From: Alteromonas sp. V450
GTDB lineage: Bacteria; Pseudomonadota; Gammaproteobacteria; Enterobacterales; Alteromonadaceae
Length of the DNA stretch: 64,000 nucleotides
NCBI RefSeq assembly: GCF_001885075.1
Contig: NZ_MODU01000004.1
Coordinates: 2,232,001 to 2,296,000 of the forward strand
Direction of reading: 5' to 3'
The notes under the pieces were generated by a model that was given only the letters and a program-made list of their open reading frames with translations, did not search any database and was not told the DNA's origin. The translations under genes were made by a program, and so were the position numbers. This document shows positions 1 through 64,000 of this stretch, in pieces (positions within the stretch are counted from its first letter, which is position 1; every line of letters starts with the position of its first letter).

Positions 1-33
1 CCATTAATCAACCAAGTAAGCTAGCCTACTTAA

Positions 34-1581
34 CTAGAACTGCGTTTGTGCTTGAGCCACCGCGTTGTCATTTAGCAAAACATTGGGCTCTATAATTTGA
101 ATAATGCGCTTTTCGTCGTTTAATTTTATTAATCGACTTAAAAATTCAGACTGCATTTCTGACAACGAAGGCGCTGTTTCAATGGTTTGTTTAACCACAG
201 TTTTTACTTCTGCAACGCCATCAACAATAAAGCCTGTGCGCTGCTTATCTTTCGTTAGCACAACAATTCGCTGTCGTTCAGATGATTCACTGCTTGGTAT
301 GCCAAGGCGACATCTTAAGTCGATAACGGGCAGCACCGTGCCGCGCAGATTTACAATCCCTTTTAAATAATCAGGGGTACTTGGAATGCTCTCTAACTTT
401 TCTGGTACACGGGTTATTTCTTGGGTGTCATCAATGCTTACCCCATATTCCTGACCATTAATCCAGAAAATGACGTACTGCTCGCAATCATCTTCGTTGA
501 TGGCGGCATCGTTATTCTCGTTCATCTGCGACTCCTGCTTTATGTCTTCATCTATTGAACTCAATGCTGTCATGAGCGCTCGACTGTAGACATTAGTTAG
601 ATTTATTATCGACACAAGACGCTTTCCACCGTCGCTTCTATATACCGCTTCGAGCAGCCCTGACTCCGCGCCGTCGTTGCAAACCGATGGCACAGCTTCA
701 AGTTCACTTTCAGAGATTGAAACAACGTTACTCACTTTAGCGACCACAAATCCAACGCTGCCGAACTCGCTGTTTTGCGCTATGACAATACGAGAGGCTT
801 CGTTAATATCGGTATGGACCATGCCAATGCAGTTTGCCAAATCGACAATGGGTATAATGCGGCCTCGTAAATTCACTAGTCCTAACACTGATGGTGCACT
901 TTCTGGAAGCTGAGAAATTTCGCTGGGTACACGAACAATTTCTTCCACGTCCTGTAGGTGAAATGCGAACTCTTGATCTTCAAGAGAGAAGCAAACCAGT
1001 TGCTGTAGATTATGGTCATCTGATTCAGTAATCTCGTCGTCGCTGTCAATATGATGCATACCCGACAGCTGCATCGTATTACCATCCTGCTTTGTTACGG
1101 CTTGTGCTCTGGCTAAAGACGATACATCGAGTATTTGTTCTACGGGTTGGTCATCTTGCTTGATAATGCCCTGCATGTATTCATAGGCGATAGATTCGGT
1201 CATCGACTTTTTATCAATTACCGTTTCATTAGGCACTCCAAATACTTTCAGCACCCTGTCAACCATAAAGCCGACGCTACCGAGTTCCGATTCTACAACT
1301 ACCACGCGAGTCACATCGGTAATTCGTGAGCTGACACCCAGCAAAATCATGCTTAGATCATAGACAGGTAAAACATTGCCTCTTAAGTTGGCTAATCCAA
1401 TCATTTGAGCAGGTCCGAGTGGCACCGATACCACAGTAGGGACACGTATGATTTCGCCTACAGAATGCATCGGAAATGTGAATCGCTCCTCGTTTACAAG
1501 AAAGGAAACGAATTGCTGTTCACCGTCACCCGTGTCGTCCTGAAGATTTTCAGCACTTTCTATATTTGAAACATCAGTCAT
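34..1581 (-). CDS. Triple CheW-domain chemotaxis coupling protein
   Basis: A 515-residue protein built from three consecutive CheW folds at about residues 22-165, 194-340 and 366-505. Each carries the family core G-x-x-N-L-R-G-x(3)-P-x-x-D-L, at 62-76, 234-248 and 408-422. CheW domains link chemoreceptors to the CheA kinase on the cytoplasmic face of arrays; a three-domain version could crosslink several receptors or kinases. No membrane segment or receiver domain is visible. The acidic linkers (about 166-193 and 341-365) look flexible. The gene lies 29 bp downstream of the double-tip receptor gene on the same strand, so the two are probably co-transcribed and work together. Related clusters usually continue with CheR and a CheA hybrid, which would lie beyond the left window edge. 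The family call is firm; the signalling output is unknown. Confidence 0.9.
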   Translation of the reverse strand: MTDVSNIESAENLQDDTGDGEQQFVSFLVNEERFTFPMHSVGEIIRVPTVVSVPLGPAQMIGLANLRGNVLPVYDLSMILLGVSSRITDVTRVVVVESELGSVGFMVDRVLKVFGVPNETVIDKKSMTESIAYEYMQGIIKQDDQPVEQILDVSSLARAQAVTKQDGNTMQLSGMHHIDSDDEITESDDHNLQQLVCFSLEDQEFAFHLQDVEEIVRVPSEISQLPESAPSVLGLVNLRGRIIPIVDLANCIGMVHTDINEASRIVIAQNSEFGSVGFVVAKVSNVVSISESELEAVPSVCNDGAESGLLEAVYRSDGGKRLVSIINLTNVYSRALMTALSSIDEDIKQESQMNENNDAAINEDDCEQYVIFWINGQEYGVSIDDTQEITRVPEKLESIPSTPDYLKGIVNLRGTVLPVIDLRCRLGIPSSESSERQRIVVLTKDKQRTGFIVDGVAEVKTVVKQTIETAPSLSEMQSEFLSRLIKLNDEKRIIQIIEPNVLLNDNAVAQAQTQF

Positions 1582-1610
1582 AAGAAAGACTCCTCTGACA
1601 AGGTGGATAA

Positions 1611-3518
1611 TTAACCGTTTTGCATTTCGTCTGCCACTGATGCAATTTCTTCAATCGATTTTGCAAGGATCTCCATGCCTTTGCTCTGTTGCTCAGCAGC
1701 ATTAAGCGCTTGCTGGCAGTTGCTGCTTGCCTGCTCGTTGGCGGCTGCAATCTGCTCAAGGCCTTTCTGCGCTTGTGTAACACCTGCGGCAATTTCCTCA
1801 CCCCGGTCTTTCATGGCTTGGTTGTACTCCACCACCTCAGAGATATCGGCTGCTATCTTTTCAACGTCTTTGGTTGTTTGTACCGCCTTCATCACTTCTC
1901 GTGATGCGCTCTCGGCTACGTTGGTAAGGTCAGTTTTAACACTCACTGTTTGATCTTGAATGGCTTTGATGAGGTCTTTTATTTGTTCCACATTTTCAGC
2001 TGCTTCGTCAGCTAAGCTTTGAATGTCAGCTGAAACAACCGCAAAACCTTTACCATATTCACCCGCTCTTGCCGCTTCGACTGCGCCATTTACCGCAAGC
2101 ATGCTAGTTTTAACTGAAACGGTTGTAATGGTGTCGATGACCTTGTCGATTTGACGTGTCATGGTTTCCATCTCATTAATGGCACTTACGTTCTCTTTAC
2201 TCGTTTCAAGTGCCAAGTTAATGCCACTTACCATGCCTTCTATAAGGGCGCGGTTCTCTTTCAAGAGTGCCGTTATTGCACTACCTTTTTCTAGTGCCAC
2301 ATCGCACTGAGATGACGCCTTATCAACGCCCTCTCGCAATAAGTCAATATTACCGACGGCTTGATCTACCGAACTCGCAGCTTGTTGTGACCCATTGTTC
2401 ACCTGAGTTAGCGCTGTCATAATCTCGCCAGACGAGCGATTAATCTCTTCTAGGGTTGCCGATAATTCCTCAGCCGAAGATGCGACTTCTTCGGCACTTT
2501 TATTGATATCAGTGCTATTTTTCAACTCTTCAGTGATAAGCTCTAGCGATTGTGCAGCTTGTTCCGCCTGCGATAAGGCAACGCTCTGTTCAGATACGTT
2601 GGAAGATACTTCTTGCGCTGCTGTAGATTGTTCATCTGCTGCGCAAGAGATGGCTTCCGAACCCTGCTGGATCTCTTTAGCGGCGCCATCCATCGATTTA
2701 ACTTGCGATTGTAATTCATCTGCACCATCTGCAATCGACTTCATATCATCTTTAATAGTGACTAACTGCTCGGTAACGGCCTCACCTTTTGTTACTTCTT
2801 CTAGTGCGGCTTCGGAAGACGCTTTAACTGCATCGGATACCTGATTAGATTGCTCCTGAATTTTTTCGATTTGCTTGGCAATATCAGCGGCACTTTTGTC
2901 AGACACCTCCGCAAGGGCACGAACCGTGTCAGCCACTACAGCAAAGCCTTTACCATGCTTGCCGGCACGACCGGCTTCGATAGCAGCATTAAGGGCGAGG
3001 AGGTTGGTTTGATCAGCAATACGTGTGACTTGTTTGACAGCCTCGCCAATGTTAGATGCCTGTTGTTCTAACTCGCTCATCATCACTACGGAACGTGATT
3101 GATGTTCTGAAGCCGTTTTAACGCTGGTCATCATGGTGCCTAGATCTCCGACCACACGTTCTAAGTACGTTTGGAGCTCATTGGTTTTATCCATGGTTGC
3201 GCCCGCAAGCTCAAGCTGCGCAACTAAGCCCCCTGATATCTGCGTGACAGCCGCTAAGCTTTCTTGACTGGCGCTACTTGATTCTTCGGCACCCGCTGCA
3301 ATTTCATTGACAGCCGTAGATAGTTGGTCTGTTGCGCTAGAGGCTTGATTCACACCGCTGACTAGTTCAGTCGTTGCGGATGCCACACGCTCGGCAGCTT
3401 GTTGCTGCCTTGCCAGCGTTCGTGCTTTTCGGCGCTGCTCTTCAGCTTCTTTTCTCATTTTCGCATCCACTTGAACGGTGGGTGCAGCGACTGGGTCTGA
3501 TGTTTTTTTGAGCGCCAT
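1611..3518 (-). CDS. Soluble methyl-accepting chemotaxis protein with two signalling tips
   Basis: A 635-residue, almost wholly helical protein without a transmembrane segment or sensory PAS/Cache domain. It contains two copies of the conserved hairpin tip of the MCP cytoplasmic domain. The first spans about 166-205 (core [15 protein letters not shown]) and the second about 465-505 (core [15 protein letters not shown]). The two conserved Glu-Ala starts are 300 residues apart. The rest is Ala/Ser/Gln/Glu-rich coiled coil with [16 protein letters not shown] adaptation-like helices near 341-360. A Shine-Dalgarno GAGGTT precedes the ATG. It lies just upstream of the triple-CheW gene and probably forms a cytoplasmic array with it, perhaps controlling a non-flagellar output such as pili or second messengers. 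That output is an inference. Confidence 0.9.
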
Positions 3519-3886
3519 AGTTAACCTCGATATGTAGATGGCAGTAAATCACCTGTTAAATATCGGTTAAAATTCAGCCCAAAAGAGTATAAATCCACAT
3601 ACTTTTATATGAAGTTAAATACCCAAAACTCTTGCTAACACACGCAGCCCCTAAAATGTCACTATTGTCACAAATGACACAAATAAATAATTGCCGTATA
3701 AAAACAAAAGCTTATATATAAGATAATACACAAGGTGAGAATGACAATTTTGTCAAAGTACAAAAGTCTAACAGCCTAATTAAAGGAATATTTTTTTTAT
3801 AAAGAAAATATTTGGAAATGAAGAACTTATACTTAGGTATAATAAAAAACGGCCGAGTAGGCCGCTTAGTTGATTTGCTACGTTGG
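3519..3886. promoter_or_regulatory. AT-rich intergenic region with repeated TGTCA/TGACA words
   Basis: This non-coding stretch is the 5' region of the minus-strand receptor gene. It holds TGTCA at 3657-3661 and 3666-3670 and TGACA at 3675-3679, spaced at 9-bp steps. About 65 bp further is TGACAATTTTGTCA (3742-3755), a perfect 6-2-6 palindrome. Such phased inverted words resemble a transcription-factor site, but I cannot name the factor. No convincing sigma-28 promoter was found. No gene is seen here. Confidence 0.35.
3844..3866 (-). terminator. Rho-independent terminator after mutT
   Basis: Read on the minus strand, CGGCC-TACTC-GGCCG (3850-3864) is followed by six T residues (3844-3849). It lies about 22 bp past the mutT stop codon and would end the secA-mutT transcript. 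Confidence 0.85.
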
Positions 3887-4273
3887 TTACAATGACTGAA
3901 GTGCAGTTATGATCGGGACGTTAGCTTCTGGAAAGTCTGCTGCATGAAGTGCCTTCACGTTAACCCACCTAGACTGCTGTCCCTCATTACCATGAGGTTC
4001 TCCAGCAAAGTCATAGACGCGATGAACGTCTAGTTTAACTTGCTTGTCGCCGTAATCATGGGTTATCACTATTACCGGCTCGCTGCGGTTTACAATAATC
4101 CCCACTTCTTCAGCAAGCTCTCGCTTCAGCGCCTGTAGAACGGTCTCACCTTCTTCTACTTTGCCGCCAGGGAACTCCCATTTTCCGCCCTGATGAACAT
4201 TGTCAGGGCGAAGAGTAATGAATATTTCATCGCCGCGAGCGATAACGCCCACAGCAACATGTACTACTTTCAT
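3887..4273 (-). CDS. mutT: MutT 8-oxo-dGTP diphosphatase (Nudix hydrolase)
   Basis: A 128-residue Nudix hydrolase that removes oxidised dGTP from the nucleotide pool. The full Nudix box G-x5-E-x7-R-E-L-x-E-E-x-G-I is at residues 37-59, and the length is normal for MutT. Its start codon overlaps the secA stop codon (TAATG), so translation is probably coupled to secA. The secA-mutT order is the same as in Escherichia coli. A clear terminator follows. Closely related Nudix enzymes differ in substrate, so the exact nucleotide preference rests on position and family. Confidence 0.92.
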   Translation of the reverse strand: MKVVHVAVGVIARGDEIFITLRPDNVHQGGKWEFPGGKVEEGETVLQALKRELAEEVGIIVNRSEPVIVITHDYGDKQVKLDVHRVYDFAGEPHGNEGQQSRWVNVKALHAADFPEANVPIITALQSL

Positions 4274-6981
4274 TACTTAAGCTTGCCGTGACACTGCTTA
4301 TACTTTTTACCAGAGCCACATGGACATGGGTCGTTACGGCCTACTTTCGCACCTTCGCGCACTTGCGTACGTACTTTGTCACTTGCCTCTTCTGGCGTCG
4401 CGTTCGCTTCTTCGTGCTCGAAGTTCTTAGGCACATCGTCAGCTTGACGACGTTGCTCTTCTACTTTCTGCACGTCTTCTTCAGCTTGTACTTTTACACG
4501 CGCAAGAATAGTGATCACTTCAACTTTAAGCGCTTCTAGCATTTGAGAGAACAAGGCAAACGACTCACGCTTGTATTCTTGCTTAGGATTCTTCTGCGCA
4601 TAGCCACGCAGGTGAATACCTTGGCGTAGGTGATCCATTGCTGCCAAATGCTCTTTCCAATGGCTGTCTAGGTTTTGAAGCATTACCGCTTTTTCAAACT
4701 GGCGCAGTACCTGCTCGCCCACTACCGCTTCTTTCTGCTTATAAGCATCCACGACTTCACCTAGAATGCGCTCGCGAAGCTTCTCTTCGTAGAGCTTGTC
4801 GTCATTTTCAAGCCAGGTTTTGATTGGCAAGTCTACGGCGAAATCGGCTCGCATGCGCTCTTCAAGTCCGCTCACATCCCACATTTCTTCAAGAGACTGT
4901 GGCGGAATGTATTCATCGACAACGCTTGAAATAACATCTTCACGAATAGCTGCGATAGTCTCGCTAATATCACCTTCATCAAGAAGCTCATTACGCTGTT
5001 CGTAAATAACTTTACGCTGATCGTTGGCCACATCATCGTATTCAAGCAATTGTTTACGAATGTCAAAGTTGCGGCCTTCAACTTTACGCTGTGCATTTTC
5101 AATCGCACGCGTTACCCACGGGTGCTCAATGGCTTCGCCGCGCTCCATGCCTAAACGCTTCATCATGTTGCCCATTTTTTCAGAGGCAAAGATACGCATT
5201 AGGGCGTCGTCTAATGAAAGGTAGAAACGGCTTGAACCTGGGTCACCCTGACGGCCCGAACGACCGCGAAGCTGGTTATCAATACGGCGAGACTCGTGAC
5301 GCTCTGTACCAATGATATGTAAACCACCAGATTCAAGTACTGCGTCGTGGCTCTTCTTCCACTCAGCTTTGATCTTTTCGATTTGCGCTTCAGTTGGATT
5401 TTCAATCTTCTCAACTTCCGCTTGCCAGTTACCACCTAACACGATATCGGTACCACGACCTGCCATGTTAGTTGCAATCGTAACCGCGCCTGGCTTACCA
5501 GCTTGTGCAACGATATCAGCTTCGTGTTCGTGGAACTTTGCGTTTAGTACCTTATGAGGAATTTTCGACTTTTTAAGAATACGAGAAATCAGCTCTGAGT
5601 TCTCGATAGACACCGTACCCACAAGCGTAGGCTGACCGCGTTTAACGCACTCTTTAATGTCTTCAACAATAGCTTCGTATTTTTCTTCTGCCGTTAGGTA
5701 GATAAGGTCAGCCATATCTTTACGCTGCATCGGACGGTTTGTCGGGATAACTACCGTTTCTAAGCCGTAAATATGGTTAAATTCGAAGGCTTCTGTATCG
5801 GCAGTACCTGTCATACCTGCAAGCTTGTTATACAAGCGGAAGTAATTCTGGAAGGTAATTGAAGCAAGGGTTTGGTTTTCGTTTTGAATACGAACACCTT
5901 CTTTCGCTTCTACAGCCTGATGCAAACCTTCAGACCAGCGACGTCCTTCCATAGTACGACCGGTGTGCTCGTCTACAATAACGATTTGGTCTTCTTTAAC
6001 AATGTAGTCTACGTCTTTCGCGAACAGCTTGTGCGCGCGAAGGGCCGCGTTAATATGGTGCAGTAATGAGATATTACCTGCAGCGAACAGCGACTCACCT
6101 TCAGGCAACAAGCCTTCTTCGTGAAGGATCTCTTCAACGTGTAATTGACCGCGCTCGGTAAGGTGTATTTGTTTTGCTTTAAGGTCGATAGTGTAATCAC
6201 CATCGCCTTCTTGGCCTTCTTCATCTTCTTTTTCTTGCTGAACAAGCTTAGGAATGATGACGTTGATACGGCGATATAACTCTGAGCTATCTTCAGCCTG
6301 GCCAGAGATAATAAGTGGCGTACGGGCTTCGTCGATAAGGATTGAGTCAACTTCATCCACTACCGCATAGTTAAGCGGGCGCTGTACACGGTCTTGTGGG
6401 CTAAATGCCATATTGTCGCGCAGGTAATCAAAACCAAACTCGTTGTTGGTTCCATAGGTAACATCTGCTTGGTAAGCGTCACGCTTTTGCTCAGGTGACA
6501 TACCCGGAACGTTGCAACCTACACGCATACCTAAAAACATGAATAATTGATTACTCCACTCAGCATCACGACGTGCAAGGTAGTCATTCACGGTAACAAC
6601 GTGAACACCTTTGCCGGATAGGGCATTAAGGTAAGTTGGTAAAGTAGCCGTAAGGGTTTTACCTTCACCGGTACGCATTTCCGAAATTTTGCCTTCGTGA
6701 AGTACTTGACCGCCTAGCATCTGAACGTCGAAGTGACGCATGCCGTATACGCGTTTACTTGCTTCACGCACAGTAGCGAAGGCTTCTACAAGAATATCGT
6801 CAAGGGTTTCACCCTTTTCAATACGCGCTTTAAATTCGTCTGTCTTAGCCTTTAGCGCCTCATCGGAAAGCTTTTCAAATTCTGCTTCCAGTGCATTAAT
6901 GGCATCTACGTTTTTGCGTAATTTTTTTAATAATCGGTCGTTTCTACTACCGAATACTTTTCGAAGGATGCTTGAAAACAT
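4273..6981 (-). CDS. secA: SecA preprotein translocase ATPase
   Basis: A 902-residue motor that drives secreted proteins through SecYEG by ATP hydrolysis. The Walker A motif G-E-G-K-T is at 105-109, and the DEAD-type box reads [15 protein letters not shown]. The helicase C-terminal half carries G-R-S-G-R-Q-G-D. The C-terminal zinc-binding SEC-C tail has C886, C888, C897 and H898. Length and domain order are full. It is followed by mutT with a 1-nt overlap and preceded by an M23 peptidase gene rather than the SecM arrest peptide found in enterobacteria, so secretion-responsive control by SecM is not evident here. Confidence 0.97.
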
Positions 6982-7160
6982 TAGCTTTTATATTCCACTA
7001 CTTGTCGAGGCGCCGCGCATCGTGCACAGCTAAATTAAACGTATAAAACACAACGTTAACCACATTGTGTTTTGCGATGTTCTTAAATTATGCTTCTTCG
7101 CTTCAAATGAACTTAACTAATAAGGCATTATCAACGAGAATTACCTGGCTGCTACCTTGT

Positions 7161-8039
7161 CTACTTTTTGTAAACGAAAGGCAGAGGATCGATTGGTTTT
7201 CCGTTTCTTATTACTTCGTAGTGGACATGAACGCCAGTTGAGCGCCCTGTATTGCCCATTTTCGCAATTGGCTCCCCTTTGGTCACCACATCACCTATTG
7301 AAACAGTAAGGGTGTCGTTGTGCCCATAGCGGGTAACAAAGCCATCACCGTGATCAATTTCTACTAGTTGGCCATAGCCGTAGCGCTCACCCGCCCAGGT
7401 CACAATACCTGCGGCAGTTGCTACTACGTTTTCCCCTGCTTTACCCGCGAAGTCTAGCCCTTTGTGCATGGTAGGTTCGCCAGTAAACGGGTCGGCCCGC
7501 ATACCATAATAAGAAGACAACCACCCTGACTCTATCGGACGACCAGATAATTGGCTCTGTTCGTTGATATGGTGACCCCTTACCAAACTTTCAAGCATAG
7601 ACAACTGTTGAGACTTTAAATCAAGAGATTGCTCTAGTTTGGCTATTTCATGAAGGACGGGGTCGTCTTGGAGGTTTGCCGGTATCGATACCGGTACGAA
7701 AGCGTCCAGGTCAGCCGCTGACATACCTAATTCTGTTGCGATTTGCTTGCCCTTCTCGTCAAGTAGCGAGGCCTGTGCAGACAATTCGGCTACATGAGAA
7801 AGTAAAGCTTTTAGTTTTATCGTAGTTTGTTGCTTTAGCGCTTCAACGTCTTTTTGTCGTTCATTGACTTCTGTTTGCGCTAAACGAACCCGTGCTACAT
7901 CTTCCGACACAGATTCAGTAGAACGGCTCGACACTAGCATAAAAATAGACGAGAGCACTGTCGCGCTCACGAGCGTACGGACACTAATGCTGTGCCTGTA
8001 GCGTTTGTTTTTACCTGCTAATGTGATTGTTAATTTCAT
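7161..8039 (-). CDS. M23-family (LytM) metallopeptidase, membrane-anchored
   Basis: A 292-residue envelope protein with one N-terminal membrane segment (about 22-38), a periplasmic coiled coil (about 45-155) and a C-terminal LytM domain (about 170-290). The zinc ligands expected for an active enzyme are present: H192 and D196 in M-H-K-G-L-D, and H273 in the H-V-H pair (271-273). H240 is the likely catalytic histidine. It probably cuts peptidoglycan cross-bridges, or regulates amidases in the manner of EnvC/NlpD. It lies between lpxC and secA, where enterobacteria have secM. A terminator separates it from lpxC, so it probably has its own promoter in 8040-8215. Substrate not proven. Confidence 0.88.
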   Translation of the reverse strand: MKLTITLAGKNKRYRHSISVRTLVSATVLSSIFMLVSSRSTESVSEDVARVRLAQTEVNERQKDVEALKQQTTIKLKALLSHVAELSAQASLLDEKGKQIATELGMSAADLDAFVPVSIPANLQDDPVLHEIAKLEQSLDLKSQQLSMLESLVRGHHINEQSQLSGRPIESGWLSSYYGMRADPFTGEPTMHKGLDFAGKAGENVVATAAGIVTWAGERYGYGQLVEIDHGDGFVTRYGHNDTLTVSIGDVVTKGEPIAKMGNTGRSTGVHVHYEVIRNGKPIDPLPFVYKK

Positions 8040-8215
8040 ACCACGAAGAAAATTGCTGTTTCACGCCATTCTTTTTCATACTACTTCATAACGCTATGAA
8101 TGTGTTTTAAGCCAAAGGCGACAATCTAAAACGTATAGTTTTTTTGTCGAATGGGTGAAATTTATATTAATTATTCGGCTACTGTATCATTTATTACAGC
8201 AATTGCCATATGAAA

Positions 8216-8240
8216 AAAAGCCGCCCGTTAGGCGGCTTTT
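8216..8240. terminator. Terminator after lpxC
   Basis: A perfect 10-bp stem, AAAAGCCGCC (8216-8225) and GGCGGCTTTT (8231-8240), surrounds the loop CGTTA. On the minus strand it ends in seven T residues, 9 bp past the lpxC stop codon. It closes the lpxC transcript before the M23 gene. Confidence 0.9.
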
Positions 8241-8248
8241 CTAAATTT

Positions 8249-9160
8249 TTACGCTAACGCCGGTTGAGCGTAACGAATTGGTGCTGTTTCCTGCGAGTCG
8301 TAGGTCACAAACTCCCAACACTCTTTTTGTGCTAAAACGGCATTTAAGAGCTTGTTGTTAAGGCCGTGCCCAGTTTTATAAGCACGCAGCTCACCAATTA
8401 AACTATGACCGCCAAGGTATAAATCACCGATAGCGTCCAAGATCTTATGCTTCAAGAATTCATCATCGTAGCGCAACCCTTCAGGGTTAAGCACGCGGAA
8501 CTCATCTAGCGCTACAGCATTTTCCATGCTACCACCTAACGCTAGGTTATTAGCGTTCATATACTCTAAGTCACGCATAAAGCCGAAGGTACGCGCACGA
8601 CTTACTTCATTCACATACGAGCATGAATCAAAATCCATCACCATATGCTGACGAGTTTGACTGATCACAGGATGATCAAAGTCAATTTGGAAATCAACGC
8701 GGAAACCGTCGTAAGGCACTAATTCGGCCCACTTATCGCCATCTTCTACACGAACTGGCTTTTTAATGCGAATAAATTGCTTAGGCGCGTTTAGCTCTTC
8801 GATACCGGCAGATTGAAGCAAGAATACGAACGGGCTAGCACTTCCGTCCATAATTGGCAGCTCGTTACTGTCTACTTCAACAATAATATTATCGATACCT
8901 AAACCTGCAAGCGCAGACGCTAAGTGCTCTACCGTTTGGATAGTTACACCGTCTTCGTTGTTCAGGCACGTACACAGCATGGTATTACCTACCGCGTTCG
9001 CACGCGAAGGTATGTCAACATGTGGTTCAAGGTCAACACGCCTAAACACGATACCCGTGTTTGCTGGCGCAGGTCGGAGAGTCATTGTGACCTTTTCCCC
9101 TTTATGAAGCCCAATTCCGGTCTCTTGTACCGATTGCTTGATTGTACGTTGTCTAATCAT
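8249..9160 (-). CDS. lpxC: UDP-3-O-acyl-N-acetylglucosamine deacetylase
   Basis: A 303-residue zinc enzyme for the first committed step of lipid A synthesis, acting in the cytoplasm. The zinc-binding motif V-E-H-L with H79 is present, as is the second site in [12 protein letters not shown]. Full length, and in the normal place directly after ftsZ. It has a strong separate promoter (9198-9226) and its own terminator, so it can be expressed independently of the division genes. In enterobacteria LpxC is controlled mainly by FtsH proteolysis; nothing here shows whether that applies. Confidence 0.97.
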
Positions 9161-9197
9161 CTACTTAAGCTTTTACCTATTAAAAAAGCGGGCGCGA

Positions 9198-9226
9198 ATT
9201 ATAGTGAGTTATTACTCACATGTCAA
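9198..9226 (-). promoter_or_regulatory. Consensus sigma-70 promoter of lpxC with palindrome in the spacer
   Basis: On the minus strand TTGACA (9226-9221) and TATAAT (9203-9198) match consensus perfectly and are separated by exactly 17 bp. The spacer contains GTGAGT-N4-ACTCAC (9204-9219), a perfect 6-4-6 inverted repeat touching the -10 box. Such placement would let a bound dimer block polymerase. The regulator is unknown. Confidence 0.85.
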
Positions 9227-9373
9227 AAAACACCCGATCTGACGGATTTAACCCTGTCAGATTACGTATTCAATCAACCTATCCACGCGAAATTTTTCAC
9301 GTTGTGTAAATACACCTTACTAGGTAAGACATCACAAACGTAAAATAATTCCCTTCCGTTTCAGGCAGCTAAA

Positions 9374-10540
9374 TTAGTCTGCCTGCTTACGAAGAAACGC
9401 AGGAATATCTAAGTATTCCAAATCGTTGTCTGGCTGCGCACTATCATCTGCTTTTAGCGCCTGGTTGCCCTCTGTACCGCCTACTGCAGAACGTGGCTCG
9501 CTTGATTGCGTGCTACCATATTCTTTTGCAGGCTGAGTTAGACGAGAACCTTCTGAGCTAACTAGCGAAATGTCAGGCTTGCGCTCTGCGCCAATACCGG
9601 TTGCAACAACCGTAACGCGAAGCTCATCTGTCATTTCCATATCGATAACCGTACCAACAACCACTGTGGCATTTTCTGAAGCAAATGCTTTAACGGCGTT
9701 ACCTACAGTCTCAAACTCGTCAATAGCGAAATCTGGACCAGCCGTAATATTCACAAGAATACCGCGCGCACCTGACAAATCGATATCTTCAAGAAGCGGG
9801 CTAGCAATCGCTGCTTCAGCAGCTTCTTCTGCACGATCAGGACCGCTTGCAGCACCACTACCCATCATGGCTTTACCCATTTCAGACATAACAGTACGTA
9901 CGTCTGCAAAGTCAACGTTGATTAGACCAGGGCGAGTGATAAGCTCGGCAATACCTTGAACTGCACCGCGTAATACGTCATTTGCTGCGCTAAACGCTTG
10001 AAGAAGCGGCGTGCCCGGACCCATTACTTTAAGTAGTTTTTCGTTTGGAATAGTAATTAAAGAGTCAACGTTGTTAGACAGTTCGACAATACCCTGCTCA
10101 GCAAACGAAGTACGCTTTTTACCTTCAAATGGGAATGGCTTAGTTACCACAGCTACCGTAAGAATACCCATTTCACGTGCAATCTTCGCCACTTCTGGCG
10201 CTGCACCCGTACCTGTACCACCACCCATACCGGCAGTGATGAAAACCATATCTGCACCGTCTAGCGCCTGACGAATGGTTTCTCTGTCTTCTTGTGCTGC
10301 TTCACGACCAATGTTCGGATCAGCACCCGCACCTAACCCTTTCGTTACACTTGAACCAATTTGAAGTGTAACGTCTGCACTTGAGCTACGAAGCACCTGT
10401 GCATCGGTGTTAACTGCAATAAATTCTACGCCTTCAATGCTTTGAGATACCATGTGCTCAACGGCATTGCCGCCGCCGCCACCGACACCGATGACTTTGA
10501 TTACGGCTTCTTCGCCGTGACTATCCATTAATTCGAACAT
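9374..10540 (-). CDS. ftsZ: Cell division protein FtsZ
   Basis: The tubulin-like GTPase that forms the Z ring, 388 residues. The tubulin signature G-G-G-T-G-T-G-A is at 106-113. A variable Gln/Ser/Gly-rich linker leads to the C-terminal peptide D-I-P-A-F-L-R-K-Q, which binds FtsA and ZipA. I chose the ATG at 10540 because the protein then begins M-F-E-L-M as in relatives and GGAGAG lies 6-7 bp upstream. The longer open frame starts at a GTG (10573) without such a site. It lies 109 bp after ftsA, the only sizeable gap late in the dcw cluster, so an extra promoter there is possible. Confidence 0.97.
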
Positions 10541-10649
10541 ACTTACTCTCCGGTTGTACGTCTTTTTAAACACTACGCCAGGTCATTCCCTTAGGCTAAT
10601 TGCTTCCTGCTAGCCTTAATGCCGTAGCTATAGCGCCCCCAAAATAAAA

Positions 10650-11879
10650 TTAAAATTCACCTTTAAACCAGCTTTGCACTCGATGAAATAAACTTTCACC
10701 GGTCTTCTGCGTACTGGACTTCTTATTATCAGATTGTACTTTGCCATATTGCAGCAGTCCTACGACTGTCGCAAAGCCAGCATCATCAACATATTCGGAC
10801 AAGCCTTTTACGTTGATGGGTTTGCCCACGCGCACGGGCATCTGGAAAAGTTCTTCGGCAAATTCCACAGCACCTTCCATCTTAGCGGTACCGCCAGTAA
10901 GTACAAGACCTGCTGCGATTTGCTCTTCCAGACCGCTGGCACGAATTTCATCATGTACCAGCTCAAAAAGCTCTTGATAGCGAGGTTCTATAACCTCAGC
11001 TAACGTATGGCGAGACATCACTCTAGCCGGGCGTCCACCCACGCTAGGTACTTCAATGCTGTCTTCCATACTCACCATATCTTTCAATGCACAGGCGTAA
11101 TTCACCTTAATTTCTTCTGCATTGCTAATAGGCGTTCTAAATATTTTAGCAATGTCGCTGGTAATTTGATTACCCGCAACCGGTATAACTGCCGTGTGGC
11201 GAATGGCACCATCTGTGAATATAACCATATCCATAGTACCGCCACCGATATCAACCACACATACGCCAAGCTCGCGCTCGTCGTCAGTCAGTACCGCATA
11301 ACTCGATGCCAATGCTGAGAAGATCAGCTGATCGGCATTAAGTTCACAACGCTCAACACATTTCACCATGTTTTTCGCCATATCGTCGGCACAGGTAATA
11401 ATGTGAGCATCCGCTTCCATTCTTACTCCCGACATGCCAATAGGGTTCTTAATCCCTTCCTGCACATCAATAGTAAATTCTTGTGGTAACACGTGTAGTA
11501 GACGACGTTCCGCTGCAATTGGCACACTGCGCGCTGCATGAATAACGTTATCTACGTCTTCTTGTGTTACTTCCTGATTGTTAATCGGTACCATGCCATT
11601 TTCATTTTGGCACTTAACGTGTCGTCCCGAGATAGACATGAAAACTGAAGACACACGGCAATCTGCCATTAGCTCCATCTCGTTTACTGCACGCTGGACC
11701 GATTTCACCACCAGGTTCAAATCGTTAACGCCGCCCTTATCCATGCCTTTCGATGCATGGGTGCCCACGCCAACAATACTGATTTGATCATCTTCTAGTA
11801 ATTCACCCACCACAGCTTTTACTTGGCTGGTGCCGATATCTAGCCCTACAATCAAATTGCGTTCAGCAGGTTTTGACAT
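10650..11879 (-). CDS. ftsA: Cell division protein FtsA
   Basis: An actin-like ATPase that tethers FtsZ to the membrane, 409 residues from the preferred start. The phosphate-1 loop G-L-D-I-G-T-S is near the N-terminus, V-V-D-I-G-G-G-T-M-D lies mid-protein, and the C-terminal amphipathic helix ends S-W-F-K-G-E-F. The ATG at 11879 is preferred over an in-frame ATG at 11900. TAAGGA sits just upstream, and its TAA is the stop codon of ftsQ, so the ftsQ stop codon is embedded in the ftsA ribosome-binding site. This suggests coupled translation. Confidence 0.96.
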   Translation of the reverse strand: MSKPAERNLIVGLDIGTSQVKAVVGELLEDDQISIVGVGTHASKGMDKGGVNDLNLVVKSVQRAVNEMELMADCRVSSVFMSISGRHVKCQNENGMVPINNQEVTQEDVDNVIHAARSVPIAAERRLLHVLPQEFTIDVQEGIKNPIGMSGVRMEADAHIITCADDMAKNMVKCVERCELNADQLIFSALASSYAVLTDDERELGVCVVDIGGGTMDMVIFTDGAIRHTAVIPVAGNQITSDIAKIFRTPISNAEEIKVNYACALKDMVSMEDSIEVPSVGGRPARVMSRHTLAEVIEPRYQELFELVHDEIRASGLEEQIAAGLVLTGGTAKMEGAVEFAEELFQMPVRVGKPINVKGLSEYVDDAGFATVVGLLQYGKVQSDNKKSSTQKTGESLFHRVQSWFKGEF

Positions 11880-11886
11880 GGTTTCC

Positions 11887-12657
11887 TTAACTCTCTTCAT
11901 CTGTGGCGCTGTCGTCTTTCCATCCGACTGCTACGCCCGTGTCATAGCGAAGGTCGACGTATTTCACCGCCTTCTCTTGTTGCGCCAGAAGTGGATAAAC
12001 ATCAATAAAGCGTTGTAGCCTATCGATAAACTCCTGACGTCCTAAATTCAATTTAATGCCGTTTTTCAACTGCACTTGCCATGCAAATCGCTCGCTTAAA
12101 GATAACTCTTCTAACGTCATATCCGTTGTCGCGATTAGCGCGTGCATGGCGTTGTAGCCCTCAAGGGCCGTTTTTTCACTGCCGCCCGGCCCGTAAAGGC
12201 GTGGTAAATCTAATTTCACGCCCTCGTCGTTAAACGTATCGCCATAAGGGTTTAACAACAAATCTTCATTCCATTGCGCAACGGGCTGCTGCTCAACCAA
12301 ATAAATTTTCAACGTATTTGGCCATTTCTTTCTAACTGACGCGCGATAAACCCAAGGCTGCGCTTCAACAAGCTCAAATACTTCGTTGACATCAAGCGCA
12401 AAAAAGCTTCCAGGCTGCGCCTTGCGTATTAATCGCTCTAGCTTGGTAATATCGATGTGCTGATAATCACCAGAAAAATCGATAACCTGTACCGGCATTT
12501 GCTGTTCATCCTGCAAATACTGGTTTGCTTTAAGCCCACCAAACACTAATCCTGCAATAACAAACAGTAAGAAAGCGACGCCGCCCCACACTGCCGTTTT
12601 ACTTTTGCCGCCCTTTTCAGAAGCAGGCTTATTTTGATTAGTATTGGTATCAGCCAC
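11887..12657 (-). CDS. ftsQ: Cell division protein FtsQ
   Basis: A 256-residue divisome protein with a short cytoplasmic tail, one membrane helix (about 22-42), and a periplasmic POTRA and beta domain (from about 55). It bridges the early ring to FtsL/FtsB and the septal synthases. It starts at GTG with AAGGCG upstream, 2 bp after the ddlB stop codon. The C-terminal end is acidic (D-D-S-A-T-D-E-E-S). Sequence conservation of FtsQ is low, but POTRA, topology and position between ddlB and ftsA make the assignment secure. Confidence 0.93.
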   Translation of the reverse strand: MADTNTNQNKPASEKGGKSKTAVWGGVAFLLFVIAGLVFGGLKANQYLQDEQQMPVQVIDFSGDYQHIDITKLERLIRKAQPGSFFALDVNEVFELVEAQPWVYRASVRKKWPNTLKIYLVEQQPVAQWNEDLLLNPYGDTFNDEGVKLDLPRLYGPGGSEKTALEGYNAMHALIATTDMTLEELSLSERFAWQVQLKNGIKLNLGRQEFIDRLQRFIDVYPLLAQQEKAVKYVDLRYDTGVAVGWKDDSATDEES

Positions 12658-12659
12658 GT

Positions 12660-13643
12660 TTACGCCTTGTTTGCAACGTCATCAAAACTGGTAGAAAGAA
12701 TACTTAATACCAGTTCGTCAAATGTTAATCCTGCAACTTTGGCTGCCTTAGGCACCAAACTTTTTTCTGTCATGCCAGGCACTGTGTTCGCCTCCAGCAA
12801 ATAAAATTGCCTTTGGTTGTCCTGCATAACGTCAATTCTACCCCAGCCGCTGCCAGAAATAGCATCAAAAGCACGGGATGCTAGTTTTGCTAGCTGTGCT
12901 TCTTGCTCTTCAGACAAGCCGCTCGGGCAATAGTATTCTGTTGTATTATCCTGATATTTCGCAGCATAATCATAGAATGTATGTGGAGTAGACATGCGAA
13001 TAGACGGCAACGCCTGTCCCTGCAATACAGAAACAGTGAATTCAGGGCCATCTATATACTGTTCTAACAGGACTTGATTATCGTATTTAAAGGCGTCCTG
13101 AATGGCAGTTTCGAGCTGTTTAGCGCTTGTCACTCTCGCCATGCCAATACTCGACCCTTCTCTGGCCGGTTTTACCATGACTTCATTCCCCAATTTATCC
13201 ATTATAGCGCTGCACTTACCAGCTTCAAAGTGCCTTTTATCAGCAATTTCATATTTTGCAGTGGGTAAGCCTAAACTTTGCCACACTTGCTTAGTATGAA
13301 TTTTGTCCATTGCCAGTGCAGAACCTAAAACTCGACTTCCGGTATAGGGGATTTTCAGTAGCTGAAGCGCTCCTTGCATAGAGCCATCTTCACCACCACG
13401 ACCGTGCAGCATAATTAGTGCTCTATCAACGTTTAGGTCGAGAAGATCGGTAAGCGGTCGCTCTGCTGGGTCAAACGCAAACGCATCCACCCCTTGTCTC
13501 AACAGCGCGTTTAGCACCGCATTCCCAGAATTTAGCGATACTTCGCGCTCAGCAGAATCGCCGCCAAGCAGTACAGCAACTTTTCCATACTCGTTCGGCG
13601 AGTGGGTTTTCTGTGAGTGAATACTTACTGAAGGTTTAGACAT
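12660..13643 (-). CDS. ddlB: D-alanine--D-alanine ligase
   Basis: An ATP-grasp enzyme joining two D-Ala residues for the pentapeptide stem, 327 residues from the preferred start. The N-terminal V-L-L-G-G-D-S-A-E-R-E-V-S motif, H-G-R-G-G-E-D-G-S and the C-terminal E-A-N-T-V-P-G-M-T motif are typical of Ddl. The ATG at 13643 has a GGAAGGGG site upstream and lies 1 bp after the murC stop. The longer frame would begin at TTG inside murC, so I rejected it. ddlB sits between murC and ftsQ as in E. coli. Confidence 0.95.
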   Translation of the reverse strand: MSKPSVSIHSQKTHSPNEYGKVAVLLGGDSAEREVSLNSGNAVLNALLRQGVDAFAFDPAERPLTDLLDLNVDRALIMLHGRGGEDGSMQGALQLLKIPYTGSRVLGSALAMDKIHTKQVWQSLGLPTAKYEIADKRHFEAGKCSAIMDKLGNEVMVKPAREGSSIGMARVTSAKQLETAIQDAFKYDNQVLLEQYIDGPEFTVSVLQGQALPSIRMSTPHTFYDYAAKYQDNTTEYYCPSGLSEEQEAQLAKLASRAFDAISGSGWGRIDVMQDNQRQFYLLEANTVPGMTEKSLVPKAAKVAGLTFDELVLSILSTSFDDVANKA

Positions 13644-13644
13644 C

Positions 13645-15090
13645 TTATTCCCCTTCCTTTGCAAGCGATGTTGCTTCTAATTCGTGACGGGCAAGAAGCT
13701 TAGCAATCTGTCCGATATTTCCCGCGCCTTGTGTCATGACAATGTCGCCATCTTGCATGATATTCGCCAAAATAGCTGGTAAGGCGTCTTTGTCACCTAC
13801 GTATACAGGCTCGATTTGACCACGCTGACGAATGGAACGGCATAGCGCTTTACTGTCAGCGCCTTCAATAGGTTGTTCACTGGCTGCGTAAACATCCAGA
13901 AGCAACAAGGCATCAACACTCGACAGTACTTCAACAAAGTCTTCGTAAAGGTCGCGGGTTCGCGTAAAGCGATGTGGTTGATAAACCATAACCAAGCGCT
14001 TATCAGGCCAGTTTGCACGAGCCGCAGCGATAGTCGCCCTTACTTCCGTTGGATGGTGACCATAATCATCCACCAAACACACCTCACCTTTGCTGGTATT
14101 AAACGTACCTAGCTGCTCGAAACGACGACCTATTCCACCAAAGCTGGCTAGTGCGCGAATGATAGCGTCGTCGTCTACACTTTCGTCGGTTGCGACAGCG
14201 ATAGCAGCAAGGGCATTTAGCACATTGTGGTTACCGGTGAGGTTCAGCGTAATATCTAACGGTTCGCGTTCTGGGCGAATAACCGTGAAATTCGCTTTAC
14301 CGAATGACAGAGAAACATTTTCTGCGCGATAGTCGTTATGTGATTCAAAACCATAGGTAAGAATGCTTCGACCTATACGAGGGCGAATTTCTTGGATATT
14401 TGCATCGTCACCGCATACGATTGCCTGCCCGTAAAACGGTAGGTTCGACAAGAAATCAACAAAGGTATCTTTCACCTTTGAGAAGTCGCCCCCATAAGTA
14501 TCCATATGGTCTGCTTCTATATTGGTCACCACAGAAACCATCGGCTGCAAATGAAGGAACGACGCATCGCTCTCATCGGCCTCTGCGATTAGATAACGGC
14601 TTTTACCCAAACGCGCATTCGTACCAGCACTGTTAAGCAAACCGCCGATAACAAACGTAGGGTCATACTCCGCTTCTGCGAAAATCGTTGAAATTAAACT
14701 GGTTGTGGTAGTTTTGCCGTGGGTACCCGCCACCGCAATACCGTGGCGGAATCGCATCAATTCTGCCAGCATTTCTGCACGGCGAATGATCGGAATGCGC
14801 TTTTCACGAGCAACGATAATCTCTGGATTTTGCTCATTGATAGCGCTAGACACCACAATAACGTCCATGCCTTCAACATTTTCCGCACGGTGGCCTATTT
14901 TCACATCAGCACCTAATTCGCTTAAGCGCTGTGTCATTGGCCCTTCTTGAATGTCAGAGCCAGCAATAGCATAACCTTCGTTTAGTAATACTTCGGCAAT
15001 ACCACCCATACCGGCACCGCCGATACCAATAAAGAATATATTTTTCACCCTGCGCATTTGCGGGCTTTCAAATGGGGTTTTAAAAACCAT
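13645..15090 (-). CDS. murC: UDP-N-acetylmuramate--L-alanine ligase
   Basis: A 481-residue cytoplasmic Mur ligase that adds L-Ala to UDP-MurNAc. The N-terminal Rossmann motif [12 protein letters not shown] and the ATP-binding A-G-T-H-G-K-T-T-T are characteristic of MurC. The start codon overlaps the murG stop (TAATG), with AGGGGAC just upstream. Normal length and order. Confidence 0.97.
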
Positions 15091-16232
15091 TAGTCCCCTA
15101 CTCCTACCACGCTTTTAACGTGGCTTACTACATTTTCCGTGGCATGAGTGCTTGCACATGTTTTCGCAACAGCACCCATCTTTAAGCAGCCTTCAGGGTG
15201 TTGTAACCACTGACGTACCACCTGCCCTAAATTTTCTTTCAATACAGATTGAGCAATCATTAGTGCCGCATTTTGCCTCACTAGCGACTGCGCATTTTTT
15301 GTTTGGTGATCGTCAACCGCAAAAGGTAGCGGTACGAAAATCGCCGCGCGTCCGGCTGCTGCGACTTCACTTACCGTAAGCGCACCGGCTCTACAGACAA
15401 TAAAGTCTGCCCATTCATAAGCTGCGGCCATGTCATCAATAAAATCACTGACATCGATTTTCGACATATCTGCGCCCACCGACGTGTAGGCTTTAATGAC
15501 ACCTTCACTGTTGCCCTTTCCACATTGGTGTTTGATTGATAAACCTTCTAGCACCCCGCAAGTCTCCGGCACGGTTTCATTGAGAATTTGTGCACCTAAA
15601 CTGCCGCCAACTACAAGCATATTTAAACCTTGCTTGTGCTCACTAGTGTTTTCAAAACGGCTTTCAAGAGTGTTTGCACGAACGTCTGCGTCAATGTCTA
15701 CAGACTTGGGCTTCACCTGCCAAATTTCGTCTCGAACAGGATTGCCCACAGTATGCACCTTAATAGCGCCACCTGAAAATTGTTCTTTCGCATCCTCAAA
15801 GCCCAGAAGCACCCGACTTGCGATTTTACTGAGAAGCTTATTGGTCATGCCTGCCGCGGCATTTTGCTCATGCACAATAACGGGAATGCCTAAACTTTTT
15901 GCGGCTACCCCGCCCGGGCCGCTTGCGTAACCGCCAAATCCGACCACGATATCAGGTTGAAGACGCTTTATAATTCGTCTTGCTGAAAATAAGCTTTTAA
16001 CTAAAGCAATGGCGCCTTCAAAGCGTGCCGCTATACCTTTACCACGAAGCCCTTTTACCGGAATAAAATGAATGGGAATATCGTGCTTTGGCACAACTTG
16101 CGCTTCCATCCGCTCGGCGGTGCCTAGCCAATGAATGTCCCAACCTTCATTTCGAAGCGCGTTTGCCACTGCAAGACCAGGGAAAACATGCCCGCCTGTA
16201 CCACCAGCCATAATCAAGCAACGCTTAGCCAT
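15090..16232 (-). CDS. murG: UDP-N-acetylglucosamine transferase MurG (lipid II synthesis)
   Basis: A peripheral membrane GT28 enzyme that adds GlcNAc to lipid I, 380 residues. The glycine-rich motif [12 protein letters not shown] is at the N-terminus, a second G-G-S-L-G-A-Q motif is mid-protein, and [10 protein letters not shown] is in the UDP-GlcNAc site. I take the ATG at 16232: AGGAGG lies 7 bp upstream, and the protein then begins M-A-K-R directly before the fold. An open frame extends 41 codons upstream, but that part is the ftsW reading region. The chosen start overlaps ftsW by 8 bp. Confidence 0.95.
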
Positions 16233-17649
16233 TATCAGCCTCCTGCGCCACGCGCGCGAGTATAGCTTTAATGCCAGCTTTTCCTTCATCTTCTGCGCTT
16301 GATGTTTTGGCGCTAGGTTTAGCTTCAACCGTCGCAGTAGAAAAATCAGCTTCATAAACCTTGCTCTCTACGCTCGCATCACCTTCAATATGCGATGCTT
16401 TAGATTTGGACGCGCTTGTTGGTATCGGCTTTTTACGGCGGGCCTTACTCTTACCTGATTTGCTATCGCCTCGGCCGATCGCCTGTACGCCATCAACCCG
16501 TAATTCAAAATCGATACGAAGTAATATGGCTACTGCTACTGACATGATGATAAGTGACGAGCCGCCGTAGCTAACTAACGGCAGCGTTAACCCTTTTGTT
16601 GGCAGAATACCGGCGCTTGCACCAATATTTACCGCCGTTTGAAAGCTGAACCAGATGCCTATGCTGTAAGCCATGTACCCATCAAACGCTCGCCCTTTTT
16701 CTAGTGCCTTATTTCCAATGCTCAGCGCACGCAACACCATCCATAAAATAAGACCAAGTACTGCAAGCACACCAACAAAGCCTAGCTCTTCCGCTAAGAT
16801 GGCCATAACAAAGTCAGTGTGTGCTTCGGGTAAGAATTCCAGTTTTTGCAAACTATTGCCTAGGCCTTGCCCAAACCAGTTACCGCGACCATAGGCCATC
16901 AAAGACTGGGTTAGCTGATAACCAGCGCCAAACGGATCGGCCCAAGGGTCTAAAAAGGAGGTAACCCGTTTCATTCGGTATTCTTCAAACACGATAAGCG
17001 CTACAACGGCTAATATGCCTGCAAACACCAGTGCGAAGAACTGCCACAGTCGTGCACCCGCTAAAAACAACAGGCCAATTGTGGTTGCAAACATCACGAC
17101 TACTGTACCTAAGTCGGGCTGAAGCAAAAGCAACATTGCAAGTGCAAAGAACACCACAAGGGGTTTTATGAAGCCTTTTAGGTTCTCGGTAACCTCTTCG
17201 TAGCGGCGAACCAGATACCCCGCTAAATACGCAAAGAAAAAGAGCTTTGCCGGCTCAGCGGCTTGAATGGTTATAGGGCCAATCGCCAACCAACGGGTGC
17301 TCCCGTTTACGGTTCTTCCCACTACCAGTACTGCTAGCAATAACGCTATAGCCGCAAGCAGAAGGTAGGGATTTGTCATGCGCCAAAACTGCATGGGTAA
17401 ATTCAGTACCACCATAGCGGCGACGATCGCCCCAACAATATAAATACCGTGGCGAATAGCAAAATAGAACGGATTGTCGTGCAGCCTATCGGCCACCGGC
17501 ATCGACGCGGAAGTTACAATTACAACCCCAATGCTCATTAGCGCGAGCGCAATTAATATCAGCGTCACGTCATAGGGTTGCGTTGCCGAGGGCTGCCCAT
17601 CGTGTTTCGCAGCAAATAGTGCGCTAAGTTTGGTAGAGGCAGCCATCAT
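16225..17649 (-). CDS. ftsW: FtsW peptidoglycan glycosyltransferase (SEDS family)
   Basis: A 474-residue polytopic SEDS protein that polymerises septal glycan with FtsI. About ten membrane helices cover residues 28-390, including the S-Y-G-G-S-S loop and the E-E-L-G-F-V-G motif. About 80 residues of charged, Ser/Lys/Ala-rich tail follow (G-D-S-K-S-G-K onward), longer than usual, perhaps a cytoplasmic partner-binding segment. Two consecutive ATG codons (17649 and 17646) overlap the murD stop codon, so translation is coupled whichever is used. Confidence 0.95.
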
Positions 17650-19178
17650 GATGCGGCCCCCACAGCGCCGTTGTTCTCACTGTGTAAATTGTGGAGATCG
17701 TGCACGTCTTGTTTAAACACGTCACCGCGATGCATGTAATTCTTAAACATATCTAAACTTGCACACGCAGGCGAAAGCAGCACTACATCACCAGGTGCAG
17801 CTAGTCTTGTTGCTGCTTTTACGGCCTCTTTCATGGTTGATACACAAGAAGTGTGGGCAAAATTCTTTTCAAACAAATGCGCGTCTTTGCCCAAGGCAAA
17901 CACGTGCGATACGTATTTAGTTAGATAAGGCGAGAGGCTGGCTATATCAGCGCCTTTAGCGTCACCACCTGCAATAAGAATGAGCTTCCCTTGTATAGTC
18001 GGAGCTAACCCTTCAAGGGCAGCTACCGTGGCGCCAATGTTGGTTGCTTTGGAATCGTCGATATAGCGGATGTCGTTTACGCGGGCTATTTCCACACAGC
18101 GATGTGGTGCAGCTTTGAAACTGTGTAGATGTTTAACCGCGAGCTCTGGCGAAACACCTAGCTGAAGGCAGATACCCAATGCAGCCATGATGTTTAGTAC
18201 GTTATGCATGCCCGCCAAATGAATATCGCTAAGGGCAATGAGCTTTTCGCCATTAAACGTTATATATAGACTTTGTTCATCGTCACGAGCACTATCGTCA
18301 CCGTCAAAAGACGCAATCGCAAACCCTGTGGTCGACTCTCCCAGTCCATATTCAACGATATTTTTTGACGCTAGCGACTCTTCATTAGACGCGGCATTAG
18401 ATACGCCATCAGATACTGAATTTGATGCACCAATCCCCTTAGCATCGGTAATAAGCTGCTCGTAAGGTGCTACAAACTCACCGTCTCGCCACACAACCGC
18501 AGATTTCGCATTATCAAAAATGCGATGCTTGGCATCGATATAGGCTTCAAGGGTACCGTGACGGTCTAGGTGGTCATCGGAAATATTAAGCACAGTAGCA
18601 GCTTCAAGCTCCAGGCTAGACGTAGTTTCAAGTTGAAAACTTGATAGCTCCATCACCACTACATCTGCATCACTTTGAAGCGCTTCAAGCACAGGGCGAC
18701 CTACGTTACCCGCTTCAATGCTTTTTACGCCGCAGCTTTTGAGCAGATGGTTCACTAATAAAGTAACCGTGGTTTTACCGTTAGAGCCGGTTATACCTAC
18801 TACGCGCTTAGCTGGCGTAGCACTACTCGTTAAGGCATTTAAACGGGCGAACAATTCCACGTCGCCGATCACCTCAACACCACACTTTTGCGCTAAAGTC
18901 ACTTGTTCAATATTCAAAGCAAGACCCGGACTTAACACCAAAGTGTCTACACCATCAAAGTAATCTTCGCTTAGAGCGGTGCAAGTGACCTTCTCTGCCA
19001 TAAACGCTTGCATGTCAGTATCAAGATCAGAATCAGGGTCGGTAACTAGAGTAAAATTAGCACGGGTATCAAACGCTTTAACCGTTGCCTTCTGTTGCAA
19101 CAAAAAGCGCACGCAAGCCTGACCTGTAACACCCAGGCCACCGACCACATAACTATGCTCACGTACGTTATACGACAT
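17646..19178 (-). CDS. murD: UDP-N-acetylmuramoylalanine--D-glutamate ligase
   Basis: Adds D-Glu to the peptide stem in the cytoplasm. The ATP motif [10 protein letters not shown] is at 128-137, and the ligand-binding [10 protein letters not shown] follows near 198-207. At 510 residues it is longer than the E. coli enzyme (438). Part of the excess is a Ser/Asn/Ala-rich, probably disordered insert at about 248-275 and an acidic run near 292-302. The insert lies between recognised motifs and would not remove known active-site residues. The gene starts 21 bp after mraY. Confidence 0.95.
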
Positions 19179-19199
19179 TAATGCTTATCTCTTTACCGC

Positions 19200-20282
19200 T
19201 TATCTAAGTTTAAGGGTAGCTAAACCCACTAAAACCAAAATGATTGAAATGATCCAAAAACGCACTATTACGCGCGGCTCTGGCCAGCCCTTCAATTCAT
19301 AGTGATGGTGAATGGGCGCCATACGGAAAATACGCTGGCCACGCAGTTTGTAAGAACCTACCTGAAGGATGACCGACAGGGTTTCTATAACAAAAACACC
19401 ACCCATGATGATTAACACGAGTTCTTGGCGCACTAATACAGCCAGCACGCCTAATGTGCCGCCTAACGCTAATGAACCAACGTCGCCCATAAATACTTGT
19501 GCCGGATACGTGTTAAACCATAAAAATCCTAAGCCTGCACCAACCATGGCGGTGCACACAATCACCAGTTCACTGGTGAGCGGAATATGAGGAATATTCA
19601 GGTATTCGGCAAAGTTCGCATTACCTGTTACATAAGCAAATATGGCAAATGCGCCCGCAACCAATATAGTGGGCACAATGGCAAGTCCATCCAAGCCATC
19701 GGTAAGGTTTACCGCATTACTGGTGCCTACAATGGCAAAGTAAGTAATGATGATGAAGAACGCCCCTAACTGCGGAAACACTTCTTTGAAAAAAGGCACC
19801 AGTAGTGAGGTTTCAGCGCTTATTGTTGCACTGCTGTATAGATAGAATGCGACGCCTAACGCAACCACCGATTGCCAGAAATATTTCCAACGGGCGATGA
19901 GCCCTTTCGAGTCTTTGCGGATCACTTTTCTGTAGTCGTCAACAAACCCGATAATACCGTAGGCCACAACCACGGTTAGTGTTACCAATACATAACGATT
20001 AGTAAGGTCAGCCCAAAGCAGGCCGCTTACTACAATTGCTGCGAGTATAAGTAACCCGCCCATAGTGGGTGTACCTGATTTTGACAAATGGCTTTGCGGG
20101 CCATCGTCTCGTACCGTTTGACCAATTTGCATACGCTGCAAATAACGAATCATCTTAGGGCCAATAAGAATGGCAATAAGTAACGCGGTCAGCGTGCTTA
20201 AAATTGCGCGAAGGGTAAGGTATGAAAATACGTTAAACCCTGCATCGAATTGTGTCAGCCAGTCGGCTAGCCAAATTAACAT
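19200..20282 (-). CDS. mraY: Phospho-MurNAc-pentapeptide transferase
   Basis: A 360-residue inner-membrane enzyme that makes lipid I from undecaprenyl phosphate and UDP-MurNAc-pentapeptide. It has about ten helices, the G-T-P-T-M-G-G motif, the D-D-Y-R-K segment, the aspartate motif [10 protein letters not shown], and [11 protein letters not shown]. The last residues of murF overlap its start by 7 bp. All family features and length are normal. Confidence 0.97.
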
Positions 20283-21679
20283 GCTATTCGCTCCCGACGG
20301 CTATCGTGCTTTCCCAGCGCAGAGGCCTCGACCGCCTCTACCACACGTTCCATTTTGGAACTGCGTGAACCTTTAACTAAAATTGAAATATCGCGCTGCT
20401 GCACTAACAAATCACTCTCCATTGCGGCCAACAAACTTTCAACATCGCTGAAATGGCCACCGTTTTCATTAAACACAGCACTGGCTGATTGACTCAAAAC
20501 ACCCATGGTATACAGGTAATTAATTCCTTTTTGTTTAGCGTATTCCCCCACCTGCTCGTGGTAATAACGCGCTTTTTCGCCCAACTCTTTCATGTCGCCT
20601 AGAACAAGAACGCGAATGCCTGAAAAGCTACTTAGCGTATCAATTGCCGCATTTACAGACGCTACGTTGGCGTTGTAGGTATCGTCTAACAGGCGAACCT
20701 GTTCGGTAAGTTGTTTTACATTCAAACGGCCGCTAACTTGCTTCATGGCAAGTAAACCGTCGCGCACGTTCTCTAGCGTGGCGCCTACTTGCAGCGTTAA
20801 GGCCGCAGCAACAAGGGCATTCCCCACGTTGTGAATGCCTGGAATGGTAAGTTGAATAGACATATCACCTTGCGGGCAAACCAAGTGGAATGCGGCGCAG
20901 CCATCTAGCCCAATGGTGATATCTTCCGCTCTAAAGTCGGCATTATTTTTCTGCTGCGAAAACGTAAGCGTTTTAGTCTGTTTAAGTTTGCCTTGCCAGA
21001 ATTCGGCAAACTGACTATCCACATTAACTACCGCCACACCATCACTGCCTAAGCCTTTAAAAATTTCACTTTTGGCGCGCGCTACACCTAGTAAGCTTCC
21101 AAAACCTTCAAGATGAGAAGCGGCGGCATTTACGATAGTGGCTACGTCCGGCTTAACAAGATTCGTGGTATAGGCGATTTCACCCATGTGATTTGCGCCT
21201 AACTCCATCACTGCATATTCATGCTGAGGTTCAAGGCGTAGAAGGGTTAGCGGCACACCAATATCATTGTTGAAGTTACCGTTTGTGGCTAACACATTGC
21301 CTCTTCGCGCCAAAATAGCGGCACACATTTCCTTTACGGTGGTTTTGCCACTGCTTCCGGTAATCGCAATCGTTTTGGGGGCCACGTATGATTTTACCGC
21401 GGCACCTAATAGACCAAGCGCGTCTTTGGTATTTTCAACCGTGATGACAGGTAGCGAGGTAGCTACGTCTTCACTGGCGATAACCGCGCTCGCTCCCGCT
21501 TTTTCGGCCGTAGAGATAAAATCGTGGCCGTTAAAATTTGGACCTTTCAAGGCCAGATAAACTGCGCCATCTTCAAGGGTGCGGGTATCGGTACTTACTG
21601 CTGATACTTCGATGTCAGCAGCGCCTTTTAATTTTCCATTAACCTTTTCGGCTATCCATGACAGCGTTGTTGTTATCAT
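20276..21679 (-). CDS. murF: UDP-MurNAc-tripeptide--D-Ala-D-Ala ligase
   Basis: A 467-residue Mur ligase adding the D-Ala-D-Ala dipeptide made by Ddl. The ATP motif [14 protein letters not shown], the [10 protein letters not shown] motif and L-L-D-D-T-Y-N-A-N are diagnostic for MurF. It overlaps murE by 4 bp and mraY by 7 bp, consistent with one polycistronic message. Confidence 0.97.
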
Positions 21680-23241
21680 TTGCTGTACTCCTGTTGCAGT
21701 CGCGCCACAACTGCACGTTCGTTATAGTTAGTCTTTTTGTCACCGATAATTTGGTAATCTTCATGGCCTTTTCCGGCCACAATGATGATGTCGCTTTCAT
21801 GCGCATGCTCAAGGCAATGACGAATAGCTTGCTCGCGATCAGGTATAGACACTGCCAGCTCACGGTTCTTCAAACCCGCAATGATGTCCTTGGCAATAGA
21901 CTCAGGGCTTTCGCTTCTGCTGTTGTCGGTAGTGATCACAATAGCGTCAGCGCCTGACTCAGCAGCTTGGCCCATTAGCGGTCGCTTACCTTTGTCTCTG
22001 TCCCCGCCACAGCCAAACACACACCACACTTTGCCCGTTGTATGGAATTTGGCGCTTAACAGCACTTTCTCCAGCGCGTCTGGCGTATGCGCGTAGTCCA
22101 CCACTAAGTTAGCCGCCCCCGTTACCGGGAAGACCTCCATTCGCCCGGGTACAGGCGTGATTGCATTTACCGCGTTAACCACGTCATCAAAACGCTCACC
22201 TTCAGCGAGTAATGTACCTATAGCGCTAAGTACATTGCTGATATTGAATTTTCCGAATAGTGGCAGCGAAATAGCAGCGTTTCCCCACGAACTCACCAGT
22301 TCAAAGCTACATCCACCTGCATGATAAGAAGCATTTGTGGCGAAACAATGGCTACTTTGAGGATTGTTATGCGCTCGTAAGTACTCACTTTCACCGCTTC
22401 CATCCAGACCAGTTTCGTCTATACCTGTCCAGACGCGTGTAATCGACTTATCTGCTGCGTCATCCCACTTCTTACTTTCATCATCATTAGCGTTTAATAC
22501 CACAGCCTTTAAACCTGGCTGCTGAAGCAGCAAGCGCTTGGCTTTGCCGTACTCTTCCATGGTGCCGTGATAATCGAGATGATCTCGAGTAAGGTTGGTG
22601 AAAACAGCGATATCGGTTTTTACTGTACCAAGCCGCCCTTGAACCAATGCGTGCGAGCTTGCTTCAAAAGCCGTATGGCGCACTTCGCTTTGCACAAAGT
22701 CTGCCAACAAATATTGCATACGTATGGCATCCGGCGTAGTGTTTGCTGCCGGCGTGTTCGACCATTGGGTTTCATCGCCTTCAAACACGCTGCTACCTAA
22801 AGTTCCGATACTTGCGCTACGCGTACCTAGTGCGTCCTTGAGCTGGGTAAGCAGTTGAACTGTAGAGGTTTTTCCGTTTGTCCCTGTTACTGCTACTGTC
22901 GTCATTTTCTGAGCAGGGTAGTCGTAAAATGCAGCAGCTAATGCAGAGAGCATTTGTGGCAATTCATACAAGGAGATAATGACGCTGTGGTCACGCATTT
23001 CCATCTGACCATGGGCACTACTGTCTTCAGTTTGCGCCAGAATTACACGGGCCCCTAAACTTATTGCCTGGGGTATAAAATCTCGACCATCGCGTTCGTG
23101 ACCCTTAATCGCCAAAAAAGCCAAGCGTGTATTCACTTCTCGGCTGTCTAGCGTTAAACCTTCAATACGGATATCTGGGGCGTCTACACCAAATTTCTCC
23201 AACAAGGCTTTGATACTTTGAATAAAGGCACTAACTACCAC
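21676..23241 (-). CDS. murE: UDP-MurNAc-L-Ala-D-Glu--diaminopimelate ligase
   Basis: A 521-residue Mur ligase that adds meso-diaminopimelate. The ATP motif T-G-T-N-G-K-T-S-T is at 119-127 and the C-terminal F-G-C-G-G-D-R-D-K-G-K-R-P motif is present. The amino-acid-selecting motif reads D-N-S-R at 439-442, where most DAP-adding enzymes have D-N-P-R; the Arg is kept, so DAP is still the likely substrate. It starts at GTG, overlapping ftsI by 11 bp, with AAGGAGGT only 4-5 bp upstream, the strongest ribosome-binding site in the cluster. Confidence 0.95.
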   Translation of the reverse strand: MVVSAFIQSIKALLEKFGVDAPDIRIEGLTLDSREVNTRLAFLAIKGHERDGRDFIPQAISLGARVILAQTEDSSAHGQMEMRDHSVIISLYELPQMLSALAAAFYDYPAQKMTTVAVTGTNGKTSTVQLLTQLKDALGTRSASIGTLGSSVFEGDETQWSNTPAANTTPDAIRMQYLLADFVQSEVRHTAFEASSHALVQGRLGTVKTDIAVFTNLTRDHLDYHGTMEEYGKAKRLLLQQPGLKAVVLNANDDESKKWDDAADKSITRVWTGIDETGLDGSGESEYLRAHNNPQSSHCFATNASYHAGGCSFELVSSWGNAAISLPLFGKFNISNVLSAIGTLLAEGERFDDVVNAVNAITPVPGRMEVFPVTGAANLVVDYAHTPDALEKVLLSAKFHTTGKVWCVFGCGGDRDKGKRPLMGQAAESGADAIVITTDNSRSESPESIAKDIIAGLKNRELAVSIPDREQAIRHCLEHAHESDIIIVAGKGHEDYQIIGDKKTNYNERAVVARLQQEYSK

Positions 23242-25027
23242 TTTGACCTCCTTTCAATAAGCGGCTAGATGTAACCTGCTTGTCATCGGGCGTAACGTTT
23301 AGCATGTGCAGCGCGCCACCCATAATTGATGAAAAGACAGGTGCAGCGGTATCACCCGCGTGATACAAATCACCGCCAGGTTCGTTGATCAACACAATGG
23401 TTACTAGCCTTGGGTCAGACACAGGTGCTATACCGGCAAAAATATTGACATACTCTTCACCGTAGCCGCCGGCTACTGCTTTTCGGCTGGTTCCTGTTTT
23501 CCCAGCGACTCGATAGCCCGGAATGGCCGCTTTGGTTGCCGTGCCGCCCCGCTGGGTTACGCTTTCCATCATTTGAACAATCGCTCTTGCGTTTTCTTCG
23601 CTGATCACCCGTTCTGATTGAGCTTGCCACGATGGTTGTTCCGGTGACTTGATGATATTAAGTGGTGTTTTTATACCGCCGTTTGCCAACGTTGCGTAGA
23701 GACGCCCTAGCTGTGCAGTAGTTACAGAGATGCCGTACCCAAACGACAGCGTAGCTAGCTCAAATTCAGACCAACGACTGCGCTCGTGGAAAATACCGCT
23801 ACTTTCACCTGCCATATTAAGCCCAGTATCGCTCATTAAGCCCATGTTGTAGTAGGTATCAAGCAGGAACTGTTTAGGCACTGACAGCGCAAGTTTAGAG
23901 GTGCCCATGTTCGAGGAATGCTGAATAATTTCTTCTAGCGTTAACTCGCCATAGTTGCGTGAGTCTTTTACTAGACTGCCACCCAAACGCATCCAACCAG
24001 GATAGGTATCGACCGAGTCATCTGGACCTACCTCACCAAATTCAAGCGCAGTAAGTACTGCAAGTGGTTTTAATGAAGAGCCGGGTTCAAACGCATCAGT
24101 AATTACGCGATTACGCATTCTATGCGGAGATATATTGCTTCTATCATTTGGGTTAAATGATGGTGCGTTCACCATGGCCAAAACATCGCCGCTTTTCACG
24201 TCTATAACAATGGCGGAAGCCGAACTTGATTGATAGTAAATCATGGCTTCTTTGATTTCTTTGTAAGCAAGTGCCTGAATGCGCTGATCAATAGTTAGCT
24301 GCAGGTCGCCGGCTTTTTCACCAGATTTTGTTTCTAATATTTCAACCTGGCGCCCTTTCGCATCGCGGCGTATTTTACGAGAGCCTGGTGTGCCCGTTAG
24401 CCACTCGTTATACATGCGTTCTAAGCCTTCAACGCCCGTATCATCAACATCGGTAACGCCAATTAACTGTGCTGATACCTCGCCCGTAGGGTAGTAACGA
24501 CGGCTTTCACGACGAAGGTAAATACCTGGAATGTCCAGCTTGTCTACGTACTCAGCCATTGCAGGCGACACCTGACGCTGCAAGTACACAAAACGACGTT
24601 TTGGGTTAGCCACTTTCTCTTTTAGCTCTTTAACATCTTGGCGCAATACATCTGCAAGCGCTTCCCAACGGCGTTCTTCTTCAAAACCATTGTTTTCATG
24701 AATGATTTTCGGGTCGGCATAGATGGCGCGGACAGGAACACTTACTGCCAGTTCTACACCATTTCTGTCGGTAATAAGCCCACGATAGGTTGGCATATCT
24801 CGGGTTCTAAGTGTGCGGTTGTCCCCCTGCTGAATAAGTTCATCTGGCTCGATTACCTGAATATAGGCGGCGCGCGCCGCGAGTACCCCAAACACAGCCA
24901 TAATGACAACTAAAACAACGATAAATCGCCAATGAACCAGACTTGGCGTGACATTCTGTTTTGCCCCAAGACTTTTGCGTGTGCGCGTGGTTTTAGATGA
25001 AGCGCGATGTAATGAAGTCCCGTTCAT
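23231..25027 (-). CDS. ftsI: Septal peptidoglycan transpeptidase FtsI (PBP3)
   Basis: A 598-residue class B penicillin-binding protein with a cytoplasmic tail, one membrane helix (about 33-53), a dimerisation domain and a transpeptidase domain. The active serine is S317 in P-G-S-S-L-K. The second motif is S-S-N in Q-H-S-S-N-M-G, and the third is K-T-G in A-G-K-T-G-T-S. It crosslinks septal wall together with FtsW. It overlaps ftsL by 4 bp. Length and motifs are normal. Confidence 0.97.
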   Translation of the reverse strand: MNGTSLHRASSKTTRTRKSLGAKQNVTPSLVHWRFIVVLVVIMAVFGVLAARAAYIQVIEPDELIQQGDNRTLRTRDMPTYRGLITDRNGVELAVSVPVRAIYADPKIIHENNGFEEERRWEALADVLRQDVKELKEKVANPKRRFVYLQRQVSPAMAEYVDKLDIPGIYLRRESRRYYPTGEVSAQLIGVTDVDDTGVEGLERMYNEWLTGTPGSRKIRRDAKGRQVEILETKSGEKAGDLQLTIDQRIQALAYKEIKEAMIYYQSSSASAIVIDVKSGDVLAMVNAPSFNPNDRSNISPHRMRNRVITDAFEPGSSLKPLAVLTALEFGEVGPDDSVDTYPGWMRLGGSLVKDSRNYGELTLEEIIQHSSNMGTSKLALSVPKQFLLDTYYNMGLMSDTGLNMAGESSGIFHERSRWSEFELATLSFGYGISVTTAQLGRLYATLANGGIKTPLNIIKSPEQPSWQAQSERVISEENARAIVQMMESVTQRGGTATKAAIPGYRVAGKTGTSRKAVAGGYGEEYVNIFAGIAPVSDPRLVTIVLINEPGGDLYHAGDTAAPVFSSIMGGALHMLNVTPDDKQVTSSRLLKGGQSGS

Positions 25028-25359
25028 TTCAGCCTCACTACTACTTCGTCATCGGCGGTTGGGCGGTACATATCAAGCTGTTTCTCAACCAAGGTTTCAA
25101 TGCGATTGTGTTCCGTTAGCGCCCGCTGCTCTAGCACTAAATTGCGCCACTCTACATCAAGCTCATCTTTCTCTTGCATAAGGTCTTCAAGGGCAATGAC
25201 CTGCTGTCTATTGTGATGACTGCTAAGGGTTACCGCCATGGCACTTGTGATAACCATTAAATACAACAAAACCCGCAACTTGTTGCGGGTCAAATCAGAT
25301 ACAATGATTAGCAGTAATTTAAAATTAGTGCTGGCCTTGTCTGGCGCGGCTTTGGTCAT
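25024..25359 (-). CDS. ftsL: Cell division protein FtsL
   Basis: A 111-residue bitopic divisome protein with a basic cytoplasmic start, a membrane helix at about 28-46 and a periplasmic leucine-zipper-like coil at about 52-95. It forms a complex with FtsB and FtsQ and activates FtsI/FtsW. FtsL proteins diverge strongly, so the assignment rests on topology and on its place between rsmH and ftsI, with 4-bp overlaps at both ends. The codons for the region around D-L-T-R-N-K-L-R contain a strong hairpin (see 25262-25290). Confidence 0.93.
25262..25290 (-). terminator. Terminator-like hairpin inside ftsL
   Basis: ACCCGCAAC (25271-25279) and GTTGCGGGT (25282-25290) form a perfect 9-bp inverted repeat with a 2-nt centre. 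In the direction of transcription it is followed by TTTTGTTGTATTT. It therefore looks like an intrinsic terminator or attenuator in the second gene junction of the dcw operon. Ribosomes translating ftsL would normally prevent folding, so any effect may depend on translation. Confidence 0.4.
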
Positions 25360-26297
25360 AACTTTTCAGCCACCCGTAATACCGAACTGCGAGAGCGAAC
25401 GTTGTTCGCAATCTCCTGTTCTGAAGGTTTTATCGCTTTACCCAAGGCTTTGAGCACTTTATCTGCATCTATTTCAGCCTGAGTAATCGGCAAGTTGTGC
25501 GGTACTGATTTCCCTTTACTTTGATCCTTAATGAAGCGCTTTACCAAGCGGTCTTCTAACGAGTGAAATGATATAACGGCCAGGCGCCCTTCTTTCGCTA
25601 ATACCTGTGTGGCCGCTTTAAGTCCCACGCGAAGTTGCTCAAGTTCCGCATTGATATAAATGCGAATTCCTTGGAATGCGCGAGTTGCAGGATGCTTAAA
25701 TTTGTCTTTTACAGGTACGGCTTCGTCGATAATTTTGGCAAGCTGAGCGGTGCGCGTAATAGGCGTTTCTTTGCGTGTGTTTACAATGGCGTGAGCAATG
25801 CGCTTGCCGAACTTTTCTTCGCCAAACTCTTTAATAACCTGCGTAATGTCTTGTTCTTCTGCGTTGGCCAGCCAGTCGGCTGCACTTTGTCCACGTGAGG
25901 TGTCCATGCGCATATCAAGGGGGCCGTCACGCAGAAAGCTAAAGCCACGCTCGGCATCGTCTAGCTGGGGAGAAGACACACCTAAATCCATTAGCACGCC
26001 GTCAATCTTGCCGGTTAGTCCTAGCGCTTCGATTTCTTCTGCCATATCACCAAACGGTGAGTGGATAATGCTAAAGCGCTTATCTTCGGCGAAGCGTTCT
26101 GCCGCTTTGATTGCTTGCGGGTCGCGGTCAAAGGCGATAAGACGCCCGTGTTCACCCAATGCATCTAGAATACGCGCTGAGTGCCCACCGCGGCCGAAAG
26201 TGGCATCAATATAAATACCGCTTGGTTTAATCGCCAGGGCTTCAATGCATTCATCAAGCAATACTGAAATATGTTTAAATTCGCTAGGCTGCGTCAT
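25356..26297 (-). CDS. rsmH: 16S rRNA (cytosine1402-N4)-methyltransferase RsmH
   Basis: A 313-residue SAM-dependent methyltransferase (formerly MraW) acting on C1402 of 16S rRNA near the decoding centre. The N-terminal [10 protein letters not shown], the SAM motif [10 protein letters not shown], and [10 protein letters not shown] are diagnostic. The C-terminal [10 protein letters not shown] is also typical. It overlaps mraZ and ftsL by 4 bp each. Confidence 0.97.
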
Positions 26298-26752
26298 AGA
26301 GAAAAGTCCTGTAATCGTTCGGTAAGTTCAAATTCGCCTTTGCGTTCGGTGTCTATATCAGCTTCAACTTGTTGTGCCCAAATATCGGCATCCCAAATTT
26401 CGAATTTGTTTAACTGACCAACTAACATGACTTCTTTTGAGAGTTTTGCGAAACTTCGCAGTGGAGTAGGAACAAGAATGCGCCCGCTTTTATCCATCTC
26501 ACCTTCTGAAGCATAACCTAGTAGCAATCGCTGCAAGCGACGCTCGGCAGGGATCATGCTTGATAGTTTAGAGAGTTTAAGCTCAATCTCTTCCCATTCG
26601 GGAAGTGGGTAAAGCAGCAAACAACTTTGTTGTGTATCGACGGTGCAGACCAGTTGTCCCTGACAATCATCCAGCAGCGACTGACGATACTTCGTCGGTA
26701 TAGCCAGTCTGCCTTTTGTATCCAGATTGATTGCGTTAGCGCCGCGGAACAT
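26294..26752 (-). CDS. mraZ: Transcriptional regulator MraZ
   Basis: A 152-residue protein with two tandem AbrB-like DNA-binding half domains, beginning [11 protein letters not shown] and containing D-K-S-G-R-I-L-V-P in the second repeat. It assembles into rings and represses the dcw promoter in E. coli. First gene of the cluster, with AGGGGA before the ATG. Three matching boxes lie about 75-100 bp upstream, so autoregulation is very likely. Confidence 0.96.
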
Positions 26753-26826
26753 TCCCCTAGCCTTTTATTATTTGCTCTTGGTTTTCTTGTTTTTTGAGTA
26801 CTAATCTGCAAAGTGATGATGATTTG

Positions 26827-26853
26827 ATCCACAATTCGCCACATTTACCCACT
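26827..26853 (-). promoter_or_regulatory. Three MraZ boxes upstream of mraZ
   Basis: On the minus strand GTGG occurs three times at exact 10-bp spacing (26852-26849, 26842-26839, 26832-26829), reading TGGGT-N5-TGGCG-N5-TGGAT. This matches the described MraZ operator of TGGGN-like repeats with 5-nt spacers. The boxes lie just after the predicted -10 element, a repressing position. Confidence 0.8.
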
Positions 26854-26860
26854 GAGATAC

Positions 26861-26890
26861 AGTTTAGGTATCAATGATCCCCACTGTCAA
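26861..26890 (-). promoter_or_regulatory. Predicted dcw cluster promoter (Pmra)
   Basis: On the minus strand TTGACA (26890-26885) is followed after 18 bp by TAAACT (26866-26861, four of six consensus bases). Transcription would start near 26854, immediately before the three MraZ boxes, giving a leader of about 100 nt before mraZ. Confidence 0.65.
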
Positions 26891-27121
26891 GTAGAAAAAA
26901 GGCGTGAAAGCCGCGTATTCATTGGCTTTAAACTGTCTATATATACAGCAAAATGAGGAAGTGTATGATTAGGCGTATAAAAAAGTGCAAAAAATAAACG
27001 GAATAATATTGGTAGTGCGGGAAATATTCGACGAATAGCTGAAAAAGGGCCTCATAAAGACAATCAAAAGGCGCAATTAGCAAGCACATTGCTGTTGCGC
27101 CCTATTTAAACAACGGTTTTG
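26891..27121. other. AT-rich spacer between the dcw promoter and the porin-like gene
   Basis: No credible gene is seen here. Apart from the hairpin at 27070-27101, nothing recognisable was found. Confidence 0.5.
27070..27101 (-). terminator. Probable terminator after the porin-like gene
   Basis: GGCGCAA (27070-27076) pairs with TTGCGCC (27095-27101), with a second inner stem AGCAA/TTGCT. On the minus strand it is followed by TTTTGATTGT. It lies about 20 bp after the stop codon of the porin-like gene. Confidence 0.65.
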
Positions 27122-27940
27122 TTAGAATCGATATGAAGCGCGCAGCATAGTTACGTCTGAATCTATATCGCTATCAACGTCAAATTCATGAGCAAGCTTT
27201 AATGCAAACTTATCACTCATCCAATAATCGACCTCAACGCCAACGACTTTCTCATCATCAACGCCATCTGGCGCGTTAACATAACTATAGGTGCCAGCAA
27301 CGCTGAGACCAGGAGAGAAAAAGTAGCGAGCTGAAATGTCAAGGTTATCCACATCATCAGCTATGTACTGAGCCATCAAATCCCACCCCGTTCCATATTT
27401 GCTTAGCAAGGTATAACGGGTGAATGCTATTGGAGATGTGTCACTTTCGCTATCGCTGATTGCAACGTCATTGCCAATTGAGTCATAACTTGCACGTTGA
27501 TAAACCAAACCTGCGCCAATTTGCCACTGCCTTGATAAGTTAAACCCGCCCCTAACATCAACAACCGTCAAATCAGAATTGTCAAAGTTATCGTTAAATT
27601 CCGCATGGCTTCCCTCAACTGACAGCATCCACTTTTCGTCAAGATAAAACGTGCCTCCCAGGTTATAAATGTCGCTATTGTCGATGTTATAGTACCCGCC
27701 TGTAACACTAGACACGCGTTGCAAATACGGGTTGATGAGGTATGCGCCCTCTTTGTTATTTATTGATTCAAAGTAGCGAATGTAATTCGCGCCAAATAAA
27801 GCGTCATCAACATCTTCAATATCCACGGCAACAGCTTGAACCTCATTTTGTGTATCAGCTTGAGCCGCATGCACAGTTAAAAGCGCACCACAGGCCATAA
27901 AGACAAGAGAAGATGTAAGAGCATTTGTTTTGAAACCCAT
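27122..27940 (-). CDS. Putative outer-membrane beta-barrel (porin-like) protein
   Basis: A 272-residue secreted protein. Residues 1-28 form a signal peptide ending A-A-Q-A. The rest alternates short aromatic-rich strands with acidic, Asp/Asn-rich turns and ends R-A-S-Y-R-F, the terminal Phe typical of outer-membrane barrels. It resembles uncharacterised putative porins of Alteromonadales. AAGGATAAACAA precedes the ATG, and a hairpin terminator follows. Substrate and pore size cannot be inferred. It is separated from sapC by the IS element, so it lies downstream of a terminator that is now split. Confidence 0.7.
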   Translation of the reverse strand: MGFKTNALTSSLVFMACGALLTVHAAQADTQNEVQAVAVDIEDVDDALFGANYIRYFESINNKEGAYLINPYLQRVSSVTGGYYNIDNSDIYNLGGTFYLDEKWMLSVEGSHAEFNDNFDNSDLTVVDVRGGFNLSRQWQIGAGLVYQRASYDSIGNDVAISDSESDTSPIAFTRYTLLSKYGTGWDLMAQYIADDVDNLDISARYFFSPGLSVAGTYSYVNAPDGVDDEKVVGVEVDYWMSDKFALKLAHEFDVDSDIDSDVTMLRASYRF

Positions 27941-28076
27941 TTGTTTATCCTTAAAGTAAATTGTGTTGGGAACAAAACAAAGATAAGCGCTAAAAACTTA
28001 ATGAATTATGAATCGAACTTAAACAAAAGTTTAATCTAACACCAACTCTCATGGATAATTAGGAGACAGTTTTCAT

Positions 28077-28094
28077 AAAAAAAGGCCCGCTAGT
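28077..28094. terminator. Left half of a terminator split by the IS element
   Basis: The arm AAAAGGCCCGC (28080-28090) pairs perfectly with GCGGGCCTTTT at 29520-29530. Joined without the insertion they give an 11-bp stem with loop TAGTT and a run of seven T on the minus strand. This is the original intrinsic terminator of sapC, now interrupted by 1.4 kb. Confidence 0.85.
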
Positions 28095-28118
28095 TGAAGT
28101 GACCCCCAATAGTTGGAC
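28095..28118 (+). repeat. IS left inverted repeat
   Basis: Begins TGAAGTGACCCC and ends AGTTGGAC. It matches the complement of 29492-29515 at 21 of 24 positions, the differences falling in the middle. Confidence 0.95.
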
Positions 28119-28142
28119 AATCCAATTACTGGGGGTCTTTTT
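28101..28142 (+). promoter_or_regulatory. Hairpin hiding the orfA ribosome-binding site
   Basis: GACCCCCA (28101-28108) pairs with TGGGGGTC (28130-28137), and inside it TTGGA (28113-28117) pairs with TCCAA (28121-28125). Five T residues follow, directly before the ATG. The 3' arm is the Shine-Dalgarno itself. Transcripts entering from outside would fold and be poorly translated or terminated, a known way for insertion sequences to limit transposase from read-through. Confidence 0.65.
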
Positions 28143-28643
28143 ATGTCCAAATATCACAAAGCATTTAAGTTAAAACTAGCGCGACTAGCGCAAGAAGAGA
28201 GTTCAGGGACCTTAGGCCCAAAGTTTGAAGTACGGCCTAACCTTATTCGTTATTGGTCTCAAGTTTATCGCATCAATGGCGCTGAGAGTTTTACTCACAA
28301 GCAACGTCCTTACTCTTTCGAATTTAAAATTCATGTGCTTAAAACTATGTCAGTGCATAATTGGTCTCTTACTTATACCAGTGCCTATTTCGACTTATCA
28401 TCCCCTGGTATTTTATTTCAATGGCAAAAGCTTTATGCTCACGAAGGTATAACCCGTCTAAAACCACAAAAAATAGGTAGGCCTCGCGTGATTAATCATT
28501 CTTCTACTCCTAAACCGTCATCTGAGATGACTGAAAAAGAACTCAGAGAAGAATTGGATTATCTACGTGCAGAGAACGCAGTCTTAAAAAAGTTAGAAGC
28601 CTTGGCTCAAGCCAGAAAGAAAAAAACAAAGACAAAACGATAG
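28143..28643 (+). CDS. IS3-family transposase OrfA
   Basis: A 166-residue DNA-binding subunit. Two helix-turn-helix-like segments cover about 5-50 and 55-105, then G-R-P-R-V and a leucine-zipper coil (about 135-160, E-L-R-E-E-L-D-Y-L-R-A-E). It ends in a Lys-rich stretch encoded by the frameshift region. I chose the ATG at 28143, which directly follows GGGGGTC and five T; the open frame continues a few codons upstream without a good start. It binds the ends and inhibits or helps OrfAB. Confidence 0.9.
   Translation: MSKYHKAFKLKLARLAQEESSGTLGPKFEVRPNLIRYWSQVYRINGAESFTHKQRPYSFEFKIHVLKTMSVHNWSLTYTSAYFDLSSPGILFQWQKLYAHEGITRLKPQKIGRPRVINHSSTPKPSSEMTEKELREELDYLRAENAVLKKLEALAQARKKKTKTKR
28620..28626 (+). 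other. Programmed -1 frameshift site of the IS element
   Basis: Seven A residues lie near the end of orfA. A -1 slip here moves ribosomes from the orfA frame to the frame that stays open to 29485, giving an OrfAB fusion as in other IS3 members. The exact slippery heptamer cannot be fixed by eye. Confidence 0.65.
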
Positions 28644-29485
28644 TTGTCGAAGAGCTCAAGGCAAAATACAGCTTACAACACTTATTAAAGGTCACAGGGC
28701 TTCCCAAGAGCGTTTATTACTACCATCGTAATACACTGAATCGGCCTTGTTCCAATGCTGACTTACGCGTAAAAATACGTGATATCTATCACAAGCATAA
28801 AGGGCGATACGGCTATCGTAGGATTACTTGTGCGCTAAGAGGTGCGGGCTTAGTGGTTAACCATAAGCGTGTACAGCGCTTGATGGGCGAGCTTGGTTTG
28901 AAATCAAAAGTCAGACCTAAACGCTACAAGTCTTACACAGGTGAAGTCGGTAGAATCGCTGAAAATGTTCTTCAACGTGAATTTACGGCAAAGAAGCCTA
29001 ATCAAAAATGGGTGACCGATGTCACTGAATTTAAGGTCAATGGCCAGAAGGTATATCTGTCGCCGATAATAGACCTGTTTAACCAAGAAGTGGTCAGCTA
29101 TGAGGTACGGACATCTGTAACGTTACCTTTAGTCACTGATATGCTTAAAGCCGCAACAGCAAAGCTACTGAAGCATGAGAGACCGCTCATACACTCCGAC
29201 CAAGGTTGGCAATATCAAAACAAACGATACCAACAGCATATTAAAGAACATGGACTGCTTCAGAGTATGTCCAGAAAAGGAAACTGCTTAGACAATGCCG
29301 TTGCCGAGAACTTCTTCGGCATATTAAAAACTGAGATGTATCACAATGAGACGTTCAAGGACGCAAATGAACTCATTGAAAACATCAAAGAATACATCGA
29401 CTATTACAACAATGAACGTATTAAGCTGAAACTAAAAGGCCTGAGTCCGATACAGTATCGAAATCAGGCCTTAGTTGCTGCTTAG
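28622..29485 (+). CDS. IS3-family transposase OrfB (integrase core), made by frameshift
   Basis: The -1 frame is open from the A-run to 29485. It begins K-N-K-D-K-T-I-V-V-E-E-L and has the H-K-G-R-Y-G-Y-R-R-I motif before the rve integrase core. The DDE triad is visible: Asp in W-V-T-D-V-T-E-F, Asp in I-H-S-D-Q-G-W-Q-Y, and Glu in N-A-V-A-E-N-F-F-G. The C-terminal R-I-K-L-K-L-K-G-L-S-P-I-Q-Y-R is normal. There is no good start codon near its 5' end, in line with synthesis as an OrfAB fusion. The first in-frame ATG is at 28853, which would lose the N-terminal part. Confidence 0.92.
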   Translation, partial: KNKDKTIVVEELKAKYSLQHLLKVTGLPKSVYYYHRNTLNRPCSNADLRVKIRDIYHKHKGRYGYRRITCALRGAGLVVNHKRVQRLMGELGLKSKVRPKRYKSYTGEVGRIAENVLQREFTAKKPNQKWVTDVTEFKVNGQKVYLSPIIDLFNQEVVSYEVRTSVTLPLVTDMLKAATAKLLKHERPLIHSDQGWQYQNKRYQQHIKEHGLLQSMSRKGNCLDNAVAENFFGILKTEMYHNETFKDANELIENIKEYIDYYNNERIKLKLKGLSPIQYRNQALVAA

Positions 29486-29491
29486 AAATGA

Positions 29492-29515
29492 GTCCAACTT
29501 TATGGGGTCACTTCA
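29492..29515 (-). repeat. IS right inverted repeat
   Basis: Complement of the left end: begins GTCCAACT and ends GGGGTCACTTCA. The AGT target duplication follows at once. Confidence 0.95.
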
Positions 29516-29530
29516 AGTTGCGGGCCTTTT
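29516..29530. terminator. Right half of the split sapC terminator
   Basis: AGT target duplicate, then GCGGGCCTTTT (29520-29530), the partner of 28080-28090. It starts 17 bp past the sapC stop codon on the minus strand. Alone it cannot fold as a terminator. Confidence 0.8.
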
Positions 29531-29546
29531 GGTATGAAAGAAAGCG

Positions 29547-30320
29547 TTAAGCGCTTGGCGCCTCTTCTTTTGCATCGTTTTGTGCTGGCTGCACTGGAGA
29601 AAGCTGCATGCTTTGAATTGGGTTCTCAGTATCGTTTGATAGCTCAACCAAACGGTTTAACTGACCAACAGACATCATGATAGCGTAGATTGCGCCTAGG
29701 AAGCCCTGCTTATGAAGCTCAAGTACTTGCTCATCAGGCAGTTCAAGCAATTTCTTTTCATTTATGCTCATCATGCCGGTTACGTTACGCTGTGAGCCGT
29801 CTTTGTACGCAAGACGAATTTGAATAGGGTCCAGAAGCTCAAGCTCTACTACTTTGTTCACAAAGCGCTGTGTTAGCATCTCGCTGTTTGCCAAGTCAGC
29901 TAAGAACGTCTGACGGGCTTCAAGAAACTCGGTTGGTTCGCCTTTGTCATTGAATAGCGCCTGCCCTTCGTCTGAGATCAAATCTGAGTTTTCGTCAATG
30001 AAAACACCTAATTTGTCGCCATCAGGTCTTACATCAAAAGGATAGCGCACTATATTCATAGGTACGTGCGGTCCCTTCCACTTATCACCGGCTAAAAACA
30101 AGTTTTGACCTTGTTCCATACCTAGCATCGTTACTACGTGATGACGCTTTGATGTTGGATCTTCAATGAAAACCAACGGCATAGTTGCTGCAAGCTGTGC
30201 AAACTCACGGATCGTTGCAGAAGCTAAGTGAGTATTTTTCGCAAAACTGAAAGAAGTGTTTACCGCAACCTTTAGGTCTTTGTGTTTTTCTTTATCTAGC
30301 GGTACAAAATTAATAGCCAT
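29547..30320 (-). CDS. SapC-family protein
   Basis: A 257-residue protein of the SapC family (PF07277 type), with the typical N-terminal V-P-L-D-K-E-K-H-K and central H-V-V-T-M-L-G-M-E-Q-G-Q-N-L-F. Despite database names it shows no membrane helices and is unlikely to be the peptide ABC permease SapC of enterobacteria. In related marine bacteria such genes often sit beside TonB receptors and flavin halogenase-like genes in carbohydrate loci; here it stands alone. The C-terminal 25 residues are Gln/Pro/Ala-rich and acidic. Function unknown. Confidence 0.8.
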   Translation of the reverse strand: MAINFVPLDKEKHKDLKVAVNTSFSFAKNTHLASATIREFAQLAATMPLVFIEDPTSKRHHVVTMLGMEQGQNLFLAGDKWKGPHVPMNIVRYPFDVRPDGDKLGVFIDENSDLISDEGQALFNDKGEPTEFLEARQTFLADLANSEMLTQRFVNKVVELELLDPIQIRLAYKDGSQRNVTGMMSINEKKLLELPDEQVLELHKQGFLGAIYAIMMSVGQLNRLVELSNDTENPIQSMQLSPVQPAQNDAKEEAPSA

Positions 30321-30806
30321 ATTTATTTCTCATACTTGTTATCTGTGATCTCGGCTGATTGTCTGAGAAGAGCGAGTATCACTTAAAATTACGTTGGCCG
30401 CACAGATGAATCTCTATCATCGAATAGTGGCGGAGCGCTCGAGAGTATCCCGTATTCGCGCAATGAAGTCACGCAATCTTCACCATAACAAGTTTTAAAT
30501 TTTTATTGCAATGTAAAATTTAGGTGAACAGGGTCGTTCGCTTTAAAAATAGTCAAATTCGCGCTTACGCAGCTTTATTGGTTCGAGTTTTAGGTTTAAA
30601 AGAAATGCTCTGCTGCGTGAAACCCCGCAACACTACTGATACGAAAATAATTTGGGATAGAGCACTGATAGCATGATGATGTATATCCATTGCCGCTTTG
30701 ATGAATTTACTTTAGAGTCTGACAGGGTAAATCGTGGGCAACCACATAAAAAGCCCACTACAGCATACTATTTTTATCTCACCCATATCGTTAAGGAAAT
30801 GATGTT
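30321..30806. promoter_or_regulatory. Divergent intergenic region, sapC / M19 dipeptidase
   Basis: This region must hold the promoters for both divergent genes. On the plus strand TACTAT (30766-30771) is a possible -10 of the dipeptidase gene without a good -35. GTGGGC (30734-30739) and GCCCAC (30753-30758) form an inverted repeat where the -35 would lie, a possible operator. AAGGA precedes the dipeptidase ATG. No gene is seen. Confidence 0.35.
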
Positions 30807-32030
30807 ATGAAGGGGCGCCACCCACGACCAGTACTCGCACTAAGTATTACAGCCTTGTTTGGCATGTTTGCAGCCTCGGTGGAAGCAAAAGACTACACCG
30901 CATCAGAAAAAGCGATAAGACTTGCTAAAGAAAATATCATTGTTGATGGGCACATTGATGTTCCCTATCGCGTAAAAGAGAAGTGGGTTGATGTCACTCA
31001 GGCAACTGACGGTGGCGACTTTGACTATCCCCGTGCCGTTGAAGGAGGGCTCAATGCGCCTTTTATGAGCATTTATGTACCGGCAAGTCTGGATAACTCA
31101 CCAGAGTCAACGCAACTTGCCCACGAACTCATTGATTCTGTAGAAGCTATTGTTGCCCGCGCTCCCGACAAGTTTGCCATTGCAAGAAGTACTAAGGATG
31201 TAAGATCACAGTTCGCACAAGGCCTTATTTCTCTTCCAATGGGGATGGAAAATGGCTCACCTATTCAAGGCGACCTAAACAATTTGAGCGCTTTCTACGC
31301 GCGCGGTATACGGTATATAACGTTAGCCCATAGCCAATCTAACCACATCTCTGATTCCTCATATGATTTGCGCCGAAAATGGAAAGGTTTAAGCCCGTTT
31401 GGAAAAACCTTGGTCAAAGAGATGAACAATATGGGCATTATGATTGATATTTCTCATGTTTCCGATGACGCTTTTTATCAAGTCATTGCATTAACCAAAA
31501 CGCCAGTGATTGCATCTCATTCTTCATTGCGCAGGTTTACGCCTGGGTTCGAACGCAATATGGATGACGATATGATTAAAAAGTTGGGCGAGAATGGAGG
31601 GGTTATTATGATCAACTTCGGCTCAAGTTTTGTCTCTAAAGAAGCTGGAGCATGGCGAACCGGCTTGTCACAGGCGAGAAAAGCACTTATTGAAAAAGAA
31701 GGGGAAGAAAGTCCAAAACTTGCGAACTTCGAAGAAAGCTACAGGGAAGAAGTGCCCTACCCCTACTCAACGCTTGATGAAGTTCTCGACCATATTGACC
31801 ATGTTGTACAGCTCATTGGTGTTGAACACGTAGGTATTGGCTCAGATTACGATGGTGTTGGCGACTCATTACCCATTGGATTAAAAGATGTTGCAGCCTT
31901 TCCTAACTTGGTTCAAGGTCTGCTTGACCGTGGTTACAGTGAAAGTGATATAAGTAAAATACTCAGCGGAAACCTGCTCAGAGTGTGGCAGTCTGTTGAG
32001 GACTATGCCAGTTCATATACCGACAATTAA
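30807..32030 (+). CDS. Secreted membrane dipeptidase (peptidase M19)
   Basis: A 407-residue zinc dipeptidase of the renal dipeptidase family, cleaving dipeptides, often including D-residues, in the periplasm. A signal peptide covers 1-27 (ends V-E-A). The metal motif D-G-H-I-D has H49 and D51. Further family motifs are G-M-E-N-G (bridging Glu), L-A-H-S-Q-S-N-H, D-I-S-H-V-S, A-S-H-S-S and G-I-G-S-D-Y-D-G. Length is normal. It is convergent with the cus genes and shares a terminator hairpin with them. The substrate could be peptidoglycan- or diet-derived dipeptides; not resolvable here. Confidence 0.92.
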   Translation: MKGRHPRPVLALSITALFGMFAASVEAKDYTASEKAIRLAKENIIVDGHIDVPYRVKEKWVDVTQATDGGDFDYPRAVEGGLNAPFMSIYVPASLDNSPESTQLAHELIDSVEAIVARAPDKFAIARSTKDVRSQFAQGLISLPMGMENGSPIQGDLNNLSAFYARGIRYITLAHSQSNHISDSSYDLRRKWKGLSPFGKTLVKEMNNMGIMIDISHVSDDAFYQVIALTKTPVIASHSSLRRFTPGFERNMDDDMIKKLGENGGVIMINFGSSFVSKEAGAWRTGLSQARKALIEKEGEESPKLANFEESYREEVPYPYSTLDEVLDHIDHVVQLIGVEHVGIGSDYDGVGDSLPIGLKDVAAFPNLVQGLLDRGYSESDISKILSGNLLRVWQSVEDYASSYTDN

Positions 32031-32086
32031 CTAAGGCCTGCTCGTCAAATTTTCTGTTCCAAGCAGACCTTGTATATTAGTAAATA

Positions 32087-32112
32087 AAGAGGAGCCTTAA
32101 ACGGCTCTTCTT
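32087..32112. terminator. Bidirectional hairpin between dipeptidase and cusA
   Basis: AAGAGGAGCC (32087-32096) pairs with GGCTCTTCTT (32103-32112) with one G-U pair and loop TTAAAC. The right arm overlaps the last codon of cusA. T-runs are short on both sides, so termination may be partial. Confidence 0.55.
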
Positions 32113-35100
32113 ACTTCGTTTTGCTTTTGACTGTTAAATAAAACGCCGCGGGCAAAACAAACAAAGTAAGCATGAGTGCACTCGTCATCCCCCCTACCAT
32201 TGGCGCAGCTATACGCTGCATGACCTCACTTCCTGTGCCAGACGCATAGAGCACGGGCAGTAAACCAATAATGATTGACAAAGATGTCATCATGACAGGC
32301 CTTAGGCGCGCACTTGCAGCGTTAACAATAGCTGTAATTACGTCGTTTTCACATGTTATAGATGAGTGGTCAGCATCGTCATCGACACTTTGCTTTAGGT
32401 AGACCAGCATGATCACTCCAATTTCAACAGCTACCCCAGCCAGTGCGATAAACCCGACCCCAACAGCAACCGATAGATTAAAGTTAAGCAGGTAAAGCAG
32501 CCAGACACTCCCCGCTAAAGCCAGTGGCAACGTAACTAAAATAAGCACAACGTCACGAAATCGATTAAAGGCCAAATATAACAACAGACAAATTATAAGC
32601 AGTGTGGCCGGAATAACTATTGAAAGTTTTGCCTTTGCCCTTTCTAAGTAAGCAAATTGACCCGCCCATGAAATGGCATAGCCCTCCGGTAACGCCAGAT
32701 GTTGAGCCAGATACGCTTCAGCTTCCTCAACATAGCGGCCCAGGTCAATGTTTCGCCCATCAGCCATATCAATGTCAATATACACCCAGCCATTTAACCT
32801 TGCATTTTCGCTTTTAATTCCCGCAGGCCCCTCTTCAATAGCAATATCCGCGAGGTCTCCAAGTGTCGCAAACGCCCCCGAAGGGGTCACTATGGGAAGC
32901 GAAGAGAGTTTCTCTGGCGAGTCACGATACTGCTGTTCAAAACGTAAACTCACGGGATAACGCTCTCTCCCTTCTATCGACTGCGTCACAACTTTGCCTC
33001 CTACAGACGTCGCAAGCAGGTTTTGCACATCATTTACGGTCATACCGTAACGCGCGGCGGCTTTTGCATTTACGCGAATATTAATATAGCGCCCGCCCAC
33101 TACCCGCTCTGCATAAACCGATGCTGTATTGGGTAGTTCAGACAGCAAGCTTTCTATTTGTCTGCCAATTTCCTCAATCCCGTCTAATTCAGGCCCCGCT
33201 ATTTTTATGCCAACGGGTGTTTTGATGCCTGTCGCTAACATGTCTATGCGCGTTTTTATGGGCATTACCCACGCATTCGTGAGGCCAGGAAATTGAATAC
33301 GCTCATTTAATGTTTGCTTAATCTTTTCCGTCGTCATACCGTCGCGCCATTCAGACCTGGGCTTTAATTGAATGAACGTTTCAATCATAGTGAGTGGTGC
33401 AGGATCCGTGGCGGTATCGGCGCGTCCAACTTTACCGAACGCCGACTTGACCTCTGGTAAAGTCATGATCAACTTATTTGTTTGCTGTAAAATTTCACGT
33501 GCTTTTCCCACCGACACGCTAGGATACGTTGTCGGCATGTACATTAGGTCGCCTTCATCTATTTCAGGCATAAATTCACTCCCTAGCTGGCTTAGTGGCC
33601 AAAACATTGAGAACAAAACCAATAAAGCAACACATATTGTGATAATGGGAAAAGCTAATACTTTCTTTAGCAATGGTTTATAAATACTGAGAAGCCATTT
33701 ATTTATCGGGTTTTCATTTTCAGCTTTAAGCCTACCTTTAACAAAATATCCGGCAAGTATTGGCACAAGGGTGATGGACAGCGCTGCGGCCCCAGCCATT
33801 GCGTAAGTTTTGGTAAAGGCAAGAGGCGAAAACAACCTGCCTTCTTGAGCTTCTAACGCAAAGACCGGTATAAAAGAAACCGTAATTATCAACAGAGAAA
33901 AAAACAGAGCTGGCCCTACTTCCGTTGTTGATTTAACAACGAGCTGCCATCGCTCTTTAGCACTAATGTTTGTTCTATTTCGATGAAGATGCTTATGTAA
34001 GTTTTCTACCACAACTATTGCGCCATCAACCATCGCCCCCATGGCAATCGCAATACCGCCAAGAGACATGATATTGGCGTTAAGCCCTTGCAGCTTCATC
34101 ACAACAAAAGCACTCAAAACACCTATCGGAAGGCTAACCATTGCCACCAGCGAAGACCGCACGTGCAGCAAAAACATGAAACAAACTAAGCTCACTACAA
34201 TGAGCTCTTCAACTAATTTATCGAACAGCGTATTCACCGCACCATCAATCAATGTAGTGCGGTCGTAAACCGGCACAATGTTAACGCCATCGGGCAAGCT
34301 GGCGCGCAGTGATTTGAGCTTATGCTTCACTGCCTCTATGGTTTTTTTCGCATTTTCACCATAACGCATGACGACGATGCCGCCTACGACCTCTCCATTT
34401 CCATTGAAATCAGCAACACCTCTACGCATCAATGGGCTCTCATTCACCTCAGCTACATCACCAATGGTAACTGGAGTACCATTTTCAATCACACCCGTGG
34501 GGATCGTTTTGATATCGTTTATCGACTGGATGTAACGCTCTGCGCTGACCATATACTCAGCTTCAGCCATCTCAATAACTGAAGCACCAATAGCCTGATT
34601 CCCCCTTACGAGCGCGCGCTCAATCTGAGAGGGCATTATATTGTAAGCTTGCAGTTTTTTCGGATTTAAGCTGACTTGATATTGCTTCGTCATCCCTCCA
34701 ATCGGTGCTACTTCTGCTACACCCTCTACGGATTGAAGCTCGTATTTTAAAAACCAATCTTGTAATGATCTGAGTTCGGCCAGATCCGTCGACGTTTCAT
34801 TATTGAATTCATTGACAAGTGCATAAATAAATACCCAGCCAACGCCGGTGGCATCTGGGCCTAGTTGCGGCGTTACCCCTTCAGGTAATTGAGCAGCAAC
34901 TTGGCTTAAATATTCGAGAACGCGACTTCTCGCCCAATAAATATCCGTGCTGTCGTCGAAAATTACATATACATAAGCATCACCAAAAAACGAATAACCT
35001 CTCACTGTCTTTGCACCGGGCACTGACATTAAAGCCGAGGTCAATACGTACGTAACCTGATCTTCAACCACCTGAGGTGCTTGTCCTGGGTAACTTGCTT

Positions 35101-35248
35101 TAACGATAACCTGAACATCTGAAAGGTCTGGAATAGCGTCAACGGGTGTGTTTTTAACTGACCAGATACCACCTATTAGAAGCATTAAACTGCATATCAA
35201 GACAACGATGCGGTTAGCAACAGACCAACGAATAATTGATTCAATCAT
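32111..35248 (-). CDS. cusA: Copper/silver efflux RND pump CusA
   Basis: A 1045-residue inner-membrane heavy-metal RND transporter expelling Cu(I)/Ag(I) through CusB and CusC. N-terminal P-D-L-S-D-V-Q-V and the RND motif G-A-M-V-D-G-A-I-V-V-V-E-N are present. The methionines that bind metal in E. coli CusA (573, 623, 672) have counterparts in E-G-D-L-M-Y-M-P, W-R-D-G-M-T and R-I-D-M-L-A-T-G, which favours Cu/Ag over Zn/Co. Twelve helices are expected. It overlaps cusB by 8 bp. Confidence 0.95.
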   Translation of the reverse strand: MIESIIRWSVANRIVVLICSLMLLIGGIWSVKNTPVDAIPDLSDVQVIVKASYPGQAPQVVEDQVTYVLTSALMSVPGAKTVRGYSFFGDAYVYVIFDDSTDIYWARSRVLEYLSQVAAQLPEGVTPQLGPDATGVGWVFIYALVNEFNNETSTDLAELRSLQDWFLKYELQSVEGVAEVAPIGGMTKQYQVSLNPKKLQAYNIMPSQIERALVRGNQAIGASVIEMAEAEYMVSAERYIQSINDIKTIPTGVIENGTPVTIGDVAEVNESPLMRRGVADFNGNGEVVGGIVVMRYGENAKKTIEAVKHKLKSLRASLPDGVNIVPVYDRTTLIDGAVNTLFDKLVEELIVVSLVCFMFLLHVRSSLVAMVSLPIGVLSAFVVMKLQGLNANIMSLGGIAIAMGAMVDGAIVVVENLHKHLHRNRTNISAKERWQLVVKSTTEVGPALFFSLLIITVSFIPVFALEAQEGRLFSPLAFTKTYAMAGAAALSITLVPILAGYFVKGRLKAENENPINKWLLSIYKPLLKKVLAFPIITICVALLVLFSMFWPLSQLGSEFMPEIDEGDLMYMPTTYPSVSVGKAREILQQTNKLIMTLPEVKSAFGKVGRADTATDPAPLTMIETFIQLKPRSEWRDGMTTEKIKQTLNERIQFPGLTNAWVMPIKTRIDMLATGIKTPVGIKIAGPELDGIEEIGRQIESLLSELPNTASVYAERVVGGRYINIRVNAKAAARYGMTVNDVQNLLATSVGGKVVTQSIEGRERYPVSLRFEQQYRDSPEKLSSLPIVTPSGAFATLGDLADIAIEEGPAGIKSENARLNGWVYIDIDMADGRNIDLGRYVEEAEAYLAQHLALPEGYAISWAGQFAYLERAKAKLSIVIPATLLIICLLLYLAFNRFRDVVLILVTLPLALAGSVWLLYLLNFNLSVAVGVGFIALAGVAVEIGVIMLVYLKQSVDDDADHSSITCENDVITAIVNAASARLRPVMMTSLSIIIGLLPVLYASGTGSEVMQRIAAPMVGGMTSALMLTLFVLPAAFYLTVKSKTK

Positions 35249-36824
35249 GGTTCATGTGCTCCCCATGAGAATGCTTTTTACTGTGCCCGGTGCTAGACGA
35301 TCCCTGAGGATGTTGCCTATCATTTTCAGAGAGGCTAGTTTTGTGCTTTATATCAATAACAGTAAATGCATCACCGGTAATAAACGTAAACGTAATAGGA
35401 TCTCCAACAGCATAGTGCGAAAGGTCGATGTGAGGTGAGACATCAAATGTCATAGTTGCAGGCCCTCGTCCCCACTTTTCAATCGGGCCACGCGCTATGG
35501 TCAGCCGCTGTTCACCTTTATCAATCGCAAGAATTTCTCCATAAGTAGAAGCTTGATTACTGGGCGCTTGCATACGCAGAAAGTCACTATTTTTTGATGA
35601 CTCTGAGTCAATGAGGAACTGACCAGATACGACAATTTTATCGTTGGGCATGATGCCGTCTAATACTTCAAAAAAATCGTCATCGCTGTCACCTAACACT
35701 ACCGCTACTGACTTGAAGTGTTCAGCACCATCGCTTATTACTACTCTATTTTGAGCAGCTGTTCTGATAATTGCGGATTTAGGCACAAGTAATGATAAGC
35801 CAGATTCCGTTAGCGACAAGGCTACATCTGCGAACATATTTGGACGCAACGCCCCCCTGTCGTTGTCTAGGGTGATGCGTACTTTTATTGACCGGGTAGT
35901 TAACGACAAAGAAGGATAGATATAATCTATTTGTCCTAGCCGAGTATTAGTTCCTGTACCTGCAAAAGACACCTGCGCTTTATTCCCTACTTTCACTCGT
36001 TCAAAATAACGCTCCGGCACATCGGCAATGACCCACACCTTTTGAAGATTAGCAATGCTCATAAGCGTATTTCCTGGCTGTACAAAAAAGCCTTCACGTA
36101 TTGATAATGCCTCGACAACACCGCTTTGAGGAGCACTGAACGTTACTGTTTGAAATACTCTCTGTTGGTCGCGTATTTTCTCAATGAAGCTTGACGTTAC
36201 CCCAAGCGATATGAGTCTGGCTTTTGCGCCTTCCATCAGCGTTTTATCGCGCCTTTTAACGGCAAGTAGATACTGCTCCTGAGCACTAACCAATTCGGGT
36301 GAATAAAGGGTATAGAGCGGCTGCCCTTTTTCTACCGAGTCACCTTGAGATTTAATAAAAAGATCGTCAATCCACCCTTCTACTCGAGGATGAATATGTA
36401 CAATGCTATCTTCATCAAAAAACGTACTTCCGGTTACGGACAACCTTGACTGCAAACGTCCTATTGTCACTTCGGCGAGTTTAACCCCCATATTTTGTTG
36501 AACAGCAGGAGAAATCATCACTTCCCCCGTACTGTGACTAGCTACTGAATTTTCCCCCGATGTACTGTAAACAGGTACTAAGTCCATCCCCATAGGAGAC
36601 TTGCCTGGCTTATCGCGACGGTAGCTATCATCCATCGGTGCGACCCAATATAATGGTTGTTTTTGGTCTTTTGAGGCGTGGTCGCCTTTTTCTGACTCAG
36701 ACAGGCTGAACCACCAAATGAACACACTAGAGATAACCCCAATAACTATTCCGATGAGCGTTGGCCTATAATTACTGCGTTTTGCACTTTTTGAATCACT
36801 AACACGAATGTTCGACGTTTTCAT
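35241..36824 (-). CDS. cusB: CusB-type periplasmic adaptor with degenerate CusF-like tail
   Basis: A 527-residue membrane-fusion protein linking CusA to CusC. A membrane anchor covers about 22-40. A heavy-metal-binding-type domain at 59-86 keeps P-G-K-S-P-M-G-M-D-L-V-P but lacks the cysteines of the classic form. The adaptor hairpin, lipoyl and barrel domains follow. Residues about 428-495 resemble CusF, fused rather than separate. The CusF copper ligands (His36, Met47 of E. coli) have no clear counterparts: Arg stands in place of the His, and only a Trp and one Met remain. The last 20 residues are His-rich (G-H-S-K-K-H-S-H-G-E-H-M-N-H-D). It overlaps cusC by 4 bp. Confidence 0.92.
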   Translation of the reverse strand: MKTSNIRVSDSKSAKRSNYRPTLIGIVIGVISSVFIWWFSLSESEKGDHASKDQKQPLYWVAPMDDSYRRDKPGKSPMGMDLVPVYSTSGENSVASHSTGEVMISPAVQQNMGVKLAEVTIGRLQSRLSVTGSTFFDEDSIVHIHPRVEGWIDDLFIKSQGDSVEKGQPLYTLYSPELVSAQEQYLLAVKRRDKTLMEGAKARLISLGVTSSFIEKIRDQQRVFQTVTFSAPQSGVVEALSIREGFFVQPGNTLMSIANLQKVWVIADVPERYFERVKVGNKAQVSFAGTGTNTRLGQIDYIYPSLSLTTRSIKVRITLDNDRGALRPNMFADVALSLTESGLSLLVPKSAIIRTAAQNRVVISDGAEHFKSVAVVLGDSDDDFFEVLDGIMPNDKIVVSGQFLIDSESSKNSDFLRMQAPSNQASTYGEILAIDKGEQRLTIARGPIEKWGRGPATMTFDVSPHIDLSHYAVGDPITFTFITGDAFTVIDIKHKTSLSENDRQHPQGSSSTGHSKKHSHGEHMNHD

Positions 36825-38179
36825 CGTGACGCTCCTACGGTACTTTGTGCATATGAAGAGACTGGAAGGTATAAGTAAGCCAACATGATTAGCGTTTCCA
36901 TTTTTTGCACGTCAATTGAAAGTAGTGTCTCTTCTATCTCAACTTGTCGAAGTTGGGCCCTAACAACGTCTTCAATACTTGCCTCATCCGAGGCATAAGC
37001 GGAAAGTATGCTTGCAGCTAATTGTTCAACCTCTTGTTTGAGTCCATTCAGATAGAGTACTTCTCGCTCAGACAGCGACGTCAATCGGTTACGCAGGACT
37101 TCAGCTTGAGAGGCAAGCGCGTTTACTTTCAGTCGAAATTCTGTCTCTTTGGCGTGCATGCGTGACGCTGCCGCACCAATTAATGCGTTTTGTTTAGCCC
37201 TATTAAAAAAAGGCAAGTCAACGTTTACTCCAATAGATACAAAATCAGCGCGACTCGCGCCATTCTCTGCATCTTGACGGTATCCATAGCTCGCATCTAC
37301 CGTCCATTGTGCTTTAGTTTGTTCTTTTTCAATTGCTAATTCAGCCGCTTTAACGCGGGTTTGCAGTTTTAACGCTTGCGCTTCCGGGTGATATTGAAAC
37401 AGCGTAAATGGTTCACTTTGGTCGATTAACCGTGAAAGCTGCTTAGAACTCATTTCATAACCAAGTAATATGGATTTATCGCTTGGCGCATCGGGCTTAG
37501 TGCTTACTATTGGTGCACCAAACCATTTCGATAAACGCGCTTTAGCTTCCTCAACGAGCTGATGTGTTTGAGTTGCTTTATCTTCCAAAGCCAGTTGTGC
37601 TATCCGCACTTGTAATATGTCTTGCTGACTAGCACCATCAATTGCTTGCGTGTAATGTGACTGGGTAAATTCGAGTAATTTCTCAAGTAGCTTACGCTCT
37701 TGGTCTACCAAAACCTCGCGTTGACTCGCGTAATACCAGTTAAGCCAATCTACACTTGCCTCACGTTTCAACCACAGCGCTCTGCTTACACTCTCAGCGG
37801 ACACTACCTTGCTTTTTGCGGCATATTTTTGTTGCTTGAGAGTGTTCACATCTCCTCTAGGTAACGCTTGTTTAATACCTACTTTAAACTGGGTCATTGG
37901 CTCTTGGTTTAACGAAAAGCCATTAGTGGGAAGATTCTGTATTGATGAGGATAGCTGAGGATTAGACCAGTAATCGGCAGCCATTTTTTCGTTTTCCAAC
38001 GCTTTTTTACGATAGTTGCTTCCCTCAAGAAACGGGTCATTTGCAACAACGTGTTGCTGTGTTTGCGATAGCGACAACGCAGCAGAATGTGTGCACATGG
38101 AGAAAAAAACACTTACCGAAATAATGGCATAAGGCAGTGTTAAGCGCAGCCGACAGATACTCGATATTAAAGACTTCAT
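36821..38179 (-). CDS. cusC: CusC-type outer-membrane efflux channel (TolC family)
   Basis: A TolC-family protein of 452 residues from ATG 38179 (456 from GTG 38191; neither has a strong ribosome-binding site). A signal peptide ends near T-H-S-A. The rest shows two long alpha-helical hairpin repeats with coiled-coil pattern, and N-L-P-T-N-G-F-S-L-N resembles outer-membrane-factor segments. It gives the outer-membrane exit for the CusA-CusB pump. It is first of the three efflux genes. No lipobox is seen, unlike E. coli CusC. Confidence 0.88.
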   Translation of the reverse strand: MKSLISSICRLRLTLPYAIISVSVFFSMCTHSAALSLSQTQQHVVANDPFLEGSNYRKKALENEKMAADYWSNPQLSSSIQNLPTNGFSLNQEPMTQFKVGIKQALPRGDVNTLKQQKYAAKSKVVSAESVSRALWLKREASVDWLNWYYASQREVLVDQERKLLEKLLEFTQSHYTQAIDGASQQDILQVRIAQLALEDKATQTHQLVEEAKARLSKWFGAPIVSTKPDAPSDKSILLGYEMSSKQLSRLIDQSEPFTLFQYHPEAQALKLQTRVKAAELAIEKEQTKAQWTVDASYGYRQDAENGASRADFVSIGVNVDLPFFNRAKQNALIGAAASRMHAKETEFRLKVNALASQAEVLRNRLTSLSEREVLYLNGLKQEVEQLAASILSAYASDEASIEDVVRAQLRQVEIEETLLSIDVQKMETLIMLAYLYLPVSSYAQSTVGASR

Positions 38180-38236
38180 AGTTGTGTTCACTTAATTTAG
38201 CCCGCATAAATATTTGCGCACTCAGACGCCTATGAC

Positions 38237-38250
38237 ACCTTCCCAAAGGT
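38237..38250. promoter_or_regulatory. ACCTT-N4-AAGGT palindrome upstream of cusC
   Basis: A 5-4-5 inverted repeat, ACCTTCCCAAAGGT, lies about 45-60 bp before cusC. The half sites recall ACCTT/AAGGT of CueR-type copper operators, but the spacing is shorter than the usual MerR-family dyad. A copper-responsive operator is possible, not proven. Confidence 0.3.
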
Positions 38251-38450
38251 TGTATTTAAAATGCCCATATTTTCGTTGTGTCACCGTGATGAAGAACTAC
38301 TACACCTGCGGTAACACACCACGAACAGGACCATTTTAAGCCTCGCTGAGTGGGTTACTGTTTATACTGACCGGTTTAATTTGTACAGCGGCTGTATTGT
38401 TGCTTGATAGCTCCAGACACGCCATAAACGTAAAATTAGATAGATCTAGG

Positions 38451-38972
38451 TTAAGAGAAAGTTCTGGGGGGGCGATATTGTTTAAAATGTCGCTTTGACA
38501 CTTGGCCAAACGATGATGCGAAGGACACTGTTGGATAGAGAAGTAGGTCTAAATGCGAAACGATGGGTAGCATTGCTAATGTGCTGCCAAAGCAGTGTTG
38601 AATACTGCATGTGCAATCATCACCACAGCAGTTCTCACCTTGTTCCGGCAAAATGTTAGGTTCAATTTGACTCGTACTGTGGCAGTGAGACGCGTTTTCC
38701 TTCACGCTCTTTTTTGACGGTAAGTCTATAGTACTGCTGTCTCGAAGGCTAGCATGCGCTTTGTCTACGCCACGTGAAGCGACATGAGTTTTCGGTGCAT
38801 TATTGTGCACAGCGCCATGGTCTACTGGCGTTGCATGAGACCACCCCTGAACAAGCAACATGCCGACAAAAAGCGTGAGCAAAATATATACGCCCACGCG
38901 AACTCTTGCATCAAACTGATACCGCCACTGGGTGTTATAAATATGATTGCTATTAACAGAAAAATATCGCAT
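38451..38972 (-). CDS. Small Cys/His-rich membrane-anchored protein of the cus locus
   Basis: A 173-residue protein with one membrane helix (about 26-45) and a periplasmic part rich in His and Cys. The motif H-C-H is near 97-99 and C-C-x3-C-x-C-x4-C near 116-128. It ends Y-R-P-P-R-T-F-S, like small Cys-rich proteins often found before metal RND efflux genes. Located 270 bp upstream of cusC on the same strand. A periplasmic Cu(I)/Ag(I) trap or chaperone is a reasonable inference and could make up for the weak CusF domain of CusB. An in-frame GTG at 38975 is an alternative start. No known domain recognised. Confidence 0.65.
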   Translation of the reverse strand: MRYFSVNSNHIYNTQWRYQFDARVRVGVYILLTLFVGMLLVQGWSHATPVDHGAVHNNAPKTHVASRGVDKAHASLRDSSTIDLPSKKSVKENASHCHSTSQIEPNILPEQGENCCGDDCTCSIQHCFGSTLAMLPIVSHLDLLLYPTVSFASSFGQVSKRHFKQYRPPRTFS

Positions 38973-39027
38973 CACTTTTGATAATAACGTTAATCAAAAT
39001 TTCAGTAAACACTCAGGTTACACAACA

Positions 39028-39048
39028 TACCCACACATTGCGTGGGTA
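39028..39048. other. Stem-loop after the hydrolase gene
   Basis: TACCCAC (39028-39034) and GTGGGTA (39042-39048) form a 7-bp stem 7 bp past the stop codon of the minus-strand hydrolase. There is no T-run, so it is a weak terminator candidate or an mRNA 3' end structure. Confidence 0.35.
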
Positions 39049-39054
39049 ATAAAG

Positions 39055-40164
39055 CTAATTGACAAATGCTCTTAACATAAACGCCATTGTCGAGAAAAGA
39101 GGGTTACTTTTTGGTATTGCGCAATCTTCTTGCTGTGTAAGCATACTTTCATTGAAGTTCATGGCGTTAAGTAGCTTGTCATTGACGACTAAGTCTGCAT
39201 GGCATAGTTCATAAGACTCATCAACAACGAAAAAGGTATTGCTCGCGTTACTGTGCGCTAATAAATGTTCAACGCCTGAAATAGGGGTAGTTGCATCGTC
39301 TTTGGAATGTGCAACAAAGAGCGGAACTTGAATCTGACTTCCCTCATCAATTTTTTCACGAATGGCGTTAATTATGTCCATAAGCTCTAATCCCGCCAAC
39401 CCTGCAACATTAGGGTATTTATAGGGATTAGGACCATGAGTTTGATAAGTGCCATCAATGATTCGAGCTAAGAGTTTAATACCCCAAATACGTGACATTC
39501 CTTCTGCATTTTCTGATAATGCCAATGCCCCTGAAAACAACATCAACCCATCGATATTGTTAGCCGAATTGAGATAGTGCTCCACCGCAAGCGCCCCGCC
39601 CGTGGAAAAACCACCGACAATGAGTTCGTCACCCATTTCATCAGCAAGAGCAATAACTTCAGCAACATGAGCCTGCCAGCGTTCAGCAAGATCCCAGTCG
39701 GACATATCAGAGGTCGCATCTCGTTTTCCGTGACCCGGGAGCAGAGGAACAATCACGGTATACCCTTCATCAAAAAGAATATCAGCAATTTCACGCATAA
39801 AAAAAGGTGAATCGCTAAGCCCGTGGAATAGCACGGCTACTTTACTTACGCCGCCTTCAACAGGACCACGGCTCAGCATGAAAGGCGCATTCCCTTCATT
39901 TCTTAATACGTTACTGCAAACGCCGAACTTATGTAATGAGGTTTCTCGGCAGGGCTGAGTTTGCCCCCACTCTCGAGTGTAAAATGATTTAAACTTTTCG
40001 CGGATCTCTTGTTTTGATATTTGTGATACGCCAGTGTTGTTACTCTCTGAACGCTTAGCTGAACTGACGTCATCATTAGCCACAACCAATGACGCGCTAC
40101 ACAAGAGCACCAATGCGCCAAAGAGACACATTATTCGCTGTACAAACACTCGCTTTCTCCACAT
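39055..40164 (-). CDS. Secreted alpha/beta hydrolase (lipase/esterase-like)
   Basis: A 369-residue protein with a signal peptide (1-29, ending V-V-A-N) and an alpha/beta hydrolase fold of the monoacylglycerol-lipase/thioesterase type. The oxyanion motif L-F-H-G-L-S-D-S-P is at 112-120. Nucleophile S187 is in G-F-S-T-G, acid D289 or D290 is in H-S-K-D-D, and catalytic H322 is in C-H-A-D. Cysteines at 72 and 83 could form a disulphide. Start ATG 40164 has a weak ribosome-binding site. Preceded by the terminator of the Prx-Grx gene. Substrate unknown: esters or acylglycerols are likely. Confidence 0.85.
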   Translation of the reverse strand: MWRKRVFVQRIMCLFGALVLLCSASLVVANDDVSSAKRSESNNTGVSQISKQEIREKFKSFYTREWGQTQPCRETSLHKFGVCSNVLRNEGNAPFMLSRGPVEGGVSKVAVLFHGLSDSPFFMREIADILFDEGYTVIVPLLPGHGKRDATSDMSDWDLAERWQAHVAEVIALADEMGDELIVGGFSTGGALAVEHYLNSANNIDGLMLFSGALALSENAEGMSRIWGIKLLARIIDGTYQTHGPNPYKYPNVAGLAGLELMDIINAIREKIDEGSQIQVPLFVAHSKDDATTPISGVEHLLAHSNASNTFFVVDESYELCHADLVVNDKLLNAMNFNESMLTQQEDCAIPKSNPLFSTMAFMLRAFVN

Positions 40165-40177
40165 AAATAAAACACAT

Positions 40178-40203
40178 AAAAAAGGAGCATCATAACATGC
40201 TCC
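40178..40203 (-). terminator. Rho-independent terminator after the Prx-Grx gene
   Basis: On the minus strand GGAGCAT-GTTATG-ATGCTCC is followed by six T (40183-40178). It separates this gene from the hydrolase gene downstream. Confidence 0.85.
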
Positions 40204-40243
40204 TGTTGGGGTAAGGCAGTTTAATGCAATACTGTCTTAGTCA

Positions 40244-40984
40244 TTAGCTAAGGAAAGCCTCAAGATCATCAGACCCACCGATATGCTTCCCACCAATAAA
40301 GACCTGCGGTACTGTTTCTCGGCCGCTTATCGCCATTAAGCTTGTCAGTGTAGCCTCTTTACCTAGCGTCAACTCTTCAAACTCATACCCTTTGTCATCA
40401 AGCAATTTCTTAGCCTTTGCACAATATGGACAGCCTGGTTTGGTAATAATAGATACGGGAACATTCGTTTGTTCTTCTGGCGCAATATACGCAAGCATGG
40501 TGTCTGCGTCTGACACTTCAAATGGATCGCCTGGAACATCCGGCTCAATAAACATTTTATCGACCACACCATCTTTGACCAACATGGAATAACGCCAGCT
40601 ACGCTTTCCAAAACCCAGTTCGGATTTATCCACAAGCATACCCATGCCCTCGGTAAATTCTCCGTTCCCATCGGGTATAACGGTAATATTAGACGCTTCT
40701 TGATCTGCGGCCCACGCGTTCATAACAAACGTGTCGTTAACTGATATACATACGATATCATCAACGCCATGCTTGGCAAATTTCTTTGCTAGTGCGTTAT
40801 ATCGCGGAAGGTGGGTTGATGAGCACGTAGGCGTAAAAGCACCAGGTAGTGAAAATACGACTACATTTTTGCCAGAAAACAATGTATCTGTCGTCTTCGT
40901 AACCCAATTTTCACCCTCTCTACATTGAAAAGACACGCTTGGTATCTTTTGACCCTCTTTAGATTCAAATCGACTGTCTGACAT
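40244..40984 (-). CDS. Hybrid peroxiredoxin-glutaredoxin
   Basis: A 246-residue fusion of a Prx5-type peroxiredoxin (about 10-165) and a glutaredoxin (about 175-246). The peroxidatic cysteine lies in P-G-A-F-T-P-T-C, and the glutaredoxin site is G-C-P-Y-C with T-V-P-Q-V-F-I-G-G. Such hybrids reduce peroxides with glutathione in one polypeptide and are known from Haemophilus and Vibrio relatives. I use the ATG at 40984, which has GAGG 5 bp upstream; the frame continues 14 codons further without support. Own terminator. Confidence 0.93.
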   Translation of the reverse strand: MSDSRFESKEGQKIPSVSFQCREGENWVTKTTDTLFSGKNVVVFSLPGAFTPTCSSTHLPRYNALAKKFAKHGVDDIVCISVNDTFVMNAWAADQEASNITVIPDGNGEFTEGMGMLVDKSELGFGKRSWRYSMLVKDGVVDKMFIEPDVPGDPFEVSDADTMLAYIAPEEQTNVPVSIITKPGCPYCAKAKKLLDDKGYEFEELTLGKEATLTSLMAISGRETVPQVFIGGKHIGGSDDLEAFLS

Positions 40985-41267
40985 AGCAACCTCATAGTTA
41001 ATAGCAGCGATGTACTGCAAATTCACCTACAGCACCGCGAGTTATTAAAAGACTAGATTGGGATAATACACAAATCAATAGGTATTGCCGCACATTCCTA
41101 AATATTAATTTCAATGCTGAATACTTTGTGATAGCTGCCTATGATTTGTTGCAAATATGTACAGCATGTCATCGTTCGACACCCTCTTGTACGAGAATTT
41201 GCTGTAGTCGCGTGATTTAGTTGCTTACTGACAACATTGCACAATTGAATAAACAAAGGATAAAGCC

Positions 41268-41963
41268 ATGATTATACTTGTTGGCGGAGAGAAAGGCGGT
41301 AGCGGCAAAAGCTGCTTAGCACAAAACATTGCCGTGTACTTGCGCACTGAAAAAGGGGCAAAAGTGTTGATGGTAGATTGTGATCCTCAGCGCACGACGT
41401 CTGACTGGATCCAAGAGAGGAAAGCGAATCCGAGACTAGCAGAAATAAACTGCGTTCAGTTATACGGAAAAATACGCAACGAATTACTCAGCTTAAGGCA
41501 ACACTACGATTATGTCGTTATTGATTGCGGGGGACAGGATAATCTCGCATTACGTTCTTCAATGGCGGTGGCTGATCACATACTTATCCCACTTCGCCCT
41601 AAGCGTCGCGACTTAAAAACGGTGCCGCACATGGAAGATATCCTTTCAACATGTAAGATGGTCAACCCTAAAATGAATGCGGCGTTCGTAATTACACAAT
41701 GTCCATCACTTCCAAGCTTGAGCAACAGAATTTTGGAAGCAAAAGAAGTGTGCCGATCTTTTGGAATACCTGTATTAAATTCTGTAACATTTAGCCGTAA
41801 CATGTATGATGACTCGGAAGAATCGGGACAGTCAGTAATAGAAAGCGAGCCTGAAGGTAAAGCAGCAACCGAAATAAGAACGCTTTTTGAAGAGTTACTG
41901 GCCGGAAAGTTGGAGGACGCGTATGAGTTTGCTCAGCCTCAAAAAGTCGAAGCCTATAGCTAA
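41268..41963 (+). CDS. ParA-family ATPase (orphan, small type)
   Basis: A 231-residue deviant-Walker ATPase. The motif G-E-K-G-G-S-G-K-S (7-15) has the signature lysine K9. Walker A' is V-I-D-C-G-G and the motif D-C-D-P-Q-R is also present. There is no N-terminal helix-turn-helix, as in plasmid type Ib and chromosomal positioning ATPases. Such proteins segregate DNA or position cargo by cycling on the nucleoid. Its neighbour, overlapping by 41 bp, encodes a small DNA-binding-like protein, a usual partner arrangement. The chromosomal ParAB near oriC has a larger ParB, so this is a separate system. AAAGGATAAAG precedes the ATG. Confidence 0.85.
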   Translation: MIILVGGEKGGSGKSCLAQNIAVYLRTEKGAKVLMVDCDPQRTTSDWIQERKANPRLAEINCVQLYGKIRNELLSLRQHYDYVVIDCGGQDNLALRSSMAVADHILIPLRPKRRDLKTVPHMEDILSTCKMVNPKMNAAFVITQCPSLPSLSNRILEAKEVCRSFGIPVLNSVTFSRNMYDDSEESGQSVIESEPEGKAATEIRTLFEELLAGKLEDAYEFAQPQKVEAYS

Positions 41964-42249
41964 GTCGTCACACAAAACTGTTGAAGATTTTATTGATGAT
42001 GCATTGCTATATGCACAAGGCCGAGGCGCTTCAAAAAGTAAATCAGAAGTAAAACCGGCGAGTGACTTGCACTTTTCAAATAATATCCTGTTGATGGAGA
42101 AGCCGAAAAAAAGTGAAGGTATGAAACATGCTACGTTTACGCTTACGCCAGAATGTATTGCAATGTTAGCTGAAATAGCACTAGATGAAGACAAAGCTAA
42201 ATCAGCCTTAATAAGAGAATGGATTAAACGTCACTACGACAAACGTTAA
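41923..42249 (+). CDS. Small ribbon-helix-helix-like partner of the ParA ATPase
   Basis: A 108-residue basic protein. The first 65 residues are Lys/Ser-rich and probably flexible. The last 42 (K-H-A-T-F-T-L-T-P-E-C to the C-terminus) fit a ribbon-helix-helix fold: a short strand, then two helices ending S-A-L-I-R-E-W-I-K-R-H. I chose the ATG at 41923 because GGAGG lies 6 bp upstream; the open frame extends 12 codons more into parA without such a site. The layout (disordered tail plus RHH) recalls ParG-type centromere-binding proteins. DNA binding or cargo-adaptor role is inferred. Confidence 0.7.
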   Translation: MSLLSLKKSKPIAKSSHKTVEDFIDDALLYAQGRGASKSKSEVKPASDLHFSNNILLMEKPKKSEGMKHATFTLTPECIAMLAEIALDEDKAKSALIREWIKRHYDKR

Positions 42250-42394
42250 TGGGGAACGCAGTCAGAAGCGTAATCTGACGCGCTGCCTCATTGAGGTGTT
42301 TTAGTGACATACATGGATGCGCTCGGCGATAGTCGTGATTATTACGTAAATAGTGAAATCCCGTTTCCAACGAGCAAATAGAGAGTAATTATCG

Positions 42395-44542
42395 ATGAGC
42401 CGTATTGGATTCGGCATCACAGAACCGCTTTTCGTTATGCTGGTGCTGGTGTGCGGACTTAACACACCAACGGTTAGCGGAAGCAGTGTGATAAGCAATG
42501 AAGTTGATGTAATAAAGGCGCTTTTAACATCACGCAACTACGATGAAGCCGACTACAAAGCGATGGTGTATCTTGAGCAAGCCCTTCAAGCCTCTACACC
42601 TGCTGCTGGTGCATTATCAGAACTGGGCGGAATACTTCAACAAAACGCCCGATTCGAGGCTTCTAAGGCGTTGTTTAATGCAGCGCTCTCTCGTTATACG
42701 GACGAGCGGGCATTAACAGATGTCGCAAATACGTTAGAAAAGCTTGCCGTTGCCGAACGCAACCTCGCGAACTTTGATGCGGCGTTCACTTATCTCCAAA
42801 GAGCCATGTCAATTGCGCATGTAAATAGCGATCTGCAACTGACTGCAAAATTAAATTTAGAGCTCGCATTATGGTATCAAGATCAAGGTCAAGCAGTAGC
42901 GGCACTCACACCGCTTAAACAATCTCTTTCCTACTTCAGAAGCAGAAATCAACGAAAAGAAGCGAGCGAATGTCTACTTCTCATTGGCGATTTATACCGT
43001 CACTTGAACGACACACCCGAAGCGAGAAAGTACTATACGGATGCACTTGACAACTTAAGCGGCATCACTGACAGCAGACTTCATGGGCTTGCGCTAATAA
43101 AGATTGGAGCACTTGAGCTAAAGTATGGAGAACATAGCGTTGCCAATACAAATATCGAAAGAGGACTCGCACTTTTAGAACTGACTCAAGATGTTGCCTC
43201 TATCGCAGAAGCACGTCTGATGATGGGGCGATCTTTCATAGAGCAAGGACGACTTCAAGAAGCCAGACAACTCATTAACGCGTCAATGATGTTTGCCACA
43301 TCCTCTGGACTCAAAAAGCTTGTGAAAGAGTCCAGAGAAGCGTTGGCCCAAGCTTTCATGAAAGAACAAAATTTTGAAAGGGCGCTGCTCGAGGCTAAAG
43401 AAGGCACTGTTTCAGCGAGAAACGCCCGGGATTTACACTGGCAGGTGCGTTTTCTATCGATACAATTAAGCGCACTGGTATCACTTGGTGAATTTAAAAA
43501 AGCATTAGATGTTCAGTCAGTTATACAGCAGCTACGCCAAGCTTTAGCAGACTCTGAAAATCAAAATGCCATTAAAGGGCTTCAAGCTGAGATTGAACTC
43601 ATACGACAATCTCGAGACCTAGAAAAGCTCGAAGAATCAAAACACATTGCATTGGCGCAGTTAGAAAGAGAAAAATTAGAATCTACGCTTATTTGGAGCC
43701 TATTTCTCGCGACCTTGCTTATGATGTTTCTCATTTGGAGTCGATTCAAACAGAGACAGCAAACGATAACATTGCGCCGTGAAGTCCGGCTTCAAACCCT
43801 CAAACTACAAGAAAAGAATGAAGAACTTGAAAACGCGTATAAAACACTCGAAGAAGTAAGCTTACGCGATCCACTCACCGGCCTCTACAATCGACATTAT
43901 TTAGAATCTCAATTGCCCGGAGAAATAAAACGAAGTCAATTTAACGCGAACACGGCCGAGCAAAATAAAACCCAAACTGACTTGCTATGCCTTCTCATTG
44001 ATATAGACCACTTCAAACGAATTAATGATGACTATGGTCACATGGCAGGAGATAAAATACTGACTGCTTTTGCAGGCGTGTTAAGAAAAGTATTTAGACA
44101 AACCGACCTTATTATTCGCTGGGGAGGTGAAGAATTTTTAGTCGTATGTCGACAGTCTAATAGAGAGGAATTGCCAGAGTTAGCAGAGCGATGTCGCGAA
44201 CTGGTTAATACAACGCCATTTGACATTGGCTTAGCACAACCCATTCATATCAGTTGTAGCATAGGGTTTTCACTCCTCCCTCTCGATGAAAAACAAAGCT
44301 TCGACGCCGCTTGGGACCTCACATTTTCTGTGATTGACTACACCCTTTATGCCGCAAAATTATCTGGTCGAAACGGCTGGGTAGGTATCATTGAAACCTT
44401 TGAAGATAAGCCACACTCAACCAGTTTACCTACCCCTTTTGATCTCAAGTTTAGCTTTCCAAGCTCAAGAATAGCCACGTCATTCAATAACGTGGCTAGT
44501 ATAATCTGGCCGACAAGCCACGAGGAGGCACCTAATGTATAG
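42395..44542 (+). CDS. TPR-repeat membrane diguanylate cyclase (GGDEF)
   Basis: A 715-residue protein with a signal or anchor segment (about 8-29), tetratricopeptide-type helical repeats (about 45-400), a coiled coil, a membrane helix near 436-455, a second coil and a C-terminal GGDEF domain. The catalytic motif is R-W-G-G-E-E-F. R-Q-T-D five residues before it is an intact RxxD inhibitory site, so an active, product-inhibited cyclase making c-di-GMP is expected. The TPR part would lie in the periplasm and sense a protein or peptide. It follows the ParA pair by 145 bp; the next gene overlaps by 8 bp. Confidence 0.9.
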   Translation: MSRIGFGITEPLFVMLVLVCGLNTPTVSGSSVISNEVDVIKALLTSRNYDEADYKAMVYLEQALQASTPAAGALSELGGILQQNARFEASKALFNAALSRYTDERALTDVANTLEKLAVAERNLANFDAAFTYLQRAMSIAHVNSDLQLTAKLNLELALWYQDQGQAVAALTPLKQSLSYFRSRNQRKEASECLLLIGDLYRHLNDTPEARKYYTDALDNLSGITDSRLHGLALIKIGALELKYGEHSVANTNIERGLALLELTQDVASIAEARLMMGRSFIEQGRLQEARQLINASMMFATSSGLKKLVKESREALAQAFMKEQNFERALLEAKEGTVSARNARDLHWQVRFLSIQLSALVSLGEFKKALDVQSVIQQLRQALADSENQNAIKGLQAEIELIRQSRDLEKLEESKHIALAQLEREKLESTLIWSLFLATLLMMFLIWSRFKQRQQTITLRREVRLQTLKLQEKNEELENAYKTLEEVSLRDPLTGLYNRHYLESQLPGEIKRSQFNANTAEQNKTQTDLLCLLIDIDHFKRINDDYGHMAGDKILTAFAGVLRKVFRQTDLIIRWGGEEFLVVCRQSNREELPELAERCRELVNTTPFDIGLAQPIHISCSIGFSLLPLDEKQSFDAAWDLTFSVIDYTLYAAKLSGRNGWVGIIETFEDKPHSTSLPTPFDLKFSFPSSRIATSFNNVASIIWPTSHEEAPNV

Positions 44543-44849
44543 AGGAAGTTGTGACTGTAAAGAAGTACAGTTTGAAATAGATACGTTAGCGAGAAGTAAT
44601 GTGAAAAACGCTGACTCTGAAACCGAGGGTAAACTGAGTATCGTTATTCCAAAATCGCAGTTGCTATTTAACTGCGCTCCTTCATCGATAGCTATACTTC
44701 ACGAAGCAAATGGAGACTCCCACTGCCTTTGTAAAATTTGTGGGAGCATACTCTATATACAAAAAGGAAACAGAGAAGAATGTACTGCTGAAGTCGATTT
44801 TGAGGGCCATGACGTCCTCAGTGATACATGCAGTCCAACGTTTCTGTAG
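44535..44849 (+). CDS. Short GFA/CENP-V-like zinc protein, degenerate
   Basis: A 104-residue protein starting with G-S-C-D-C-K-E-V-Q-F, the usual start of the GFA fold, and ending with H-C-L-C-K-I-C-G-S-I-L, like the second zinc motif. Cysteines 6, 8, 64, 66 and 69 could bind zinc. The middle C-H-C-x-x-C-R-K motif of typical GFA proteins is missing, so glutathione-formaldehyde chemistry is doubtful. Its start overlaps the GGDEF gene, with GAGGAGG upstream, showing coupled expression. Function unknown. Confidence 0.6.
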   Translation: MYRGSCDCKEVQFEIDTLARSNVKNADSETEGKLSIVIPKSQLLFNCAPSSIAILHEANGDSHCLCKICGSILYIQKGNREECTAEVDFEGHDVLSDTCSPTFL

Positions 44850-44860
44850 TGCTAATTACC

Positions 44861-44885
44861 TTTGCTATTAAAAGCATTTAGCAAA
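44861..44885. terminator. Weak hairpin between convergent genes
   Basis: TTTGCTA (44861-44867) and TAGCAAA (44879-44885) form an AT-rich 7-bp stem between the GFA-like gene and prsR. On the minus strand it starts with TTTTTGCTA and is followed by few T residues. Function uncertain. Confidence 0.3.
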
Positions 44886-44897
44886 AACCAATGCAAC

Positions 44898-46259
44898 TTA
44901 GTCACTACTCTTAATATCTTCGAGATGATACTTGTCTATTAAAGAATACAGAGTAGGTCTTGTTACACCGAGCAACTCAGCAGTTCTAGACATATTGCCC
45001 TCTGCTTTTTGGTGTGCTCTTCTGATTGCGCGACTCTCGGCAATTTCACGGACTTCTCGTAAGTTCAGAGTTTCAGGTTCATCGTCTGCGTCTACAGCCA
45101 TCAAGCCCAAGTCATCAGGCTGGATAACCGTGCCCTCAGCCATAATTACAGCTGATTTCAGTTTATTTTGCATTTCACGGATGTTACCCGGCCATTGATG
45201 TGCCATCATTGCATTAACCGCGGATTCTGAGAAACTCTTCGCTTTTGCTTTAAATTCTTCTCGGTACATATTAAGAAACGTTCGCGCGAGCAGGATCACA
45301 TCTTGATCTCGTTCCCTTAGCGGCGGGATCACAATTGGCATTTCACCAACGCGATAATAAAGATCTTCTCTGAACGTTTCCTCAGCAACCATATTTTGCA
45401 AGTTTCTGTGCGTAGCGCAGATTACTCTGATATCTACAGGGATTTCACTTCGTCCGCCAACACGCTCTATAACCCTTTCTTGCAAAAAGCGTAACATTTT
45501 TGCCTGTAAACCAATTGGCATATCGCCAATCTCATCCAGAAACAGTGTCCCACCTTGCGCTGTTTCAATTTTACCAACCGTCGTTTTATTTGCGCCAGTA
45601 AATGCACCTTTCTCATAACCAAACAACTCACTTTCTAGTAAATTTTCAGGTATCGATGCACAATTAATAGCTACAAAAGGCTTATCTCTGCGTGAGCTGT
45701 TCTCGTGAATACTGCGGGCAAACACTTCCTTTCCCGTTCCACTTTCACCTAAAAGCAGCGTACTAATATCGGTATTAGCAATTTTCTCAGCACGACGAAC
45801 AACCTTTTGAATTGCTTCGCTATTTCCAATGATCCTAGACATGCCGGTTCGAGTGCGCGCAAGAATGCTATTTTCTAACTCAAGCTTCGCTAGGTTAATC
45901 GCTCGGTGTACTAGAAGTTTTATCGTGTCAGAATCGATAGGCTTTTGATAAAAATCATAAGCACCGAAATCGATTGCTTTTAGCGCGTTTTGTTTGTCAT
46001 TGTTGCCTGTTACGACAATAACTTTTGTACGAGGTGCTAGAGATATTATATCGTGAAGAATACGCAACCCTTCGGATGCATTTGCTGGGTCGGGTGGAAG
46101 ACCAAGATCTAGCGTGACCACTTTGGGCTCAAATCGACGAAGCTGTGCAATCGCTGAAGCATGATCACCAGCAAAGACGACATTATAATCAGTCAAACTC
46201 CATTTTAACTGTTTTTGAATGCCTATGTCGTCGTCCACAACGAGTATCGTGTCAGTCAT
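44898..46259 (-). CDS. prsR: PrsR-type sigma-54 response regulator
   Basis: A 453-residue NtrC-family regulator: a receiver domain (about 3-120, phosphoacceptor Asp in T-L-D-L-G-L-P), an AAA+ domain (about 140-370) with Walker A G-E-S-G-T-G-K-E and the sigma-54 contact G-A-F-T-G-A, and a Fis-type helix-turn-helix at the C-terminus (M-S-R-T-A-E-L-L-G-V-T-R-P-T-L-Y). The overall form matches the regulator of PEP-CTERM/exosortase systems (PrsR), and its partner kinase gene lies 74 bp upstream. It would switch on sigma-54 promoters of exopolysaccharide or PEP-CTERM genes, which are not in this window. Confidence 0.9.
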   Translation of the reverse strand: MTDTILVVDDDIGIQKQLKWSLTDYNVVFAGDHASAIAQLRRFEPKVVTLDLGLPPDPANASEGLRILHDIISLAPRTKVIVVTGNNDKQNALKAIDFGAYDFYQKPIDSDTIKLLVHRAINLAKLELENSILARTRTGMSRIIGNSEAIQKVVRRAEKIANTDISTLLLGESGTGKEVFARSIHENSSRRDKPFVAINCASIPENLLESELFGYEKGAFTGANKTTVGKIETAQGGTLFLDEIGDMPIGLQAKMLRFLQERVIERVGGRSEIPVDIRVICATHRNLQNMVAEETFREDLYYRVGEMPIVIPPLRERDQDVILLARTFLNMYREEFKAKAKSFSESAVNAMMAHQWPGNIREMQNKLKSAVIMAEGTVIQPDDLGLMAVDADDEPETLNLREVREIAESRAIRRAHQKAEGNMSRTAELLGVTRPTLYSLIDKYHLEDIKSSD

Positions 46260-46333
46260 TTCATCATCCTATTAAATTGCGCCTTCCTTTGCAGTTACAC
46301 GCGTGTACTTTACTTTGATAATTAGCGTTGTTA

Positions 46334-48361
46334 TTAGTTTATCGGAAAATAAAGAGTAAAACAGCTACCTTTACCCACCTCACTTTGAACAGTCAGTTTG
46401 CCGCCAATAGATTCGATGTAGGTTTTAGCATCGTAGGCACCTATTCCCATGCCTGCATTTCCTTTTGTAGTGTCAAAAGGCTTGAATAACCTTTCATCAA
46501 CAAAAGTCTGCTCCATACCCACGCCAGTATCTTCGATTAACACAAGTTGAAACTGAGCATCAGCATCAACCGTTATCACAATATCAACGTGCCCTGTTTC
46601 TGGTGTTGCTTGCTGCGCGTTACTGATTAAGTGGAACAAAACATTCCCCACTTTCTCCTTGTCTAAATCAACTGACTTTTCGGAAACAAAATGGACTTTA
46701 GGTATTGGCAATATGGAAGAACAGCGCTTTTCAACAACATTGTCGATAATTTCTGAAAGAAGAAAGTTTGAATTCACTCCCTCTTCAACGGCTTTCTTAT
46801 CTGTTAATTGCTTGAGCATCTTCTCCATGCGAGATTTCGTATGCTCTAGTGTTTCAAATGTATCGTTAATAAAGTCTGGATTGTGTTTATGCTGTTGGGC
46901 ATTGGCAAGTATTAAATCAACCTGCGCCAGCACATTCTTTAAGTCATGTAAAACAAACGCCGACATTCTATTGAAGGCAGCAAACTGCGCGTTTTCAGCT
47001 ACTACTTGCGCCGCTTCATGATGTTGAATAAACGTACCTACTTGTTCAGAGACGGCCTTCAAATAGTCTTTTACTTCCCAATTCAGGTTGACTTTTCTTT
47101 CTTCACTTGACGCAAGAACAGCGAACCCCCATAGCCCACCATCTTTCAGTAACGGTACAAAAAGTTGATACCCCCATTCTTTCAACGCCTCTCTGTTGAG
47201 TTTGAGCCCCTGATAATCAAAAGGCTTGACTGAGTACGCGTCTGTATCAATTATCCACCCGTTTTTACCGCTGTATTCAACAAGTTCTGATATGATTTCG
47301 CCTGCCCGTTTACTGTTTTGTCTAGGAGCCGCGGCTGCGATGGGCTCGTATCCATCTTTTGTGATCTTGTAAAGTAACCCTGAATCGTACTGTATCGCGT
47401 TTAACAAGCCAGTTAGACCGGCGTAATGAACGTCAGCAGAGGAGTTTCCTGCTTTTGTCAGCCACTTAGTCAGCTTTACCCATTCCACGCGATAATCAAA
47501 TTGATTAGCAAAAAAGTGTTTAGTGATAAAAACTTTTATTTTTGTCCGAAAAGCATTGGACAAGAGTACGGTGGCTAACAATGCAAAAGAGAGCACGACA
47601 AGGATGATTTGGACCGTTGCTCCCCAATTGCCCCCCATGTAATTAATGACGTAGCCAATTACTGCCATGACAAACAGGTAGCCGCCCGCAACGAGCAGTA
47701 GTGAACTGTGCAATACAACATCACGAGAGATAAAGATATCAATGCCCCAATGATGAATTCTACGTATAGACACAACGAGCAAAGGCATGAGCGCGAAATA
47801 AATGTAGCCTCTCGCAGCGATATAACCTACCTCTATTTGATTTACCATGGTTGCGTTTGCATAAGTAACAAACTCAAACAAATTGGTTGCGCCCAAGTAA
47901 ATAACCAAAGGTTTGAACGCCCACTGCTCACTGCCCGCTTGTCGGTAAACCACTTCTAATAGCACTAACACTTCTAACGACAATATGATGAGTACTAAAA
48001 AACTCCACGACGGATTTACGGACAGTAGAAAAGGAGCGATTAGCGCAAATAGTGGCGGCCCAATAATGACCAACGTTATTGGGCGCTTTATAACATCAGA
48101 GAAGTTCGAAAAATTTGTTTGCAAACACCCCGATAAAAACAATAGCCATGCTAGTTGCTTAAGTACGTCTGCATTCAACAACGATGTTAACGAGACCGGT
48201 CCAAACAAAAAAGTAACAAGGCTGGAAGACCATGCGAACGTGGCTGCAGTCGCAAACACAAGAAGGTGCTTTGCAACGCCGGGGTTTCGGACAGTTAACA
48301 ACAATAATAACAGCGCAAGATGCGCTAGGCTGCTTAGCGCATAGCCTACGTCTGAAATCAT
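46334..48361 (-). CDS. prsK: PrsK-type membrane histidine kinase
   Basis: A 675-residue sensor kinase. About eight helices cover residues 5-270, then a GAF-like domain (about 310-450), a dimerisation domain whose acceptor histidine is in F-V-L-H-D-L-K-N-V-L, and a HATPase domain with N-A-Q-Q-A, E-D-T-G-V-G-M and G-M-G-I-G-A-Y motifs. It matches the PEP-CTERM-system kinase PrsK and is paired with prsR. The stimulus is unknown. It follows a FabH-like gene by 40 bp and may share its promoter. Confidence 0.9.
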   Translation of the reverse strand: MISDVGYALSSLAHLALLLLLLTVRNPGVAKHLLVFATAATFAWSSSLVTFLFGPVSLTSLLNADVLKQLAWLLFLSGCLQTNFSNFSDVIKRPITLVIIGPPLFALIAPFLLSVNPSWSFLVLIILSLEVLVLLEVVYRQAGSEQWAFKPLVIYLGATNLFEFVTYANATMVNQIEVGYIAARGYIYFALMPLLVVSIRRIHHWGIDIFISRDVVLHSSLLLVAGGYLFVMAVIGYVINYMGGNWGATVQIILVVLSFALLATVLLSNAFRTKIKVFITKHFFANQFDYRVEWVKLTKWLTKAGNSSADVHYAGLTGLLNAIQYDSGLLYKITKDGYEPIAAAAPRQNSKRAGEIISELVEYSGKNGWIIDTDAYSVKPFDYQGLKLNREALKEWGYQLFVPLLKDGGLWGFAVLASSEERKVNLNWEVKDYLKAVSEQVGTFIQHHEAAQVVAENAQFAAFNRMSAFVLHDLKNVLAQVDLILANAQQHKHNPDFINDTFETLEHTKSRMEKMLKQLTDKKAVEEGVNSNFLLSEIIDNVVEKRCSSILPIPKVHFVSEKSVDLDKEKVGNVLFHLISNAQQATPETGHVDIVITVDADAQFQLVLIEDTGVGMEQTFVDERLFKPFDTTKGNAGMGIGAYDAKTYIESIGGKLTVQSEVGKGSCFTLYFPIN

Positions 48362-48401
48362 TAATACCTGCCCACCCTGTTAAAATCTTACGCTAGCTAG
48401 T

Positions 48402-49526
48402 TTATCGTTTTCGAACCACGAGAGAACCAATCGAATACCCGGCACCAAAAGAGCACAAAACGCCCACGTCGCCAGCAACAAGGTCTTTATGGTTTAATCC
48501 GAACGCGATAACGGAACCTGCCGATGCAGTATTTGCATATTCATCCAACACAATTGGCGCTTCTTCTCGACTCGCATCTCTACCAAGTAAACGCTTGCAG
48601 ATCAGCGTATTCATATTGATGTTTGCCTGATGAAGCCACCAGCGTTTCACACCCTCAGGCGTAATATCGTGGTGAGCCAAATGTGACTCAATGTGGGCTG
48701 CTGCAAGTGGGCACACCTCTTTGAATACTTTTCTGCCAGCTTGATGGAATAACTTGTCAGGTCCGTAGGGATCAACATCTTCCGCACGTGTCATATAACC
48801 AAAGTTCGATCGAATGTTGTTGGAAAATTTTGTCAGGGCCTTTGTGCTGAGCACGTCGTACACGTGCTCGCCTTTCGCAGTATCAGACAGCTCAATCACA
48901 GTTGCTGTAGCAACATCTCCAAATATGAAATGACTGTCGCGATCCGCATAGTTAATTTGAGGTGATACCAATTCAGGATTTATCACCAACACACGTTTTG
49001 CATTTCCCGCTAGCAACATTTCATAAGCGCGATGCATTCCGAACGTAGCGGCGGAGCAAGCAACTAACATATCAAAGCCAAACCCCTCAATATTCAGCGC
49101 TTCCTGAACTTCAATGGCAATAGCAGGATAAGCTCTTTGTGTATAAGCACACGAAACGATTACCGCATCAATGTCTTCGCTGGTAACGCTTGCCGATGCT
49201 AAAGCCAGCTTTGCCGCTTCTACTGCGATTTCAGCTTGGTGTGAAAGTTCATCGTCTCTACGTGGTGCGATTTTGGGCTTCATTCGCGAAATATCTAACG
49301 CACCTTCCTTTTTGTAAATATACCGGCTTTTTATCCCTGAGGCTTTTTCAATAAACTCGGCACTAGAATAAGGCAGTTCAACAGCATCACCGGCTTTAAT
49401 TTTATCTTTATTTTCAGCATTATGAGCGTCTACATAGGCGTTGTAGCTGCTTACCAGTTCTTCGTTTGTAATTTTTTCTTCTGGGTGCCAAACACCCACA
49501 CCGCTTATCACTACTTGTTGAGACAT
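48402..49526 (-). CDS. Beta-ketoacyl-ACP synthase III-like enzyme (FabH family)
   Basis: A 374-residue thiolase-fold condensing enzyme. The catalytic cysteine lies in L-V-A-C-S-A-A-T-F-G, the histidine in L-H-Q-A-N-I-N-M, and the asparagine in Y-A-N-T-A-S-A-G. Thus the Cys-His-Asn triad is complete. It is longer than FabH of E. coli (317) because of an insert at about residues 28-60 and a further stretch near 75-95, typical of FabH paralogues in marine gammaproteobacteria. It is not in a fatty-acid gene cluster. It may start long-chain or special acyl synthesis, or act on ketoacyl precursors; the primer specificity is not visible. Probably first gene of a unit with prsK and prsR. Confidence 0.85.
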   Translation of the reverse strand: MSQQVVISGVGVWHPEEKITNEELVSSYNAYVDAHNAENKDKIKAGDAVELPYSSAEFIEKASGIKSRYIYKKEGALDISRMKPKIAPRRDDELSHQAEIAVEAAKLALASASVTSEDIDAVIVSCAYTQRAYPAIAIEVQEALNIEGFGFDMLVACSAATFGMHRAYEMLLAGNAKRVLVINPELVSPQINYADRDSHFIFGDVATATVIELSDTAKGEHVYDVLSTKALTKFSNNIRSNFGYMTRAEDVDPYGPDKLFHQAGRKVFKEVCPLAAAHIESHLAHHDITPEGVKRWWLHQANINMNTLICKRLLGRDASREEAPIVLDEYANTASAGSVIAFGLNHKDLVAGDVGVLCSFGAGYSIGSLVVRKR

Positions 49527-50150
49527 AAGTATTCTCTTTTAATTAATCCGTCATCATCATGTGATGAAAATACCTCTATCAGTGTGTCCAAGTATTTTCT
49601 ATCAACTTCGGTAATAGCCCAAAATGTAAAATTAAGTGCGCGCTTTCTTCAAGGGCCGTGTGTACGACGAACAACTAGCGCTTAACTATTGAGCGTATTC
49701 CAACATATTGCAAATAGCTTACCTCAATAGACGTAGTATGTAACTATTGAGACGCGAATGCCAAAGCACTTCGATAGCATAATTCAAAATCGTCCTTACC
49801 AATATTTTTCACTCGATGATCTCGTACTCGACGAGCTCTTCAATAGGCTTAACTTTCAAAAAATAGCTCACCACATAAAAAATACTGCTAACACATTGTA
49901 TTAATTGATTTTAAAGCCGTAAGAACAGTGCAAACGTTCTCATTCAAAAGCTAATCCAGAGTGAATCTCAATTACATAAGATTTACAAAATAATCACCTT
50001 TTAATCATTACTGGTTGACAAATTGGCAAGATAGAAATAGGGTTTACCCAATCAATTGGTAATAACAATTACGTATTTTATAAGCGTCGCTAGATACAAA
50101 TTCTCTATTAAGTATTTAGGTGGCCTTATTTTTCAGAAGAGGTAAAGAGA
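49527..50150. promoter_or_regulatory. Divergent intergenic region with operator-like words
   Basis: This 624-bp region separates the FabH-like gene from the sugar-acid locus. On the plus strand TTGACA (50015-50020) is followed after 17 bp by TAGGGT, a weak -10 (50038-50043). It overlaps the palindrome GGGTTTACCC and is followed by ATTGGTAA (50055-50062), a word repeated before the PL6-like gene. TTACCAAT also occurs at 49796-49803. A small open frame (49758-49904) is listed separately. Otherwise AT-rich without recognised content. Confidence 0.4.
49758..49904 (+). CDS. Possible 48-residue small protein or gene remnant
   Basis: An open frame encoding M-P-K-H-F-D-S-I-I-Q and then an acidic helical stretch (S-L-D-D-L-V-L-D-E-L-F), ending N-T-L-Y. 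Codon choice looks coding-like, but the ribosome-binding site (GAGACGCGA) is weak and no family is recognised. It may be a small protein, a remnant, or chance. Confidence 0.25.
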   Translation: MPKHFDSIIQNRPYQYFSLDDLVLDELFNRLNFQKIAHHIKNTANTLY

Positions 50151-51029
50151 ATGTCAAAACCAAAAATTGGTTTCATAGGTCTAGGTCTTATGGGCGGAAA
50201 TATGGTTGAAAACCTTTTGAATAAGGGGTTTCCAGTCACCGTAATGGACTTAAATTCAGACGCAGTTAACATGTGTGTAGATAAAGGCGCAAAAACAGCC
50301 TCATCTGGCAAGACGCTGGCAGAGAACGTTGATATTGTTATGCTGTGTTTAACCACTTCGGACATTGTCGAATCTGTCATGTATGCCAACGATGGCGTAA
50401 TTGCTGGGCTGCAAGAAGGCAGTGTTGTTATCGATTTTGGTACGTCTATTCCTTCATCAACGCGAAAGATAGGCGCCGACTTGAGCGCGAAGGGCGTTGA
50501 TATGATAGACGCGCCGCTTGGTCGTACACCTGCTCATGCAAAGGACGGTCTTCTTAATATCATGGCATCAGGAGACAAGACTGTTTTCGAGCGGATCAAG
50601 CCAGTGTTAGACGAACAAGGTGAAAATGTATTTTATCTTGGAGAGCTTGGCGCGGGCCACACCACAAAGCTTATCAATAATTTTATGGGTATGACGACGG
50701 TTTGCGCAATGTCTCAAGCGTTTGCCATTGCTGAAAAAGCAGGGGTAGATCGCCAGCAATTGTTCGATATCATGTCTGCAGGCCCCTCAAATTCACCTTT
50801 TATGCAGTTCTGCAAAAACTATGCAGTAGACAACAATAGTGATTTGGGTTTTTCTATCGCAAATGCAAACAAAGACTTGGGCTATTTCCTCAAAATGGTT
50901 GATGATTTAGGTACACAATCCAAAATTGCTGAAGGCTCTTCTGCGAATTTACAAGCGGCCTTCGACGCTGGAATGGGCGCAGGTAATGTACCGGAAATTT
51001 ACGACTACTTTTTATCTTTATCCAAATAA
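50151..51029 (+). CDS. NAD(P)-dependent beta-hydroxyacid dehydrogenase (HIBADH family)
   Basis: A 292-residue reductase. The Rossmann motif G-F-I-G-L-G-L-M-G-G-N-M is at the N-terminus, substrate-binding D-A-P-L-G-R-T-P-A lies mid-protein, and the catalytic lysine is in G-H-T-T-K-L-I-N-N-F. The family reduces or oxidises 3-hydroxyacids such as tartronate semialdehyde, and includes reductases of keto-uronates (DEH) in alginate breakdown. Together with the next gene, a hexuronate-type carrier, and the PL6-like protein, a role in uronate catabolism is likely. AAGAGGTAAAGAG precedes the ATG. Exact substrate unresolved. Confidence 0.85.
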   Translation: MSKPKIGFIGLGLMGGNMVENLLNKGFPVTVMDLNSDAVNMCVDKGAKTASSGKTLAENVDIVMLCLTTSDIVESVMYANDGVIAGLQEGSVVIDFGTSIPSSTRKIGADLSAKGVDMIDAPLGRTPAHAKDGLLNIMASGDKTVFERIKPVLDEQGENVFYLGELGAGHTTKLINNFMGMTTVCAMSQAFAIAEKAGVDRQQLFDIMSAGPSNSPFMQFCKNYAVDNNSDLGFSIANANKDLGYFLKMVDDLGTQSKIAEGSSANLQAAFDAGMGAGNVPEIYDYFLSLSK

Positions 51030-51081
51030 CAAAAAAGAAAAATCGTAACGTCCAATCGCAACCAACAAGAGAAGTAATGCT

Positions 51082-52392
51082 GTGAATATTAAAGGTTTAC
51101 GTTGGTGGGTAATTACCTTAATTGCTCTAGCAACAATAATTAATTACATAGATAGACAAGCACTGAGCGTGCTTTGGCCTGCTATTGTCGAAGATTTGTT
51201 TCCAGATGAATCTGCCCTAGAGCGTAAACAGATATACGCCAATATTTCGATTGTTTTCGTATTTTCATATGCATTTGGTCAAGCCATTTTCGGCAAGATT
51301 TTTGATTGGATAGGCACACGAATAGGCTTCGTGTTGTCCATCGGTGTATGGTCACTTGCCACTATTGCACATGCCTTCGCACAAGGAATGCTAAGCTTCA
51401 GTATCTTCAGAGGTATCTTGGGCATAGCGGAAGCAGGCAATTGGCCAGGGGCCACGAAAGGCAACGCAGAATGGTTCCCGACAAAGGAACGGGCGCTGGC
51501 GCAGGGAATATTCAATTCAGGAGCGGCAATTGGCGGTATTATTGCCTTTCCTATCATCGGATATCTTACCGTCCATTTTAACTGGCAAGCAGTTTTCATT
51601 ATTGTGGGTGTTATGGGTCTATTGTGGCTGCTTCCCTGGTTAATTATAGTGAAAGCGCCGCCTGCAATGCACGCATGGATAACAGACGAAGAAAAAGAAT
51701 ACATTCTGTCAGGGCAGCGAGAAACCGCAGAAACAGACGGCAATGAGAGCCTTAAAACGCTTGACGAATATAATCCAACAACAAAAGAAATATTATCTAG
51801 AAAACAAAGCTGGGGCGTTATTGTCGCGTCAGCCGCGATAGATCCTATTTGGTGGCTTTTTGTGTTTTGGATCCCTATTTATTTAAATGAAGTTTACGGC
51901 ATGAACGTGACCGAAATAGGTATCTACGGCTGGGTTCCTTACGTAGGGGCTATGCTTGGTGCGTGGTTCGGGGGCCTTCTAGCGCAAAATAGAATTTCCG
52001 CGGGATGGAGCACAGACAAAACTCGGAAATTAGTAATCACTCTAGGTTGCTTAATCATGCTACCCGCTTTGCTTGCCATGTCTAATCCAGGCGGCCCAAC
52101 TGTCGCAGTATTAATTATGGCTGTCATACTGTTTGGTTTTCAAACCGCGATAGGAAACGTGCAGACATTACCTAGTGACCTTTTTGGTAAAAAAGCAGTG
52201 GGCACGCTATCTGGTTTTGCAGGTATGGCGGCAAAACTGGGGGCTGTAGGACTGACGTCTTTAGTACCTTGGTTAACTGCTGATGGCAACTATACACCCG
52301 CTTTTGTTATCGGAGCTTCACTCGCTATCATTGCAATCGCCTCAATTTGGTTCCTCATTCCAAAAATAGAGCGATTAAAGTCCATCCATTAA
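51082..52392 (+). CDS. MFS transporter, hexuronate/sugar-acid type (ACS family)
   Basis: A 436-residue carrier with about twelve helices. The N-terminal R-W-W-V-I-T-L-I-A-L and I-N-Y-I-D-R-Q-A-L-S-V-L-W-P are characteristic of the anion:cation symporter family that includes ExuT and related sugar-acid carriers. It starts at GTG with AGAGAAG upstream, 52 bp after the dehydrogenase gene, and a strong terminator follows, so the two form an operon. It would import uronate monomers or unsaturated products. Substrate inferred from family and context. Confidence 0.88.
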   Translation: MNIKGLRWWVITLIALATIINYIDRQALSVLWPAIVEDLFPDESALERKQIYANISIVFVFSYAFGQAIFGKIFDWIGTRIGFVLSIGVWSLATIAHAFAQGMLSFSIFRGILGIAEAGNWPGATKGNAEWFPTKERALAQGIFNSGAAIGGIIAFPIIGYLTVHFNWQAVFIIVGVMGLLWLLPWLIIVKAPPAMHAWITDEEKEYILSGQRETAETDGNESLKTLDEYNPTTKEILSRKQSWGVIVASAAIDPIWWLFVFWIPIYLNEVYGMNVTEIGIYGWVPYVGAMLGAWFGGLLAQNRISAGWSTDKTRKLVITLGCLIMLPALLAMSNPGGPTVAVLIMAVILFGFQTAIGNVQTLPSDLFGKKAVGTLSGFAGMAAKLGAVGLTSLVPWLTADGNYTPAFVIGASLAIIAIASIWFLIPKIERLKSIH

Positions 52393-52399
52393 TTTGTCT

Positions 52400-52440
52400 G
52401 CGAAAAGAGGAGGCACTCGCCTTTCTCTTTTCGCTTTTCT
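52400..52440 (+). terminator. Rho-independent terminator after the MFS gene
   Basis: GCGAAAAGAG (52400-52409) and CTCTTTTCGC (52425-52434) form a perfect 10-bp stem with an inner GGC/GCC pair, followed by TTTTCT. It ends the dehydrogenase-carrier transcript. Confidence 0.85.
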
Positions 52441-52592
52441 CTAAACGCCCAACCTGTCTTACCAATTCAACAACTTCGATTAACCTGCTTTTTACATAAA
52501 AACTCACAAATATCAGGGAAATCTCTCAATAATTAGATAAAAAATGCTTTTTATGTAGAAAATGTTAAAAATTTGTGTTCTTATTATCATTA

Positions 52593-52607
52593 TTACCAAT
52601 TTGGTAA
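52593..52607. promoter_or_regulatory. Operator-like palindrome TTACCAA-T-TTGGTAA
   Basis: A perfect 7-1-7 inverted repeat upstream of the PL6-like gene, just before the predicted -35 box. It shares the TTACCAA/TTGGTAA words with the second site 29 bp downstream and with the region before the dehydrogenase gene. The half site is like those of GntR-type uronate repressors (UxuR/ExuR). Confidence 0.6.
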
Positions 52608-52614
52608 AAACAAA

Positions 52615-52643
52615 TAAACATATTGGTAACACCAAAATAGAAT
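52615..52643 (+). promoter_or_regulatory. Promoter of the PL6-like gene with operator in the spacer
   Basis: TAAACA (52615-52620) and TAGAAT (52638-52643) are spaced by 17 bp. The spacer holds TTGGT-AAC-ACCAA (52623-52635), a perfect 5-3-5 palindrome. A repressor bound here would block polymerase. Transcription would start near 52650, giving a leader of about 40 nt. Confidence 0.6.
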
Positions 52644-52688
52644 AAAAATTTTACCACCCTATCATTAAACTCGGAGCACGAAGCCAAC

Positions 52689-55403
52689 ATGAAGAGTAAA
52701 GCGTTTGCACTTTGCGCAATAGCCGCAGCCATCACGGGATGTAATGTAGATTCTGATAATAATCCCAACAGTTTAGGCAGTATTACGTTGTCTGGAACAC
52801 CCACTTCCGGTGAAACGTTAACAGCCTCGGTAAGCGACCCGGATGGAATTGACGCTGCAGTTAGCTATTTTTGGTATGCAGATAACCAACTTATTGCAGA
52901 TGCAAGCGGCGAGAGCTTTACACTTACAGATGATCAAATTGGTGCGGCTATTACCGTGCAGGGTACTTATACCGACAACGGCGGTACCAACGAGTCTCAT
53001 ATCAGTGAGCCGACTGACGATGTAATGGCCATTGCATTTGACGCAAGTATTACTGTTTCCGGCGATGTAGTAGTAGGGAACACCATTACAGCGGTCGTCG
53101 CAGATGAGAATGGTTTTGAGCCATCAAGCATTGTTTATGTGTGGTTTGCTGATGACGTAGTGATTGAAAATGAGGTGACCTCAACACTAACGCTTTCTGA
53201 AAATGAATTTGGCAAGATCATCACTGTTTCAGCCACCTTCACTGATAGCCGAGGGTTCGATGAAGCACCCTTATCACTCCCCACGGCCCCTGTTAGCAGA
53301 GAAAATTCAGAGGGGGCTATTACCATTATTGGAACGCCCACTGTAGGCAATACGCTTACCTCAGAAATTGATGATGAAGATGGTGCTAACGGTGATATTA
53401 CGTATCAATGGTATGCCGACGAAAGCGCGATAGCCGGTGCAAGTCAAAGTACCTACATGGTTGAATCAAACCTTGTCGGACAAGTAATAACCGTCGAAGC
53501 ATCTTACACTGACGATAACGGTTTTGCAGAGGTGATTACGTCAGCGCCTACGATACCTGTTAATCAACAAGCCGTCGACGAAGCAGGTTCAATTGAGATC
53601 ACAGGCACAGCTCCGTACCTTGTGAACAGTGTTCTAACTGCGACGCTAACCGACAACAATGGCTTTGACGAAACTAACGTTGACTACACTTGGTTTGCTG
53701 ATGATGTAGCAATTCCAAATAGCAACAGCCGTTTCTTCACCCCAACTGCCAACGCAGGGGCAATCATCTCTGTTGAAGCGACCTATACCGATAATGACGG
53801 TTTTACCGGCTCAGCATCAGATGCGGTAGATACCATAGTATATACCGCTGTTGTTAACGATAAAGCAAGCCTAGAGAATGCGCTAAATAGCGGACTTTCA
53901 GATGGAGATGTATTGGGACTTAATACAAATGTTTATGCTGATTTAGCGCCAATTATGCTAACCAGTGCTGTGACGTTGACCGCAGTAGAAAGTGAAACTC
54001 CTGTTATCTCTGGTGAAGCATGCGTAAATATTGCCAGTACGGTTAATGGGGCATCAATAAAAGGCATTCGATTTGAAAACATTGATACGGCACTAGGTTC
54101 ATATTGTGAAAACGAGGCCGCTGCAGTTATCTATTCAGAAGGCAATAATTTCACTTTCACACACAATACAATGAACGGAGACCAAACCTCTTTAAATGAA
54201 GAAACCCACCATTGGCTTGTGGTTAACGGCGAAGACGCTTTAATTGAGCGCAATACATTTAGTAATAGAAACAATGCAGTAAAAGGCTCTGTTATAAAGC
54301 TTTCCTCATCTGGTCTTAATCATACTATTCAGTACAACTTGTTTGAAAATGCTGATAACGAAAACTTCAATCAGTCAAGCCTACTGCTTCTTAACTTGGG
54401 CAGCACCACTGGTGCAGATGCTGCTGTAAACGCTAATTTTGTTGTCCAATATAATCGTATTGATAATTTCATATCAGGTCGCCGTTTAATGCGCGTGCAA
54501 ACCTCTGGCGCCACGATAAAGGGAAACACTATTATTGACGCGACAGGCGGTATTTCTCTGGAAGACGGCGGCTTTAATACTGTTGCCGATAACATCATCA
54601 TTAGAACAACAGATATATCAGGGTCTGACGAGCGACCTAGTGGTGTATTGATAACGCCTCTTGGACATACTGTCACAAATAATTACATTACGGGTATCCG
54701 ATCTGGAAACAAAGAAGCCGGCGGCTTAGTCTTTACCGCGAACCCATTCTCGCAAGCCGATGGTGGTGTCCCTAATGCAGGTAACCAAGCAGTACTTGAC
54801 GGCAGTGGAGACTTAACGCTAACGGTTTCTCAAAATACCATCTTAAATTCAGTGCAACCTATAGTGTTTAGTACAGAAATTGGCAGCAAAGCCCCCGTAG
54901 GCGATTGTGATGAATTAACTGCAGAGAACGCGCCTACCCTCTATGCACTAACTAAGAACTTTTTTGTTATTGATTTTGACGCAAACGCCATTGCGAACGG
55001 TTTTAACGATGACGATAGGCTAACAACTTGGGGCTTGCCATTCGATTCCGAAGCAATAAGCAGCGACCATGCGTTTGAATACGACTGTGATCTCATCAAT
55101 CACAATGAATCATTCTTTTCCAACAACTTCGGCTTCACTGATAGCTATGCGTCTGGCGATGTTGAAGATGAGTCTTGGGTAGATATTCGCAACCTTAACG
55201 GAAATGGTAAATTCGACACCGATGGCGCTATCGACCAAAACCCCGCTGATAACGGGAAAGAAGCGCCTGAATTCATCACTGCACCTAATGGACTTATTGA
55301 GACTGACCCTAACGGTGCGCAAGCTATCGCCGGTGCAAAGGGACTCTACTACATTCAGGCTAACGATGTAGGAGCTGGCTCTACATGGACTGTAGATAAC
55401 TAA
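52689..55403 (+). CDS. PL6-like beta-helix lipoprotein with four Ig-like repeats and altered catalytic site
   Basis: A 904-residue lipoprotein: lipobox A-I-T-G-C with C18, four Ig-like repeats of about 90 residues (about 28-115, 118-205, 208-298, 300-385), then a right-handed parallel beta-helix of polysaccharide lyase family 6 type (about 386-750) and an Asp/Asn-rich end. PL6 enzymes (alginate lyase, chondroitinase B) use a Lys and an Arg 21 residues apart (Lys250, Arg271 in chondroitinase B). By local alignment these fall at Q604 and E625, with the same spacing, so both are replaced. It may be a binding protein or use other chemistry. It lies before a TonB receptor and has its own promoter. 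Confidence 0.75.
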   Translation: MKSKAFALCAIAAAITGCNVDSDNNPNSLGSITLSGTPTSGETLTASVSDPDGIDAAVSYFWYADNQLIADASGESFTLTDDQIGAAITVQGTYTDNGGTNESHISEPTDDVMAIAFDASITVSGDVVVGNTITAVVADENGFEPSSIVYVWFADDVVIENEVTSTLTLSENEFGKIITVSATFTDSRGFDEAPLSLPTAPVSRENSEGAITIIGTPTVGNTLTSEIDDEDGANGDITYQWYADESAIAGASQSTYMVESNLVGQVITVEASYTDDNGFAEVITSAPTIPVNQQAVDEAGSIEITGTAPYLVNSVLTATLTDNNGFDETNVDYTWFADDVAIPNSNSRFFTPTANAGAIISVEATYTDNDGFTGSASDAVDTIVYTAVVNDKASLENALNSGLSDGDVLGLNTNVYADLAPIMLTSAVTLTAVESETPVISGEACVNIASTVNGASIKGIRFENIDTALGSYCENEAAAVIYSEGNNFTFTHNTMNGDQTSLNEETHHWLVVNGEDALIERNTFSNRNNAVKGSVIKLSSSGLNHTIQYNLFENADNENFNQSSLLLLNLGSTTGADAAVNANFVVQYNRIDNFISGRRLMRVQTSGATIKGNTIIDATGGISLEDGGFNTVADNIIIRTTDISGSDERPSGVLITPLGHTVTNNYITGIRSGNKEAGGLVFTANPFSQADGGVPNAGNQAVLDGSGDLTLTVSQNTILNSVQPIVFSTEIGSKAPVGDCDELTAENAPTLYALTKNFFVIDFDANAIANGFNDDDRLTTWGLPFDSEAISSDHAFEYDCDLINHNESFFSNNFGFTDSYASGDVEDESWVDIRNLNGNGKFDTDGAIDQNPADNGKEAPEFITAPNGLIETDPNGAQAIAGAKGLYYIQANDVGAGSTWTVDN

Positions 55404-55441
55404 ACACAAAATCAAACACAAAACATACACCCTACATAAGT

Positions 55442-55466
55442 CACAGCGCCTTTATTGGCGCTTGTG
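55442..55466 (+). other. Stem-loop between the PL6-like and TonB receptor genes
   Basis: AGCGCC (55445-55450) pairs with GGCGCT (55457-55462), extended by CAC/GTG across one bulge. There is no T-run, and it ends about 17 bp before the receptor ribosome-binding site. It may stabilise or process the shared message. Confidence 0.45.
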
Positions 55467-55494
55467 CATGGAAAAACACAACGGAGAATTTGTA

Positions 55495-58400
55495 ATGTCG
55501 TTGAAAAAAAGCACAACCTTCACCCTAAACCCCGTAGCGCGTTGGGTAAACGTGGCCTTTCTTGCTAGTGCAGCCAGTACCGCTGCGTTCTCAATTCAAG
55601 CGCAAGAAGCACAAGACCAAGCATCGGCAGAAGACGTAGAAATCATAGATGTTGTTGGGACACGTCGTACTATTCAAGATCAAATTTCAATAAAACGCGA
55701 ATCGACCACGGTCGTGGATGGATTATCAGCAGAAGATATTGGAGACCTTCCTGCGCTTTCAATTGGTGAAGCGTTAGAGTCAATAACCGGGGCAGCGTCA
55801 CACCGTGAAAATGGCGGTGCTACTGAGATAACGATTCGGGGCCTTGGTCCATTCTTAAGTGCGACGCACATAAACGGTCGTGAGGCAACTAACGGTAGTG
55901 GTGACCGTTCGGTGAACTTCTCTCAGTTTCCCAGTGAGCTTGTTAAGAAAGTTGCCATATATAAAACGCAAGATGCTTCAATGATCGAAGGTGGAGTAGC
56001 GGGTGTTATTACGCTAGAAACGGTTGCCCCTCTCGATTATGGAAAACAGCGTATTCAGGGTGAAATAAAAGGTAATTACAACCCTGACGAAGGTAACGTT
56101 GATAACTCGTTGCACAGCGATCTTGGCTTTCGCGGCACAATTAGCTATGTGGACCAATTTGAATTTAGTAATGGCTCAGCATTAGGTATTTCTGTGGGGG
56201 CACAACGTCAGGATATTACTCAGCCGGAAGCGGAGTATAGAAGTTCAAGCCCAACAGGTTCTTCTTTGTGGGCGTGTTTAAACGACCCTACTAACACGAA
56301 CGAAGGCTTTTTCCGCAGTAGCGCAGGCGACTGTGAAGATCAAGTAAGCGGTAGCTCAAACCAAGGCTACAACACAGAAATCGACCCCGAAACTGGCGAA
56401 GCGATTAGCGCAGGTTCACCTTATGCTTGGACAGGAAGTTCGCGCAGCTATCGTCAAAATGAAACGTCTGACGAACGTGATGCTTTTTTCTTAGCGCTGC
56501 AGTTCCAGCCAAATGAAGCATGGGATATCAATACCGACTTTCAATATTCTAACCGCTTACAGCAAGAGGCTAGGCATGACTTAATCTTCCTTCAAAAGCG
56601 CGCAATCCCCGGCTTGACAGGCCCTACCCTGGTAACGAATGACGTAGGCGGTATTCTGCACTGGGAAGGTCAGGATCGTATTGAGAGTTCTGGTGAACAA
56701 TTCTCGCGCGACGAAACCTACCATGGCTTTGGCATAAACGTTGAACACTTCGCTACTGACGCATTAACGCTAAGCTTTGACTTAGCTTACTCGAAAACTG
56801 AACGCGAAGAGCTTCAAATTTCAAACCGCGCACGAACCGAAGACAGACAGTTCTTTTCTTGGGACATGGGGGATAACATTCCTCATTTCACCGTCCAAAA
56901 CTTAGATGTTACCGACATAACAAATTTTTATGACAGTTTGCGTACGAGAGCTGATAGAGAAAACGCTCGAGAAAACGAAATAAAATCGGCCAAAGTTGAT
57001 TTTAGCTACATTCTTGATCACGACGTATTCGTAAGTATTGAGGGTGGTCTGCGCGCTTCTGAAATGACTTTTGTTCAACTTGGTGGCTCTCAAGGCAATG
57101 GTTCTCGAAATCAGTGGACATTTTCACCCACTGACGGCGCTTCTGACGATGAAGAGATAGCACAGGCAATCGCGTTAATGGAAAGCTGTCAAATTGCATT
57201 TCCAGAAAGTGGGTTTCTATCTACCGTATCCGACGGCGCTATTATTACGCACGTAGACAGCGATGGTAATGTTGTAGAGAGCGGCACTGGCTCTTCGTGG
57301 GCGACCTATGACAACAATTGTTTTGCACAAGCCGTGGCCGCGTCAAATGGTGATAATTTTGCGTATCCCGAATTAGAGTATGAGAACGCCGGAACCATTG
57401 ACGTGACGGAGCGTACTTACGCAGGTTATCTAATGGCCAACTATGACACAGAAATGTGGGGCAAGTTTGTTCGAGGAAACGTGGGTGTGCGAGTGGTCAA
57501 TACTGAGGTGACATCTATAGGTTTTAGAAGCGCTTTTGAAATTATTGAAGGCGAACTGGGTACCTTAACACTCGTAGAAGATGACTCAGTACTTGACCGC
57601 ATTGAAGGCGGTGGTAGCTACACGGAAGTGTTGCCTAGCGCCAACTTTGTGATGGACTACAGTGACGACATCTTATTGAGAGCAGGCATTTATCGCGGTA
57701 TGTCTCGTGCAGACCCATCAGATTTGGGGTATAGCCGTGAATTCGATCGAGATGATGAAGTTGCTCCAACGACTATTTCAGATTTGATTGTAGGCGTGAA
57801 CGGATCCGGAAACCCGGATACCAAGCCACTCATGTCATGGAACCTCGACCTCGCAGTTGAGTGGTATCCTAATGAGGACTCAATTTTTGCTTTCGGAGTC
57901 TATTACAAAAAGTTCAATGGAGGATTCCAACAACGAACTGTTTTAGAAACCTTCGAAATTGAGGGCGACAACTATGACTTGCCGATTACAAACTCTGTAA
58001 CGACGGATGACAGTAGCACACTGAAGGGGATTGAAACATCTATTGCTTATCGTTGGGATAATGGGGTTGGTGTTAAGTTTGGTTACAACTTTGCAGACAC
58101 CGATTACGAGTTCGAAGACAGTAATTATGGTGATACATTCATTACTGATCTAGAAGGGAATACTTCACAACTTACGCAAGGCATTATACCTCCTGGTGCT
58201 GTCCCTGGTTTCTCTGAACATGTATTTAGCGGCCAAATTTACTATCAAATTGGTGATTTAGATACCGCACTTATCTACAAGTATCGAAGCGAATATTTTC
58301 AGCCTTATACCAGCAATGGTACACGTTTGCGCTACGTAGATGAGGTGGGCGTTTGGGAAGCTCGCGCATCGTACAAAGTCAATGATCATGTACGTGTTAA

Positions 58401-58521
58401 AGTTGAAGCAATAAACTTGTTCAGCGCGCCTAAATCTCAAGATTACTACGTTCAAGGAAACCTTGGCGAAGTCAATGATTACGGCCCTCGTCTGTTTGCT
58501 GGTGTCACTGTGAAGTATTAA
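55495..58521 (+). CDS. TonB-dependent outer-membrane receptor
   Basis: A 1008-residue receptor of the Caulobacter-type carbohydrate TonB receptor group. A signal peptide ends at about I-Q-A, then a TonB-box-like E-I-I-D-V-V-G, a plug domain (about 55-180, with I-R-G-L-G-P and A-S-M-I-E-G-G-V-A-G) and a 22-strand barrel ending V-T-V-K-Y. I chose the ATG at 55495, with GGAGAA 7 bp upstream; the frame continues 11 codons more upstream. It lies 91 bp after the PL6-like gene and probably shares its transcript, taking up oligomers that protein binds or releases. The ligand is inferred to be a uronate oligomer. Confidence 0.9.
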   Translation: MSLKKSTTFTLNPVARWVNVAFLASAASTAAFSIQAQEAQDQASAEDVEIIDVVGTRRTIQDQISIKRESTTVVDGLSAEDIGDLPALSIGEALESITGAASHRENGGATEITIRGLGPFLSATHINGREATNGSGDRSVNFSQFPSELVKKVAIYKTQDASMIEGGVAGVITLETVAPLDYGKQRIQGEIKGNYNPDEGNVDNSLHSDLGFRGTISYVDQFEFSNGSALGISVGAQRQDITQPEAEYRSSSPTGSSLWACLNDPTNTNEGFFRSSAGDCEDQVSGSSNQGYNTEIDPETGEAISAGSPYAWTGSSRSYRQNETSDERDAFFLALQFQPNEAWDINTDFQYSNRLQQEARHDLIFLQKRAIPGLTGPTLVTNDVGGILHWEGQDRIESSGEQFSRDETYHGFGINVEHFATDALTLSFDLAYSKTEREELQISNRARTEDRQFFSWDMGDNIPHFTVQNLDVTDITNFYDSLRTRADRENARENEIKSAKVDFSYILDHDVFVSIEGGLRASEMTFVQLGGSQGNGSRNQWTFSPTDGASDDEEIAQAIALMESCQIAFPESGFLSTVSDGAIITHVDSDGNVVESGTGSSWATYDNNCFAQAVAASNGDNFAYPELEYENAGTIDVTERTYAGYLMANYDTEMWGKFVRGNVGVRVVNTEVTSIGFRSAFEIIEGELGTLTLVEDDSVLDRIEGGGSYTEVLPSANFVMDYSDDILLRAGIYRGMSRADPSDLGYSREFDRDDEVAPTTISDLIVGVNGSGNPDTKPLMSWNLDLAVEWYPNEDSIFAFGVYYKKFNGGFQQRTVLETFEIEGDNYDLPITNSVTTDDSSTLKGIETSIAYRWDNGVGVKFGYNFADTDYEFEDSNYGDTFITDLEGNTSQLTQGIIPPGAVPGFSEHVFSGQIYYQIGDLDTALIYKYRSEYFQPYTSNGTRLRYVDEVGVWEARASYKVNDHVRVKVEAINLFSAPKSQDYYVQGNLGEVNDYGPRLFAGVTVKY

Positions 58522-58584
58522 TTGAGTAAGTAACACCACTCGATAAGTAAACGTTAAAGGAGATATTTACCGCTCCTTCATTAA

Positions 58585-58609
58585 AAAACCCGCTTATAAA
58601 GCGGGTTTT
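58585..58609. terminator. Bidirectional terminator between TonB receptor and anchor-I gene
   Basis: AAAACCCGC (58585-58593) and GCGGGTTTT (58601-58609) form a perfect 9-bp stem with loop TTATAAA. It has T-runs on both strands (six on the minus strand) and serves both convergent genes. Confidence 0.92.
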
Positions 58610-58628
58610 CTTATCTCATTACGATAAA

Positions 58629-60413
58629 TCATCGTTGCTTTATTTGCCACACAGTAACGGTACCGCTTACTTCGTTACCCACTACAAGGAGAGGTACACC
58701 GCTTGGGCTGTCTTCAGCACTTACAAACACCAGGCTTTCTGGTGCAAGGTCGCCAATAACGTTATCGCTTGTTAATCCTTCTGTAAGATCTCGGTTAATG
58801 ACATACTCTGCAAATTTTACGTCATATGGATTAGTAACATCGTAAACAAGAATACCGCCCATACGCTCGGTACCAATAAAAGCGTAAGTACGTTCGCCTA
58901 CCTGCCCCACTGTTAATGCTTCAGGCTCAGGCCCCTTATTCTCTGAGCGCGAATCCCCCGCATTTTCATCGTCACCGTTATTAAACTGTGCGCCATGCAC
59001 CGAAGCAGTAATACGCTCAAAATCATCACCAGAGTCATAAACCACTAGGCCATTTTGATCCCAGATAGTAAACGAGCGTGCACCGTATGCGTACGCAGCA
59101 TCATACTCTCCATCCCCATCATTATCTCCCATGGCTATCGTGACACGTAAATCATCGGCTTCACCGGTAGCTTGTAGCATTGCCAATTCAGAATTTGCTA
59201 AAGCAGTTAAATCTTCTACTTTAACCTCATCTGAATAAGCGAGGCACCCATCATCTTCATCATAATCAACACCACCTGCAGCGGTGCAGGCTGCCTCGTC
59301 AGCTACGTCAAAGAAATACTCTCGCGCATCGCCTTCATTAGCGGTAACAATAAAAGTTGCGTCTTTCCAAGTAAAATGTGCAACAGTATCAGGCTGATAA
59401 ACGCCATAAAGCCCCTGATATTGACCAAAGCTAACCGCATCATTTTCTTGAATGTCGATGTTAAGTCCAGCCCATGACTTAGTACCAAGACCAATAACGT
59501 CAATGGATAAATCTTCAAGGTCTAAAATTGCCAGGCCGTTGTTTTCCTGCAGGCTGATATAAGCCAAATCATTGGTCGTCGTAATGTATTCAGGTTCAAG
59601 GTCCTGCGCTACCGTCGTAACAATTACGTTGCCATTAATTGTTCGTCCTGATGGATTTGGAAACATCATCCCCTGTGCAACCAAAGCGGCTTTGCTATCA
59701 TTAAATGCACTAAAACCAACTGTTGTCGCGGTGTCATCGGGCTCGCCAGTTTCTAGAATGGCAATAACGCTTACCGAACCCTGTGGGTCAACCGCGTAAT
59801 CATCAGAAGGCTCGCCCTCATTTGCTACTAGTACCTTACTGCCGTCAGGCGTAAAAGTAACCATATCTGGCAATGCGCCGACTTCAACTGCATTTAAGAA
59901 AGTGGGAGTACTACTATTTAAACCGTTAAAGAATAATACGAAACCGTTATTTGTTTTTGTTGAAGCCGGCATGGCAACGGCCATTAAATCATCTTTTATC
60001 GCAATACTTGTAACGCTTCCAAGCTCAACATTCTCAATATTTTCAGGCAGGGTTATCGCCGTTGGCGTCAGCGTAACCGTGCCAATTGGATCAGGTAACG
60101 TGCCGGTTGTAACCGATGATGCTGGAATACTTGCTATTGTGTTCGTCTCACTATTCGTTGCATAAATAGTGGCCGTTTCTGCGTGATATTGAACAATCTC
60201 CGCGGCTGACTGATTCCCCAAAAATGCTCTACCCACAATGTCCATTGAAACACCGATGGACGCATCGGTACCAGGATTACCTTGCTCTCCTTGGGGACCT
60301 TGAGCTCCTGTGTCTCCTTGTTCCCCGTCATCCCCATCTAGACCACACCCCATAAGCGCTGACGAGACAATAAGCGAGAGTATTCCGTATTTTAACGTAA
60401 GTCGAATTGCCAT
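58629..60413 (-). CDS. Choice-of-anchor I family lipoprotein with collagen-like repeat
   Basis: A 594-residue lipoprotein: lipobox A-L-M-G-C with C23, then nine Gly-X-Y triplets (about G24-D50, for example G-D-T-G-A-Q-G-P-Q), then a beta-propeller-like domain of the choice-of-anchor I type (T-P-D-G-S-K-V-L-V-A-N-E-G-E-P-S-D-D-Y is diagnostic). The Asp-rich D-N-D-G-D-G-E-Y-D segment could bind calcium. Related proteins are often extracellular and may have phosphatase or phytase-like folds; catalytic function is unproven. The collagen-like part probably acts as a spacer from the membrane. AAGGAAAG precedes the ATG. Confidence 0.82.
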   Translation of the reverse strand: MAIRLTLKYGILSLIVSSALMGCGLDGDDGEQGDTGAQGPQGEQGNPGTDASIGVSMDIVGRAFLGNQSAAEIVQYHAETATIYATNSETNTIASIPASSVTTGTLPDPIGTVTLTPTAITLPENIENVELGSVTSIAIKDDLMAVAMPASTKTNNGFVLFFNGLNSSTPTFLNAVEVGALPDMVTFTPDGSKVLVANEGEPSDDYAVDPQGSVSVIAILETGEPDDTATTVGFSAFNDSKAALVAQGMMFPNPSGRTINGNVIVTTVAQDLEPEYITTTNDLAYISLQENNGLAILDLEDLSIDVIGLGTKSWAGLNIDIQENDAVSFGQYQGLYGVYQPDTVAHFTWKDATFIVTANEGDAREYFFDVADEAACTAAGGVDYDEDDGCLAYSDEVKVEDLTALANSELAMLQATGEADDLRVTIAMGDNDGDGEYDAAYAYGARSFTIWDQNGLVVYDSGDDFERITASVHGAQFNNGDDENAGDSRSENKGPEPEALTVGQVGERTYAFIGTERMGGILVYDVTNPYDVKFAEYVINRDLTEGLTSDNVIGDLAPESLVFVSAEDSPSGVPLLVVGNEVSGTVTVWQIKQR

Positions 60414-60774
60414 TAACTTTCCTTATTTTTATACCCTGATCATTACGAAACAGATATTGACTTGTAGATACAATAAAACTAACAAATGATCATGCGTGAA
60501 TTTGGTGAGGAAGCGCTGTAAGCTTTACTTCCGTGTACAAACTAAAACCAGTTTATGACACTCGTATTAATATGGCAAAATACATGACAACCGCTAGTTT
60601 GAACAAGAACTGTTCTATATAAGTACTTATTATTGGCACGCTTCTACAGCAAATGCATCATAGCGTAATAACAGTTATTAATGACGACGTAGGAACGATG
60701 ACGGCAACCTGTTTAGAATATTGCTCGAGTTCACACTTCTTCACCGGATATAGAACGTTTGAAAGGATGAAAAA
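60414..60774. other. Divergent intergenic region
   Basis: It holds the 5' regions of the anchor-I lipoprotein gene and the M48 gene. A TTGGCACG word near 60633 resembles a sigma-54 -24 element, but the -12 part does not fit. No gene or clear promoter was recognised. Confidence 0.4.
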
Positions 60775-61569
60775 ATGAAATTGAAACTTGCAGTCACCGC
60801 AATCGTGACAGCGTTAGCCCTCTCAAGTTGTGCAACGTCGCCTACGGGAAGAAATCAGGTATTATTGTATTCAGAAGGTCAGCTTGCGCAAATGGGCGAT
60901 CAGGCTTTTACCGGTATGAAGGAAGAGCTCAAAATTTCAAATAAACCGGTACAAAATTCCTACGTTGAATGTGTTGCCAAAGCTATTACTGCCCAAGTAC
61001 CCGCCTCAGTATTCGATGGTGTATGGGAGGTTGTCGTTTTTGATGATGAACAAGTCAATGCGTTCGCTCTTCCTGGGGGTAAAATCGGCGTCTACACGGG
61101 CTTGCTGAATGTGGCACAAAACCAAGATCAACTCGCTGCTGTCATTGGTCATGAGGTGGGCCATGTTATTGCTGAACACGGCAACGAGCGCATGTCACAA
61201 TCAACGCTAATAAACATTGGCACACAAGCCGTAGGACAAGTTCTTGCTGCTAATGAAGTTTCCCAATCAGGTCCAATTATGGCGGCAATCGGATTAGGCG
61301 TGCAGGTTGGTGTTCAGTTGCCTTTTAGCCGTACTCATGAGTCAGAGGCTGATCTTATAGGGCTTCAATTAATGGCGAGATCAGGGTTTGATCCGCGACA
61401 GTCTGTTGATCTTTGGCAAAATATGGAAGCGGCAAGTAGCGGTAATCGTCCTATGGAATTATTATCGACTCACCCTGCACCGCAAACAAGAATAGAGAAC
61501 CTGAAAGCCAACATGTCGAGCGCCTTCACAGATTTCCAATCTTCTTCATCAAGGCCACGATGTAGCTAA
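60775..61569 (+). CDS. M48-family metalloprotease lipoprotein (LoiP/YggG-like)
   Basis: A 264-residue lipoprotein protease with lipobox L-S-S-C (C19). The zinc site H-E-V-G-H lies near residue 125, and the third ligand Glu is in H-E-S-E-A-D-L-I-G. It lacks the TPR extension of BepA, so it is closer to LoiP. Such enzymes degrade misfolded outer-membrane proteins in the periplasm. AAGGATG precedes the ATG. It is monocistronic, with a strong terminator. Confidence 0.92.
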   Translation: MKLKLAVTAIVTALALSSCATSPTGRNQVLLYSEGQLAQMGDQAFTGMKEELKISNKPVQNSYVECVAKAITAQVPASVFDGVWEVVVFDDEQVNAFALPGGKIGVYTGLLNVAQNQDQLAAVIGHEVGHVIAEHGNERMSQSTLINIGTQAVGQVLAANEVSQSGPIMAAIGLGVQVGVQLPFSRTHESEADLIGLQLMARSGFDPRQSVDLWQNMEAASSGNRPMELLSTHPAPQTRIENLKANMSSAFTDFQSSSSRPRCS

Positions 61570-61583
61570 ACGGCGCGATATAC

Positions 61584-61611
61584 AAAAAACGCTGCGAATG
61601 CAGCGTTTTTT
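61584..61611. terminator. Bidirectional terminator between M48 and mscS genes
   Basis: AAAAAACGCTGC (61584-61595) and GCAGCGTTTTTT (61600-61611) form a perfect 12-bp stem with loop GAAT, ending both convergent transcripts. Confidence 0.93.
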
Positions 61612-61628
61612 CTTAGAAGGAGTTTGTT

Positions 61629-62471
61629 CTACTCAGCATCTGTTTTGTGAAGATGAACATCCATTTGAGGGAACGGAATTGATATGCCTTCTTGGTCGAA
61701 GCGAAGTTTGACTTTCTCAGTAAAATCAAACTTAACACCCCAGAAGTCTCCCGATTTCACCCAAGGACGAACAACGAAGTTCACGCTACTATCCGCTAAT
61801 TCAGATACCGCAATGGTTGGCGCAGGCTCAGCGAGAATACGCTCGTCTGCAGCGACCATTTCTTGGAGTATCTTTTTAGCCTTAAGCAAATCTGCGTCGT
61901 AACCAATTCCAACAACCATATCTACACGACGGGTGTCCTTTGCAGAATAGTTAGTAATGTTACCACTGTAGATATTGCCATTTGGCACAATAATTTCTTT
62001 GTTATCAGGTGTATTCATCGTGGTAGTAAAAATACCAATCTTCTTTATTGAACCTGCTGTACCAGCCGCTTCAACGAAGTCACCCGCTTTAAACGGTTTA
62101 AATACAAGCAGCATTACGCCCGCTGCGAAGTTTTTCAATGAATCTTGAAGCGACAAACCTATTGCAAGGCCGGCTGCACCAAGAATAGCTACCAGCGACG
62201 TTGTATCCACACCTAGTTGGTCTAACGAGGCTACAATCACGAACAACATAAGGATAGCGCTTAGAATAGATTCTAAGAAATCCACCAGCATGTCATCGTA
62301 TTTTGATTTAGACATTAAGCGTCTAAATACAGAAAGAAGGAATCCTACTACGATCCTACCAATGACATAAATGGCTATAGCCATCGCTATATTTATTCCC
62401 CACGGAATGGCGTAGTCATTTATATATCGTTCGACATCGCTTGCAGAAAAAAGCGAAAGTTTCTCTTCCAT
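61629..62471 (-). CDS. mscS: Small-conductance mechanosensitive channel MscS
   Basis: A 280-residue channel with three helices (about 22-45, 62-85, 95-125) and a cytoplasmic vestibule. The pore-lining helix TM3 reads G-A-A-G-L-A-I-G-L-S-L-Q-D-S-L, followed by the V-P-N-G-N motif of the beta domain. It releases solutes during hypo-osmotic shock, useful in a marine habitat. Length equals the E. coli protein closely. Its symbol follows the family; several MscS paralogues may exist. Confidence 0.92.
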   Translation of the reverse strand: MEEKLSLFSASDVERYINDYAIPWGINIAMAIAIYVIGRIVVGFLLSVFRRLMSKSKYDDMLVDFLESILSAILMLFVIVASLDQLGVDTTSLVAILGAAGLAIGLSLQDSLKNFAAGVMLLVFKPFKAGDFVEAAGTAGSIKKIGIFTTTMNTPDNKEIIVPNGNIYSGNITNYSAKDTRRVDMVVGIGYDADLLKAKKILQEMVAADERILAEPAPTIAVSELADSSVNFVVRPWVKSGDFWGVKFDFTEKVKLRFDQEGISIPFPQMDVHLHKTDAE

Positions 62472-62875
62472 AATAAAGTCCTTGTCATGAATATTAAAAA
62501 AGCGTAATCACGGTAGCAGTAAATTACTTTTACACCAACCACAAAACAGAGAAAACCAAAAAAATAGCTCTAAAGTCTATATAGAACGAGGCTTACAGAG
62601 CATTTCACCTTAGCCAAAAGTAGCAATAATGTGCAGACTGTTATTAGCAAGACAATAACATGTCATCAGAATGTCACCATCAATTTATAGGCTACTTAAA
62701 TTGCTTTACGTATTCGCGGGTTAGCTATAACTGACATTGATTTCCGATGATTTCTCAAAATAAACTGATGATTTTTTAGTCAATTTAAACTAAAGTATAT
62801 GAAAGGTGCGCGGGTGCGAAATCAGCCATCTTTATTTGATAATTTAGTGAACAATATAAATTAAAGGATTAAGAC
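62472..62875. other. AT-rich intergenic region before the small membrane protein
   Basis: No recognisable gene or RNA. It contains the 5' regions of mscS (minus) and of the small protein gene (plus); neither promoter is clear. Confidence 0.4.
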
Positions 62876-63055
62876 ATGTTGCTTCTCATAATACTCTTTT
62901 CTCTTGTTTTGTGTTTGTTGGTTTACTCTTTGAGTGCCGACAGAGGAAAAAATACAAGATATGCAAGAGAAGATTATCATTCTGTGATGAGTCAGCCAAT
63001 ACCATCAGAGCCAATTAAACCCTCTTCAGACAGCTCGTCTCCTCACGTTGCCTAA
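62876..63055 (+). CDS. Small single-span membrane protein, 59 residues
   Basis: An open frame of 59 codons with AAAGGA about 10 bp upstream of the ATG. The protein has a hydrophobic helix at about 2-19 (M-L-L-L-I-I-L-F-S-L-V-L), a basic patch after it (D-R-G-K-N-T-R) and a Ser/Pro-rich tail ending S-S-P-H-V-A. Topology rules suggest the tail is cytoplasmic. No family is recognised. It stands alone between mscS and rsmE, both more than 100 bp away. Confidence 0.6.
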   Translation: MLLLIILFSLVLCLLVYSLSADRGKNTRYAREDYHSVMSQPIPSEPIKPSSDSSSPHVA

Positions 63056-63164
63056 AAAGCGATAAAAAGCATGCTGCTGTTCAAATTTATACCCTTGGGT
63101 AACTCGAAGTAGTCGGCAGCATTGCAACCTATAGCGCGTCCCCCTTATCATATACGCTGACGTT

Positions 63165-63170
63165 TATAAT
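63165..63170 (+). promoter_or_regulatory. -10 element close to rsmE
   Basis: A perfect TATAAT lies 13 bp before the rsmE ATG, with no good -35. If used, the leader would be only about 7 nt and have no Shine-Dalgarno, so the message could be nearly leaderless. Confidence 0.4.
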
Positions 63171-63183
63171 CTGGCAATTCGAA

Positions 63184-63912
63184 ATGCGTATACCACGAGT
63201 TTACTACCCAAACCCTATTCCTTTAGAACGAGAATTTGAATTAACTGATGACGCTAGTCACCACGTTGCGACCGTACTGCGACTAAAACCTAACCGGCCT
63301 CTTGTCTTGTTCAATGGAGATGGCAATGAATATAGCGCGCAAATTATCAGTATTCAGCGTAAAAAAGTTATCGTAGAAGCTGATGCACGTTTATCTCTTA
63401 GTAAAGAGTCGCCACTTTGTCTACACCTTGGGCAAGGCGTTTCTAAAGGCGATCGCATGGATACCGTTTTACAAAAAAGCGTTGAACTTGGTGTAACTGA
63501 AATTACCCCCATCATTACACAGAGATGCACCGTAAAGCTCGATGAATCACGATGGGAGAAAAAAGTACTGCAGTGGCGAAAAATAATCGTTGGCGCTTGC
63601 GAGCAAAGCGGCAGAAATGTTGTGCCTGAGCTTCATAGTCCCATTACCTTGAATCAATGGTTAGCGTCATCAACAACAAGTACAAGACTGGTACTGGCAC
63701 CCGGCGCTGAGCAACAAATGGTAAAACAACCGTACAATATGCATGGATACCGTTTACTCATAGGCCCAGAAGGCGGACTTTCAGAGCAAGAGATTCATAG
63801 CGCTGTAGAGAATGGGTATCAGTCCGTTAGCGTGGGGCCTCGGATATTGCGGACAGAGACAGCAGCTATTGCAAGTTTAAGTATTCTTCAAGCAATTCAC
63901 GGCGACCTCTAA
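63184..63912 (+). CDS. rsmE: 16S rRNA (uracil1498-N3)-methyltransferase RsmE
   Basis: A 242-residue SPOUT-class methyltransferase modifying U1498 of 16S rRNA. An N-terminal PUA-like domain (about 1-70) contains S-H-H-V-A-T-V-L-R. The SPOUT knot has L-L-I-G-P-E-G-G-L-S and ends V-G-P-R-I-L-R-T-E-T-A. All family motifs and length are normal. The ATG at 63184 has no ribosome-binding site, but the start M-R-I-P-R matches relatives. Confidence 0.95.
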   Translation: MRIPRVYYPNPIPLEREFELTDDASHHVATVLRLKPNRPLVLFNGDGNEYSAQIISIQRKKVIVEADARLSLSKESPLCLHLGQGVSKGDRMDTVLQKSVELGVTEITPIITQRCTVKLDESRWEKKVLQWRKIIVGACEQSGRNVVPELHSPITLNQWLASSTTSTRLVLAPGAEQQMVKQPYNMHGYRLLIGPEGGLSEQEIHSAVENGYQSVSVGPRILRTETAAIASLSILQAIHGDL

Positions 63913-64000
63913 AATGAAATTCGATGGGTAAATGACAGATTTTCATCAAGCGCTCGAGCCGTGCTTGAAGATACTCACATAAGACCCATATATGAGCAAT

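What the first reader, a model, noticed from the sequence alone, without database searches (positions are those of the whole stretch)
52689..55403. PL6-fold lipoprotein with both catalytic residues replaced
The positions of the essential Lys and Arg fall on Q604 and E625 at the same 21-residue spacing, while the surrounding beta-helix pattern is kept. Four Ig-like repeats hold it away from the membrane. It may be a surface binding protein that hands polysaccharide to the TonB receptor, or a lyase with new chemistry.
Basis: partly seen in the sequence, partly recalled or inferred. Interest (0 to 1): 0.75.

Follow-up and report, generated by a model that had tools for sequence, protein, structure and literature searches.

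The report
Alginate lyase with swapped catalytic residues
This marine bacterial gene encodes a probably surface-anchored relative of a proven seaweed-alginate-cutting enzyme that works although both amino acids thought essential in its family are replaced; the oddity is real but already in print, and how the enzyme cuts is still an open, testable question.

Summary
The 904-aa ORF at 52689-55403 has a lipobox-like Cys, four Ig-like repeats and a PL6-type beta-helix in which Gln604 and Glu625 sit where PL6 lyases have catalytic Lys and Arg, 21 apart. It is no local decay: in 210 aligned relatives Gln604 is kept in 210, Glu625 in 207 (2 Asp, 1 Arg) and Arg599, at a canonical Ca-ligand Glu, in 209. 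They separate on one branch from 32 distinct Lys/Arg PL6 genes, all Glu599/Lys604/Arg625. The binding-protein reading is not favoured. The group holds CAZy subfamily PL6_3, and two members were purified and measured as endo-alginate lyases. One is AlyM2 (PMC8953905): genes whose ends match its published primers are 64-65% identical to this protein over full length, keep Gln/Glu and lie beside the same TonB receptor gene. That paper already reports Lys to Gln and a changed Arg. The other, MASE_04180 (PMC4954714), is the exception type: Gly599/Gln604/Arg625. Best reading: a surface endo-alginate lyase with an unsolved non-canonical mechanism. Added here: an Arg at 599 or 625 in all 242 sequences compared (a possible charge swap) and a short list of residues to mutate.

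The parts
52689..55403 (+). PL6_3-type alginate lyase gene, 904 aa
52689..52742 (+). signal peptide and lipobox-like AAITGC ending at Cys18
   Evidence: by eye; G17 and C18 invariant in 36 aligned sequences; codon checked
52761..53852 (+). four Ig-like repeats (residues about 25-118, 117-207, 208-297, 297-388)
   Evidence: alignment; model; Foldseek
53841..55400 (+). PL6-type beta-helix domain, residues 385-904
   Evidence: model
54249..54251 (+). Arg521, invariant in the clade
   Evidence: 210 of 210; codon
54483..54485 (+). Arg599, at a canonical Ca-ligand Glu
   Evidence: 209 of 210; codon
54498..54500 (+). Gln604, at the catalytic Lys position
   Evidence: 210 of 210; codon
54561..54563 (+). 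Glu625, at the catalytic Arg position
   Evidence: 207 of 210; codon
54564..54566 (+). Asp626, at the canonical His position (Asp 157, His 36, Asn 17 of 210)
   Evidence: codon
55462..58521 (+). TonB-dependent receptor (TIGR01782); the true start may be a later ATG (inference)
   Evidence: conserved partner
55445..55462 (+). perfect inverted repeat in the gap between the two genes
52400..52434 (+). terminator-like hairpin between the MFS gene and the lyase gene
   Evidence: 15 such sites found, 9.1 expected, so weak evidence
51082..52392 (+). MFS transporter, 71-91% identical copies next to or near relatives of the gene in several loci
50151..51029 (+). NAD-binding reductase of the 2-hydroxy-3-oxopropionate reductase type; possible DEH reductase (inference)
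   Evidence: below NCBIfam cut-offs

Best explanation
The gene encodes an endo-acting alginate lyase of PL6 subfamily 3 (PL6_3), held on the outer membrane by a lipid anchor and four Ig-like spacers. It most likely cuts alginate outside the cell into short unsaturated oligosaccharides that the TonB receptor encoded next door imports. Catalysis does not use the Lys/Arg pair and Ca ligands of other PL6 enzymes. The most likely mechanism (inference) is a charge-swapped cleft: the Arg that canonical PL6 has at 625 is supplied from 599, with Glu at 625 and Gln at 604; Arg599 neutralises the +1 carboxylate, acts on the C5 proton, or both, with Glu625 or water as partner. Shown by tools: fold, residue swap, clade, gene neighbourhood. 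Shown by others on orthologues: endo-lyase activity. Inferred: that this very protein is active, is surface-exposed and feeds the receptor; and every catalytic assignment.
For: Published primers of AlyM2 (PMC8953905) match both gene ends exactly in L006 and L011 (L025 and L083 are the same gene as L011); L007 and L008 match the forward primer only. From the internal ATG the L006 and L011 genes are 910 aa, the length given for AlyM2; they are 64-65% identical to this protein over full length and have Q604/E625, with the receptor orthologue next door at 73.6-73.7%. AlyM2 was active on four alginate substrates, 11.7-29.7 U/mg by absorbance at 235 nm, mainly trisaccharides, with heat-inactivated control in the product assay. 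MASE_04180 is an endo-poly-MG lyase; its primers lead to L134:11077-13596, both encoded ends present, a protein of the same clade with Gln604. Invariance of a polar set across the clade fits a catalytic site. All 17 genomes of 196 that have the domain also have a Lys/Arg PL6. The own genome has PF14592, PF08787 and PF05426 lyases.
Against: Activity was measured on orthologues, not on this protein. The AlyM2 paper has no occurrence of 'mutant', so no PL6_3 residue is shown to be catalytic. In BcelPL6, Ala and Tyr at the Arg and Ala and His at the Lys were inactive (PMC6879350). MASE_04180 lacks R599 and has R625, so neither R599 nor E625 is essential in the same form throughout. The 235 nm assay used 60 ug/mL enzyme, so turnover may be modest. 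More distant members of the clade (6 of 6 loci examined) have no adjacent receptor match.
Confidence: 0.8

Rival explanations
1. A catalytically dead PL6-fold surface lipoprotein that binds alginate and hands it to the TonB receptor, standing in for the SusD that proteobacterial alginate clusters lack.
For: Both canonical catalytic residues and the Ca ligands are replaced; receptor gene adjacent in 12 of 12 close relatives; other Alteromonadaceae alginate loci carry Ig-lipoproteins with the same N-terminal repeats and another C-terminal domain; the domain also flanks a PL7 lyase with its motifs present; susD-like genes reported absent from the proteobacterial alginate clusters studied in PMC7874173 (passages).
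Against: AlyM2, an orthologue at 64-65% identity with the same Gln/Glu, is a measured endo-lyase; MASE_04180 of the same clade is active.
Confidence: 0.1
2. An active lyase whose catalytic residues lie outside the 599/604/625 cluster, for example among Arg521, Tyr549, Tyr588 and His660, as alginate lyases of other families use Tyr/His.
For: R521 and H660 are 210 of 210, Y549 207 and Y588 196 of 210, and all four are kept in the MASE_04180-type protein, which has lost R599 and E625; [quoted passage not shown]
Against: R521, Y549 and Y588 each stand directly before an Asn of the ladder and may be structural (inference); H660 occurs in some Lys/Arg PL6 too (3 of 17); R599, Q604 and E625 are as invariant.
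Confidence: 0.25
3. A lyase that has kept activity only weakly and serves in nature mainly as a surface binding site (dual role).
For: Lipobox, adjacent receptor gene; the AlyM2 assay used 60 ug/mL enzyme.
Against: AlyM2 converts alginate to about 80% trisaccharides; I found no binding data in the papers read.
Confidence: 0.15

Closest known systems
AlyM2, Pseudoalteromonas arctica M9 (PL6_3; PMC8953905)
   Same: 910 aa, four small beta-domains plus C-terminal PL6 helix; genes with its exact primer ends are 64-65% identical to this protein, keep Q604/E625 and lie beside the same TonB receptor gene; measured endo-alginate lyase
   Different: Different genus. The paper says Asp replaces the Arg; my alignments give Glu625, with Asp626 at the canonical His position. 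The words lipoprotein and TonB do not occur in its main text
MASE_04180, Alteromonas macleodii (PL6_3; PMC4954714)
   Same: Ig-lipoprotein with PL6 helix and Gln at the Lys position, in an alginate locus (sequence from an unnamed genus-mate genome matched by primers)
   Different: 30% identical; G599 and R625, the exception type (1 of 210); reported to act on poly-MG only
AlyGC, AlyF, BcelPL6, chondroitinase B (Lys/Arg PL6 lyases)
   Same: Beta-helix fold, Asn ladder, place of the cleft
   Different: Lys and Arg catalytic pair and Ca-ligand Glu; in the 32 distinct Lys/Arg genes sampled here always Glu599/Lys604/Arg625
SusD and surface glycan-binding proteins of Bacteroidetes
   Same: Lipoprotein gene beside a TonB receptor gene
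   Different: No SusD family row; PL6 fold with active orthologues

Membership tests
Polysaccharide lyase family 6 (fold level) | PL6 right-handed parallel beta-helix | tested here: met
Polysaccharide lyase family 6 (fold level) | Asparagine ladder | tested here: met
   N550, N589, N613, N635 and N665 in all rows of both groups
Canonical Lys/Arg PL6 (PL6_1/PL6_2 type) | Catalytic Lys and Arg, 21 apart | tested here: not met
   Q604 and E625
Canonical Lys/Arg PL6 (PL6_1/PL6_2 type) | Ca-ligand Glu pair before the Lys | tested here: not met
   G597 and R599 against E597 and E599 in 17 of 17
PL6 subfamily 3 | Clusters with MASE_04180 and AlyM2 | tested here: met
   AlyM2-type genes 64-65% identical; P0207, 87% identical to the MASE_04180-type protein, lies on the Gln/Glu side of the tree
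PL6 subfamily 3 | Gln at the Lys position | tested here: met
   Q604; the feature is stated in PMC8953905
PL6 subfamily 3 | Endo-alginate lyase activity | not testable with these tools
   Measured on AlyM2 and MASE_04180 by others
Pfam PF14592 Chondroitinase B | Score over the curated cut-off | tested here: not met
   No PF14592 row for this protein at E 0.001; relatives P0006, P0069 and P0101 pass the cut-off
SusD / surface glycan-binding protein | SusD family domain | tested here: not met
   No such row in Pfam or NCBIfam
SusD / surface glycan-binding protein | Lipoprotein gene beside a TonB receptor gene | tested here: met
   12 of 12 close relatives
Outer-membrane lipoprotein | Lipobox with Cys; surface exposure | tested here: inconclusive
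   AAITGC at 13-18 by eye, G17 C18 invariant in 36 sequences; exposure not testable here

The most novel reading that the evidence does not exclude
PL6_3 is a natural charge-swapped active site: the Arg moved from 625 to 599 and the Glu from 599 to 625, Lys became Gln and the Ca site was lost, giving a metal-independent beta-eliminase that uses Arg as base or neutraliser, as in PL1 pectate lyases (recalled), on an alginate-lyase scaffold. MASE_04180 (Gly599/Arg625) would be an intermediate or a reversion. The same machinery would then act twice around a PL7 domain in the fusion proteins.
Probability: 0.3. Interest if true: 0.6.

Novelty: new member of a known kind. Interest (0 to 1): 0.4.

Why it matters
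The catalytic machinery of PL6_3 is openly unsolved: the AlyM2 paper says that a distinct mechanism awaits confirmation. The clade-wide table here cuts the candidates to a handful (R599, Q604, E625, R521, Y549, Y588, H660), supplies a natural variant (the MASE_04180 type) and shows an Arg at 599 or 625 in every sequence compared. It is also a warning that 'catalytic residues missing' does not mean 'dead' in this fold.

Tried and rejected
Rejected: (1) a dead SusD-like binding protein, my own leading idea until, dropped because an orthologue is a measured lyase. (2) K537 as alternative catalytic Lys: 82 of 210 Lys, 75 Ser, 40 Thr, 13 Arg. (3) Sequencing error or local decay: the pattern is clade-wide. 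(4) A glycoside hydrolase with a Glu/Asp pair: considered on paper only; the AlyM2 assay detects unsaturated uronate, and the MASE_04180-type protein has Arg-Asn there.

Led nowhere: tandem-repeat search at DNA level (none); the third protein search, which was dominated by Ig-repeat proteins; none of its rows that I examined was an intermediate between the Lys/Arg and Gln/Glu forms, but I did not align them all. The solved-structure search for the tandem domain of the other Ig-lipoproteins gave nothing below E 0.19. The plasmid search gave 22 records, one with over 80% of the query covered, at 29% identity. No atomic coordinates were available, so I could not measure distances between 599, 604 and 625. 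Literature searches did not list the two key papers; 84 and 98 did. Only an open-licence library was searched, so I cannot say what else is in print.

Counting choices: P0211 and P0212 (fragments) were dropped before the 210 count; the two homologue lists were capped (one search listed 120 of 182, one search listed 120 of 174). Many of the 210 are near-copies: thinned at 72% identity, 54 domains remain, with Arg599 in 53, Gln604 in 54, Glu625 in 52 (1 Asp, 1 Arg). In the Lys/Arg set L128 (weak partial match, misaligned at these columns) was dropped, leaving 33 rows; two of these (L019, L129) are one gene, so 32 distinct, and 210 + 32 = 242. The Lys/Arg set comes from one bacterial family only. 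The Fisher value takes no account of relatedness, and the 74 genomes were read off one search's list at E 1e-40. The gene-neighbour labels are BLAST matches to labelled genes, most of whose labels I checked by Pfam.

Full report

IT IS A CLADE, NOT A DECAYED COPY. All 103 first-round homologues plus the query have Q604 and E625 (104 of 104). A second search widened this to 210 proteins after dropping two fragments: Q604 in 210, E625 in 207 (2 Asp, 1 Arg), R599 in 209 (1 Gly), R521 in 210, H660 in 210, R598 in 205, Y549 in 207, Y588 in 196. Thirty-two distinct PL6 genes (33 rows) from the same bacterial family, including the genome's own single PF14592 match, are Glu599/Lys604/Arg625 without exception. 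A maximum-likelihood tree of 54 thinned Gln-type and 33 Lys/Arg-type rows separates them on one branch with support 100/100; a quicker tree without the columns around the active site (and without the duplicate) gives the same split. The trees are unrooted and have long branches.

CONTEXT. The next gene is a TonB-dependent receptor of the TIGR01782 family. In 12 of 12 full-length relatives from sampled Alteromonadaceae genomes an orthologous receptor (72-81% identical) lies directly downstream. In six of these 12 loci (L079, L082, L083, L087, L088, L090) other alginate genes such as PL17, PL6, MFS, KDG kinase or KDPG aldolase lie around it (labels checked by Pfam). In six loci of more distant members (L091-L096; L095 ends at a contig end) neither labelled receptor matched a neighbour; L092 and L094 lie in alginate clusters, L093 beside a PL7 gene, L091 about 6 kb from a Lys/Arg PL6, and L095 and L096 show none of these labels. 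Among 196 genomes of the family 17 have the Gln-type domain, and all 17 also have a Lys/Arg PL6, against 74 of 196 overall (Fisher 1.8e-8, uncorrected for relatedness). The own genome also has a PF08787 and a PF05426 lyase.

THE TURN. I first favoured an inactive surface binding protein standing in for the SusD reported absent from proteobacterial alginate clusters (PMC7874173, passages). Two papers changed that. PMC4954714 (abstract, section 3 parts 1-4 of 5, and passages read) expressed MASE_04180 of Alteromonas macleodii, its one subfamily-3 enzyme, as an endo-poly-MG lyase. Its published forward primer occurs in 2 of 59 genus-mate genomes. In one of them it opens an 839-aa Ig-lipoprotein (L134:11077-13596); the other (L135) shows no such gene. 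That protein has the encoded start GATNQP and end PAQSN; its part from GATNQP on is 84.9 kDa with pI 4.05, against 103.2 kDa and pI 4.1 in the paper, where it was expressed as a thioredoxin fusion. It is 87% identical to P0207, which lies on the Gln-type side of the tree, and has G599, Q604 and R625: the exception type, 1 of 210. PMC8953905 (abstract, section 4 part 1, sections 18 and 28, and passages) describes AlyM2, 910 aa, subfamily PL6_3, purified and assayed at 235 nm: 11.7-29.7 U/mg on poly-M, poly-G, poly-MG and alginate, mainly trisaccharides. It states that the Lys is Gln and the Arg mostly Asp in PL6_3, and that a distinct mechanism awaits confirmation. AlyM2's primers match both gene ends exactly in L006 and L011 (L025 and L083 are the same gene as L011) and the forward end alone in L007 and L008. 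The L006 and L011 genes are 910 aa from the internal ATG, 64-65% identical to the window's protein over full length, with Q604/E625, and have the receptor orthologue next door at 73.6-73.7%.

READING. The window's protein is therefore most likely an active, surface-anchored endo-alginate lyase of PL6_3 feeding the adjacent receptor. This rests on orthology; the protein itself has not been assayed. One discrepancy with the paper: it names Asp as the residue at the Arg position, whereas the alignments here put Glu625 there and Asp626 at the canonical His; without coordinates I cannot say which side chain overlaps the Arg in space. Earlier genome papers count PL6 genes in such loci as lyases (PMC6431674 and PMC6262041, passages); whether their genes are this one I infer from gene order only.

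MECHANISM (inference). An Arg is present at 599 or at 625 in all 210 clade members and all 32 Lys/Arg genes: canonical E599/R625, Gln clade R599/E625 or D, MASE_04180 type G599/R625. This looks like a charge swap between neighbouring positions of the cleft and would allow one guanidinium to neutralise the carboxylate or act on the C5 proton, as Arg does in PL1 pectate lyases (recalled). Against a simple version: the MASE_04180 type has Arg-Asn at 625/626, so Glu625 cannot be a universal base. Residues kept in that protein and invariant or nearly so in the clade are R521, Y549, Y588, R598, Q604 and H660; some may be structural.

VERDICT. Real, correctly observed, and explained: a new member of a known, unusual subfamily whose oddity is already in print. 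Its interest lies in the unsolved mechanism, for which this analysis gives a short, testable residue list.

Noticed in passing
P0097-P0100, P0213-P0216: Eight proteins of 1529-1558 aa carry a PL7-type alginate lyase domain (PF08787) flanked by two PL6_3-type domains, each with Gln at the Lys position and Glu at the Arg position. The motifs RTELR/RSELR and QIH are present in all eight, YFKAG.Y.Q in seven (motifs recalled).
   Followed up: partly
L097-L110, for example L110:11364-13610 and L098:10536-12818: Alteromonadaceae loci without the PL6_3 gene, most with alginate genes, carry Ig-lipoproteins with the same N-terminal repeats and, instead of the beta-helix, a domain of about 210 aa (two copies in L110 and L098) with no clear sequence match in the PDB; in L110 the neighbouring receptor is 67.7% identical to the window's. 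Candidate surface binding proteins.
   Followed up: partly
55445-55462: Perfect inverted repeat AGCGCC-TTTATT-GGCGCT in the gap between the lyase and receptor genes; it might tune expression of the second gene.
   Followed up: no
44898-49526 and 58629-61569: The flanking genes (response regulator, histidine kinase, KAS III-like; choice-of-anchor I protein, M48 peptidase) are syntenic in L002, L004, L080 and L081, so the lyase-receptor pair sits at a fixed place in these relatives; in the own genome the canonical PL6 lies about 266 kb away.
   Followed up: no
L107:11994-15515, L118, L123-L127, L131: A separate group of PL6 proteins (668 to 1716 aa as read) keeps Glu/Lys/Arg with an RHG motif; possibly PL6_2 (not tested).
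   Followed up: no
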